Shown here: in pieces, positions 1 to 64,000 of the stretch
How the letters are laid out: each line of letters begins with the position of its first letter
Position numbering within the stretch: position 1 is the first letter of the stretch
Assembly (NCBI GenBank): GCA_036674765.1
Contig: JARVKI010000034.1
Coordinates: 124,001 to 188,000, forward strand
DNA length: 64,000 nt
Source of the DNA: Seiridium cupressi
Taxonomy: Eukaryota > Ascomycota > Sordariomycetes > Amphisphaeriales > Sporocadaceae
Reading direction: 5' to 3'
Notes under the pieces: model-generated
The model's input: only the letters and a program-made list of their open reading frames with translations
The model's database searches: none
What the model was told of the DNA's origin: nothing
Position numbers and translations under genes: made by a program

Positions 1-688
1 ATACTGCCTTCCAGGGTATTTTTTCTGATTCATATTCGCAGGATAGGTTGTCCTTACTTATTGTAATTGTAATAGTAACAATTGTATGAAGACTTCGTTA
101 GGGTGGGTAAAGAGCACTTAGTACTTTCTCAAAGCAACCACAAAGATATTCGGCTCTGATATATACCAGAGGGGTTCTTATCTTTCGGAGTTCACCCTTG
201 CACTTTGATACCTAGTTCCTTATCCTCTCTGAAGAACCACTGAATCCTTCGCGGAAGCCTGCCCCGGCGCATTTGCTGGAGCGGTCTCGGAGCGGTCTCG
301 GAGCCCGGAACACGAACCCGTTTGGCTTGCCCAGGACCGGCCCCGCTGTCGTGGCTCTGGACGCTAAGCATCCGGCTCTAGCCGGAGATCATACAAAGTG
401 CTTTGCAAGCAATAGCAAATGGTAGATAGTTTCGAAGGAGAGAGTAAATCGTTCCGGAATTGATCGGTCAGTTGCAATATATTCTCGGCCGATCGCGCAG
501 TTCTCTCTAACCTGAAAACAGGACTCGGGCTACATGTGGAGATTAGCTTCTTTATATCACCGAGGAGGGGGCATTCCTACTAACATCAATTACAATAACA
601 ACTAGAGACTTTCACAACACCAGCAAGCTGTTACCGCTCAACACATCCTGATACTACGGTACTCGTTTCTGTAACACACTGTTGCAAG
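1..688. other. Intergenic, upstream of the cyclodeaminase gene
   Basis: I see no gene here. A short tandem duplication lies at 278-304, an 11-bp unit (ggagcggtctc) present twice plus a partial third copy. The last 150 bases before the ATG at 689 are A/C-rich with CAAC stretches, as is common in fungal 5' leaders. Core promoter elements cannot be assigned with confidence. Confidence 0.5.
278..304. repeat. Short tandem duplication, 11-bp unit
   Basis: The unit ggagcggtctc occurs twice in direct succession (278-288, 289-299), followed by a partial third copy (ggagc). It lies in the region upstream of the cyclodeaminase gene. Confidence 0.8.
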
Positions 689-1855
689 ATGAGCCTCACA
701 GTCCTCACCGACGGAGACGTCAAAAAGCTTCTGGTTAAGCTTACCTCGGAGGAGATTTCGTCACTCTTCTCGGCATTAGGCAGTGGATTTATTGGCTACT
801 CCATCGGCCAAGAGAACCAGTATCAATGTCATCGCCAAGGGGTAACTCGCCCCGGCGGGCCAACGATGCTGTTCATGCCCGCAACGCTGCCTAGAGGATC
901 GTCCGTCAAGGTCGTGGGTGTCCCGCCGCCACGTACAGAGTCTCCGGGGCCACAATCCAAACCTATCGTGGGGGCGATCATGATCTGCGATAGCGATGGA
1001 AGGGCGGTCGGATTGATCAACGCCGCAGAAACCACTGCTTTCCGAACGTCGTTGGGATCGATACTCCTGTACCAATTCCGGGAGCGCACAGAACATATCG
1101 TGGTCTTCGGAGCAGGCAAACAAGCGTTATGGCACCTTCGGCTGGCGTTGGTCCTCAAGAGCACAGATATCCGAACTGTCACCATCGTCAACCGATCCAT
1201 CCAGCGTTCTCAGGGCTTGGTTGACCGGCTGCGGGAGATGGATGCTGAAGGAGGGTCCGCAACGACCGCGAACATAGCATTTTCACTCGTAGACGCCAGC
1301 ACCGACTCTACTCCAGGCTATCAGGATCGCTTACGCGATCTCGTCCAGCGGGCAGATACCATCTTCTGCACTACTCCATCCACTTCGCCACTGTTCCCGG
1401 CGGAGTGGTTAACATCTGCCGAAGGCCGGCAGAAGACCCGTTTCATCTCCGCCATTGGGTCTTACAAGCTCGACATGCAAGAGATCGATCCCACCCTGCT
1501 GCGTGCAGTCACTACTGACCCCGAGAGCAACTATCCTGGACTATATCGTCCCAAAGAGAAGACATCAGCAAATGGCGGTATTTTGGTGGTTGATAGCCGT
1601 GAAGCCTGTGCTCTTGAGGCGGGCGAGCTCGTGAAGGCTGAGATCAAAGAAGAGGACCTGGTCGAAGTCGGTGAACTGTTGCAAATTCAAGGGCACGGGG
1701 GATCAGAAGAGAAAGAACAGCTTGCTGCATGGCTCAAAAATGGTTCAGTGATTTACAAAAGCGTCGGAATCGGCCTCATGGATCTAGCAATAGGTGGAGC
1801 ACTCCTCGAACTAGCAGCGTCTGGTGGTGTAGGTGTAAAAGTAGACGACTTCTAG
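689..1855 (+). CDS. Ornithine cyclodeaminase / mu-crystallin family protein
   Basis: Single-exon protein of 388 residues, a usual length for the family. It begins with the family's N-terminal 'LTDGDVKKLL' segment. A central Rossmann fold shows the dinucleotide-binding motif GAGKQA at about residues 141-146, followed by a helix and 'TVTIVNRS', the typical second strand where NAD(P) is discriminated. Further segments such as 'GLINAAETTAFRT' upstream of the Rossmann fold and 'ADTIFCTTPSTSPLF' match conserved family blocks. Known members are NAD(P)H-dependent and convert ornithine to proline with ammonia loss, or reduce ketimines. The exact substrate here cannot be told from sequence. The protein should be cytosolic, as no signal peptide is visible. 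It stands alone at the edge of a long gene-free stretch, so the context gives no pathway. Confidence 0.9.
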   Translation: MSLTVLTDGDVKKLLVKLTSEEISSLFSALGSGFIGYSIGQENQYQCHRQGVTRPGGPTMLFMPATLPRGSSVKVVGVPPPRTESPGPQSKPIVGAIMICDSDGRAVGLINAAETTAFRTSLGSILLYQFRERTEHIVVFGAGKQALWHLRLALVLKSTDIRTVTIVNRSIQRSQGLVDRLREMDAEGGSATTANIAFSLVDASTDSTPGYQDRLRDLVQRADTIFCTTPSTSPLFPAEWLTSAEGRQKTRFISAIGSYKLDMQEIDPTLLRAVTTDPESNYPGLYRPKEKTSANGGILVVDSREACALEAGELVKAEIKEEDLVEVGELLQIQGHGGSEEKEQLAAWLKNGSVIYKSVGIGLMDLAIGGALLELAASGGVGVKVDDF

Positions 1856-4800
1856 GACTGGCAAGTGCGTAAAACATGAGATTCGTTGTGGCTTATTATT
1901 ACGAAGGAGGAGTACTATACTATTACGCACATAATAGTCATCACTTGATGTAATGCCAGATTCAGACTGTTTCTTGATACCAACTTTGAAAGGTTTCCCT
2001 TTTATATCGTTTAACACATTTCCACGTCGTAGCATATACTAGTGGAAAGTTACTATCGGTTCTCCAGACAACGATCAACTACGCATCCTACTCAAAAAGT
2101 ATACCTTTGGATAAGTGATACTAACCTCAATATACTATAACTATACTTGAGAATGAGGTATCTAGACCCCTAACAGGCATTGTGGCCTTGGCGCGCAAGG
2201 CTCGTCAAGTAATACTCTTTTTGAATTTAATCCAGTCTTGATATCTAGTCTGTAATAATCTTTAATGAGCAGGCCGATGCTCAACTATATATATTTATGC
2301 ACGCAGTGGTAGTCAAATCTATTATAATGATAAAAATGAAGTTATGGTGTAACTCTTCATCATTCACAAATATGAGATTGCACGCCCCAATCTATTTTGT
2401 AAAAACGACGGTGAACAGCAATTATTCCATGTCATAACGTTAGTTATGAAAGGCACAAGATGCTCTCATATGCACATCTGACTGGCCTCCAGATCCTAGC
2501 TATCAGACCCTGAGATGACTTCGGTAAGGGGCCCGCGCTCGTTTCTTGAATCGGGAATTTCTTTTCGGTGCCTACGGGCCAGCACAAGCGCTAAGGGAAG
2601 ACTTTCATACCATATTATCATTTGAGTTTAGTCCTCACCCAAGGTACGATATCCTAGCATTTGATTCGTAGTTACCAAACGAAGGGAGGAGGCGTTTGAC
2701 GATCACCGACGAGGCGCGCGTATCATCGGGTCTCTTGTTGCGAATCAATGTACACAAGGGTCGGCGCAGTGTTTCATCGCCACGAGGAGGAATTAAGAAT
2801 GAAAAGTTTAAGAAAAAAAAGACTCTCCGTTTCGATACTATATAACATGTAACGGCGGATGGGGCGGCAGTATTCCAAATTATACGAAGATGTTTCAAAC
2901 TATAATGGCGGGGGCATCCAATCGCAAGCGGAAAGGGACCCAAGAGCCTGGGTGGCCTTTCTTTTTAACCTGTTCATCATCAAAAGCCGGCTAGCAACGA
3001 ATGTCGAGGCTAGAAGTCTCAACTTGAGACACGAGGTCGGTCTTTAGTGACGCCACAGCACCCATCCATCCATTCACGCTCCAGTCAAAGCTGCCATGCG
3101 TAGACACCGGATCGAAAAGAGGCGCATTCTCCGGAACTGGGCCACCAATTCTAGATCAAACTTCCCGTCTGCTTTTGCTCAGATTATACATTTAAATTCC
3201 AAGCCAGCTCTTCTATCTGCCGCCTGGTTCCGTACGTTTGCTTTGACTAATTGAGTCATCAGAAGTACGATACTGACCGCGGGTATAGGGCGACCTAACG
3301 CGATCCCGTGTTGTTCCAAACATAACAAAATCAACAATTCATGACACCCAAAAAAACACCTGAAAGGCAAACAGATGCCGCGATACTATGCCCTTAGCGA
3401 TCTAAAACCACACGGTGGCTTGTAACAGAAGTCGGTGAGATACCGTTATGACCGCCCACAATGCACTAGATCCAGCACTCCGCGTCAGGAAGGTTTATTG
3501 CAGTATGCTCACGGGTTCATAAAGAATCATTCGTATACTCTCTCCTTGCTTTGTCTGGATAGCCTTGTATACAAGGCTTGCGAAGAAAGTGGGTGGGTGC
3601 CCGTTCCACAAATTCAACTGCCCTACCAGAGCACACCGCCAAGTAGCCGCGGACGAAAAGGCTCTAGATCGCGATCTGAGATCCGGTTCGGCAGTCGCGA
3701 GATACGGTACAACGTGCCTGCAGATCTGATTGCTTATTCCTCCGTCACGTCATTCCAAGACACAACTCCATTCCGGCAAACACATGCTGCAGAGCCGCAG
3801 TGTTACGATGCGGGCTCCCGAGACCTCTTTCCATCGAGCATGTTGCACGACGGCGGAAACGGGGCAACCTTCTTACTTAGTCTGTACGGCCTATCATGTC
3901 TGTTCCTAGTAGCCAACGGCGATACACACCACGCGCTCCAATCTCTAGGTATAGCCGGTATGTGGAGCAAAGCGGGAATTCCCGAAGGCGACAGTTGCCC
4001 AAGTCACTAGCATAAGAGAGCCATACAGGACAATATGGGAGAATGCTGTGTAACATGGGACAAAATAAAACTCAATACCTATATTTGCCCGCACGAGTGT
4101 GTTCTTGACTCAGTCACACGCTACACTACTCACGCGAGGGTTGCGATGCATGAGTGAGCTACCAACCTTGGCTTGAATAACGACAGGGCGCAAAGCAGAC
4201 ATAAGAAAAAAAAAAGTATCTATGGGACTATCATTCACAGGACCAGAAATTTCCTAAAGTCTCAAGGTAAACATGCCTGAGACATCGTCACGAGCGCTCG
4301 TATCCACAAATACTGTCATCTAGTTATCTTGAGTTTAAGCAGTGTGTTTGCTGTTGGGCAGCATTGGACAATCGCAGGCTGTGATGGCGGCATGGGAGTT
4401 TTTGGACCCAGCATCCCGAGGAGGGAAAAATGCGGAGTTTGTACCCATTACTCAAGCACCGCCTTTTCTGAAGCTCGCCAATCTGCGCGTATGCACTGCG
4501 CGCAGTTCTCCTACGTACGTAGCACGACAAAAGGGTGTCCTAGGTCACGCGATGCAGTCGTGCATCACGTCTTACCGTCTCGCTGGGGTGAGTGAGGCGC
4601 GTCCATCGGGTAGTTTAGGTCATCGAGCTCCAGTGCCGTCAGCTCGCTTGCCGATGAGGTCATTCCAGGGGTACATATGGTTCTGCAGATGCCATTGTTT
4701 GCCAATAGGTAGAATTTTCGGTGGAAATGATAGGCAACTCTACTAATTGCCATGCTACACGCCGCTTCGGCTGTTCTGTATGGGTAGCAGTAGTTTTATT

Positions 4801-7800
4801 GTGGGCTACCGCCGGCGAAGGAGCGTACTTCCCAGTTTGTCAATTCGTCGGCCATCCGGATAATATCAACCAGGAAGTCGGCATGCGGCGGCGGGGGTGG
4901 GGAATTGGACCACACAGTCCTATGGAAGAATGAGCTCCGCTGCGTCGCACGACATGTGGCACGCCCGGTCTGCCGCATCAGATTCTAGGTTCGCAAAAGA
5001 ACGGGCAGGTCCAGAATCAGGAGCGAGCATCGGACGCACTCGGGGTGTGACAAAGGAACGGTTGTGCGTTGCTGATCCTGACTGGAGGCGCGACTGCGGG
5101 ACGTACGTGATATCATCTCTTCACTGGTCGAGGTTGCACAGCAGAGCTGCGACAAGAGTCAAGCTCCTGCATAGACTGATTGATGTGGCCAAATGAACTA
5201 CGCAGGCAATGTGACCCTGATAACGAGAGTTGTTTTGATGATCCTCATACTAGGGTTGATATGTGTGTGCACGGGATTGGGCCCGAGAGTCATGCCATAG
5301 CAACACGATGTGAACTAGACGCCTCGTGTCGAGTCATCAACCAAGCAAGAAAAAGTGATGCGGTGGAATTGGAGCTCTGAAGGATCCTGAAACCTCCCCA
5401 CAGATATCGCGGTTGTGCGGCTGGCGGTTGATAGTCGACTCAACTCGACCCATGTGATATACGGAGAATGTCGATCAGCCTCGGCGTGGCTTTTCGTCCC
5501 CGGATCATCGTCTTTAGACTGAGATTCTAGCCGCGCCCGCGATATGCTTTATGCAAAGTCAAACTGTCGAAACTAGGGATGCGGGGATGACCACTGCCGT
5601 CAGGCAGTTTGGAAAGCCACTACTTGCTTACAGGGCCATCTTGGGCAACTGATAGGCTACCAGTGGCTGGGACTTGAAGCGCATTAACAGAAAATAAAAC
5701 CAAAAAGAGAAAAACAGGATATGAGAGAGTGATCCGTCAGTGACTATTGTGCGGTAGCTTACAACCTTCACTCGTCCAAAAGTGGAAATTCTCTGGCCGT
5801 CTATTTGGCCCGAGTTGAGCCGTGATTGGTCCACACTCTATGATGCCTCCAATCCCACACAATGTTGAAAGATAAGAGCATAGCGGGGTGCGATCCATGA
5901 CTCGCGAAGACCACGTCAACGTACCTGCAGCATCTCAGAAACGCTGGAACGATAGAAGATGTGACTGGTATAGTATTCCGCAGGTTATTGCAGGTGCGCC
6001 CGCGAATATGTGAAGCCGATATGTTCGCTTATGCACCGAGCGTGGGAGAAGTCGGGGCGTCGAACGCTCAATGCGAGATAAGAAGATGAGCAGATTCAGG
6101 GTCCACGTTGGACGCCATCCATGCATCCCTCAAGGTCCACAAATACTTGTGATTGTCCGACGTTTTCCGCCAACCGCCACGCTCAAATCGCTGATGAGTC
6201 TCAAAGTCGGTTTCCCGGCTCTAGCTAAGCATGAAAAACTTCACGGCCTTGCATAGATATGCAAATGGGAGTGCAAAAATAGTGCCGTCGAGGCATACAG
6301 TAATAGTCCTGGGCGGAGGCACGGAGATTTGACAGAAGCTTGATACAGAGCCTAGACCACGAACAAAAAGAACATGCACTAACTAACTTTGTATCTGGGG
6401 ATCGATCTCTGCCTCCTGAAAGTGTGGAGTTGCCGGAATAATTCGCATCCATAAATCCGTCGTGGCGGCCACAAGTCGAGATCCAGGCTTGCACAATGAG
6501 GTATTAGCTGGTATTGGCTGCAGACCTATGTACCTGGATGACACCACGAACTGCATTCCCGCCCAGCTTGAATGGAGCCCTGATCCAAGGAGAGGGCTGT
6601 AGAGGGCTGTAGATCCCCTGCAGCGCGGGATGGATACGTTGCAGCAGTGTATCAAAACGGCATGCCGAAAGATGGGTGGTGCAGCGAACACTTGAGATTG
6701 GACCGCTAGGAGATTTTTCGGCTCAAGCTAGATAGAAACATTGCGACCAAGGATGTGGTAGACCCCAGGCGGCTGGCACTTCAGATGGTGGTCGTCATAG
6801 GCCCTGCAGCACGGAGAAGGATTTCACCTTGTCGTGAAAAGCTCAGACTGAACGGGAGGCTCGACCGTCGGCCTTATGTTTGCCGAGCCGGGCTGGAGGA
6901 AGAGGCGGCAAAGACCCCCACGAAGAGGCGGGTCAACAGCTATCCAAACAGGCAATGAAACTCGACGAGTCCTAAATGCACAGTACGGATAAAGCAGCGT
7001 GCAAGCACGGGAAAGCAGAGGCCGTCATCATTGCGGCTGTGTCTGACGTTGGTGATGATGAGGCTTATTGAGCTATCATGTTTATCTGCAGTGGATCAAT
7101 CACTCCCAACAGCACGGGGTCATGCCGGCCAGACAGAATAGCACTAAAAAGCTGGAATAGATACGAAACAAACAAAGAAGAGCCGATAAGGGTTCAGAAC
7201 CACAAGGGTCATGCTCTGGCGAGCGGGAGAGAGGCCATCATGTGCAACGGCTGAGCGGCACTATCGATCGTCAGGTGTAAGTACAGGACGGATGCTGGGA
7301 GACTCATGCGATGGCCAAGCGTCCTCCTCTGCCCTGGGCAGAAATGCGAAACACGCAAGACGGGAGTTGGAGGAAGCAAGCTCGGCTCACGATGGCGTGG
7401 AAGCTATTACTTTATGACAAAAGAGTTTCGAGTCGGTGAGCTGGGAATTACTCGGCAGATGTTTAGCCACGCCATCGCTCGTGGAATTGGCAGAACAGAA
7501 AACGGGCTCAAGGTTTCGCCTAGGCCAACCCCACAATTGCGACATCGTCTGGACTTTGTGCTTGGGCTGGGGTAAACAGAGGTGAGAGGAGCCGTGCGCC
7601 TAGTGCCTATTTCACGTTCCGGTTTTGACCATGAGGCTAAAACGGAGACTTCCCAGGTGGTTCAGGGCAAGGTTCAGGCTCTGATAGGGGACCAGAAGCT
7701 CCCCAGGTAAGGTTCATAGCTCTCGGGGTCCCGCCTTTGACACACTACCTAGGCTACCCGAATCCTAGACGGTCGTCTCTTGACCAAGGCCGAGAAAACG

Positions 7801-9955
7801 TGCTTGCGACGGTGGATGAGGTGAGCACAAGAAAATTTGACGGGCCCGGGCCCGTTCTAAATTCTTTGTCAGTCTCGAAATATCGGTCAGACACAGGGGG
7901 GTCCCTCCCCATCGAGGCCTATGAGCATACGAAGTGACAAAGAGTTTTTACATCCATCGCAATCACAACTAGGAAGGGGGAGAAGAGAAAAATTCTTTTA
8001 CGCCGAAGTAGGGTTCAGCTGCGCTCGATTCTGCCATGCTCATTTGCCAGGCTGATCTGGGCGCGTAACCGCGTACCACTTTGGTTATGACTCCCGACCC
8101 GGAGGAGCACCCTGATGATAGATAGGGCCAGAGGGGTACGGCGTATCCATCTTAGATGGTGCTCAGCGAGGATTCCAATATGATGGGCCGTTTAGCCAAG
8201 ATCCCCAGGCCATTGTTAGCAAAGCGCCCATGAGCTGTCCGAGCTGTGCGGCTCGCCGTGCTATGCTCTACTTGTAGTAGCTGCTGGACCCCATCCCACG
8301 CCAGCATGCAGATACTGCATTCCAATTAAAGATGCGTCCAAGGTCCTGCCGCTTGCTTGCTCGGCGGCGCCTTCAGGACAATTCCGTGCTTGTCGTGCAT
8401 TTCCCCCCCTCAGGGTTGTTGTCTCTCCATCACTAATAAGACCTGAGACGCCTCCTCTCACTTTACTTCCTCTGTCGCGAGGTGATACAACTATTGCACA
8501 AGACCCAGCAGTCCACTTACCCACTGCTTTCCCAAAGCTTCCCCGTATGGCCGCATCGGTGCTCTGTATTGCTTAAGAAACAAACTCGGCCCTCTTGCCT
8601 CGACCGTTTCAGTGCCTGCTCTACCTAGCTCACTAACATAACCTTACCGACACCCTGCCTCAAGCCGCTGAACGCAATACTACCCACCACACGGATCAGA
8701 GTATATCTCGACCAGGCCAGTCAGCAACCACGGACGGCCAGCCCATCAATCAATCAAACTCTCCGCCTTCCCTGCAACCCACGCTGAGTCGTCCAAGGGA
8801 ATCAGGCGCTGCATTGTGAGATCTGAGACATTGAAGCCGAGACACAATTGGCCGAGGACCCATCACCGTGCCATCTCCGCTTTCGGGCTTTGTCCAGCAC
8901 GGGCGGACTTGGAAAGAGTCACTCGACGGTGGATCGGTTTAAGCACTGGAGCGCCCACAACCCAGCGCAGAGCAGCGCAGTGCAGTCCGGTGCAGTTGAA
9001 CCGTCAATCGAGCACTCGATTAAGCGAGAAAGGTACCATCTTGGAATATAACATCCACCCACGCGCACACACAAGCGTCACCTCTCACTTGACTCTCTAT
9101 CTCTCCACACCTGTTCACAATACCCTTTTTATTCCCAAAAGGCCCAAAGGCGGTCAACCGCTCACTTACACATCCCTGGCCTCTGGAACTCGTCTGTCTG
9201 CTCACACTCTCTGTCTTTTTAGAGTTGTGGTAGCCAAGTTTACTAGGCTCGTTCTTTCTTACAGCCTGTAGTCGAAACCCAAAAGCCCGACGGGGGGGTT
9301 TTTACAAGCGCGAACAGCGACAAGTAATCCCATTACTACAGTTGCGGTTACAGTTACACCACACTACACTGCCTACCTGATTCTCCACCATCGACGAAAC
9401 CAAGTCAGCCGGGACAAGATTCGAGTTTCGAGAAGTTTAAAGAGCCACTTGCATCCACTGCAATCGGGCCAAATAAGAAGTCGATCCCTCATATCAGGCA
9501 CCGGTTTTTTTTCGTTTTCGACCAAGCTCAAGCACACAATCGCTCTTTGTCAAGAAATACCATCGTTGGAAACACGGCATTTTGCCAGCTGCGAACTTTT
9601 GAAGGTCCAACACCCCGTTACAGCCGGTCAACCACAACTAGTCTGCAAACCACACACACCGTCATCACGACAGCATCGCACCCAGTTGCGGCGCCAGGAA
9701 AATTCCGTCGTTATCTTTGGACTCGCCACTTGATCTGCTATCACCTTCGGATTCTGCTTCCCATTTCTATACTATTATCCAGGAACTTTAGGAGCTTGAC
9801 TTGCCTACAGCGGCCAGACCCCTCTTGCGAGGAGCCAATTCGGATTGAAGATCACCCCGCTTCAAAAGTTGGAGGGACCCTTATTACAATCCAACCAACC
9901 ATCTTCGGCTATAGGATCTAGGATCACCACTGGGGTCCAATCATACTCACTCACA
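1856..9955. other. 8.1-kb stretch without a supportable gene
   Basis: Open frames here (for example 3435-4010, 191 codons, and 4342-4746, 134 codons) overlap others on both strands, lack recognisable motifs and do not splice into longer proteins, so I do not call them. A 10-bp tandem duplication (agagggctgt) sits at 6591-6613. The last kilobase (about 8800-9955) is rich in C, T and A and is probably the long promoter and 5' leader of the Ecl1-type gene. I found no transposase, reverse transcriptase or obvious terminal repeats. Confidence 0.5.
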
Positions 9956-11133
9956 ATGCACCACCACCGTCGCAAGTCCGGCCATGGCTCGACGAACACC
10001 TCCATGACCGACGTCCGGAAGGCGGTTACCGTGTCGGACCCGTCCAGGCCAAAGCGCCCACAGACACTGTCTAGAAGGACTACGCCTTCAGTTGTGCAGA
10101 AGCTTGGCAAGAATCCCAGGGACAGGGAACGGGAGTGGGATGAGGAACGAGGATGGGAAGACGAGCGCGAGAGCTTCCCACAGTATTGGTGAGTCGCACA
10201 CGAGTTCATGAAGTTCACAATATCCCTTGCATCCAGACCAGCAACTTCGGCTGCGCAGGAGGCCGCCTGGTCCGCCTGCCGTACGATCCCATTCTATTCC
10301 ATTTGCCTGTTTTCCCCCCAGCCCTCTACACCGAAACATTTTGTTGCCGTGCATCCTTCACCTTGGTGGTCACTTGCATCACCACCTGTCAGGTGTGCGA
10401 GCTAGCACCTAAAGGTGGGCTTGTGTAACGACTTGTCGCACCAATGAGGGGATGGGATTGCTGTTCCTGCATCACGCTGGTTTTGTGAGATGGTTTGCTG
10501 ACTGGTTGGTTTACAGCATGACTTGTGAGAAGCAGTTCGTTCCGTCCGGGGAAAGACATCTTTACTGCTCAGAGGCGTAAGCCAACCCCATTAGTCAGCC
10601 AATTGGCCAAATCCCCTCCAGACTAACGCGCAATCAGATGCCGCAAGCATGACCAGATGTCGAGTTCAGCCGTATCACAATACCCTCCATCAAGGAGTCA
10701 TGACAGCTATGGCAACCTGCCATTTTACTCGGCGGGTAACCCAGAGCCCCGCGACATCATTCCGCGGGCTTCACCATCGAGGCCCAGCTCGACTTATTTC
10801 TCCCCACCAACCACGCCTACTAGTTCGCAGTACACGAGCGCTGTGTCTGCTCTGAGGTCGTTGACCATCCGACCACCGAGCCCGCCGTCACCCACAGCAA
10901 CCGGCTCCAGCATCTGGCCATTTACCAAGACGGCAACCACTTCTCCAAGCACGTCTTACACCAAACCGTCCAATTTTTACTCGTCTACCTACGACAACGG
11001 CTATGGGGCTTCCGGCTACTATGGTTACACAACCAGTAACGTGACGTCGGATCGGCCATTACCGTCGAGGAAACCTGGAGGTTACAGTCGGCCAAAGAGT
11101 ATCGAACTGGTGACGCCGATGGTTGGCCGCTGA
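9956..11133 (+). CDS. Ecl1-type lifespan regulatory factor domain protein
   Basis: Three exons (9956-10188, 10517-10576, 10638-11133) join to 262 codons. The introns are GTGAGT...ACAG and GTAAGC...TCAG. The short middle exon carries the diagnostic block: a CxxC (CMTC, made across the first junction), then 'KQFVPSGERHLYCSEAC', which resembles the small zinc-binding Ecl1 domain (Pfam Ecl1 family, from memory). The N-terminus is basic and His-rich (MHHHRRKSGHG). The C-terminal two thirds is Ser/Thr/Pro/Tyr-rich and probably disordered. Ecl1 proteins in fission yeast extend chronological lifespan and respond to nutrient stress. Filamentous fungal members are much longer, as here. Nuclear or cytoplasmic action is inferred. 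The ATG at 9956 is the first in this frame; the open frame further upstream has no ATG. Confidence 0.8.
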
Positions 11134-13313
11134 GGCCAGGCTCTGCATCGCGAGGCAGCATGGAGATTATCTTGCAGGATTGCCACGGTACGCAACCGAG
11201 CATTTGTTGGGGGAAGGTTGGTATAGCGTGGGGGTTCTTTTCAGCTTTTTGAGTTTCTGGCAGCATTCTGGGTTGCAATCCATGTTGCGAACGACGGGTG
11301 GAAACGCGGGGGAAGACAAAGTGCACGGTTTCCCCAGGATAACCGCGCCTTTTCCCCACGCTCGCCCAGTTCTGGGCCCGAGTCTATGCAGTGATGCATG
11401 AAACCATGCCGCCAGCGGTTTGGGATAGTCTCGCTTTGTTACCACAAATGGCGGTCGGTGGACGCTCTACCGCAGCCACGGTGAGCCCGTCACCGGCTTG
11501 GTTTGACTTCTGGGTCCGAAGGAAGGCCCTCCAGTGTCGTCAGCACTTGCACGTTTCATGCAAGGTGGTCCTTTTGTGTCACAGGGGCCACTGCATACGC
11601 CTCTGTGGGGAAGTAATTGATTAAAAAAGTTCAAGGAATCATCTGGGATTGGGAGGCATGCATATCTGGTCGGAAGCATCGGCGTTTTCATAAACATTAT
11701 CATTTGCATCGCATCGTCTGACGTATTCATCGAGGCGATGACAGCTTATCTCTCTACTCGGCATTTTCTATGGATCGGTATACCAATTTTAGCGCATTGG
11801 TGGATTGGCGTTTGCATTAGCATTGTATTGAGTTATACCCGCTAGACTAGTGCTAATACTCTGCGGGAAGGACGGGCAGACAGGTATACCTAGGTAGCAT
11901 ACAAACTTTCAACTCGATTTGGCTGAGGCACAACAAGCAATCAAGAATTTCAGCATCCAACTTTACTTGAGACCAGACGTTTAACATCGGGGTTTTATCA
12001 GGCTATCTGATTGCTTTTCGGGTGATTCATCATGCCATTGGATAGAACCCCAATCGTATCTACTGGGCGCGGGGGCAAGGCGTGGGTAGCAGCATGGGTA
12101 CACCGAACATGCCGAGTGATTGAAGCCGAGGGTCCATGGGCAACAGCCATATCACCGACCCTCAAACTGTCATCTCCGTTGGACAAGCTTTTTTGCCTTG
12201 GGCACGGACAAAAGCTGGACCACAAAGTGAATCCTTTTGCGAAGTAGTACAGTATCAGCGCCAAACTTACAAGCCCTCTGCTTTAGTGATTGATCAACCA
12301 CTGAAACCACTCGAGAAGATGTCACAGTTCTCCATATTGCCCAAGGAAACTGGTTTTGACGGTTTTGATATTATGGAATACCACTTTGTGGTTGTACCTT
12401 CCCCCCTTTTTTTCTTCTTCTTCATCAAATATATACATAATAGTATGTCTCCCTCCCTATCTCCTCTGTTGCCTGTAAAATTTATATATACTGCGATTGA
12501 GGATAAGTTTTGTGGCCCTCTCTGGTGCGCTAGGTAGAACATATTACAGTAAACAAACAGCAAGAACGCTTCAGAATTGCGAAATGCACGCGCGGTAGCC
12601 CGCGTCGTCTCTCGGTCACCTGGCTTACACTAGCAAATTTATCTTGGTCAAGAACTGGATTCATAGTTACCCGGACAATTCACGTCTCGACGTCGGTTAT
12701 GAAGATCGTTGTTTCCCTCGCGGGCATATTGTCTTCTTTCTAAATCTGGAGCTTGTCCGATGTGACACCTATCATGGCCATCCGTTTGCAAAATCTTCAA
12801 GCCAAGTTATGATTGCGGATGGGATTTGGATCAGAGTGATCTAATCTCTACTTGATAGAACGGATATTTGGGGAGTACGGTCTGCATGAAGCGTTTCTTC
12901 TCTCCTCGATGCCAGTATAATCCCTTGAATGTTCGGATAGTATATTGACTCAGCCTACATCGCAGAAATCGTGGTTTACATCCTGTGGTTTGTTCGTAAA
13001 GCAATAATAGAAATAACTCTCGTTTATCTTTTTCGCAACATCCTTGCAAATGATGGGTGAAATATATGAAACAAATATAATATTCACTTGTAGCCGTTTT
13101 TCAACTCAAACCAGAATAACAATTGCAACTATTGCCTGGTCCACCAAGATCCATCCACTTCATTCTTTTCAGCCCACGTTGCCGCTCAACAACACACTTT
13201 CCTGCGGTTTCCCATCCATCTATTTTCAACTCAACACCTCCCAAGTCCCGAACCTGTTCCATCACTCGTAACGCCACTGGCTGGATATTCGTTGAGCCCA
13301 GCCCTCGGTCAAC
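11134..13313. other. Intergenic region
   Basis: No gene is supported. Overlapping short frames on both strands have no recognisable content. The final 200 bases before 13314 are pyrimidine-rich with CAAC/CACC runs and probably form the leader of the GHKL-like gene. Confidence 0.5.
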
Positions 13314-15851
13314 ATGGAAAACGCTGCAGAAGTTGATGACTGGAGTGACGATGGCGGCGATGCCCTCTACCTTGGAGACATTGCCCATTCCAAGACCCTT
13401 CATCTTGGCCTGCGAGCAAACTATGCTCCTTGGGAGCCCTGGCAGGCATTCCGCGAGCTCGTGCAAAACTGGTAAGCAGGCGCGTTTTACAAAGGGAGTC
13501 CTCTCGTGAACTAATCGTGACCCAGGCGTGACGGCATTATTCAATCCTTCGACTTAGACGAGGACACCTTCGAAGTTATCCATGAAGATAACTCGCGCCC
13601 GGGCCAAGATGAGATTCTCTATAAGGTTGCCCGGCCCGGCAGCGTTCCTCGTGAATGGTTTGGCTACATCCGATTCACTGGCAAGTACGGCACTGGCTCT
13701 GTTGAGATCGTTAACCGCAAGGCAACCATTGAACCCTGGCATCTGGACTTGGGCGGCACTACCAAGACAGGGGTGGACAACCAAGCTGGTCAGCATGGCG
13801 ATGGCCTTAAAGTTGCGCTCTTGGCCTTCTTGAGAAAACCGCAAAGCCTCTCCGTCCGTTGCCTTACTGGTGGTTTTTCATGGAACTTCAATTTCAACAC
13901 ATCTGGCAAACTTGTAGCCCGGCTGTTCCGACGTAATCAGAGCAAGACTCTTAAAGAACTGACAGGAGTAGAGACTGCTCATCGCAACGGACTTATACCT
14001 TTCATCCCGAATTTTGCGGAGGACGTCATTTTCGTCATCGGCAAGGAGTTTCAGATCAGAGATGGCATCGACAAGAAAACATTGTGGTCGGCAAAAGTTG
14101 GTTGGGACGAGTTTATTGGCTGGACCAAAGCAGCCCTATTCCTGAAGACTGTCAATCAAGACCAAATCGTCAAAACGTCGGCTGGCGACCTTCTCTTGGA
14201 CCCGTCGCTGAAAGGCAGAATCTACCTCAAGGGCCTGCTTCTCAAAGAGTCCGTTGACCTAACAAGGGGCCTAAACTCGGCTAGCATGAGTGGGAAGCCT
14301 CTTCGATATGGTTACAACTTCGCAGAGGGCACTACCAACCGCGATAGGCAATCTGTAGCCGATGCCCACGAAGAATCCCAAAATATTCAGGAAGTATGGT
14401 CACACGCACTCGAAGAACGCGGCGACCTCATAGGTGGATTGCATGACATGCTCAACTCAAGCAACCCCCAATATGCCGATGTGTCGATGGCCGAGGATAC
14501 CATGACTGGCAACACAGTGATGCGTCTTAAGGATTACCTCTTTTCAGGAGAGAACAGTAAGAAGTGGTATTATTCCCCTTCGGCGAAAACTGAGGTAGGT
14601 CTTGAACAGTCATGTGGAGATCTTATATCTGACATGTCTTCAGAACCGCAGACTTTTGCAGGTGATCCGTGGTCTCCGTTGCGAGGGTGCTCAACTAGGG
14701 GACTCGTACTGGCGCATCCTTGATTCACGAAACGTAGTCAGAACAGCCGAAGATGAGCAGGCGAAGCGGTTCCTGGCTTCTATGGAGATTTCGATTCCCG
14801 AAACTTTGTTCGCTAACGAAGTAGACCGGCTGCTCCGTTCAGCTTTTCGCTCATGTCATCAGACGGTCGGCATCACCATTCGGTGTGTGAGAGGAGGTGA
14901 CATGGATCTCCTATCCATGTATAACAGGGACAAGGATGAGGTGAGGATTCACGAAAGTTGGCTCAGCAAGGAAGACGCTGCTGTCGAACTTGGCCTTGAC
15001 CTAAAAATTCCTGAGGCTACAGTGGCGCTGCACACGGCGAAGCACCTCTTTGGAGACGTACTGCACCAAATGCCGGAAGAACTTTTCCCAGATTCCGGAA
15101 ACAACACACGAAAAGAACCAAGAGACCAGGAGAAGGTGCGTATCGAGCAGCGCATGCTAGAATACCGGCAACTCAAACATGGACTCAAGGTTTTCGTAAA
15201 GATCGACTATCCAACGTCCAAGCTAGTTGTCCAGTGGAACGAGCAGGTCGAACATGAGCTCGACTCAGATGTTCTCATACAGGTCCACCGTGTGTCTACA
15301 TGTGCTCCAAGATTCACGAATATCTTATTAGGAGGAGAGGGTAAGCCTATCACAATGGTCATGGTGAAGTTTGGGGAAATACTCACAGCACTTAGTGAAA
15401 ACGTGTCCAAACCGTTGCAGCCTGGAACTTGCCGCCGATTTTGATACAGGATGGGTGAGGTTTACAGGCAACGACTTGAAAGTGGGAGAGGAGGACTTCG
15501 CGGTTGCTGTAAAGGGCCCCGACGACTGCGATGATTCTTTCGTCGCCATATCCGAGAACACTTGCAAGATGATCGGACCGGGAGTGAAGCCTGAGCCCGT
15601 GCCGAAGAACGAGAAATATAGTATGTGACGTGCTATACCAAGCTTATATTAGAGTGCTGACAACTTCCTTAGCTGTGGGCGGCAAGCTTGAGAGTCTGGA
15701 TATCATGAAACCTCGAGACTGGTACGACGCCACTAATGATGCTGGCAAGAAGGGCGTCATTGGTCTCATTAAACCTGCCCAAGTTACAGGTTCTAAGAGA
15801 GCGCGAACCAAATCATCGTCGTCGGTTTCTACCCCCAGGAAAAAGACTTGA
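13314..15851 (+). CDS. GHKL (HSP90/MORC-like) ATPase-domain protein, uncharacterised
   Basis: Five exons (13314-13471, 13526-14594, 14662-15340, 15396-15620, 15673-15851) give 769 codons with canonical junctions throughout. The N-terminal third resembles a GHKL ATPase. An N-box-like helix 'FRELVQNWRD' lies at residues 46-55 (Glu48, Asn52, Asp55). 'DLGGTTKTG' at 127-135 stands where the first glycine motif is expected, and 'GQHGDGLKVA' at 141-150 is a clear second glycine box (GxxGxGLK). After it come about 450 residues I cannot place in a family, containing His/Cys positions such as 'VKTCPNRC'. The C-terminal tail is basic (KRARTKSSSS...PRKK) and could be a nuclear signal. Family-level expectation is ATP-driven dimerisation, as in MORC, MutL and HSP90. 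The biological role is unknown. The ATG follows GTCAAC and is the first in frame with exon 1. Confidence 0.75.
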
Positions 15852-16343
15852 GACAAATATGCATGAATGTATTTGAGAACATGATTCGCGGTTATGGAGA
15901 CGTAAATGAGCATAGGGATGAAGAACTGGTCTTGTCTCCGCCCTCATACCGGGCCCGAAGACGCGCGGTGCGCTGTGATTACATCAATCGTCGCGTTGCT
16001 ACTTAGATATTTGATTTGTTTGAGAACAAGACTGAGTATACCTTTATGAGACCAGAAAGTCAAGTGATAATATGCCCATAGATAGGGTTCATTATTTGTG
16101 GGGCAGAACCTTGTACCTTGTGGCCGTGCGCCTACATCATCGCAGATGGTCCGATCAATTAAAAAAGTTCCCCAACGCGACTCACCCGACCGACGCGAAT
16201 CCTACATCTCGACTGCAGGCTGCGAATTTGGCACAGACACCACCAAAACGGCCTCACACTCACCAGCGGTCAACATCTATGGAGAGCTCTCATTCGTGAC
16301 GACATAGCGAACGACAGTAGTGCATTGACGCGACACTGGTGTA
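15852..16343. other. Intergenic region between the GHKL-like gene and VPS72
   Basis: I see only the 3' region of the upstream gene and the promoter of the downstream gene. Both genes run in the + direction. No further open frame is convincing. Confidence 0.5.
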
Positions 16344-18972
16344 ATGATGGCGGCCGAGGGGGCGGAGCAGCGCATGTCGCTAGACCGAGAAGAAGAGAAG
16401 AACGAATCAGTATCTAGCAGCGAATCCGAAAACTCAGACGACGATGGGGAAGAGGCGCCACAGGTCGAATGGCTTGCGACAACTCGAGCGAAGCGGTCGA
16501 CTGCGGGAAACCGTATGAAGTCGATGCTAGCTGCTGAAGAACCGGATGACGAACTCGAACTACTCTTTGCCGAAGATGAAGATGACGCAGGCTTCTCGGA
16601 TGTCGATGGTGGCGACTCAGATGTGCACATGGACTCTTCGTCCGATGACGAAGACGCCCAAGCACAGGGCGACGAAGACGAGGGCGAGCGGGAGCTCCAG
16701 AAGCAGGCTCGAGAGCGGAAACTGGCGGCCCGTAAGCGCAAGGCACAGGAAGCCATACCGGTCAAGTTCAGGAAGAAGGCCAGAGTAGACCCGACAATTA
16801 CCGACTCGTCTGCGTCAACACCGGCGCCGAGGCCCAAGAAAAAATCGGAAAGGGCGAGCTGGTTGCCAACGCCTGCAGACATGCCTACGAGAGCATCGAA
16901 ACGAGAGACCACAATGTTGAGCAAAGAAGCGCTACATCAGCAGATGGTAGAGAGAGAGGCAAAGCGTCTGAAGCAAGTCGAGGCTATGGAGCGCAAGGCC
17001 AAGAGGATGGAGGCCATGAAGAAACCTCCCATGACACAAGCAGAACGCCTGGCAGAAGCAGCTGTTATTGAGAAGAGGAATGCTAAGAGCTTAAACCGCT
17101 GGGAAGAGGCCGAGAAGCAGCGTGAGGAAGAGCGCAGAGCAAAGCTTGCCGCACTGAACAACAGACAACTGAGCGGGCCAGTAGTGACGTTCTGGAGCGG
17201 TATGGGCGAATGGGTTGAAGGAAAGCTCAAGCATCTTGGAAAACGTGTTACTATCGAAGAAAAACCTCTGAAGAAGCGTCTGTCTGTCCCAGGAGCCGGC
17301 AAGATATCCGAGACCGTCGGCCAGGAGGAGCATGCCAAGAACGAACCCAGCCAGGACACCAATGCATCTGCCGCGGCCGTTCCTGCAACGGTTACGAGCG
17401 ACAAGCCAACCAACATCTCTGAGCATCAAGAGAACGGGATCCGTGCAGATCCCCAAAAGACGGAAACACCAGATACTGCGACAAGCCCTACTCACGACGT
17501 CACAATGAATACTGCGTTGTCACCATCACCTCCGCGATCAGACAGCCAGCCTGAGAATTCAAAACAGGATGCGAAAGCGGCCGTGATAGCACAGCCAGAG
17601 CCTCAGGCACCCGTAGCTCCGGTCGAGGAGCCGACAGCCCCTGATATGAAATCCTCCGAGACTGAGCCTTCGAAAGCGCCACCACCAGAGTCAATTTCTT
17701 TGCAGTCAACACCCTCCAACACAAAATCTGTTGATATGAGGCCGCCAGACCTACAACCTCCCAGTAACGGTCCTTACACCACGAGCATGTTTGCACCTCC
17801 TGCACAGGCGCAGGGCCCGGTTATGAAACCTCCTGAGATGAAACCGCCATCTAATAGCTTCTTAGCACCACCTCCAGGTGCTACAAAGAGCGGGCTTAGC
17901 ATGCCTGTCCTTGGATACGCTCCGCCCCCTGGCCAGCCGTCGAATGTCCTAGCAGCGCCAAATGCGGCGCAAAGACAATCGCCTCTTTCTATGCCGCAAG
18001 CGAATGCACGGCCCCCTCCCCCTATTCCGCCGGCAGCGGCAAGGCCTACACTACCACCACAACGTGCAAACCCCGTGGCATCGGGAGCACATACAGGGAA
18101 ACCACCCCAGCCTTTGACGCAACCACCGCCAAAGCCACTGGGTACCTCCAAAGCGTCTCATACCAACGCTTCCAAGAAAGCCAAAGAACAACAGAGTATA
18201 CCTGATCTACCTCCTTCGCCTCGGCCGCCACCACCGGCGGATATGAAGGCTACCTGTAACTCTATCATCCTGCAAAACTTTGATGAGAACGCCATAGAAC
18301 AGAAGAGCGTACAGCAGCGTATTCTGTTTGGCAAAGAAACCGGCAAACTCGCAAGTGAGTGGAACATCCTTTCTAGTTTATAACTCGATTTATATTGATC
18401 AAATCTTAGAGCAAGCGCCACCGCCAAAGTGCATCATCACGAACAGGCCTGCGCGGTACAAGGATCCCAAGACAGGGCTGCCGTACTTTGATTCGAAGGC
18501 GTATAAAGAGATCCAGAAATTGCAACGAGGAGACTACAAATGGAGCAGGCTGGTCGGTGCATGGGTCGGAACTGGATCCTTTGCTGCGCAAGGAGTGCCG
18601 GATAGGTTTCTTGACCCTAGTGCCCCGGCACCAGTGAAGCCAGCACCACCTATCAAGCAAGAACCTGGTGCAACCCCCAAGCAGGACCCGCCAGCCGCTA
18701 CATCAACGTTGCCACCGGGATCAGCAGGAACTGCTCCCGTAAAAGATACACAGCCTGTGCAATCTGCTTCTGATCCACCAACTTCATCTATGCCCGCAGC
18801 TCCTGCTGCCAGTGTCACAGCATCACCGGTGACTGCTCCCGTGCTAGTTCAAGCAACAACACCAGCCGTGGATCCTCCGATGGCAACGACTCCAGCGACT
18901 TCGATCTCTCCAGGCCCGTCTTCGGCACCAGCACCTTCGTATATTCCTGCAAATCCAACGGCGGCAGTCTAA
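16344..18972 (+). CDS. VPS72: VPS72/YL1 family subunit of the SWR1 chromatin remodeller
   Basis: Two exons (16344-18354 and 18410-18972; GTGAGT...TTAG) give 857 codons. The N-terminal YL1 domain is clear. It has a Ser/Glu/Asp-rich start, 'LATTRAKRSTAGNRMKSML' and an acidic H2A.Z/H2B-binding stretch (residues about 65-120, many Asp/Glu). Basic coiled segments follow, to about residue 310 with 'GPVVTFWSGMGEW'. The YL1_C motif 'CIITNRPARYKDPKTGLPY' lies at about 676-695 in exon 2, followed by 'YKEIQKL' and 'YKWSRLVGAWVG'. Swc2/Vps72 binds the histone variant H2A.Z and nucleosome-free DNA for SWR1. The protein is larger than most YL1 proteins because of a Pro/Gln/Ser-rich middle (about 320-640) and a Pro/Ala-rich tail, both probably disordered. 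The middle contains repeated PPEMKPPS/MRPPDLQPPS-like motifs. Nuclear location is expected. Confidence 0.93.
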
Positions 18973-19199
18973 TCGAGGACTGCAGAGCTTCACGAATTGC
19001 TGCACATTGTGTAATTAAATGTAGATATGATCATGAGGAACGTCTCTTTGTATGAAGATAGATGGCCTGAAAATAGGCTGAAACGTCATTGGAAATGATG
19101 TCGCAAATACCAGTTGTACCAGACCCCCCTGAACACCAAAAACTCCCGAAATGCTATGGAAACAGCCAAGAATGCCTGTTCATCGGCCCTCCCTCAAGT

Positions 19200-19598
19200 C
19201 TACCTCTTCTTGTTCTTCTTGCGGTCACTGTATTTGGGGAAGACAATTTTCGAAGTCTTGCGCTTGGTGATGCGGTTCTTTGGGTTGCGCTTCGAGGCCG
19301 ATTTTGTGCTGTCGACGTCCATGGCAGCTAAGGAATGTTGATTAGACTCTGAGCATAACTAAAAAAGTACCAATTACTCACTATCGTCCTTGGTGGCATC
19401 TTGCGCTTTGGTCTCAGCCTCTTCGTCAACGATGTTCATTTCGTTCTCCTCGGGCTTTGGTGGTTTGGGTGCGGCAGCGACTTCAAGCAGCTTTGCGGAG
19501 AGGCGCTCCATACGAGCCTGCTCCACGGGCCCAAAGACCTTGGCCTTCAGGCGCTGGTTGTTGGCCTTGGTAGTACTAGCTCGCGAACTCTTTGCCAT
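19200..19598 (-). CDS. DUF2423 small basic protein (YBL028C-like)
   Basis: Two exons on the minus strand (19598-19382 and 19327-19200; GTGAGT...TTAG) give 114 codons. The N-terminus 'MAKSSRASTTKANNQRLKAK' followed by 'VFGPVEQARMERLSAKLLE' is the hallmark of the DUF2423 family, whose yeast member YBL028C is linked to ribosome biogenesis (from memory). The second exon supplies the conserved Lys/Arg-rich end 'NRITKRKTSKIVFPKYSDRK...KKR', typical of a nucleolar protein. I start at 19598 because the family begins with MAKS; an upstream in-frame ATG at 19658 would add 20 unrelated residues. The gene is transcribed divergently from the SUMO ligase gene. Confidence 0.9.
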
Positions 19599-20264
19599 GG
19601 TGACTGTATGTATTTGATTGGTACTGGGTGTTGGTCGGTCGTGCGTCCCAAGATTCACTGCGAAAGAAAGAGACGTGCAACTTTTTGGTGGGGCTTCTTA
19701 GTGGCGTTCGTCTAGAAAATCAAATTCATGGGCATTGAAAGTCGTTATCGTCCCGCGTATCAGTGCGCATCAATGAAGTTGGGGAAGACGCTAGGGACAA
19801 GGGTGGGCTTGCGGCGTTAAGAGTGGCTGCTGGGAACGGCAGGCGGTGAATTTTGTTGCCGCCCGACTCTCGACAGCGGCCTACCTTGAGCATCGACGGC
19901 GACGAGTGGTGATAGAATTGATTTTCAGCTTTAGCGGTATTACTCTTTATCTACTTATTGCCACCCATTCGCTGTTAATCCTTCTACTCGTCAGTCCTAC
20001 AATCCCGCGATGGAATGTTGATCGGACAGCTGTTCACTATATCCCTATTGCAGCAGCCTTTCGACGATATTGCCATCTAACCTGCTCACGTCTGGCCAGG
20101 CAGACAGCCATCGCTCAGGTTGCGCTGCTACGGGCTCGAACGTCGCAAATCGCCGGGAAGCCACGCCCCAAGGGGCCCGACCATCGAGCCTTCCTCATGC
20201 GGCGCTCAAAGTCGCGACCTAAGTGCCTTCTCAGTCGGTAGCAGCCGCAGGCCACCAGGTCACC
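19599..20264. promoter_or_regulatory. Divergent intergenic region between the DUF2423 and SUMO ligase genes
   Basis: About 670 bases separate the two divergent start codons, so both promoters must lie here. An open frame at 19846-20241 has no recognisable content and ends before the SIZ start. I cannot assign single factor sites with confidence. Confidence 0.45.
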
Positions 20265-22457
20265 ATGTCTTCTTCCCATTCGCGCGCTGAGATCGAGCAA
20301 CTGAAGGTCAAACTCAGCACACTTCTCAACAAACAACTACAGAACATATGTCAAGTCTGCGGGCTCAAGACGAGCGGCATCAAGGCGGATTTGCAGAGGC
20401 GCATCATATACGGTAAGGACAACCCATGGCACGCGATGCGAAAGATCGAATTTTGGGATTTGTGGATGATGGTTGTTAGGCATGGGCGCGCAAGTCCTTG
20501 ATCCGTTTTCTTGGGGCCAATAGTATTCGCTCGAACCCACTCCCGCAATCGAACCTCTTCGAGCTACAATATTTCCCACGTCAAGAGAGCTTCTGCTAAT
20601 TCGATTCTTTTCCCGCGCGCACAGCATTATACGAGCACAGCAGTTCCGATCCAGCAACATACGCACACATCAAAGAGTCGATAAATAACGTCATGGCCGG
20701 TTCAGGTCGTGGCAGTCATCATGCCAATGGCGCCTCGTCAGCTGGCGCCTTCGGCCGAGGGGCAGGCGGCTACAGCACCAACACCAACGGCAGCAGTCAC
20801 TTGTCGCCGAGCCCACATCTGCAGCCGCCCGCCTTTGGCCAGAGCGGCTTCTCGGGCTATGGTGGCGCCCAGGTTCGCGGCGGTGGTGGTGGATATGGAG
20901 GAGGCGCATCATCTGCTGCCGTGCCGCAGAGGCCCGGTATGGTGCCCCTCCGCCATTCTTCCCACGGCAATCTTCATGGGCTAATGAACCGACCAGCCCT
21001 CCAATTCAAGCCGAGCCCTTTCTACCGCATGGAACAGATGGTTGGCAGCGTAAAGACACTCGAAAGTAAGTGCGAGTTTAGTGTGGGCGGCGCATGGTTG
21101 TTCGTCCTCCAACTTCAAGATCTACGATGGATAGCATCTCGGTCCGGAAAACCGCTCGAGTCGAAATCGTCGCGTCTGTGCGGACGACTACAACACCATG
21201 CGCCCTCCTTATATTTTCACGTCAAGCTGACTGCAGTGTATAGTCATGTCCCAACATCGCAATTCCACAACCATCGCACTGAAGACTAGTGAACACCACG
21301 CTCTAACTCGTTGCGTGCTCGATAAGACCCTTCGAATCATGGTTTTCTGTGCTGGAGACGACCGTGGCTCCCAGGATATCTCTTTCCCTCACCAGTCAGA
21401 ACTCAAGGTGAACGGTGGTGAGATCAAGGCTAATCTCCGAGGACTCAAGGGCAAGGCAGGATCCACAAGGCCAGTCGATATAACCGACTCGTTGCGGCTA
21501 GACAAATCATCATACACGAACAACATCGAGTTCACGTATGCTCTGACCACTAAGGTGAAAAAGAACCAGAATAGCCAACTCCCTCAAGTGAGCATTGATT
21601 TTCTCTCCGGGTCCAAGTGGTGGCCATGCTCACACATCCCATAAACCTTGACTTGCGCTCGGCTCGCTCTTCACTAGAATAACCCGCACTGACATTTTGT
21701 GTAGAAGTTCTATTTTGCCATCTTCGTTTGCGAACTGATCCCTGTCAACGAATTAGTTGCAAGGATCAAAGGCAAAAAGATTCCCAAGGCCTCGGTTCTG
21801 AAGGAGCTCACGAAGGCGGCCAACGACCCCGACGTTGTTGCAACCTCACAGGTGCTCTCACTCAAATGTCCTCTGACGTACGGTCGGCTCAAGAACCCTT
21901 GCCGATCTACCATGTGCAGTCACATCCAGTGCTTCGATGTCACCTCGTATCTCTATCTACAGGAGCAGGGTCCACAATGGGTATGCCCCATCTGTAACCA
22001 CTCGGCTACCTTTGAGAATCTTGCCATCGACGAATACGTCAAAGATATTCTGGATAGAACGCACGAGGATACCGACCAGGTTACCATCGAGCCGGATGGC
22101 AAGTGGAGAACCGAAGCGCCGGCAGAACCTGAGCCTAAGCGGGCGAGAGTTTCAGCCGCTCATTCCATGTCAAGCATCAAGGTTGACGACGACGATGATA
22201 TTGTCGCACTTGATGATTTTAGTCCACCGAGCCGCCGCACTACGCAGACTCCGAACCGATCAACGCTCGGAACGCCTGCGGCCAATGGCTCCTCGTCAAC
22301 TCCCAGCGGTACCCGAAAGAGAACGGCAGAAGTCATCGATTTGACCCTTAGTAGCGACGACGAGGACGATGCGCCTATCAGGCCGCCGCCGAAGCGCCAA
22401 AACACAACTGTGCCTTCGGTTCCAGATTGGACTTTTCCTGCCCCGTTTCACAATTGA
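20265..22457 (+). CDS. SIZ1: SIZ/PIAS-type SUMO E3 ligase
   Basis: Four exons (20265-20412, 20625-21065, 21244-21587, 21705-22457) give 561 codons. A SAP DNA-binding helix pair lies at residues about 8-48 ('LSTLLNKQLQNICQVCGLKTSGIKADLQ', quoted in part). A Gly/Ser-rich linker follows, then a PINIT domain (about 175-340, 'LRIMVFCAGDD', 'FPHQSELKVNG'). The SP-RING at about 366-408 shows Cys366, Cys382, His384, Cys387 and the final CPIC pair Cys405/Cys408 that bind zinc and recruit Ubc9. A hydrophobic-plus-acidic SUMO-interacting motif 'VIDLTLSSDDEDD' sits at 521-533. The protein should attach SUMO to nuclear substrates. The junction into exon 3 uses TAG rather than the CAG seven bases earlier, because the CAG choice meets a stop. 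Confidence 0.95.
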
Positions 22458-23827
22458 TTGTCATGATGGATGAGGGAACGGAAAACAATTGCATAGGCGA
22501 GGCGTTAGTGGCAGGCATATTTTTATTTTAAGGGATAATGGTAAAACCCGGATTATACCACGAGAGTTCTTCCATCGGAAATGGAGGAAAACTACGGGGG
22601 CTGGCTTATGTATAAGGAGAGGCTTCACATGAGACGAGTTGCATAGATCTGCGATTCTCTTTGGTTTGCGGCTTGTCATTCAACACATATCCTTTGCCAT
22701 GGACACGACCAGCAAACGGATCATGTTGTATTGATATAGTTGCTCACGCTCCCGTTCTGGCTCCGAGGCTTGCTAGGGGTAGATGAGCGTTTGATTCCAG
22801 CCTTTCTCGGAAGTAGAGAAGCTGCTGATATGAAATAGCGTCATATTCAGGGCAGAAAGGCTGCAGTGGTTGCTGGACATGTTCACAAGAAGGCATGGGC
22901 CCAAAGGGAATGACGACATGTTATAGACAATGGACACGGTTGTTCTAATCACAAATGACTTCGGATCTTGAGAAGTATTGCTCGCCCCAGAATGTTAATA
23001 TGTCTTGTAGTACAGGCCTCTTCCATCCGGGGTCGCAATCATTCAGAGGGTAAGCTCAGGCAGATGTCGTCATAATACAGTGATCACTACTGATAATATG
23101 GGCTCAGTTCAGCAACAGTCACAATTTCCAGACTACGGTAACTTTGATAATAATGGTATCGACACAATAAATATCAAAGTACAGTCTGGTGAAGGGTGAA
23201 AGGCGAAAGGAACCAATGGACAACAGGCGAATTGTTTCTGCATTTGTTTGAGTAAACAGCATAGCCAATGATACGGGGGTTTTGACGCTTCTATACTCTT
23301 TGATTTATTTACCCAACCAAGTATACACATGCAGCCGGTGATACCTTAGACAACCTTGACCAATCGACCAAAAATCCCCTAAAACCGTAACCCGCATTAC
23401 GCTGGGAGACCCACCAGAGAGTTCTACCGTCTCCCCACAGCGCAATCAATTGGCCGCCCTCTGGCCCGCCGAGGCCAGAGAGCTTCAGCCCTATCCAAAC
23501 GTCAGTCAAGTCAACCTTCAGCCTCGACCCCTGCATCCAGACCCTCGGCTTCCTTCTCTCACCAACGCCAATGATACCCGCGAGTGCGCAAAGACGCAAC
23601 TGATACAACCAATCAGAATACCACGCTCAGAGCTCTTGCGCCAGTACACCCTGACAACACCCGACGGCCCCATCTCACGACCAAAAGGAAAAGAGGGAGC
23701 GAAAGACCCGAAGACGCAACATCTCCTCTTCCCATACCCGAGCGCGCGCTTCGCTCTCAATGCCCCGAAGCCGACCAGGACCAACACTACTACTATTAAT
23801 ATAAGCAACAACAACACTACCACTACC
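22458..23827. other. Intergenic region and TRS33 leader
   Basis: No gene is supported in this 1.4 kb. The part from about 23450 is open in the TRS33 frame, but it has no family similarity and the first family-like ATG is at 23828, so it is treated as promoter and leader. Confidence 0.45.
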
Positions 23828-24794
23828 ATGTCAACCTTTGACCAGCCGCTGCCGCCGTTCAACGCCTCGGACCCGTCGGCGTCGTTCCTGAACAGCTCGT
23901 GCCTCGACTTCCTGCTCATCGAGATCGTGCCCATGGCGTACCGGCTGGTGAGCGAGCTGGACGCCGCCGACATAGCCTCCTCGGACCGGGCAGCGGCGGC
24001 GGCATCGTCGACGGGCAAAGACGGCGTTGCCGCCGTCGCCGGGGGTACGAGCAGCAGCAGCACAGTCGCGGGAAGCGCTGCCGGGACGGCGGGGGCCGGC
24101 GGGAGCAGCACGAAGAAGCTGGACGACGAGGAGGAGAGGGACGCCGTGTTCTACCGACTGGAGACGCTGGGGTACCGGGTCGGACTGGGGCTAGTTGAGC
24201 GGTACGGCTCCCGTTTTGCAAAACCCATCCGTTTCGCGATTCCGGGACTATTCAGGCTAATTAGTGGACTTCTTTGGGTCACAGATTCTCGCGCGACCGG
24301 CCACGCTTCAACGATACGCTCGATGTGATCAAATTTCTCTGCAAGGACCTGTGGACGCTGGTCTTCAAGAAGCAGATCGACAACCTCAAGACGAATCACA
24401 GGGGCGTCTACGTGTTGACGGATAATATGTTCAGGCCATTGTCGAGGATGAGTACAGATGCGGGCGGTCAGGCGGTGGTGAGGGCGCAACCTGTAAGTCC
24501 TTCTCTCCCTCTCCGTCGAAGTGCGACTACAAAAGAATCAGCCAGGGAACCCAGAAAGGCTCAGCGATGTTTTCTTCTCCACCCCGAATTAGAAATCAGG
24601 GCTGGAGAGTGGCATTCAAATCTCGAATCGTGACAATCCCGTGCTAATTTAATTACTTCTAGTTCTTATGGTTTCCTTGCGGAATAGTAAGAGGCGCGCT
24701 CGCAGCATTAGGGATCAATGCCACGGTACAGGCTGAGTCCATTGAGCTACCAGGCGCCGTATTCCAGATTAAAACAATACCAGCAAAGTCATGA
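23828..24794 (+). CDS. TRS33: TRAPP complex subunit Trs33 (TRAPPC6 family)
   Basis: Three exons (23828-24201, 24285-24492, 24663-24794) give 237 codons. The Bet3-fold signature is spread over all three: 'LDFLLIEIVPMAYRL' in exon 1, 'VERFSRDRPRFNDTLDVIKFLCKDLW' (quoted in part) across the first junction, and the C-terminal core 'FPCGIVRGALAALGI...VFQIKT' in exon 3. Trs33 is a core subunit of TRAPP, the Golgi tethering complex that activates Ypt1/Ypt31-type Rab GTPases. A Ser/Ala/Gly-rich low-complexity insert of about 50 residues (about 50-97) interrupts the fold between the first helices and the 'DDEEERDAVFYRLETLGYRVG' segment. It explains the length above yeast-like cores. Confidence 0.92.
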
Positions 24795-25359
24795 AACCGA
24801 GTGTTAAGCGCTGGAAGTTGTTTGTAATAGAGAAAGAAGAGGTATCCGGGTAGCCAAAGCCTTTGCAGGGCGGCCCAGATCATTTTGTGGTTTCACATCG
24901 GGAGCGAACCGACGGCAAGCATTTAGAGCAGCACGGCGTACACGGCGTTGGCATTGGCGCTATTTACATAAATGAGCCTATTTACCATCCTATTCACAAT
25001 CCCTCCAGCCTGCCTACTGCATCCTGCACCCGTCCAATGACGCCATATTCCCCTCGCACTAATCTTCGGGTGTTGATGTTGATCGTCGGAGAGTCACGGT
25101 CTCTGACGGCAGAAATATCGAAGGGAGGAGGGAGGGGTAATACTCGGGGAATGGTCACTTCCAGGAGGAATCACTTCACAGCCTATGGAAAACAATTATC
25201 ATCAGTCATCATGAATCATTGATCGCTGTTTTACGTTTTGTCTTCGTTATACACAACGCCAAAGCTGGAAACCCTTGTGTGTCCCATGTTCCTTCAAGCA
25301 GGGAAAGGCGCGATTGACCACGTTTTCAACGTGCATTCAGCAAGGGGTTGGGGGATAAT
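24795..25359. other. Convergent intergenic region
   Basis: TRS33 (+) and the malate dehydrogenase gene (-) end toward each other here. No further gene is supported; the stretch should hold both 3' untranslated regions. Confidence 0.5.
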
Positions 25360-26680
25360 TTACTTCTGGGGAGGGTTGTGGGCAAATGTGACACCCTTCT
25401 CAATGTTGCCCTTCAGGTCCTTGATGGCCGTCTCCAGCAGCTCCTTCTCAGCATCGGTGATGTTGGCCAGGACGTCTGTGGCTTTCTCGACACCGCTGGG
25501 CTATCATGTTGTTAGCAGCTGTTATAAAGGCAAAGGTACTTGAAACTTACGCCAAGCTCGACAGGGACAGAGAAGAATTCAACGCCGTACTTCTCAGCAA
25601 TCTCCTTGCCGCCGGGAACACCAGGGAGGTAGACGTAGCTGGGCTCAACAAGACCCTTCTCGCCCTTGGCGGCCTTCAAGACCTTCTCAGCGAAGCTAGG
25701 AAGGTGGTCAGTAAAAATCCTGCAGTTTGAAGTGTGGTACCAACCGGAAACCAGCGTAAGCCATAGAAAGAGTTGCCGAACCGGCACCATCCTTGGCCTT
25801 GACGACCTCGTCACCTCCGAACTGGACACGGTTGACCAAGTCCTTGTACTTGTCACTCGGAATCGAGACGCTGGGCTTGATCTGGCTGAAGAGGGGCACA
25901 ATAGTGGCGCCAGAGTGACCACCGACGACAGGAACAGTCAGATCAGAGCCAGTCTTCTGACCACCAATCTCAGCAACAAAGGTCTCAGCACGGACAATGT
26001 CGAGAGTTGTGACACCGAAAAGCTTCTGGGGGTTGAAAACACCCTTGGCCTTGAGAACCTCGGCAGCGATCGGGACAGTCGAGTTGACAGGGTTCGAGAT
26101 GACAAGGATGTAGGCCTTGGGAGCGACCTCTGCGGCAATCTCAATGAGACCCTTGACAATTCCGGCGTTGATGTTGAACAAGTCATCACGGGTCATGCCG
26201 GGCTTTCCTGCAATCATAGTCAGTTATCGTGTTCAGCCGTCGAGGCCAGCTTATCATATACGTACGGGGGATACCAGCGGGGATGACGATGATGTCGGCG
26301 TCCTTGAAGGCCTTCTTGCCGCCATCGTCCTTGGGGAGGTAGCCAGTAGTCTTCTGTAAGAATTTGTCAGCTCTCCGTATCAGCGTAATCTGACCGTCGA
26401 GGACGAAACCTACAGCTGTGGACGAGATGTGCGAGAGATCTGTTGCGACACCGGGTGTGTTGACAACATCGTAGAGAGCCAGCTCGTCAACGAGGGGGGA
26501 GAGCTTGAGGAGGAGAGAGAGGGGCTACTATTGTATCAGCTGTGGAAGCTTCGGGGGATGATTAGTATGGACCAACCTGGCCAATGCCGCCAGAGGCTCC
26601 AGCAACGACTGCTTGGGCGTTAGTATGTATGCTACTGTGCTCTGCGGAGGATGTGATGGCTACTGACCTGCCTTGACCAT
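25360..26680 (-). CDS. MDH: NAD-dependent malate dehydrogenase
   Basis: Seven exons on the minus strand (26680-26668, 26608-26577, 26524-26414, 26353-26266, 26207-25745, 25695-25551, 25500-25360) give 330 codons. The nucleotide-binding loop GASGGIGQ lies at residues 8-15 and is built from exons 1 and 2. The substrate arginines are Arg82 and Arg88 ('IPRKPGMTR'), with Asp151, Arg154 ('[11 protein letters not shown]') and the catalytic His179 ('[11 protein letters not shown]'), as in bacterial-type malate dehydrogenases. The enzyme interconverts malate and oxaloacetate with NAD. The protein starts MVKAVVAGA directly at the fold with no presequence. That suggests a cytosolic or peroxisomal enzyme rather than the mitochondrial one. 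The C-terminus NPPQK is not a classical peroxisomal SKL signal. Confidence 0.96.
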
Positions 26681-28079
26681 TGTGAATTGCTTTGTTGTTG
26701 TGATTTGGGGGTTGGGTCTATTGTAGTCGTCGAGTTGTAGAGGTGCGGGTATGCTGAGATCTAAACGCGGGGTCAGACGTCTTTATACCAAAGGCCACAA
26801 GTGAGTTGTTGTGACAAGGAAGGGAAGTGTCAGAGTGCTCGTCGCAGGAGGAGATTATATAGTGAACCCGGGCCAGTGGAGTGAACCTGCAGTAGGTGAA
26901 TTCAAAGTGAAATAGGCGCCGACTAACCTTTTTACTTGTTATATTCACTGGAGCCCGGAATGGTGTTTGGGGAAGAACGCGATCTTTATGGCGGGGCAAG
27001 CGTCGAGTTACGAGTGAAGCTTGGGGGATCCTCACAAGCTCGACGACTGTTTTGGCTTAGTGGACCGGGGTCTGAGGCATACCCCGCCATCGGCCATTTT
27101 GCCTTGCCTTGCCCATCAAGGGAAGCAACGACCGGGTTGGGGTGCATGTGTTTTTGGCCTTGTCTGGTTGGCCTGCTCCTGCCCGACGTGCCTCCCTTTG
27201 AGGCCAAGCGTTTAACCTGAGTTTGGTGGCACGTCCAACGTTCGGACTCCTGTGGATGTTTGTTTCTCTTTTGCTGGGCAACAAAGCACAAATTGACTTT
27301 TTCGGTATTCCTGTTACGGAGTTCACATGACCAGCCGCTATTCTCGTGAAAGTGCACACAATTGCGCCCTACCCTTGTATTGCCGACTAGCAAGCCGAGT
27401 ATATCGTGAAGTTCCGAGGCACTCAGCTTGCTGTACCCATTCGGGCAAGGTCGGATTTCCAACACTGGCATTCTACCATGTGGCCCGGGAGATAGCGATT
27501 TGCCATTATCGTATACATTTTCGTGATCTCTGTTACAGAATCCACTGACGAAAGCTTGGCCGAAGAATCCCGTTGCATCGTGGGGATTCTCGGCATAGTA
27601 TGCTATGACGTTATGGAGCTTACCAGTTTCACAGCCTGTTACCAAGCCTGGCTTCTACGTGGTGTGAAAGTATCATCATTGGTCTCAGCTTGTGCGGATA
27701 CGAGGAATGCTGAGGAGACCAGATTTCTTGACGCTTGTTATGCCAGACGTTGCTGCACTTGGGTTGTAATAATACGTACGTGCAATATTCCAACTACGTC
27801 GAAGACTTGCAACGGGAATTGGCACAGTCATATGACCGTCATTGATTGCAAAAGCCACTAAAGAGGATGAACATATCTGTCCATATATGATCCCTGAATC
27901 TGGTCACTGATGAAGCACAAAATGATAATTACTGATGTTAGGCTGAACCAAATGTATTCACAAAGCTGCTTGATGACCACCTTTAGGTCCTGCGTAGCTA
28001 GCTGCAGAAATACGTCTTGTTTGTTGGCCTAACCTCCCCAGACCCAGTTCCGTCCATCATTCTACATGACAGAAAACAT
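26681..28079. other. Intergenic region with a possible degraded secreted-protein gene
   Basis: The MDH promoter occupies the left end. On the minus strand, 27645-26986 is open for 219 codons. Further upstream, about 27738-27669, a different frame reads 'LVSSAFLVSAQAETNDD', which resembles the end of a signal peptide. No ATG precedes it in frame and the two parts do not join cleanly. I treat this as a possible remnant of a small secreted protein, not a gene call. Confidence 0.25.
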
Positions 28080-28835
28080 CTACGACTCCTCGGCAGCGGC
28101 AGCAGCCTTCTTGGCCTTGTTGCCACGGGGCTTCTTCTCAGGAGTAGGCTTGGGCTCGCGCTGGGATCGGCGGATGGCAGAGACACGCTGGACAGCAGCC
28201 TCACGGAGATCGGGTCGGTAGCCGTTCTTGGCAGAGTGGTTGGCAACAGCCTTGTAGGTGCTTGAAAAGGGAAATGTTAGCTTGACAATCACCTGTCAGG
28301 AGGAAGAGGCTGCAAACTTACCCGCGCGAGGACTTGCCGCCGTGGTAGGTGGTGGAGGTGGTGCTCTCAGCAGGCTTCTGGGCAGCGCTGCTCTTCTTGC
28401 TGAAGACCTGGACACCACCCTTCTCGTTGTGGCCGACACCGACAGCCTACAGGAAAACTCGGTCAATACATCTCCTTCATCCGGACCATGAAGTCGTATC
28501 GCATACCTTGTCGTTGACGAAACCGGCGTACTATGCTCCTATTAGCCCCAATCCCTCCGCACCCATGGAGTTTTCGTTGGATTTAACTCACCTTTCGCGA
28601 GTGCTTGTTGGTCAAGTTCAAGGGGTCGCGCGAGAACTGAACACCACCAGCGAGCTTGCGCTTGACGAGGTAGGCGTTGTTGGAGCCTGGAGAATCATTC
28701 CCGTCAGCCCTCTATCCCACCAAAATCACCAGAAACCTCGCCCATAGACATGCTTCAAAATCCGGGTCGGACAGAGTGTCGAAACTTACGGACGATCTCC
28801 CAGATCAGGTCCGACGAAACTTGAGGGGTGGCCAT
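28080..28835 (-). CDS. 60S ribosomal protein eL28
   Basis: Five exons on the minus strand (28835-28790, 28686-28592, 28530-28507, 28446-28322, 28260-28080) give 156 codons. The sequence follows eL28 from end to end: 'SSDLIWEIVRSNNAYLVKR', 'FSRDPLNLTNKHSRKYAGF', 'KGGVQVFSKK' and the Lys/Ala-rich C-terminal tail. The third exon is only 24 bases (YAGFVNDK). eL28 is a large-subunit protein present in animals and filamentous fungi; the S. cerevisiae lineage lacks it (from memory). The small introns near the 5' end are usual for fungal ribosomal protein genes. The symbol is left empty because RPL28 means a different protein in budding yeast. Confidence 0.95.
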
Positions 28836-29589
28836 TTTGATTGTGTGTTTGGAAATTCGAATTGGTCTTCTGAATCTCTAGATCTCGAAATTTCGTCGAA
28901 AATGATGCCCACCAGCCGATTTCTCACAACTCGGGTCGCTACGATTGTGGGATTCGCTTAGGTTTCCTGATGTGAATTAGCGGGCAAATGGGTCGAGCTC
29001 AAAGATGGGTCTGACGGACTGTGGCTGTGCACGTCAACGTACTATTATCCATCCATGGCTCAGACTATTGAGAAAGCGCCACATGACCCGAAACCCGAAC
29101 CCGAACCCGAATAGGAATCACTCTACGCGGCCAACACGCATAAACGGCACAGACCCACCAAGTTCATGCTAACTGGCGTCGTCACCCTCAGGTCTCCTGG
29201 GCTTGCGACACGCCGCCCATCGTGAGATCTTACAAACACAATTTCCAATCGCAGTTTGGGTTATACAATCCCAAAAACAACCATCCAGCAATTGGCCGTC
29301 CATGGCCTTGATGCGACTTCGAGTTGCGACTGCGTAGCTGCAAATATCTCTTTTTCTTCGCTACATTCTTTCTTTTCCGATACCCCCGTCCTTCGACATC
29401 ATAGCCCTTGCCAGACATCCACCCGTCCCCGACATTTCCGTACGGGCAGCAGTACATCACCAACCGACTGCGACGGCCATTTTGAACCATATACCCAGCT
29501 CATTGTTTTCTTGATATCCTCTACTACGTAACAACACAACCTCGAAGAAAACAGTAATAAGCTGAAAAACTACGACACCGACCCTCAAA
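28836..29589. promoter_or_regulatory. Divergent intergenic region between eL28 and the DUF2015-like gene
   Basis: The two genes start about 750 bases apart in opposite directions, so both promoters lie here. A short hexanucleotide repeat of cccgaa units (about four copies) sits at 29085-29112. No other gene is supported. Confidence 0.4.
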
Positions 29590-29973
29590 ATGCCTTACCT
29601 CCTACCCTCCTTGGCCTTATTGGTCATGATCTCGGGGACTGTTCTCTACTTGACGCGCTCCTCCTGGTTTCACTTGATGCCCGACCTCTCCAACTCGCGA
29701 GACTACTTCTACGCACGGCTTCCCTCGACCTTTACTGGCGATATCGAGGCCGGCTTGAGCAGCGACACGTTCGACCTCAGCGGGAACGTAGCAGACGGAG
29801 ACGCAAGGGCCGGCCTTGATGATGCGGCTAAGAAAGAAATCTTGAGCATCATGAAGAAGAGGAGGATGAGGTTCGATCAGGCGCGCAAGGTCTACATGGA
29901 GCAGCGATTCAGCGCAAACGGGATCGGACCGGATGGCAGACCGAGGGACCCCAAGTTTGTCAGTTTCTCATGA
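29590..29973 (+). CDS. Small membrane-anchored protein, DUF2015-like
   Basis: Single-exon protein of 127 residues. Residues 1-22 (MPYLLPSLALLVMISGTVLYLT) form one hydrophobic segment, a membrane anchor or uncleaved signal. The rest is polar. A conserved-looking C-terminal half contains 'GLDDAAKKEILSIMKKRRM', 'FDQARKVYMEQRF' and the terminal 'DGRPRDPKFVSFS'. This end matches my memory of the fungal DUF2015 family, whose function is not known to me. Start context is good (CTCAAAATGCC). Membrane and orientation cannot be told from sequence. Confidence 0.75.
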   Translation: MPYLLPSLALLVMISGTVLYLTRSSWFHLMPDLSNSRDYFYARLPSTFTGDIEAGLSSDTFDLSGNVADGDARAGLDDAAKKEILSIMKKRRMRFDQARKVYMEQRFSANGIGPDGRPRDPKFVSFS

Positions 29974-31117
29974 GGTACTGAGGTCCGGAAGACTCCGGAG
30001 GTCTGCGCATCAGAGAGTTGAATTGCGCACAAGCAATCGGTGTTGGGTCCATGTTGAGTAGCCAGCTGAGCGCATAGGGCAGCTGGCAGAGTTGAAAGGG
30101 GGTTTCAATCTTTGAAAGTTCGGTCAAGTCATTCGGCACTTTTTTCCTTGTGTTCAAGCGTCACGGCGTTGGGGTGGTCGTCCTTGTCAATTATGAGGAG
30201 GCGGTTCTCAATTCTTAATACAACTTATGATATCCTACATGGGTATCCTCCACTATGGTGTATAAGTCGATCCGTCCTCTGGAGAGGAGCTACAAGCTAT
30301 TACGGTGCACCGTTACTTATTTCTTGGTACTGTCATAATATCAGAGAAAAACAAAATTGCACCTTCTATAAGTCGCAATAGTAAGACAAGATAAATCTAG
30401 CCTACAGCCACGATTAAATCTTGAGTCACTATATTCATACTTCCGAACTAGACAACCTTAAGTGCTTCTTGTTGACTGGTACCTGAGTTAGGCCCTGAGC
30501 CAGGTTTCACTGCCGATGTACAGATGCAATCTAGACCTGCTGTACCTCATAGATCGTTATACCATTAAAAGCCACAAGATATGCCCAATCCAGAGCACAT
30601 ACTTGCAAGACATGAAGTAATCATGAATTTCACACATTGACAAGGCAACTTCGACTTCCTCAAATCACATGACGTAAAAAGGTTTAGTACTGGTTTTGAA
30701 GGGGTTTCCTTAATATTAAAATAATAATTAATCGTCTTAAGACCCTGAGGTAGCCACGGGCCGAGCTTCCTCTCCTAAAAGAGGAAATCAAGCTTCTAAT
30801 ACGGGAAAAAGCCGGCTTCTCCACCAGTGTCCAGAAATAGACACAGTTCATTCATCATCCCCGGAACGCCTGCTGCCATGTGCTCCCGCTTTCTGCGAGC
30901 CTGGTCAGCTTTTTCGCCACTATATACAAAACGGGCTCTTCAGGTGACTCTGAGGTCCCGACCATCATTGGCTATGCGCAATTCGCTGGATGGAATAACA
31001 CGTTTGAGAGACAAATGTGCTCAGTGAGAGTCAGCCTATAACTGCGATCGGGCAAAAGCATGCCACTTGCAACCAGTGCCTTTTCCTGGCTCCTTGTCAG
31101 ACGCCGATGGGAGCGCA
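29974..31117. other. Convergent intergenic region
   Basis: The DUF2015-like gene (+) and ERG3 (-) converge here. Short frames have no recognisable content; the middle (about 30200-30800) is AT-rich. I see no gene. Confidence 0.45.
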
Positions 31118-32209
31118 CTATTTGTTCTTCTTGATGTCAGTTGGGTCATATTGCCTATCGTCCTCGCCCTCGACCTCGGCAACGATCTTCTCCATCTCCT
31201 TACTCTGCTTCTTCCACTCCTTCTGGCTGAACTTTGTCTCCCTCATGAACAGCTCGTCGTTCGGCTTACGGTAGCTGCCACCGAAGCGATCCCAGAGCGT
31301 CGTGTACTGGCCGTAGTTGTAGTTGAAGTATAGGTGGTGCATTGTGTGGCAGGCGGCGCCGTTGATGAGCGGACTGTTGGCGACATATTCGCCATCGTGG
31401 ATCATGATGGTCCAGAAGTTGACGAAGATGAAGAGGCCGACATAGGCGATCTTCTGCAGCGGGAAGAGCAGCGCAAAGACGTGGTAAGGCAGAGCCTGCG
31501 CCCAGCCGTCGACAGGGTGGAAGGCGTGCGAGGCGTACGGGGTCGGCATGATCCACTTGTGATGCGGCTTGTGTAGTCTCTTGTAGACGCCCGGGAGGTG
31601 AAGCCAGCGGTGAATCCAGTAGATGCAGAAGTCGGTGAAGAGGATGAAGGCCGGGAACTGCAGGTAGTTGTACCATGGGAAGGGCGCCTCGTCGAATGTG
31701 TCGTAGCATTGGCTGTAGCCGCGCACTTCTGCGAGAAAGAAGGGCACTGTCAAGATCGACATGTACGGCATGGAGATCATGGTCTGCTTGATTTCGAGGC
31801 GAATCTGGTTTTTGAGGTACTTCGGGTGGTTGAACGTCTCCTTGTCGAACACAAAAATATACGACAAGGTCGCAAAAAGAAAGTAGGTGATCAGACCAAA
31901 AATCCTATAATCGCGTGTTAGTCGCTTGTCCGTAAGAAGTGAATTGCCCAACACTCACCATGTGATCAAGAAGAGATTAAGCGACTGCCTATAGACACTG
32001 TCTCTAGACCACTCGCTCATGTAGGCGTACTCACTCGGTTGGATCGAGAAGTATTTGGTGGCGGGCTCGTACTGCCATGTCGAATAGACTTGCGCATTCG
32101 AGGAATTCGTCGGGTTTGGAAAATCGTAGGGCGCAGGTCGTGCCGGCAATAGCTTGGCATAGGCATAGTCTGCCACGAAGGTGTCCCAAAGTTCGTTTAC
32201 GATATCCAT
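31118..32209 (-). CDS. ERG3: Sterol C-5 desaturase
   Basis: Two exons on the minus strand (32209-31959 and 31904-31118; GTGAGT...ATAG) give 345 codons. The three histidine boxes of the fatty acid hydroxylase superfamily are intact: HRWLH at 182-186, HKPHH at 195-199 and HTMHH at 270-274. They bind the di-iron centre. Several hydrophobic segments (about 78-103, 130-142, 165-181, 226-250) fit an ER membrane protein. The block '[14 protein letters not shown]' is characteristic of Erg3, which introduces the C-5 double bond in ergosterol synthesis. The C-terminal tail is charged and ends KKNK, compatible with ER retrieval. The assembly gap at 32412-32530 lies in its upstream region, about 200 bases before the start codon. 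Confidence 0.95.
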
Positions 32210-32407
32210 GGCGCGCGATCAAGGAGCGTGAGGCGTCTCGATGTAAAACAAAAAGCGAAAGGAGGAGGAGGGGCCAAAGCAGTAAAGAGCGTGGGCAGAA
32301 TGCGACGTTATCACACAATCGAGAACCGCCCAAGCGGAGGAGGGAAAGTCGTTGGTCACGGAAATTTGCTATGCAATTTACGCGAATTTGGCGGCTGGAG
32401 GGTATGG

Positions 32408-32463
<56 letters not shown>

Positions 32464-32473
32464 NNNNNNNNNN

Positions 32474-32530
<57 letters not shown>

Positions 32531-33969
32531 TGCGCTAAGGCGGTGGGAAGGATAAATTGGGTTCTTTAGCTGCAGATCGAGAAGCAGCGCTACGGCTTCC
32601 AGAAAATCTTTGAAAGAACGATCAAAGTCCGCAAGTACCGCTTGAGAGATTCTTGTAGGCCCGGAGAACTCGAAGCTGTTGAAATTGCCTTTTGGAAGGC
32701 GAGGAATTTGCTGGGAGCGCACGCTTTTTGGACGATTGCAAAGGGAAATTGCCATTGTGCCCCTTAGGCAAATAACGGGTATATCGAACGTTTATGTCCC
32801 CATTCTTTAGTCGCCAACGACTGACATCAGCTCACGACCGGGGATCGAATACGCTTTTGACAATCGTAGAGTGGTTCGCGTCTCCATCGGTCGGGCATTG
32901 GCATTTACCATTGTCTGGGGTCTGCACGGGCTGCGCCTGGTTCATAACTTTTGTGATCAGGGAGTGGTTCTCAATAAAAGAGCGGAGCCGTTGCGCGAGA
33001 AAGGGGAGCGTTGATGCTGATTGGATACATAGCCATAGTCGGATTGCCTATTGTGGCATGCTTTTTTTTCGTCTATTGCATCTTCACCGACAGATCCGTA
33101 GATGATGTGCAGCACAGCTAAGCCGTCTGATTCGCTCTCGACCAGTCAGACCACCTGGAAGTCGCATTTCCCGAGTGCACCATTTCAAGAGTGGCGTGTA
33201 ACCGATGGTCTCATTCCGCGAATCGATTTGTCGCCCTGCAATGACGGTGTCACCAAATAACCTCATCTAGGAACAGTGTCTCATTAAGCTTCCCCAGTAT
33301 CTGGACCCTGAAAACGTACGAGACTATGCAATATGCAATTATCAGAATACTCGTATTCGTGTTTCCATACATACGATGCCAATGCACGATTAACACAGAT
33401 CTGCTGTGTATGTATGCGCCTTGATCTAATGAGATCACTCGCTCGTCTTACGGGGCACGTGCCTCTCCGTCTGTTGTAATTGCTCCTTCCACATGCCATA
33501 AGGATATTGCTTATAATGGGAGTTTACGGGTGCTTTGACTGATGCTTTAAACCTGTCGCGTTACAAAATATACTGTAGTGTCCATTTGAATTGACTTGAT
33601 ACTAGATAGTCTTTGAGCACCCTGATCCACAAAAGTGTAGTTGTCCTTGATTCACTACAAGTATGCCATAGCTACCCTCTCGCATGATGTACAGCCTGCG
33701 TCTCGCGACCTTCGACGTGTCTCGACTTCAAAATTATTTTTTGGGGAATAATCAGTAGTCATCAGACATCATCAGACACGCACATGCATGCCTTGACAAG
33801 TATGACGACGTCCAAGGGGCCAGGTTGAACGCAATGGCCTCATTGGTTGGACGATTCGTGTCCTCGCCGTACAGAGCTGACTTGGCCTCTGACTTTATGA
33901 ATCTTCACAGTGTCTGCAATAGCTTCCTCGTCCACCCTAGTTTCATCCACGTACTAGCAAACTTCGTCC
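32210..33969. other. Intergenic region containing the assembly gap
   Basis: Apart from the ERG3 promoter and the gap, no gene is supported. Open frames spanning the gap translate only as poly-Gly or poly-Pro and are artefacts. Confidence 0.5.
32412..32530. other. Assembly gap: 52 G, 10 N, 57 C
   Basis: A run of 52 G (32412-32463) is followed by ten N (32464-32473) and 57 C (32474-32530). The mirror symmetry (G before, C after) is what results when both contig ends were extended outward into the gap with false G calls. I read it as a scaffold join, not natural sequence; the true gap length is unknown. Confidence 0.9.
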
Positions 33970-34878
33970 TCAATGATCCGGCTCACCGGGCGTCTTCGGT
34001 ACACCATGCTCGATCGCCCAGTTCCTGATGTTTTCGAAGTTTCTGCACACGTGTGGCACCGTGTAGTCCGGCCACGGGTCGTCATCGCCGAAAGGATATC
34101 TAAAGGTAAATACGTTGACATCGCCCTGGCACATGACAAACTGTCGTAGCGCATCGATGCAGTGGTCCATGTGGCCCGACAGATCGTGGGGATCGTCCGC
34201 AGTGTCGCCACCCATGGGCTTATAGTGTGACTTGTAGTTGTTCTGCCGCAGCAAATTCAGACAGTGCAGTTGGTGAAATACTTCCACGGCAACGCGATAT
34301 CCGCGTTTGCCCGTGCGTGGATCGGTAATCTCAAGTGCTCCTTTAGGATCTTGGCCCATTTTGATCATTTCTTCACGAGTAATCATGGTGTCGGGAACTG
34401 CGACCACGTCAGTTGTATGTCAAGAATGGCGCAACATCGATTCGACATACTGCCATCCGTGATATATTCCCACATTGCATCTACCTCCGGCCCCTTCCCA
34501 ATAAATGGCCCTTCTGCCACTGGCGGTAAGTCAAAGTGTTGTATCTCATATTTAATCGCATCTAGTGCCGGCGCTGGATATTGCTGTAAGCCCACGGCTC
34601 TGAAAGTTGCAAATGGGATAGAGCTTACAGTACGTGTCTGGCAATCGTTCTGCTCCGGAGTGCTTTGCCGACTTGAGGCAAAATGACAGGGCGAAGAATG
34701 TCATGGATAACGACAGCAACAGTGCATGTGCGAACCAGACCCAGTGCGGGCTTAGCGATTGCAACCTGTCTAGTATTGACTTTCTCTCTGATCTCCATAC
34801 CAACTTCTCATCTACATCACTGCCAGCCGTGAGAGGTTCTTCCTCCTCTAGAGGGATGTGTCGATATGCCTTCGCCAT
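33970..34878 (-). CDS. UstYa-like oxidase (DUF3328)
   Basis: Three exons on the minus strand (34878-34629, 34573-34451, 34397-33970) give 266 codons. Architecture is typical: a short charged cytosolic tail, one membrane helix at about 46-68 (WVWFAHALLLSLSMTFFALSF), then the DUF3328 domain. The family's 'YSPA..AI.Y' start is formed across the first junction (residues about 83-91). Both HxxHC motifs, which define the catalytic family, are intact: HQLHC at 166-170 and HMDHC at 200-204. UstYa-type enzymes oxidise or cyclise ribosomal peptides such as ustiloxin, other dikaritins and cyclochlorotine intermediates, acting in the secretory path. It is transcribed divergently from the repeat precursor gene that begins at 36651, 1.8 kb away, with no gene between. 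The acceptor of exon 2 is chosen because it restores YSPA. Confidence 0.88.
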
Positions 34879-36650
34879 GGTAAGAAACGAAACAAAAGGT
34901 ATTAGGCACGCCGGGTGCAATAAGGGAGAGAAGGAAAGCAAAGCAGATGTCAATAGCAGATCATGGAGAAGAAGATGCAGAAAGAGAAAGTTGAGACGAA
35001 GAGTTCAGTTGCACGGGAGATCCTGCCAAAGCTACCTCAAGTCCCCAGGCTAGGACCTCTGCAAGACTACGGCGAAAGGGGAGAAGATGTGGTCAAGGCA
35101 CATCTCTGCAGCCATGCTTCAGGCATTGGAAACATGGCACGATGCGACTGAATCAACAATCAAGCTATTCGCCCATGACCAGAGTTGACAGGAAAGGCCC
35201 TAGCTCCAAACGTTGTCGAGACGTCTCATACCTCCTTGGTGGGTCCAGCGCTAAGAAAGAAGCTTTTAGCGAGGGTTACAATTGTGGGGCATAGAATAGT
35301 CATCCTTGACCATGATAGCTTCAGGTTCAAACTTGCAAGCTCACTTCAACTACGACTTATTACCCGAGTGTTAAGACGGTTACCGGATAAAAAGAAACGA
35401 AAAATGATACATTCATGCCGCTAATAGAGCATGGCGCAGATCAATTTTGACAAAACTCACGTGGCGTCCTGCGGTGAAGTCCCCTGTCAAAGCACTTGTC
35501 GCTTGTTCATAACAGCATATACGTGGCGGCTTTAATCAGCTTTCCGTCTGCACCATGCAAGCCACATCGTAGACATGATCATGACACAGTTTCAGCTCCA
35601 ATGCGCAAGATAATAGAAGCGTTCTTTTCGACGCCCACTGGCCGCGCAGAGTCGCGTCCTCCCGCAAGAGATGCGATCGTCCCTCCTCGTGCATCTCCTC
35701 TTGGCGACAGATGTTTCAGACAGGGGTACGAGACACGATTCTCATAACCCATGCCGCCAGCCACCAGAGGCACAACAGATCAATCAAGGCAGATGAGCGA
35801 CGGGACGAGGACAATCATCGGATCACGATGCTTATCTAATGCCTAGGACAGCTGATAATTCGGTAGCCAAGGAGCACATAACCAGGATTAACAGCACTTG
35901 GCACCGTTCATCTTGCGGCTCTGCGATCCGAGAGCGGGCCATACTTCAAAAAGTGTACTTTACGATGCGCTCGGAACCTACATCCCTCAACTGTAGTTAA
36001 ACGAGGGCGGCAGCGCATTGCCGCCATGGGTCCGGTACTATTCCATGCCTCTCCGTATCACGACTGTGCCAAGCATCATCAAGTTCGCCCTACCCTGCAT
36101 GAAACTGCTATGTATGAACGTCGTCTCTCTCGGCAGAGACACAATGGAGCCCCGGCAAAGGATTTCCCCCTATTTCTCTGTGCCGCAATGCCGGTAGCTG
36201 GCTGTAGTGATCTCCAGATGCCTCCCGTCGATCGGGAATAGCCCGAGGGTTATGCATCTCCACGGCTAGCAACACGAGCCGATCTAGAGCTCAACCATGG
36301 TGCTCCACTGATGGCGGCTTGGCTGATGAGACGTTCGAGAAGACGAGACAAGTCCCAACGTCGACCAAGTTTGAGCCTTCGCCCGATCGGCCTCAAGGGA
36401 AGGGCCCACGACCTACTGCGTACCCAGCACGCAAGAGGGGATAACCCAGGCTCTTTATGGGGAGTTCCTCCATACCACCATCGTTCGATATAAACCTCTC
36501 AAACTCCCTCTCTTGCAGACAAAACTTTCTCATTCGGTATTCCCCTGCATTAGTCTCTCGGTTTGATACCATTCGCTTCTCTGTATAGTCATTCATTTTT
36601 GCTGCCGGCCAGTTCCCACAATAATTATTTGCTCATACCAGCTATTCACC
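34879..36650. promoter_or_regulatory. Divergent region between the UstYa-like oxidase and the repeat precursor
   Basis: No gene is supported in these 1.77 kb. Both flanking genes read outward, so a shared regulatory region is possible. The last 100 bases before 36651 have T/C-rich stretches (ctccctctcttgcag, ctctcggtt), as usual for a fungal core promoter and leader. Confidence 0.4.
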
Positions 36651-37658
36651 ATGCACGCTCCTTCATTCATCCAGCTGGTCGTCTCTGGCCTCCTTGCCAC
36701 CTCGGCTGCCAACGGTTTCCAGGTCACTGGTCCCCGTGACCTTGCCCGTCCTCTTGCAGGAGCTCTTGTAGCCTACGCCGTTCCCGCCTTGGCGGCTCCC
36801 TCCATTGAGGAGAGAGAGCCCCACCACAAGGGAAGAGGAAAGGCTGCCGGTAACAAGAGAAGCATTGAGGAAAGACACCACAAGTAAGTCGATACACTAT
36901 TTACACGCTCAGTCTTGTCTTTTTGCAGAAGCCCTTGATCCAAAGTTCCGTATGGAAAGCCGTCGTGCGACTGATCATCGTCTTGGTCAACGAGATATGG
37001 TGGAGCTCAAATAGTACCAAGTATCATCATGACTACTAACACTATCGCAGGGGCCGTGGTAAGAACGCTGGAGCCAAGCGTGATATCGAAGGAGAGGAGC
37101 ACCTCGAGGCTCGTCATCACAAGTATGTCACAAGTTTCACTACTGCCTATCCACCCTTGGAACGAGCGCCTACCCCATCGGTTCTATTCTATAGAAGCCA
37201 TAAGAGAAACATGCTGTGCCGGGAGAAGTAATGGAACCTATCGACTAATCAATACGTGTTGCAGAGGTCGCGCAGGAAAGAACAACAAGCGAGACACTGC
37301 CGACGAGCTTGAAGCCCGTTCTCCCCACGTAAGTTCAAGATACCCATCACTTCCACAACGAGAGATATACTAACTTTCATCCAAGCACAAGTAAGCCGTT
37401 ACCCTACCTCGGGTTTCCCGATCCTCTCTCATTCAAGAATGCACTTCATGCAGTCCCAGAGGGAAAACTACAATGTGGCCATCCGTCCCCTTGATCCTCT
37501 CGACTATTCGGACTATATCTACTCGAAAGCATAACCGTAACTGACTCAATCGTAACAGGGGCCGTGGCAAGAATGCTGGGGCTAAGCGCGCTGTCGAGGA
37601 AGAAGAGCACCTAGAAGCTCGCCACCACAAGGGCCGCGGAAAGGCCGCCGGCAACTAA
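36651..37658 (+). CDS. Secreted repeat precursor with Kex2 sites (KEP/RiPP-like)
   Basis: Five exons (36651-36883, 37051-37122, 37265-37328, 37386-37390, 37559-37658) give 157 codons. Residues 1-22 look like a signal peptide; a hydrophobic Ala-rich leader runs to about 50. Five copies of a basic unit follow: HHKGRGKAAGNKR (58-70), HHKGRGKNAGAKR (76-88), HHKGRAGKNNKR (100-111), HHKGRGKNAGAKR (123-135) and HHKGRGKAAGN (147-157, the C-terminus). Acidic spacers separate them: SIEER, DIEGEEHLEAR, DTADELEARSP and AVEEEEHLEAR. The four Lys-Arg pairs are Kex2 sites, so processing should free several basic His-rich peptides. This is the arrangement of alpha-factor-like and dikaritin-type precursors. 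It is not a mating pheromone of a kind I know (no Trp or Tyr in the units). Introns 1, 2 and 4 split the same Lys codon after HH. A UstYa-like oxidase lies divergently upstream. What the peptide does is unknown. Confidence 0.85.
37386..37390 (+). other. Putative 5-nt micro-exon (CACAA)
   Basis: Exon 3 of the precursor ends in CCC CAC at 37328, before GTAAGT. The next usable acceptor is CCAAG at 37381-37385, followed at once by CACAA and another donor, GTAAGC. Including these five bases restores HHK and the reading frame of the last repeat. Skipping them would shift the frame and stop after a few codons. Confidence 0.7.
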
Positions 37659-40600
37659 ATCCACGCCAATGGACACTGTTTAAGCACTTGACGACATTGC
37701 GGCGCATCAAGACACTGGACGAGCATGCTTGTCAATCGGCATGGCAAGAGAGCACTATCCAGCTTCTATGGATATACTTTATGAGCTGCAAAAGGTCATA
37801 ATGTCGCGACCTTTGATCCGCCAGGTCCGCTGTCAAGTTTTGAGCGATTCCACCGATTCTATTGAATCTCGGAGAATCTTTGTTTTGTGGTTCTAGAAGT
37901 TCTGTGTGTATCTTTGGTAGATAATTAACAATAAGCAAAAACGTCCATCGTTTAAAGACCGCCTTGCACATTTCTAGGGAAGAATGACAATGTAATATAT
38001 ATGTGTTGGATGTCAATTCGTTGCGAGTCCCTTGTTTCTCATCACCATGCAATGATGTGGCATGGCACACGCATTTTGCTCAGAGCCTGGAACTTGCTAG
38101 CCGGGTTGGGATGAGTAGTAGGGGGCCAGAAAGTCAACTCAAGCAAGATTCAGCCGATTGGCCATCGGCAGGATTATATGTTGAACCATTGGGGGCCCTA
38201 AAGCTCTGGGATTGTCTCACGACATATATGGGATGCCCGCAGCATCATGTGATTCCCGCAGCTAAAACACTTAGCTCAGGCGTAGCTCGTCTGGAGTTGA
38301 GCATATGTATATTTGCAAGGACTACTATACTCACTCCCGACCAACCCAAGGACCTTCTCTATAGAGTTGCACTAAACCTCGGTTTAATAGCATCGCGATA
38401 CCAATTCCAAAACATATATATAGTTAGCTTGCAGCTTGCTTGTTTCGAGCCCTTGGCGTCGAATGCTCAGTCAAGGCAGGGCTGCTTTAGGCAGGGCCTG
38501 CAGCGGTCCTACCTTGGCGATAATTCTTTTGTACATCGAATCCTCTAGGAACGAGGCACAGCCGCTTTGTCGTAACTGACAAACCTTTTGATCTAGGATG
38601 CCATTCCCCTAGCCTAGCATAAAATGATATCTTGTTCTAGGAGCTTAGCGATTTCCATGAAACTACCTTGGCCATCACAACATTGCTTGCGCAGTAGTCT
38701 GACATGTTCCCCAGATCTCATGAGCAGAGGTTTCTAATACTATTGTCTAGTGCTAGCAATCGGTGAGACTGAGGGGGTGGAACGCTGGACTGCTTTGGTT
38801 CTGGATGCCGTAGGCGTCTTATTTGCTACATTGTATACTCGGCTCCAATTTAGGTAAACCCTCTGATGTGTAGGTGCGAGAACGTCCCGAAGTGACAGAA
38901 CTTGGGCCAGCAAAGGTTTCCTGCCATATGATGTGATAGTGTGTCCCTCAACCTATGGCATTTCGTAGTTTATAACGGATGTACCATATGGTACATTACA
39001 AGATTATTGACTTCTGGGACATCCAGCACATAATATACCATCATATGCCCTAATCTCTGTTCACCCAATCCAGATTTTGGATGCCTTGCGTAGCTGACTA
39101 CGAAGCAACAAGCAGCATGCGCAAGCTTGGTCAGCCACATCATGGTACATGTGAGCTAAGAACTCGATGATAGAGCTTGCAAGGACTAGGCTAACCTAGA
39201 TCACAGATGTTCGGCGTGGGGCGAAACAATCAAGGCCACCATTTGCAGTTGCGTATGCAGTCCGCGCCGCTTCGGTGCATTAGCTGGCTCATGTTTGTCT
39301 GGGTGGGTATGGGTACAGACAGAATTAATAAAAAAAAAAAAAAAAAAAAAAATTAAAAAATAAAAAAAAAAAATAAAAACCCCACCAGGCCCCCGCAGCT
39401 GAGCGTTTGTGGTGGCACAGCATGATGATGAGGCTGAGGTTACTCTAGACAGATAGTATGTACAAGGCGAGAACGTGCGGAAAATAGCGCGAGACAATTC
39501 GTCAGTGCTTAGCGGGTCGTGGTAAATTGGACGCAAAGGATGGATCGACCGGACAGATGCCAGTAGAAAGATTCGGGAAGGCTAGAATATCGACAGCATG
39601 GCACCAAACTCAGTTGAGCGCTTCACGTCAGTCTTAAGGCGAGTCATTAACGGCTTAGGTTGGATCGGGCTGGTTTCGAAGGAGTGATCTGGTGGCTAGT
39701 GGGCACCGGAGGAAAGGCTAGGGACTGTGCTAATCTCACGCCATGCTGTGCGAGGAGTTTAGTTAAGACCGAGCCGCCGGTAAACTCCTGGTTATGAACT
39801 CCCCAACCGCCGCGCCAAAGAACACGTTTTTGGCCAATTTAACCACCCCTGCCCTGGGTCAGTGTCGGATTTGGTCTGCGCTCTGGTGGACTGCTGACGG
39901 TGCAGACGCGAAAAACAAGGATTACAGAAAATCGGAACCAGCGCATCCACTTGTGCTGGACGGTCTCCCGGACTTTTTCGAGTTGATAGCATCGCTGTAC
40001 TTCGGTTGCAGGCCGATTAAAAGACTCCCTGTCAGGTAGGAAATTCGTGACACAGACCAGCTACATTGATTCTCGCACTAAAAGTGTACCCCTACCAATA
40101 TTATAGGTACCTCGTTAGGAGCCTTCTAATTACATGTACCCAGCAACCTCAGTAATGACAGAGTCTATTCATGGTAAGCCTTTTGCAGGATCTTCTGCTG
40201 TCGATCCGGAGGGGAAAGCGAATAGAAGCAAGGACAACTGGCTTCGCCTGTGACCAGTAGGGGGGACACCCTGCAGGTTACACTACTAAATTCAACCGCC
40301 CATCAGATTCTTCCCAAGTGAGAAATACATTAGTCAAATGCCGAGCAGATAGCGGTGACCCTGTGCATGGTCCCTCCACGGACGGCATATGCGGCTGTTA
40401 GAAGGACGGTTATGTTCGTCATGATGTCTTGGAATATATGCACCCGGGGTAGCATCGTACCGATGTATCCATCTCTCTCTGCATCTCCCGTGGGTGATTT
40501 CTCGGTCACTAGAGACACCCAAGATGTTGAAACAAAAGCAAGGCCACTGCAATGCACATCATCCCCGCATTTGCAGTACATATGTCGGAGTATAACTGCA

Positions 40601-42018
40601 CACTTGACTGGATAGAGACTGGCTGTCATATATTTGATCGCATACAATCAGCAGATGAATCATTTGGATTTTAAGGCTCTCAAGATGAGATGAAATGACC
40701 GAGTTGAAAGCAGTGCATTGTCAGTACAACCCAGGCCTGAAAATCGGATACCCATTGACCTTGTGATGACTTCGTGCTTTTGTCGCCTTAGCGATCGAGT
40801 CTGCTCCAGGTTCCATCGGCTATCGCGTTTAGCCCAAATAGGCACTTGTCACGTGTGTCCGGTGAGCCCTAGCCATGCTGGGGGCCGTTCCCGTTATTAC
40901 GCCTGCAATAGTACATCTAAGCACGACGGGTTCCGTCTGAAAACACGCCCCTTCGAACCGATAAACGACACGCCCTCCGCCCGTCGAACCCCCCATGCGT
41001 CCTAAAGCTAAAAAGGCCCCTGTCCACTGTACCAGGCCGCAGCGTCGAGCTGGTGCATCCTACCAGGTTGGCAGGTACCTTTGTTCCTATGGCACCCTAA
41101 CCCACGCTGCCCGCCTCAAGTGGGCTGAACTCTGCAAGCCGTTCGGCTACGGGTCCCCAAGAAGAGCAGCCCATGTCCGCCCATCAGCCATCCATTCTCA
41201 GGCGGCGCCGGTGTAGCCGCTGCACGCCCCAGGCCCTAGCCGAGCCAGAAAACCCAGCAGAAACACCCTGCAGCGTGTGGGACGATCGGGCCAGCGTACA
41301 GTACAGGCCAATGTACCGGTGCCACAGAGCCAAGGCGACGCTGAACCTAGCCCCGTCCGTCTGCAGCGCAGGCCCCTGCCCTTGCCCCTGCCCGTAATGG
41401 TACATCCCGAGTAAGCCTGCAGTTAGGTATTGTACGTGCTCGCGCTGGTGCTTCCTTCCCAGCGCCAGCCAACTCGGACTGGCTGGCAGGGTAAAACTCC
41501 TCTTCTCGTCTGCCGTGCTCCCCAGCGCTTGTTTTCTTCACGATTCCACCTTTTATCCCATCCTCAATCGCATCGCCGCGATACCCTCACCCACCATCGA
41601 GCTTCCATCCACCGCTCCCATCGACAGCCCGAGTCTAATCGAGTACCCGGTCGGCTTTATCCCAACCCGACTTAACCCGACATGCTCATCGCCGTTTGAA
41701 GGGGCTTGACATCACCGATACAGCCTTGCCGCGTCGTGTCCGTAGCTGTATAGCCCCTCCGACAAGCTCTCACCCGGCGCGTCACTCTCTCATCACGTCA
41801 GTCAGGATTGCGAGACAGCTGCGATTGGGCATTGCTTTAATTAGTCGCGCGATTGACATCGTAAAAGTGTTGTCGCAAGCGGTCAACCCACCGATCGCAA
41901 ATAGCAACATCAAACGCACCGAGAGAAGGGGGGAAATCAGTTTCGTGTCTGATACCAGATCACCCTTGGACATAGTCGCCTTCTGCAGCTGCTGTTATTT
42001 GTGTCAAAATCCGCCAAA
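37659..42018. other. 4.4-kb region without a supportable gene
   Basis: The largest open frame (38003-38548, 181 codons) has no recognisable content and no splice partners. An impure A-rich tract lies at 39327-39379. From about 41000 the sequence is C-rich with ccctgccc-type runs, then becomes T/C-rich. That part is probably the promoter and long leader of the RCO1/TUP1 gene. I saw no transposon proteins or terminal repeats. Confidence 0.45.
39327..39379. repeat. A-rich low-complexity tract
   Basis: A run of about 22 A is followed by A-blocks broken by single or double T, about 53 bases in all. It is not next to a called gene end. It could be the tail of an old retroposed copy, but no recognisable element precedes it on either strand. 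Confidence 0.6.
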
Positions 42019-44042
42019 ATGTCCATGTATCCGCAGCATCGGGGCCTGCCCCAGAACGCGAGTCGTCTCAATGAGCTCTTGGACCAAATTCGCGCCGAAT
42101 TTGACAATCAAGTCAGACTTAATGAGGGCTATGAGCAGCAGAGTAAGTTGAGCCACACAGCAACGAGTGTCCAGATCGCACATCTAGCATGACCTCGTGT
42201 AATTTATTGTTTTTTCTTGCCCAGAGCTAACAATCATCTAGTTCAGCAGCAGGTGCAGGAAGCGCAGCTTGTTCGCGAGAAGGTTTACCAGCTCGAGCAG
42301 ACTCACATGACCTTGAAGGCCAAGTAGGTTGAGATGAAAACCCAGCTACAAAGTGTATTTGGCTAATCAAGCATACATAGGTATGAGGAAGAAGTGCTCC
42401 TGCTCCGCCGCCAGCTTGAGGCCGCCAGGGGAGGTGCGCCGCAGCAGGGCATGCCTGGCCCTCCTCAACATGGCGGCCCGTCCAACGTTCCGCCGCCTTC
42501 CATCGGCATGGGAAACAACCTCTTCCAGGGAATTATGACCGGACAAGCTGGTCAAGGTGGTCTGCCACCTCAGCCGCCCCCTCAGGAACAGGGCCCTGGA
42601 CCTCAGCAGCACCAGATGCCTCAGCCACCGCCTGGACTTCAGGGTCCTCCTCCCCCTCAGCCTCCGCCCTCCCAGCAGCCTCCTTTTCAGCAGCCTTACC
42701 AGCAAGGCCCGAGTCTGAATGGCTTCCCTGGTCAGCCGCCCCAGAGCACAGCTAGTCCTGGACCTGGCAGCAAGCGTGGTATCGGCAGACCCCCGACCGG
42801 CCCTGCGACGCCGCAAATCAACCAACCCATGCCCTACCCTCCTGGTCCTGGCGCATCGCCCCAAGTTCACAACCAGCCGACTCCCGACCACAGAGGCCCC
42901 ATGCCGCCTCACCCGGGGGGTCCAGGCCCGCTTGTCAACAATGCTTTGGGCGACCTCGATCCTGATCGACTCCCAGCACATTCCAAAAAGACTCGAGATG
43001 ATTGGTTCGTCATCTTCAACCAGCAGGTTCCTCGCATGCTGGATGTTGAGCTGGTCCACACCCTCGCTCATGAGAGCGTTGTGTGCTGTGTGCGGTTTAG
43101 CCATGACGGCAAGTATGTTGCTACAGGATGCAACAGATCTGCTCAGATCTACGATGTTCAGACCGGCGAGAAAGTTTGTGTCCTTACGGATGAGAATGTG
43201 GATATCTCTGGCGACCTTTACATCCGAAGCGTTTGCTTCAGTCCCGATGGCAAGTACCTAGCAACGGGTGCCGAGGACAAGCTCATCCGTGTCTGGGATA
43301 TTGCGAGCCGAACTATCCGCAACACCTTCTCCGGTCACGAGCAAGATATCTACAGCTTGGACTTTGCTCGTGACGGCCGCACCATAGCATCTGGCAGTGG
43401 AGATCGCACCGTTCGCCTGTGGGATATTGAGACGGGTAATGCCATGTTGACCCTCACCATTGAGGATGGTGTTACCACGGTTGCGATCTCGCCAGACACA
43501 AAGCTTGTCGCCGCTGGCTCGCTGGACAAGAGCGTTCGCGTCTGGGATATTGCCGCAGGATTCCTGGTCGAACGACTCGAGGGGCCGGACGGTCACAAGG
43601 ACAGCGTTTACAGCGTAGCCTTCTCACCCAACGGCCGGGAACTGGTCAGCGGTAGTTTGGATAAGACTATCAAGATGTGGGAGCTCTCGTCTGCCCGAGG
43701 ACTCAACAACCCACCACCCAAGGGAGGCAGGTGTGTTAAGACGTTCGAAGGTCATAGGGTAAGTTGTCAATTTTTTAACCCGGAATCTAAGAGTTTGGTA
43801 TTAACATGGTATAGGACTTTGTTCTCTCTGTTGCTCTTACACCCGACGCCAACTGGGTTATGTCCGGCTCTAAAGACCGAGGCGTACAGTTCTGGGATCC
43901 GCGAACAGGACACACACAACTCATGCTCCAAGGGCACAAGAACTCCGTCATCTCCGTGGCACCAAGCCCCACGGGAGGCTACTTTGCCACAGGTTCCGGT
44001 GATATGAGAGCTCGTATCTGGTCTTATCGATCAGTGTCATAG
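42019..44042 (+). CDS. TUP1: Transcriptional corepressor RCO1/TUP1
   Basis: Four exons (42019-42142, 42242-42323, 42381-43758, 43815-44042) give 603 codons. The N-terminal helix '[18 protein letters not shown]' continues through '[35 protein letters not shown]' (quoted in part). It is the Tup1 tetramerisation and Ssn6-binding coiled coil (about 15-85). A Pro/Gln/Gly-rich stretch runs to about 215, then the '[27 protein letters not shown]' link and seven WD40 repeats to the end. Clear WD blades include 'IRVWDI', 'VRLWDIET', 'VRVWDIAA' and 'IKMWELSS'. Tup1-Ssn6 represses many genes; the Neurospora orthologue rco-1 affects conidiation and carbon and light responses. The long C-rich region upstream is probably its promoter. 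Confidence 0.96.
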
Positions 44043-44483
44043 TACGGGAGGTGGGATGATACACCATCCTCCGATGGGGGTATTCAGTGACATTGGGATC
44101 GAATGTATTGGCTGATCTGGCTTGTAGCATTGTGTAGCTGGGAGTGGTTGTGAGTTTTCTATGCAAATTTTCACTTGGAATTTGGTGTGTGTGTATGTAT
44201 GTAGATGCATTCGTTAGCTATCGGATGTACGCGGATACAGTACTACAGGATTGGCGCAATAAGGAGAAGGATTCGTTGGTTAGCAAAACACGCTAGGCAA
44301 CTCAACCTTGATGAAAATACAATTTCAATGTTTTTAGCCATCCCGATACAACGATACTCTGCAGGCTTGGAAGGATGAAGGATTGCATACGTATGCACTT
44401 GGAACTGAACGATCCTCTACTAGCCTGTCAATTCTAGTTTTATCTAGGTAGTCATAAAGAAACCATGGTGGGAGGTGTATGAT
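44043..44483. other. Convergent intergenic region
   Basis: TUP1 (+) and RMP1 (-) converge. No gene is supported; the sequence fits two 3' untranslated regions. Confidence 0.5.
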
Positions 44484-45398
44484 CTATACCAGAGAACTAA
44501 ATAGAGCGTCGAACTCGTCGCCCTTCTTCTTCTTCTTTTTCTTCTTATCTTTCGAAGCCTTGTCCAACTTCTCGATGGCCTTGCCACCGTCCGAACTAGA
44601 CTTTTCCGCCGACTTTGTCGCCACAGTATCTGCAACATCTCTTCTCTTACGCTTCATTAGAGGTTCATCGACCGGTTGAACAGCCTTCGCACTTTGCGTG
44701 TCAATGGCAGCGGCTATCTCCTCCCGGGACACGACCTGACCAGAATCGGCCACCTCTTCTGCCGCGGCCATCGCGAAGCCGGTCTTGCCACCTCCTGGCT
44801 TTGTCGTATCTCCACGCGCCATCACGACGGGCTCCGAGACCACAGATGGCATTTCCGTCGTTGCTATCTCGGGATCTGCCTCTCCGACGAGCTGTACGCA
44901 CGCCTCGCGTACCGATGCGAGCACGCCCAGCAGCACGATGCCCAAAACCGCAAATTGGTTGTCTGCGGCCAGTTGCGAGAAAGGACTAACATCTCTCGTC
45001 AGCTTCTCTCCATATTTTGATATAGCCCCCGAATGCAGCGCTTCGGACGCATCCTTAATGATAGATACTTACAGATAAGCTTCCGGGACGGCGTAATCTC
45101 TCATCCACTTCGCCCGTTCCTCCACCGCGCCTTCTCTCCCTTCCCCGTCGGCATCCTTCCCCTCGCGCTTGCGCTTCTTGCCCGAACCGGAGGATTTCTG
45201 GGCCTTCTGAGCCGCAATCTCGAGCTCCGAAATCAACCTGCTCACGTTCCGGCGCAGGGAGTTGAAGGCGGCCCACCAGCGCGCGTGCCGGTGCTGATTC
45301 TTGTTGCGGTGGTTGAAGCCAGCCAAGATGGCGACGAGGGGCTGCAGTTTGGCTAGAGCCGCTGGGTGCGCGCTTGGTTGCGCTGGGTCGGAAGCCAT
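44484..45398 (-). CDS. RMP1: RNase MRP subunit Rmp1-like protein
   Basis: Two exons on the minus strand (45398-45073 and 44985-44484; GTAAGT...TTAG) give 275 codons. The N-terminal segment 'ILAGFNHRNKNQHRHARWW' followed by 'AAFNSLRRNVSRLI' (about residues 24-57) matches the Rmp1 RNA-binding domain, where NQHR..KWW is the signature. The start of the second exon, 'FSQLAADNQFAVLGIVLLG', continues the domain. The rest is charged and low in complexity, ending with a poly-Lys stretch 'KDKKKKKKKKGDEFDALFSSL'. Rmp1 is specific to RNase MRP, which processes pre-rRNA and some mRNAs in the nucleolus. The lysine runs could serve as a nuclear or nucleolar signal. Confidence 0.88.
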
Positions 45399-45949
45399 AT
45401 CACATCGTGCTGGTTTTTATGTGTCTAGATAAGAAGGAGAAATGCGAATCACTGGGGATGTAGATGTGGAAGATGAGAATATTGATATGATGAGAATGTT
45501 TTGGACATGACCTCGAACGAGGTTAAAAATTTGGCTCCACTTTCGGACACCTCAAATCAGTGCTGGAGACCCTTGGGACGGAACGGTCGAGGTCATCGAC
45601 ATGAATCTAGCACTGTCCCAAAATAGGCTCGAGTTGCAATAGGCAAACTTCATTTTATACAAAATAGAAAGATAATAAGTACATTGTTCTCGGGCGGAAC
45701 ATTGGCCGGCGCAGTTTTCATCATGACGAGCACGCTCATTGAGCTATTATTCCTTAGGGGAGACTAGGATTATGAATATCTCACAAATCAGAGATAGTTC
45801 GTATACGCCAATCCTCCAGCCGAGATTTGCTGATAATATGTAAATCGTTCGCCAGTTTGAGGGGTGAGCCCACTCCCCCTGTCCAACAAAGCCCAAGAGT
45901 CTCATCTCAAGCAAGTCCCGTTCAAGTATGCATGCTCTATCTCGTATGA
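45399..45949. other. Intergenic region
   Basis: Contains the RMP1 promoter and the 3' region of the P450 gene. No further gene is supported. Confidence 0.5.
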
Positions 45950-47766
45950 CTAGGACCGGCGATGACTGACGCGGGCATGCAAGGCACCATGTGCGCGTGT
46001 CCCTATAACAAACTGGTCACTAGCCCAGTGAAAGTCTTCGGCGGTCGCGCCTTCGAAACCGAAGTCGAATTGCTGGACCAGAGCGCTCAGTGCAAGATAC
46101 ATCTCGGCCCAGGCAAAGCTATGCATCCAGGCAGCATGATTAGCAGAGCCACCCCAAATGACCATGATTCACGAGTCAAGGGAAAAAAGGAACAGAAAAT
46201 AGAAGTCGACTTACTGCATTCCCAAGCACACTCTCGTTCCACGTGAGAACGGCGCGTACGACTTGCTGATGTTCCTCTGCGATCCACCATCCACCCACCT
46301 GTCAGGATTGAAGCGTCTCGGCTCCGGATACAAAGATTCATCCGTGTGTAACAATACACTGGTCATGCCCACAGGCGTGCCGGCGGGAATACGCCACCTG
46401 TCATAGAAGAGGTCCCGGTCGGGCGCAATGCGCTGCATGCGCGCAGCGATGCCCGGGGACAGCCGCAGCCCCTCCATGATCACAGACGTCAGGTAGGGCA
46501 GCTTCTCGAGCGCGCTGGCCTCGACGGCGCCGGGCTCGGACGGGATGGAGGCGGCGGCGAGCTCGGCCCGGAGCCGGGCCAGGATCTCGCCGTCGCTGAA
46601 GACGTGGAAGAAGACGAGCCGCAGCACCGAGGCCGTCGTCTCGTAGCCCGCGAACATGATGGTCTCCACCTCCGTGCTGACCCGGTAGAAGGTCTTCTCT
46701 GCCGGCGGGAGGCCGGAGTCGAGGATATCGTGGACTATGCTACGAGGGAGCTCGGGGCCCGAATCCTTGGCGATGGACGACGATGCAGATGCCATGATTT
46801 CTTTGACGTCTTGCTCGCTTCGCTAATGCAACGTCAACAACGGAGACTTTCATGGTCTGAGGGGTCGGAGGCAGAAAAAAATATTACCTGCAAAAAGCGA
46901 AAAAGGTTGCTGGTGGCCTTGTTGGCCGTCTTGATGACCCAGTCCTTCGGGATTGCCATCAGGGTGGGAGAGAACCAGCGCACATGCTTGGTGATCCTCC
47001 ACAGCTGTCCCGAGCCCTGGAAGACGACGGTGATGCGCGCGTTGAAGTCGTCCTCGTCTAGGTTGTTGTAGTTCTTGCCAACGATGAACTCGGAAGCGGT
47101 ATCGCGCGCGAACGCGCTCGTGGCCGCGCCCAGATTGACCGTCTTTGTCGTCTTGTCCGAAGCAGCAGCAGTAGCAAACTCGGAGAGCCGCCCGCAGAGC
47201 TTGATTACGTTCCGCTTGATGAGATCCTGCCGCTTGGCCACCTTGGCCTTGGCGAAGTACGAGTTCAACGGCTGCCGACGGGCCTTGTGCAGGTCGTGCT
47301 CCGCGGTGAAGACAGTGGCGCCCGGCCCCGCGAAGGCGTCGTACGCCCATGCGTACTTGTCCCAGCGCCCGTCCTGGCGGTAGAGCTGCTCGAAGAAGGC
47401 CGGGTCGTGGACGTGCAGCTCGTAGGGACTGATGCGGATGATTGGGCCTATACGTGGCGGAGGGAACAGGCCCTCGAGTCAACAAAGGGGTTCACGAGAG
47501 TCTTTTTAATGGTGATATTAGTTAGAAGAGAATTAAGAGTGGGTTGTACCGTATTTCTTGTGCATTTCCTCTACGCGGGAGATGTACTGCCCGTTCTGCA
47601 CGACATCGTAGTAGGCTTCATACCAGCGCGTAAGCGCAGCTATCTTCGGACCGGGAAATCGAGCCAGGGGATGGAGATAGAGGCGGTAGTAGGAAAGGCT
47701 GGCAAGATAGACGACGGCGGCAACAGCTACGTTCCTCCAAGAGAGAAAAGTCGAGATTGATTCCAT
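45950..47766 (-). CDS. Cytochrome P450, CYP58/trichodiene-oxygenase-like
   Basis: Four exons on the minus strand (47766-47550, 47447-46888, 46822-46215, 46118-45950) give 517 codons. An N-terminal membrane anchor (about 12-28) precedes the proline-rich '[10 protein letters not shown]'. The I-helix motif AGYETT lies at 317-322, the K-helix ExxR at 376-379 (EGLR), and the heme loop [10 protein letters not shown] at 451-460 with the axial Cys458. The protein is complete by family length. Blocks such as '[17 protein letters not shown]' and the C-terminal '[18 protein letters not shown]' resemble fungal P450s commonly annotated as trichodiene-oxygenase-like, from memory. Many of those have nothing to do with trichothecenes, and no terpene cyclase lies nearby. 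I chose the ATG at 47766 over the one at 47859 because the extra 31 residues precede a normal membrane anchor and look like leader sequence. Confidence 0.9.
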
Positions 47767-48722
47767 GGTACGGCCAGGAAGGTCAAACCATGGACTAGCT
47801 TTTTCGTCACAGTATGAGGTTGCTGGAATGAGTTGCTGGGCTATGATGACACCCAACAATCATAATCCAACTTGGTTCGACACAGTAGGTCAAATAATAA
47901 TGAACTTAGCAAAAACCCAGTTTCCTCTTGATCTGTCATCTGTCAGGATATAACTTGATCATTCGCACCGCCTGACGGGTGATGACTATTCGTTGGCGTT
48001 ACGAGCGCCGCAAAACCATGTTATGTCTGTCGGCTAACTATGCAGCCAGCAGGCGCAGCACCGCTCCCTTGCGCTGACATGGAGAAAATACATGGCTGCT
48101 TATGTGCAGAGATAAATACTATCACGCACTGGGCATAGTCCCAAATTAGTGGTAGCCGGCATACCATTATCTAAGAGCAGTTAGATGGACATATTATTGG
48201 ACTGTCTCAGGATCACAACGCAGACGGAAGGAAATATAGTGGGTAATTGGATAGACCTCAAGTGCATGCCTACTTCTTTAACTTGGCTCGCTACTTACCA
48301 ATCATCACAAATCCTTACTCTCCGTTTTTCAGATTAGCACCTCATGAAATCGTATCTTGTTCCCGTATTTACAGTCTCTAGCTCTCAGAAGAGCGTAGCT
48401 CATCTCTAAAATACAACATGCCACATCTATCTATAACGACCGACGGGAGCTCACAGAGCTTCAGGGGTATCGCGCTGTACGCCAGAATCTCCGAGCCATG
48501 GTAAAAGAGTGTGTAGACCGCCCAGCTCAGCCCAGACGTTCCTCTCCTATGTACACCCTCATATCGTCATCAGAATATCATGAAATTCCCGGAACTCCAA
48601 ACTCCAACCTTCATGCAAATCATAACAAGCCATACACGTTACCACAGGAATGCACCACCATAACCGTCTCCGTCAATTTTGATCCAGTTCCTAGATCTTC
48701 AGAAAAAGACTTGGATCGGGAA
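47767..48722. other. Intergenic region between the P450 and Pth11-like genes
   Basis: No gene is supported. Both neighbours are on the minus strand; this should hold the P450 promoter and the 3' end of the Pth11-like gene. Confidence 0.5.
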
Positions 48723-50107
48723 TTACCAAGTCGTCCTTCGACTTGACCTGGCAGACACCAGGCGACTCCTCGACGACCTTGCCGAGTCGCCCCAGTCCTC
48801 AACCCATTCTTCCACGCCGTGATTCCTCGAGTTGCGCGGATCTCTCGAGTTCCACGACCATCCACTGTTGGTGCTCTGGTGATCGAACGTTACCCTCTGT
48901 GGGCTCGTTTCCTTCTCCTTTCCTTTGTCGCTCCTGATCAATGCGGGTTCCGGCTTCTCAAGATCCACCTCCCCGCTCACCACGACTTTCCTCCTGCTGT
49001 GCCTCTGCGCTTTCTCAACGTCGTAGTCCTCACTCAGCCCTCGGCAATGGAACACCGTGCCTCGGACCGAGTCACGTCTGACCGTTCCTGAATAGCGCGC
49101 CGGGTGAGCTGGTGCCGATGAGCCGCGGGTTAGGTCCACGGCCTTGCGGAAGAGGGGACGCAGGGTTGCGGTCGAGGAGGCAATGATCCCCACGCCGTTC
49201 TCGACCGTACTCCAGATGGTAAAGTCGGTGAAGACATACAAGAAGTCAATGCTGTGGGTCAATTGCCAGACGTAGGGAATGCGGACTAGTGTTGCTGCTG
49301 AGGCTCTATAATCGGCTCTTGTCAGCTTTGGTCTTCTTTGAATATGAGGTTCGAAGATAGGACATGACATGTGAGAGGGACTTACAGAATACCGAGCGCC
49401 AAGATTCCAGCAACAGATATCTTGGCACGTCTGTTCAACTCCACGTTCCATACAAGCGCAATGGGAAGCAGCCCCAATGTCAAGTCCGCAAACGCGTTGA
49501 CTGCCGTGGCGGCATACGTCGAGCCCGAGCCCAGTTCCTTTGAGACACAGGTACCTTTGATGGAGACCGAGGTTACCCTGTTCCAGAAGTAGTCGATGGG
49601 TTGGCATTGGGCGATGGCGATGAACATGTAGACAATATTGAAGATCAACACTATCGCCAAGACACCCCAGATGACCGTAGTCTGCCATTGACGAGAACAG
49701 ATGCGCAAGAGGAAGATGCCCACGGTGAACTTGAGGAAGACAGAGGTCAGGATGTAAGCAATTTCGCCAAGCCACCGAGCCAGGAGGGCATCGGAGAGGT
49801 TGGAGAATGGCACGGCGAGCAGATGTTTGCCGGCGCCGTGCTCAACGCTCAGGAAAACGCAGGCGCAGAAGAATGCGAAGGAGGCCTGGCCTGTGTTAGT
49901 CTGGATACTAGATTGATGACTTTTGCCCATGCTTATTGAGGCTAGGCTTACCAATGTTGCCAGTGCCAAGTAGTCCTCAATTCTAAAGGACTTGAGTATA
50001 GCAATCCTCACGTAGCATCGCAACGCCACCGTGATGGTCGATATCACCAGCAGTGACAGCGTCACGTCGAAGATCTCGGGGCCCCGGTCATCGTCGCCTT
50101 GTGCCAT
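48723..50107 (-). CDS. Pth11-like seven-helix membrane protein (fungal rhodopsin-domain family)
   Basis: Three exons on the minus strand (50107-49952, 49885-49386, 49305-48723) give 412 codons. About seven hydrophobic helices fill residues 10-285. They include 'VTLSLLVISTITVALRCYVR' followed by 'IEDYLAL', 'WLGEIAYILTSVFLKFTVGI', 'VIWGVLAIVLIFNIVYMFIA' and 'AFADLTLGLLPIALVWNVEL'. The sequence 'RCYVR...F..EDYLALAT' at the end of the first helix and 'C.P..YFW' in the third loop are hallmarks of the fungal integral-membrane family related to Pth11. The C-terminal 120 residues are Ser/Arg/Glu-rich and cytosolic. Some family members sense surfaces in plant pathogens; for most the ligand and partner are unknown. 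It lacks an obvious CFEM domain. Confidence 0.85.
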
Positions 50108-52383
50108 GGTCGTGTATGTGCGGTTCCACGATGTGACAGATTAGTGTCAGCAATAGGAGTTGAGATTCATACAAGACAAGCGAGGGACCGCTCCAGTCGG
50201 AGGGCATCAAAGACGAGCGAGATTAGAAGTGACATCAAACAACCCACGTGCGGACGGCAGGGCCAAGTATATACCGTCGGTGCGTCCCGGGAGGCGAGAG
50301 AGACAAGCGGAATTATGTCTCTGCCCGACGTATGTCTCCGGACGAAGCATCCACACATTTCGCCAACGTTCCCGCTCAATCCAGCTCGCTATGGGGGAGT
50401 ACCGCCGGCACTCATGATAGCGCTAGAATCATATAGGGGAGGTCAGCACCATCCAGGCAACCTTTGGTGCATCAGAGCACCACCTGGAGAGAACTGATCA
50501 TTCTCCGCACATCGGACGGCCCATTGCGATGCTACTGCGATGCGCGCCTTGGCATCTGACTGACTACGTATGCCTATACCTGGACCCACCAGTCTCGCCC
50601 GTAGCGAAGACAGGAATAACCTCCAGAGGGCCCTGCCACGGCGGCAACTAACTCCCCAGGGTATCATCGTGGCCCGCAGCCGTTGTATGGCCGAAGGTTT
50701 GGAGTGCGTATGTCATGCATACCAGCAGTGTCTCACATGCCAGATGCGGGAGCCGCATTGCTCAAATGGTGGTGAGCTCGCGGCGACAGGGCCACGGATC
50801 GGGAAACCCAGTGCGTTACCCTGGCGGTGATCATCCTAGAGGGCGCTACAGAACTCCAGTCTTGGCCAGCTCATGTCTCCGCATAGCACGCTCAGATCTC
50901 GTGTTCTTGGCTATCTCTCCATATTTTTCGGAGAGTCAAGACACAATTTGAACAAGAGCCTTTGTCTAGTTACCCGTGTAACACGTGTGTTTGCAAGTTT
51001 TGGTTGCGGTAGTGCTCCGGTCTATCTTTCGGCACACCCAAGCTCTCGGGAGCAAGGATGTTCGGTACGCAATACAGAAAGTAAAGCCGTCAAAGCTGAT
51101 GATCCAGGCTTCGTCATCGCCACATGATTCTTTTGCGGACAGCACCGTCAGGTTGCACTCTGGACAAAGCAAAGCCGTTGTTGTGCAATAATCGGGCGAC
51201 TGCGATGAATATGGCCTGCACAGTCTGCATCAAGATAAGAGTCGTCGTATGCGCGTGAATGGTACCAAGTAGCAATGGAAAACCAGTAACGCGAGGACGG
51301 TGACCATGTTCAGCATCTGGTTCTGACAGAGCTCTACTATGGAGAAGGTCCCTGTGGGGTTGTCGTTGACCTTCCTTTCGAGGAGACATTCGACCTGCCG
51401 AGGACACGGCCACCACGCTCACGCTCACGCTCACGCCGTGGGTGTTGTGGGGTATGCCTCCAGGTATGTTTGGCAGGGGGTCCCTACGGCAGAGGCCGAG
51501 GGAATCTGCCGCTAAGAGGAAGCGAATATGCAATGCAGGTAGACACAAGAGATACCAGCGACATGAACGTCCTAATGTGACTAAAAGATGGTCTTAACAA
51601 AATCTATAGCAGCAGTATCCACAAAAAGTTCTTATCATGAACCATAGTAGCATTTTGTGTCTTGTCCGGTATGTTCTTTTGCCTCTAAGTGGGATACACA
51701 TCACGCAAAATCCATACCGCCTGCCACTCATGTGTGCCTGACGACCATAAGAGGAGTATGACATGTAGGCCAGAGTCTCACAACACATCACAACAATGGA
51801 CAAGAACTCAGTGGTGCTCACTGTTTCCTCTATAACAAGCAAGTGACATCAGTGGTTCCTTGTTCCATGTTCTCTCTCGAGGAACCCTGGCTCAAGTCTC
51901 CACATCCATATCAGTTGTCGCTCTATAATGCATACCATTTTCTTCCCTCATCACCAAGAAGGGTTATTAAAATACCATGATCGCCCCTTGACCGCTGCCT
52001 GTTTTGTTGCCGCCAAAGTGCTTATCATCGACGACCGAGACGTCTGGAATCCAGCCAGTAACTTGGGGCTAATGCTCCACCAGCTCTATTATGCGGGCTT
52101 CTGTAGGGCCCTCTTTGGTGATCCACTTATGTCTCGAGAAAGGAAATGAAAATAGACAAGCAGAATATCGCTTCCCTAAGCACTAAGTTAGTGCACAATG
52201 ATTCTCTGAGTATGGCTAGAAACTTACGAAATGCACGTCCCAATATTTGTCGAATCGTTGCATCGACGATGGGATCGACGCCAGGGGTAAGTGGACGGCA
52301 ATCGACGACTAAAAAAAATAAAGAAAAAAAAATTTAGCAGAGGACACCAAATACGTGTGAGAAACTAACCAACAACGGACCCT
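50108..52383. other. 2.3-kb region without a supportable gene
   Basis: Short overlapping frames only. A small tandem repeat of cacgct (four units, the last imperfect) lies at 51414-51437. The left end holds the Pth11-like promoter. Confidence 0.45.
51414..51437. repeat. Hexanucleotide tandem repeat (cacgct)
   Basis: Three exact copies of cacgct are followed by one ending in c (cacgcc). It lies in a gene-free region; no function is evident. Confidence 0.8.
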
Positions 52384-53853
52384 TCAGTCCTCTAGTCGGA
52401 CTGCATAAAAGCCACCCCAAGGAGTGATGTACCAACGGCAAGGTAGATTATCGATGGTGAATCGGGAACGCTTGGTCCAGTTACCATCCAGTTCTCGACA
52501 CATGTACATGCGGGCGGGGTCATCATCGGCAGGCTTGATGTCCTGTGCCTCAAGAATGTTGTCTTTCTGCATAGACTCAAGCAGATCGCACGTTTGTTCG
52601 TTCTGTGTACGACCAATGCCCATGATGTCGGGAGGAAGCATGCCAGGGGGAGACACTCCAGGAGCATAGTTACCTGGAAACATCTGAGGCTGATAGCCAC
52701 CCATGACACTGCTGACCGGCTGAGGCATACCCGGAGCAGACATGACAGCAGGAATACCCTGAGAGGGCATCATTGCAGGCATGCCATGCATGGGCTGACC
52801 ACCTTGAACCACAATGGGCTGAGGCTGGTGCGACATCATGGGGATAGACATGGGAGCGGTTGCGATACCGGGCTGGACCTGCTGAAGAAGTAATGGTTAG
52901 CAAATTACTCAAAAACTGATTCTGAATGAAATTCAAGGAAGAGATTGGACTGCTAAATTGTTCAGGAGAGGCATGGTGATCATGGCTCCTCGGTCACAAG
53001 GAGACGCAAGTTTCATCAAAATCTCATAGGATAGTAACTCAGATGAGAGACTTGCTTGGTAAGGGAAGAAGCAGGGCGCTTGCTGTTGAAGAGGGAGTGT
53101 GAAGTTCATCGGAACTGCTTCTTGATGGTAAACACAAACCTGCGGCGGGGTGAAGAGAACCGGGGCGGGGGCTGCAGGGTAAGGACAAGTGCACGGCGCC
53201 GACTGAGGAGGCAAGAATGCCGGACCAGTGCCGGGCATGGCCTGGACACCGCTATCGAAGCGAGGTCGGTAGACGTGGGGGATCGGGCCGTAGGTGGTGT
53301 CTGGGACGGGCGGCTGGAAGTTTTGGCCTGTATTAGGCATGGCACCATTTCCGTAGTCGGCCATCGTGTGGATGGGAGGAGGGACGAATGCGGTTCTTAC
53401 AATGTAAGGATTAAAGTATGGTTGACAAGTGTGAATGTGACTGACCAAGTTGGGTGGAGTGTGGTTGATCAGATATGGGTTGTGGTGCTGATGAAGCTGG
53501 AAAGCTCCGTGGTGGGGCAGACGATTTGAATTCTGGTAGAAAAAGCCAGCTTGGGGAGCTTGATTCTGCTGGAATTGCGGATTGATGCTGCCTGTTTGGT
53601 GAAGACTGTGCTGCTGACCAAAGGTCGGATGTGGCCCGTTCACACCACCCAAGGCGTGACCACCATTGCCATTGCCACTGGGGTACTGCAAAGTATTCTG
53701 AACACCGGGACCTGGAACGCTGGGATCACTGGCCGTGCCGGCGCTGGCATAGCTCGTAGACTCGCTGTTGCCAGAGGTCCGAGCATGCTGACGAACGGGG
53801 ATTTCGTTCGAGATGGTGGTCTTCTTGCCCTTCTTGCCCTTTTCGTCTGACAT
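52384..53853 (-). CDS. Uncharacterised Gln/Pro/His-rich protein with conserved-looking C-terminus
   Basis: I propose two exons on the minus strand (53853-53056 and 52881-52384) giving 431 codons. I do not recognise the protein. It starts with a basic 'MSDEKGKKGKKT', then a long stretch rich in Gln, Pro, His, Asn and Gly. A Cys-containing part follows (about 215-245, 'APCTCPYPAAPAPV', 'QVCVYHQEAVP'), then a Met/Pro-rich part. The C-terminal 70 residues are more regular: 'QTCDLLESMQKDNILEAQDI', then 'RMYMCRELDGNWTKRSRFTI' and 'CRWYITPWGGFYAVRLED'. The last block resembles a small fungal domain I cannot name. The intron would use a GC donor (CAA|GCAAGT) and TTCTTCAG acceptor. Reading through it instead ends after about 40 poorly conserved residues. 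The junction is the weakest part of the model. Confidence 0.6.
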
Positions 53854-54277
53854 CGTGATATTGTGATATTGTTGACGTGGAGGAGAAATTTGCAGCTCAA
53901 GGACTTGTGCGGATTCCCGGACAGTAGAGATTATATTCAGCTGTAGACTGAATGTGCGGTTGGGTAACCCAGGAAGGCGGAGTGCCAATCGGTCTCTCTC
54001 AAGAAAGAGATTTTTGCGAGGGTTTTCAAGGAGGGGGTAAGGCGTAGGGTACGATACACGAAGGATTAGAGAATTGTGTAGCTGAAGGAAAACATCTTTC
54101 TAAGTTGCGAGTGGGGGATGTGGCAGTGGCTTTATTGTGGTGTTGTGTTCAATATTTTTGTTGGTGGAGGATGAAGTGAATTCTTGTTGAAGCCGTTTAT
54201 TCGATTGCGAACCCACCTTAGCAAGTTCACATAGAAGCTAGAGGGTTACGTTCAGATCAGATAACAGAGGCACTTAC

Positions 54278-54454
54278 GGTATTTCCAACTCTGGGCACCC
54301 ATTGTTGGCCATTCCACACGTATTGGAACATCTGTTGTCGACGCCGCTGCTCGGGAGCATCATCCTCTTCGAGAACAATGTCTTTCACTGGCCAGCACGA
54401 GAGACACATGGCGTCTGCGTCGTCTCTGTCGTCTTCTTGAGTATTTGGTGGTGC
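54278..54454 (-). CDS. Possible unassigned exon, coding-like
   Basis: On the minus strand this stretch is open from just after a TAA. It reads as an acidic then basic peptide with 'EDDRDDADAMCLSCWPVKDI' and 'QQMFQYVWNGQQWVPRVGNT', and ends exactly at a GTAAGT donor. An ATG lies at 54419. The composition looks coding, but I could not connect it to the gene that starts at 53853 or to another start. It could be a first exon, part of a small gene, or chance. Confidence 0.3.
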
Positions 54455-55318
54455 TTACAGCAAATGGGTGATAGAATATTGTCTGATGATGCCGTCTGGT
54501 TGCGATAGATTTTGTTGTCTGCCCTCTCTTGATGATGGCAAGTCAGACAAAATTGGAAGTAGCTTCACGTCTGTGTGGATCGCGCTTGATGAATTACGTG
54601 GCTGGCACTTCATTTGCTTAAATGCAATTATCTTGGGGTCTGAGATCACATCGTCCCAATCCAATCTAGTTTAGAACAGAATTTTGCAACTGGTGCTTTT
54701 GAGTTGGTCCAACTTCAGCATAACCAAGCGGGCTTACTACGTTAACCAGTGAATTAAGTTCGTTTGCACCTCCCTTTTCCTCATAGTGTTTATTATTACC
54801 AGCCGCCTGTATGTAGGATAGCATCTCTCCCTATGCACAAGTACTACATTGTACCTGTTTCTCTGATCCGATGACATTCTCGGAAGCTTAACAGGTTTGC
54901 ATGTGCAGTTTCTCTCCTGAGAGGCCTATTATACACATTTCTTACGCCAAGTATGCCTCTTCCCATAACAAAGTTCTTGAATGAATACCGGAGAAGTACC
55001 AATTCACCTCCCCTCATTAACAAACATCGAGCACGATCCAAATGTTATCCGGAGAGTCATACCGTGCTCTGTGCAATGGGATACTCGATTTCTGGCCTCT
55101 CCTAGCTTCCAGTTACTCGATATCGGCTTTCATGCTCTCAGTGCCTTGTAGATTGGACCGAACCCGTCCCATCATTCTTCGGCATCCCTTCACAAAGGCA
55201 GATCTTGACTCGTCCCTTCGTCTTCGGTGTGTAGAGCTCGATGCTCTTCAAGCTTGTGTGTCTGCCGAAGGATTGATTAGAAACGTCTCATAAGAATGAT
55301 ACTAGGTTGAGGCCTTAC
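54455..55318. other. Intergenic or uncertain coding region
   Basis: Mostly featureless. Near 55140-55262, on the minus strand, a frame reads 'SLKSIELYTPKTKGRVKIC' and 'LCEGMPKNDGTGS', just downstream of a CGGCAG acceptor. It may be a last exon of the gene ending at 55385, but its phase does not match the donor before it. Confidence 0.3.
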
Positions 55319-55384
55319 CTTGATAAAAGCTGGCTGTGCCTCAGGTTCCTTGGAGAATTCATCGAGCAGGCGTTGGAAGTCTTC

Positions 55385-56264
55385 CTACGTCTCCAGGCCA
55401 CCCCAATTGCCAGTGAGCTCTGCTGTCTTGCCTTTGTTCACGAGTTTCTTGTACGACCAGCGGGTACAATCCTGAGAACTCGTCTCGGGGGGCCAGGGCA
55501 TAGACATAAGTCTCTGCAAGGAGGCTGGACTCGGGGGATCCCAGATGCTCTGCATGCAGTCATACGCATCATAGTTCGTTATTGCTGCGCATTTGGGGGT
55601 TGCGATGGAGTTCAGCCAAGCAAGGAAGCCCTCATGTTCGCCCTGTTTCCCGGATATAGTGGCTTCATGAAATTCGAATCCGGTCTTGTCTGGGCCAGTA
55701 ATCTTTAGAAGACAGACCTTCAGCTTCGTCTCCTTTGTGGACTCGGGTGGAAGCGATATCTCGGCAAGCTGGAGTTGGTGCCTTGCAAGAAGTTGCAGCT
55801 ATATGGATACCAGTGTCAACCTCGTGATCGAGAACAAACATGGTTCCATTTACCTTCTCTTTCATGTTCAAACGAGCCAGTGGCTTCGAATCGGCCCCCT
55901 CGATCAAGCCGCGTCGCTCAATATCTTGATCCAGCAGCGGAAACATCGCAGCTACCACGTCAGGGTTCTTGAGAATGAAATCTTTCAGATCTGCGTAATG
56001 AGCATGGAGTTCAGCATCCTTGGGAGCCGAATCGTCGCAACGGATGCGAAGATAGAGATCTGAGTTCTGAATGGATAGATAGAGTTCGCGGGGTTGCGAC
56101 TGTATCTCTCCACCACCATCATCCTTTTCGGCTGAATAATTAGGGTCGAAACGGAAGGTCTGGCGCATCATCTCCTGCATAGTCACTGTAGTCCCATTCG
56201 AACGCCAGCTCGAAACATAGTACGAGACTAGCAGGTTCTTGAGCTGCTCCGGTGTGACTGACAT
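55385..56264 (-). pseudogene. Uncharacterised gene, interrupted by an in-frame TAG
   Basis: Two exons on the minus strand (56264-55821 and 55768-55385; GTTGAC...CCAG) give 275 codons to a TAG. The protein is acidic and not recognised. Segments include 'ELYLSIQNSDLYLRIRCDD', 'FILKNPDVVAAMFPLLDQDI', 'VCLLKITGPDKTGFEFHEAT' and 'DCMQSIWDPPSPASLQRLMS'. Directly after the TAG the same frame continues coding-like as 'EDFQRLLDEFSKEPEAQPAF' and ends at a GTAAGG donor (55318-55313). A TAG in the place of one sense codon therefore looks like a point disruption, a sequencing error, or an unrecognised intron. There is no signal peptide or membrane segment. It could also be a genuine stop, in which case the downstream similarity to coding sequence is chance. 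Confidence 0.5.
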
Positions 56265-56931
56265 TGTAGCTCGCAGGACCGGTGGTCCAAAGAATAAGAG
56301 GCGTTGAAAGCACCAGTGGGTTGATGTTGGGATTGTGAATATGAAACAGCTTGCGTGAAAATATGATCGCCTGGCCTTTCAAGGGCCCGCAGTTCGGAGG
56401 CCGTGTATGGCCTTTCAGTACTGCAAACAGCTGGACTAGTGCTAGAGCGCACGCAATGGTTGCTGCTGAGAGATTGATCAATGGGCCCTCAAGCCGAAAT
56501 CGTTGATGAGAAGTTGGGGGGACTGTTCAAATTTGTGGTCGAGAACTTTGTGGTATTGAGGGCTGGCGGGCTTGCACCTGCCTCCTTGGACTACCAAACG
56601 ACGACGAAGCGGTATTCAAGGTCATAAAAAGTCAATTGCCACCCCAGAGCTGACTAGAACGCCTAACCCTCCACATCCACAGCCATGGAATGCCTTTCTA
56701 ATGCGCTTAGCCATCTATTTTACATACGTCCAGTCAGAGGAGAGATGATCCATTCGCTATGCGACCAACCAAAGGAGGCACCATTGTTTAGACCAAAAGA
56801 TAGAAGTGATTACATGGTGTAATGAGACCTCGGGTGAAGTCCCAGTATCGTACATTGTATACCCGAGAAGCCTGTAGCCGGTATATTGCGGCCACTGTGT
56901 TTCGAGATCCGAGATCTGGAAGAAGTCATGA
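56265..56931. other. Intergenic region
   Basis: Holds the promoter of the uncharacterised gene and the 3' end of TIM23. No gene is supported; overlapping minus-strand frames at 56140-56481 are shadows. Confidence 0.5.
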
Positions 56932-57684
56932 TTATAGCTTTTGCTCAAGCTCCTCAGGTCCCGAAAAGAACGCTCGCTTGGTGACCTGATTGATGATCAG
57001 CATGGGTCACTGTGCAACGGGAGATAAAGAGGTTCGGCATACCGCCCACGCCGAAGCAATCGATGCAACCACACCTCCAGAGATCAACATCGGCCGCAGA
57101 CCCCTCGTACTCTTGAAAACCATACCACTCAGTCCACCTGCTAGGATTGTGTTGAAAGCATCATGCTTGCCCCTTACATATCCAATACCCGAACTGAACA
57201 AGTTATACGTAATGGCAACGACACCGGCCGAGTTTCCGAGGAACGGTCCACGACGCGTAACGGCGTTGAGTACCGAGTTCAGGCGCAGTTTCGGGGGCTG
57301 GCCCGCAGACCTCCTCAAGCCCTCCTGTAGACCCCAAGCACCTCCTATCGTCAGGGCAGATAGATACGTGATACCAGTTCCGTAACAGAGGTCGTCGCTG
57401 AAGCCTCGAGAGGGGATGACAGACTGGGAGCCGGGTAGGTCTGACAGTTGCGCATCTTCGAGGGTGAGGTACTCTAAGCCATCCTTATTCAGGCCGGCTA
57501 GAGGGTGTAATTGCGAGGGGTCGGCAAAGGCGGAGCTCTTCAGGAACTGGTCGACGCCTTGAGCTTCCGACGGATCGAATGGTGTCGGAGAGAAGGATGT
57601 GGTGGGTGTCTGGGCTGGCGCAGTTTGATCGCTAGGGGTCGACGACGATGACTTGCGTCCGGTGAGCGTCTCCCAAATAGACAT
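56932..57684 (-). CDS. TIM23: Mitochondrial import inner membrane translocase subunit Tim23
   Basis: Two exons on the minus strand (57684-57043 and 56985-56932) give 231 codons. A Ser/Thr/Pro-rich intermembrane-space part (1-90) contains the Tim23 block 'GVDQFLKSSAFADPSQLHPLAGL'. The membrane domain follows with 'CYGTGITYLSALTIGGAWGL', 'LRLNSVLNAVTRRGPFLGNS' and 'LAGGLSGMVFKSTRGLRPM', the conserved GxxxG helices of the Tim17/22/23 family. The small last exon, 'VTKRAFFSGPEELEQKL', replaces a read-through end. The junction is phase 0 (GCG|GTATGC...AATCAG). Tim23 is the channel subunit importing presequence proteins. The gene is divergent from TRM732. Confidence 0.95.
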
Positions 57685-58353
57685 TGTGTTTGGTGTAATG
57701 AGGAGATCCGATTGAAAAAATTACAAGCAGAAGTGTATGCGCAAGAAGTCGGTCGCGGAGGAAGGCGGATCCAGGTGTGGAAGATGTTGGGGTGATGTCG
57801 CCGTGCGGCTACCGAGCTGGCCAGAAAAGGTTGAAGCTCGCCGGCGGCCGACACGATAAAAAAAAATCTGGTCCGCGATTAAGGCACATGGCCCGTGCTC
57901 ACAACAGGGGTATGGCTCGTCGTTCTTTTGCGGTCGGTGGGTCTTTCCAAAGGACTTTGGGGCACCTGCAAAGCACAAAACCGCAGGCGCATGCGCATGC
58001 ACCATTTTTGAGCAGTAGTTTAACTAGTTTGGAATATCTAAAATTTCCGAACCATCATAACCACCACTGGCAATCCTTTGACTGGATATTAAACCGACCA
58101 GGAATCTGGAATACCAGCAACCGCAACCGCACCCTTTCTCAAGAGCCACAAAAACGCTGGGTTTCCTTCACAACATGCTAGTTATATAAACATTATCATT
58201 TGAGCTCAGGTACAACTAGCTCGATGCCCAGCGGCGCCTGGGTCCACCTTATTCTCCCGGAGTCCAGGTCGTGCCCGGAATCTGGTCTGAATGTAATACG
58301 TACAGAACAGGGGATTCTTGTTTACTAGAAAATCTTCCGAGGAACGAAGCAAC
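57685..58353. promoter_or_regulatory. Divergent intergenic region between TIM23 and TRM732
   Basis: About 670 bases lie between the two start codons and must hold both promoters. No gene is supported. I could not pick specific factor sites. Confidence 0.45.
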
Positions 58354-61300
58354 ATGGACGCTACTGTGGCCCGCGAGCCCTACCCTGGTCTGCAGGAGGC
58401 GACCTTCAACCCAAGGAGTGCTGTGACTTGGATCGAGCAGAAACCAACAACCGCACAAGTCTCGTAGGTTTCTTTTGTGAAAGACTTGATGGATGGCTGC
58501 TTATGAGAAAAGGTATGCCAATGATATCTTTGAGGAATTGCTGCAAACCGCTGCCAAGCCAAAGCAATCGTCCGGGCACGCTTGTGTTAAGCTCTGCGGA
58601 TTTGTCGAACAATGTTCCAGGTCCCAATCCTCCACAGTGAGAGAGCATGCATTCTCTCAACAGACGGCCGACGTTCTCTTCAATTTCTATGTGGAATGGA
58701 ACGAGCAAGATCAGCATCGTTCCATGCGCCTCGTGCTTGACTTCCTCAAAACCACCACTCTGAAAAACCTGCAGCCCCAGATTGGCACGGCTATCAAGAC
58801 AAGGCTTTTGGCTGACATTGTATCCTTTATCACCTTGAAGTCCGTCAAGCCTGCCGTGAAGTCTGCCTTTACCGCTCTGGATTACTTTCTACAGAAAGGG
58901 GTATTTTACCTATCTCAAGTGATCGGTACATACCAGATTGTCCATAATACCTCAGAAGAACAACATGAGAGTTGGGACAAGTTTATATCTAGGATATTCC
59001 ACTGGATGCAGATGAAGCACATTTGTCCCATAGCTGGGAAGCTTTTAGCAACCATTTTCTCGGGGCCGTGGTTGGAGAATGAAAGCACCAGGTTTCTCCC
59101 AGATTCATGGCACAGATTTTTGTGCATTGGCTTGGATGCTGATATTGAGCTACTTGAGCCCATCCAGATATATACGCTCGTGCCATTATTCACATCAGAC
59201 AAAGAACAGATGTTGAAATACCTTGACCTTCTATCATCTTTGCAAAGTCTTACTAAGGACCAGTCTAATCTGGATACCACTTCAATAATTTGGTTAGCAG
59301 CACTAGAAGCGGGAAAGAAGGTCGGCGTGGTGGGTGAACCTCTTACTGGTGAGTTCATCTTGCCCTTTTATGTTGCCGGCTGCTGGTCTCACTGTTGATG
59401 TCACAGGAAATCTCAGTTCGGATAGTGTCACACATCTACAGAAAGATACACTAGAGGACATATTGTCCCATAGTTCCCAGGAGGCCCGATCATCAGCTGT
59501 GTCGATCCTTATCGCGTCGCCTTCGACCACGAAACCATATGCTATTGCCTCTCTGGAGTTGCTTCAGACACATCTCCCAGCATTTCACGCGGACGGCGAT
59601 GCCAAGTTTCGATATGACGTCCTCGGTTACTCCAGGAACATGATCACCAGGATACTTGGCGCAATTGCCGGTATCAATCGGGATATAGATCGTAAAGTGA
59701 AGAAGACGAAGAATGATGTCAAAGGCTCTGGTAGTGAGGAGATCACCGAGTTACGACACCTTCTACAGAGACACAAGAATTTCCTCAGCTGGTATTTCGA
59801 CTTCCTCAAGAATGAGTTGATCCCGACTGCCTCGTATCAACGACATATAACGGCACTAAAAGCTATGGAATTCATCCTGAAATCGCGTCTTCATGCTAAT
59901 CAAGATGTGACTGATTCCGATGGCAACTTGTCTCTGGTAGATGCTGTCTGGCTGAGATCCGTTCTAGATCTAATCATGGATCCATTCGATGATGTTAGGG
60001 AAACTGCAGCAAGTTTGTTGGTACTGTTATCATCTGAGGGCTCTCAAAAAGCAGTATCGGGGCTGTCAAAGCCAATGCTACAAGAACTTGAGGAATTCTG
60101 CGCAAGAGCGAGTAAACTCGCAAGCAGGACTTCTCGAGCTGACCATTCAGACGGAGTTGCGAGATCATATGAGATACTCTGCCGATGGACAACATCTGGA
60201 CATGGAAAACTGGCAATATCTGCCAGGATATTAGCCGATATCGAGGCTAAACTTTTGGCTGCTGAGACAAACCTGGCGGATGCTGTGCTGGAAGCACCCA
60301 TTCACGGGGGTTTTGCTGCTCTTCGGTATGTATCTTATTGTCAGTAGTGTTAGAGAGAAGTGACTAGCTAATCCAATCAGGTATGTTTGGCAGTCGTTGT
60401 CGAGTACTAAATACTCTGTGGAAGATCTTCAAGTTCTAGCTTCGCTGCAGTCCCGTGCGGTGAGTAGCTGCCAGAGGATATGGCAAGTGGTCAGGCTCGT
60501 GCTTTGCGATGACTCGCCCGAAGGTCATTTGCCAGAGGAATTAGAAGAGGTGGATGAACTGGACACGAAGGATCTTTTGAGCTACAGCTTTCGAGCGATT
60601 CATGAGTCAAGGTCTGACATTCCCAATTGCCCAGAGCTTTGATGTGGCCATAACTGAGTCGGAAACAGTCACCTTTTACGGATCATCGCCAGTAATGTTC
60701 GCTCAAATCAGGCTGGGCTCATCAAGCCTACCTACGATGAGTTTGAAACGATTGGAAATTTGACTTTCGAGCAACTGTCCAATTTAAGGCATAGAGGCGC
60801 CTTCACCACCGTGTCCCAGACATTCACAAGCTGCTGCCAGTTGGTGAAGTACTCTGCCGTATCATCAGGCAACAGCAGTGCGCTTCTTCCCACGTGGTAC
60901 AAGGTAAGAAAGTCCATCGCCCGTTGACGAGATTCCTTCTCATAATTATAGGGTGCCTTGGACTGTATTTATACTCAAGCATCGACCACGAGGAGATCGG
61001 CCGGCATCCCTGCGCTCATAGTTGGCATTCTATCATCGAATACTGATGATCCGGCATTTCACACCGTCATGCAAAGCCTACAGGATATCGCGCAGGAGCC
61101 TGCACGTATTACTGAGACGGATGGCTCTAACCTACCTCAAGTCCATGCAACCAACTGCATCAAAGACATCTTCAAGAGCTCACTGTTGAGCAGACGAGCG
61201 GAGCCTTATCTGACCGACTGTTTGCAACTGGCTGCAAACAGTCTCAAGTCCGAGATGTAAGGATAGCCCGACTTCGACGAAGACCTATACTAATGTTTCG

Positions 61301-63418
61301 TTCCAGCTGGGCGATCCGCAATTGTGGTTTGATCTTGTTAAGAAGCCTAATTGACTGCTTGTTCGGAACCAGCGAAAGCAAAACCTCGATGGAGGCAGGT
61401 TGGGACGGCCGAACCACAAGAGTCGCTTGGCACAAATACAAGTCCCTCCCGGTCTTGCTAGTGAATCTCCTCAAGTCGACACAGAACACAACCGAGGTCT
61501 CGAAAGAAATGACAACGGCAGAGTCTGTGTTCCCTGCGCTAGATATCATTCGCAGAGCCGGACCGCCGCAAGAGTTCAAGGATGAGCTATACGGTATTGT
61601 CGCTTGGTATATCGGTAGTCATTTCTGGCACGTGAGGGAAATTGCAGCTAGAACGCTCTGCTCTTTCCTACTACATGCGGACTGGTTTGAGAATATCAGA
61701 ACACTCCTAACAGAGTCTCGCACGTCAGCTAATAAGCTACATGGCGCGCTCTTGACGTTCAAATTCTTGCTCGAGCGGCTACTTGATACCATGCCCGATC
61801 AACTGTTCAGTAAGTCGTATACCTAGATTAGAAGTCATCATGAGCTGACCTCGAGTATCAGAGCACTACCCTGACGATATGTTTGATCTCATCCACGAAA
61901 TATCACAGACACCGGCCAGCTTTCAGACTTGCGCAGAAGCACGAGCTGTCTATTTTGAGATCATCAGCTTCCTGAATACAATGACAAGCAACAAAAGGTC
62001 CAACAACAGCACTCCTGAAATCGGCTTGATTGAGGTGGGCTACAGCTGCTCGCCTTCTTGCCCCGACGTCCGCTCGAGAGCGATACCTTTAGCCCTGATG
62101 GAATCCAAGCAAGCGCAGGCATATGCCGCTTACGAGATGGAACAGACGTTGTCCTTAGCAGGGTCTCACTCGAATCTCGATATGCAAGCATTGCTGAACA
62201 GCGACATAAACGTCGCCTGCGATGTGCTGCAAACCATACTCGTGAATGTTGAAGCCGGGATGGATTCTATTTCCAGTACCGACGCGGTGCCACAAGTTGT
62301 TGAGCTCTGCTTGACAACCCTTCGCGAAACAGATGCCGCAGAGCCTCGGGCTGTTGCGCTGGACATTCTCACTGCTGTACTTGACGGAATAGCGAAGAAC
62401 AAGGCCGCGGGTTCTCTGCCGACCAGGGATGCGCTCACATCACTATGGACTGAATTGCAGAGCAAGCCACTGAACCCAAGTTTGGCAGATGCCGTTATTC
62501 GTACCAGCGGTCCTCTCATCAAGGCACTTGTTACACAGAGTCAAGATGCACCCGACCAGAACACTGAACAGTGGCTCAGATCTTGGGGTGTAATGATGAG
62601 CAATGCCGGTTCAATAGATAACGTGAGTCACACCTCTTTCCCTGATCCCAATAGCCGGTCTAACATAACTCCAGGGCTTCGATACGCGTATGGCAGGCAT
62701 CCAGGCCATCCTATCCTTCACCTCGAACTCGTCACTACCATTCCAGTCTCCCGCCAACCTGTCATGGCTCCTAGCCCTCTACGACTATCTCAACGACGAC
62801 GACGATGAGATCCGCGACATCGCAGCCTCCGCCACGGCCCCTATCCTCGGCAAGCCACTCGTATCCATCGAAGCCAGTACGCGACTTCTATCGTGGCTGG
62901 CCAAACAGTATGGAGAAACCGCCGAGTTCCGCACGCACGTGGCCTGCCGCATGGTCGGGCAACCAGCCGTGTGGGCGCAGATCACAGACCCGACAAGGAT
63001 CCTGAGCAGCTGGGACGCCGCCGAGGCGGATCTAGCCCGCGCGATGCGCTTCGACGACTCGCTCTTTGTCGTCGAGGAGCAGAACCTGTACATCGACGAG
63101 GTCCGCGAATCGCTGCGCTGGAAGGACGTCTTCCGGTCCCTCGCGTACGCCGGTGACGACGACGCGGCGGTCGCGGCACTGCTTCAGTGGACGACCGCGG
63201 GCCTTCGGACCCTCTGTGCGCAGGCCGAGACGGACGACGGGGTGCTGGGCTGGACGTCGAAGCCGGAGGTCTTTGCGCTCTGTTCGCGCGTTGTGGTGTG
63301 CGGCATCGCGCTGGCCGAGAAGCATGCGGATGCCAAGGAGGAGTTGAGGACATTTGTGGAACAAGGAAAAAAGACGAGGGTTCATGGATTGTTGCTTGGT
63401 TTGTGCGGAGGCAGGTAG
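58354..63418 (+). CDS. TRM732: Trm732/THADA family HEAT-repeat protein (DUF2428)
   Basis: Nine exons (58354-58463, 58513-59348, 59407-60325, 60381-60611, 60669-60903, 60952-61256, 61307-61809, 61862-62622, 62675-63418) give 1547 codons, a normal size for the family. The protein is almost entirely alpha-helical repeats. The DUF2428 core lies in exons 5-7, with 'LLPTWYKGALDCIYTQASTT', 'RRSAGIPALIVGIL', 'QVHATNCIKDIFKSS' and 'WAIRNCGLILLRSLIDCLFG' as the conserved landmarks. Yeast Trm732 partners the methyltransferase Trm7 for 2'-O-methylation at tRNA position 32; human THADA is the homologue. The enzyme partner is not in this window. Exon 2 begins at an AAAAG acceptor; earlier acceptors meet a TGA. 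All eight introns are short (48-57 nt). Confidence 0.93.
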
Positions 63419-64000
63419 GCCATTCGAGAGATTATTATAAAAGTTACTGTTTAGTGTCCCGTGGTTAATTGCGTTTGATACTATATGATATGATCATGTT
63501 TCTTTTTTTCCTTCCTTCAAGTTCACATTATGGCAATACTCCGATATTATCAACCTCTCTATACAACTAATTCTTAAGGAAGAGAAGACGGCCCACCGGA
63601 AGTATCAGGATGCGAGTAGCATACTGTCGTGAGTGGAGGTATCGTCCATCCGTGAATGATTAACATCATGATATACCTCGATATAAGACTGATTATTGGT
63701 CTAACCCTATTGTGTCTAACCTACAACTATCTCTGCTGTTGAACATACAAGGAAATCGCTTATGCGAGAAACCAAAGTGGTATAAGGAATGCATAGGTAC
63801 GATAGGAGGGACTGAAAGCAGCCAGACGCACCCTTTGTAGACACGCATCTCTCGAGTCAGCCAAGACGTCCTCACAAGTCGCGGACAGGGGCAGCGTCGG
63901 CAGTCAAAATTCGGAATTCTCGACGTAGACGATTCCCCACGCTTCCTGTGTGCTCACTGTTACGCCGTGCAAATGCTTTGGGCACACCGATTTTCTCTAG
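63419..64000. other. Region downstream of TRM732
   Basis: Only the 3' untranslated region of TRM732 and featureless sequence are visible. No gene is supported before the window ends. Confidence 0.5.

Follow-up and report, generated by a model that had tools for sequence, protein, structure and literature searches.

The locus at positions 36651..37658 of the 64,000-nucleotide stretch of Seiridium cupressi DNA analyzed here (the window) raises the question of what a short, repetitive and much interrupted gene encodes, whether its product is cut into peptides, and whether the gene next to it acts on them. A preliminary description had proposed a spliced 157-residue protein with five basic units, four of them followed by Lys-Arg, and this was confirmed by a reading frame of five exons and four introns on the forward strand. 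Its placement of the DNA in the Hypocreales was not borne out, the genome being that of a Seiridium (Amphisphaeriales, Sordariomycetes).

Exon 1 (36651..36883) encodes a hydrophobic N terminus, which hydropathy and inspection by eye mark as a putative signal sequence. After it come another hydrophobic segment, rich in Ala, then unit 1 (EP-HHKGRGKAAGN-KR), the spacer SIEER and the first part of unit 2. The remainder of unit 2 (HHKGRGKNAGA-KR), the spacer DIEGEEHLEAR and the start of unit 3 are contributed by exon 2 (37051..37122, 72 nt), and the remainder of unit 3 (HHKGRAGKNN-KR), the spacer DTADELEAR and the residues SPH of unit 4 by exon 3 (37265..37328, 64 nt). A predicted 5-nt microexon, CACAA (37386..37390), completes the HHK of unit 4, restoring both frame and motif, and exon 5 (37559..37658) encodes the rest of unit 4 (HHKGRGKNAGA-KR), the spacer AVEEEEHLEAR, unit 5 (HHKGRGKAAGN) and the stop codon. 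The protein, all on the forward strand, has five HHKGR units, with KR after units 1 to 4 and unit 5 forming the C terminus; units 1 and 5 share one core, units 2 and 4 another, and unit 3 has its own. The net charge of the four spacers ranges from -1 to -4. Tyr, Trp and Phe are all absent from the cores, and the whole protein is devoid of W and C. The exon-1 leader is mostly kept in Pestalotiopsis fici. The second Ala-rich hydrophobic segment, past the putative signal sequence at residues ~34-48 (~36750-36794), hardly changes in P. fici and resembles its counterparts in other relatives; it is perhaps a further released piece.

The four introns are all of the GT-AG type. Introns 1, 2 and 4 split the Lys codon of HHK after AA, while intron 3 separates the two His codons of unit 4, which leaves the 5-nt exon. 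The string AG-CAYAA-GT, picked post hoc once it had been observed, occurred in 0.16% of 20,000 single-base shuffles of the 230-nt stretch around the microexon. Both exon 2 (72 nt) and the combination of exon 3 with the microexon (69 nt) are frame-neutral, such that skipping one would leave four whole units and skipping both would leave three. Retention of intron 1 or intron 4 gives a predicted stop directly after HHK, the codon being created by the donors at 36884 and 37391 (AA|GTAAG); the number of units per precursor could therefore be set by splicing. No DNA tandem array was detected at the locus by TRF, and Rfam and tRNA scans of the 64,000-nt window gave no matches. Recent duplication of exons together with their introns was considered and is unsupported, since the introns are at most weakly alike (among six pairs, each compared with 300 shuffles, the lowest p was 0.043).

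That this is a gene is indicated by the spliced frame, by homologues and by purifying selection between the units. The exon-2 and exon-5 units (24 residues each) differ at 15 of 72 nucleotides, and 12 of these 15 differences are synonymous (pS 0.75, pN 0.05); the six pairs among units 1, 2, 4 and 5, pooled with exclusion of unit 3 on account of its different length, gave pS 0.66 and pN 0.12. The divergence between repeat units is mainly synonymous, which is purifying selection. Of the 1267 candidates in a homologue search, 7 proteins passed E <= 0.1, the entries being 90% clusters with a single name per cluster. Closest were two entries of Seiridium cardinale (E 1e-71 and 1e-70), then P. fici (E 1e-38), with Apiospora marii, two other entries and, weakly, Truncatella angustata (E 0.06) as further matches; the presence of a related gene in close relatives, set beforehand as a test of the preliminary description, was thus established in S. 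cardinale and P. fici. The S. cardinale protein P0002 lacks exon 3 and the microexon. Reading 37267-37326 in a shifted frame gives 20 residues that recur unchanged in its counterpart P0001, where they are preceded by changed intron sequence; this combination indicates that exon 3 is conserved in S. cardinale and that one or both of the published models probably have an error at this point. If there were no gene, or only a decayed one, the model would be a set of chance reading frames joined by eye, an idea fed by its 5-nt exon and by the disagreement of both S. cardinale models with ours and with each other; set against the conserved homologues, the preponderance of synonymous changes among the units and the conservation of exon 3, it is extremely improbable. 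We conclude that the precursor is a real gene, with a structure that is so far one on paper.

A profile search widened the family to at least 27 proteins at E <= 1 among 7997 candidates scored. The matches listed include Cytospora, Diaporthe, Didymella, Lophium, Paraphaeosphaeria, Pseudogymnoascus and Fusarium, with E values between 3e-5 and 4e-3 for the last four; we take these genera to be spread across Sordariomycetes, Dothideomycetes and Leotiomycetes. HH(K/Q) units, 88 in total with S. cardinale entered twice, were present in 27 of 28 proteins (the at least 27 profile matches and the window protein), P0021 having none. In all 88 units of the 27 proteins HH stands right after an Arg or after x-Pro, giving the layout R-(xP)0-2-HH, a count that is descriptive because the units are not independent and the profile itself contains the motif; in shuffled proteins, 20 of 290 units fitted. 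The gap between Arg and HH measured 0 residues in 43 units, 2 in 41 and 4 in 4, and all 45 non-empty gaps consisted of x-Pro (EP 29, DP 7, SP 3, AP 1, KP 1, SPEP 4). At P4, three residues before that Arg, Leu, Ile or Val was found in 82 of the 88 units. A spacing of 0, 2 or 4 with Pro at every even step is, on sequence grounds, what a dipeptidyl aminopeptidase would need. The ends of the units were more varied: the next unit was preceded by [KR]R in 39 of 88 cases, by xR only in 32 and by neither in 17. As judged from these proteins, the constant part of the family unit is its start, the end being less constant. By eye, 9 of the 27 proteins from the profile search terminate or break within a unit, suggesting that annotations of such genes are garbled because introns cut the repeat units.

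The layout of a Kex2-processed repeat protein with units starting in His-His, as proposed in the preliminary description, was supported, and the family comparison extended it by the LxxR plus x-Pro design found in all 88 units. The accessible parts of two papers describe LxxR as an extended motif of Kex2 (PMC8528282) and XA or XP as the preference of Ste13 (PMC6339444), and P_proprotein (Kex2 type) and DPPIV_N domains are present in the genome. In the maturation we propose, a Kex2-type protease in the Golgi would cut after [L/I]xxR ahead of each unit and also after the Lys-Arg behind units 1 to 4, the basic tail would be lost to Kex1, and EP or SP to a dipeptidyl aminopeptidase of the Ste13 type. 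This would yield basic peptides of 10 to 11 residues with a free His-His N terminus, namely, two copies of HHKGRGKAAGN, two of HHKGRGKNAGA and one of HHKGRAGKNN. The calculated [M+H]+ is 1132.608 for both of the first two and 1118.593 for the third, and untrimmed forms would have 1358.704 and 1316.693. Prior to cutting, the charge of the units would be balanced by that of the acidic spacers. Given the LxxR and x-Pro design, the last unit would need no KR. While cleavage, trimming, secretion and splicing of the precursor in vivo are inferred from its sequence, processing into HH peptides is very likely.

Next to the precursor gene lies a UstYa/DUF3328 gene (33970..34878, reverse strand; exons 34878-34629, 34573-34451 and 34397-33970), which encodes a protein of 266 aa matching Pfam UstYa with 184.6 bits (cut-off 25). 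The gene is intact and divergent (head-to-head) with the precursor gene, their start codons being 1.8 kb apart. The protein is identical to Seiridium unicorne P0029 and contains two HxxHC motifs (HQLHC and HMDHC) and, by eye, one hydrophobic segment; both motifs were found in 113 of the 120 best of 195 homologues at E 1e-20. Compared with solved structures, it gave a single match at E 0.98, which we counted as none. A genome-wide PF11807 search gave 42 matches, or 39 loci once merged, the third best being 34006-34398 on the reverse strand within this gene. The fraction of the genome situated no farther from a UstYa match than the precursor amounts to 0.42% at most, the pairing itself having been seen in one genome only. 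At the other UstYa loci of the genome, a repeat precursor was found at 0 of 4 inspected, in a test that depends on a frame free of introns and is likely to overlook the window gene itself.

DUF3328 proteins are presented, in the part of the paper available, as a family of binuclear copper enzymes with suggested roles in hydroxylation, halogenation and macrocyclization, and the authors hypothesize that an accessory protein passes electrons or delivers Cu(I) to them (PMC12435403). The window protein shares with CctR and the other DUF3328 copper enzymes described there the arrangement HxxHC(x)nHxxHC, a single membrane segment (by eye) and, by homology, a lumenal domain, whereas CctR acts on a non-ribosomal cyclic peptide, unlike the RiPP substrate proposed here. 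As a membrane-anchored copper-type oxidase by homology, turned towards the same lumen, the UstYa protein would oxidize the units before secretion, by hydroxylation or cross-linking. We consider modification of the peptide units by this neighbor somewhat more probable than its absence.

The surroundings of the two genes were scanned with Pfam. On one side we found TRAPP, lactate/malate dehydrogenase, L28e, DUF2015 and fatty-acid hydroxylase, and on the other Tup_N/WD40 and RMP1, followed by a P450 and a fungal-rhodopsin gene. By these domain matches the genes around the pair are mostly of a housekeeping type, and the locus thus looks like a two-gene island rather than a large cluster. No tyrosinase, methyltransferase, transporter or peptidase was found in six-frame scans of 22.4-32.0, 32.48-37.28, 38.0-42.5 and 43.9-48.7 kb, with gaps between them at 32.0-32.48, 37.28-38.0 and 42.5-43.9 kb (the WD40 frame lies in the third gap); individual scans covered 30 of the 55 frames of >=150 aa. 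Outside both genes, past the 3' end of the UstYa gene (~32411-32529), about 50 G are followed by ten N (32464-32473) and about 50 C, apparently where the assembly was joined at the poly-G ends of reads.

Related loci were sought in the same genome. By protein search we found a paralogue, L012, on contig C94 (~74058-74732), which is intron-free, has four HHQSK units with Asn-Ala-rich spacers and matches P0024 of S. cupressi; the genome-wide PF11807 search gave no UstYa match on this contig. Two further loci were weak, on C23 (E 0.006) and C5 (E 0.18). In the short frames at these two loci, L010 (C23:257315) and L011 (C5:6379), a signal sequence of similar type precedes IEPR-HHTGNKGKGG and IEPR-QPQGRGGKKGG, respectively; they are possibly single-unit relatives. 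A genome-wide HH pattern search showed, apart from the window's own matches, open frames devoid of repeats, and a search for the alpha-pheromone pattern gave 3 matches, none of them a repeat precursor.

Among known systems, the precursor has the near-identical repeats and Kex2 sites that characterize KEPs (five units, four KR). It comes closest by description to the KEP types G-3 and G-8 (Umemura 2020, PMC7329392), in which a di-histidine motif is accompanied by P and for which linkage to DUF3328 was recorded in 57 of 64 (G-3) and 45 of 49 cases (G-8): shared features are a multi-core, putatively secreted precursor, di-His with Pro and a DUF3328 gene nearby, although the genera given for these types in the accessible part of that survey do not include Seiridium, Pestalotiopsis or Apiospora. 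With the dikaritins (ustiloxins, phomopsins, asperipin-2a), as covered in the available portions of PMC9233826 and PMC12048977, it shares a multi-core precursor, Kex2 sites and an adjoining gene of the UstYa family; it differs from them in having no aromatic core residue, a single UstYa gene and no matched tyrosinase, methyltransferase or peptidase. Dikaritin ring closure, according to the accessible accounts, uses an aromatic core residue, Tyr, or Phe as in victorin, and some known clusters may lack part of the set of tyrosinase, methyltransferase, transporter and peptidase. The likeness to dikaritins drawn in the preliminary description therefore holds as regards the adjoining UstYa gene, which was not mentioned there, and fails on membership because the core lacks an aromatic residue; the tailoring genes were likewise absent from the scans. 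HHKGRGK-like strings were absent from the open-licence full texts searched, where PHHKG, HHQGK and similar strings gave unrelated matches only, as judged from titles and the starts of abstracts, and a His-His core was not found in the accessible parts of accounts of lichen and Trichoderma RiPPs or of a fungal RiPP review.

How, then, is the precursor to be understood? One could see in it a repetitive protein that is secreted and works either intact or in large pieces, being disordered, cell-wall associated or host facing, with basic sites that are merely compositional. The richness in Lys and Arg and the part of the family that has no dibasic site after the unit would fit, but the R-(xP)0-2-HH layout together with the aliphatic P4 would be hard to explain without cutting, and we hold this to be quite unlikely. 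A mating pheromone precursor of the alpha-factor kind would share the layout for processing, and the putative signal sequence, the repeats, the KR sites and the x-Pro dipeptides are all in keeping with that. The alpha-pheromone core is of a Trp/Cys type, and the core found here has neither residue. The genome also contains at least three related loci, which speaks against a pheromone; this reading is very improbable. Thus, of the alpha-factor likeness noted in the preliminary description, the processing stands and the core does not: KR sites and Ste13-type x-Pro dipeptides are shared with fungal alpha-factor precursors as described in the accessible part of PMC6339444, while x-Pro here mostly follows LxxR rather than KR.

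A further choice concerns the UstYa gene, which might be unrelated to a plain Kex2-processed repeat protein releasing linear, unmodified basic peptides that serve as signals, antimicrobials or metal binders. The lack of aromatic residues in the core, the lack of other tailoring genes in the Pfam scans and the C94 paralogue, on whose contig UstYa went unmatched, point in this direction. They are opposed by the chance of about 0.4% of a UstYa match lying so near and by the mostly DUF3328-linked His-His KEP types of the survey (PMC7329392, accessible part), leaving this explanation an appreciable though minority chance. The same proximity and linkage argue for the alternative that a multi-core secreted precursor and UstYa constitute a minimal two-gene RiPP unit with a non-aromatic core; against it count, besides the core and the C94 paralogue, the observation of the pairing in one genome, the dibasic site before the next unit in only 39 of 88 family units and the four other UstYa loci that showed no repeat precursor in the intron-free test. 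On balance, from sequence evidence, we lean slightly towards the two-gene RiPP unit.

An N-terminal His-His, with its amine and His imidazoles, can serve as a copper site and may be compared with GHK copper peptides and histidine braces. It is conceivable, though rather unlikely, that the free His-His-(Lys/Gln)-Gly N terminus, as the constant product of the family, is a designed copper site, the peptides at this locus being either oxidized by the UstYa enzyme into a new non-aromatic RiPP class or carriers of copper to that enzyme or out of the cell, and a copper-related role of the peptides is to the same degree doubtful. The housekeeping-type neighbors and the relatives in several groups weakly suggest a physiological rather than a host-specific role in S. 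cupressi, which we take to be a plant-infecting fungus.

Types G-3 and G-8 were listed in 2020, with neither product nor chemistry given in the accessible part of that survey (PMC7329392). The present locus would provide a two-gene, non-aromatic case that is small enough for expression as a whole. The rule of LxxR cleavage, x-Pro trimming and N-terminal HH predicts exact peptide masses and may itself be searched for in any fungal proteome.
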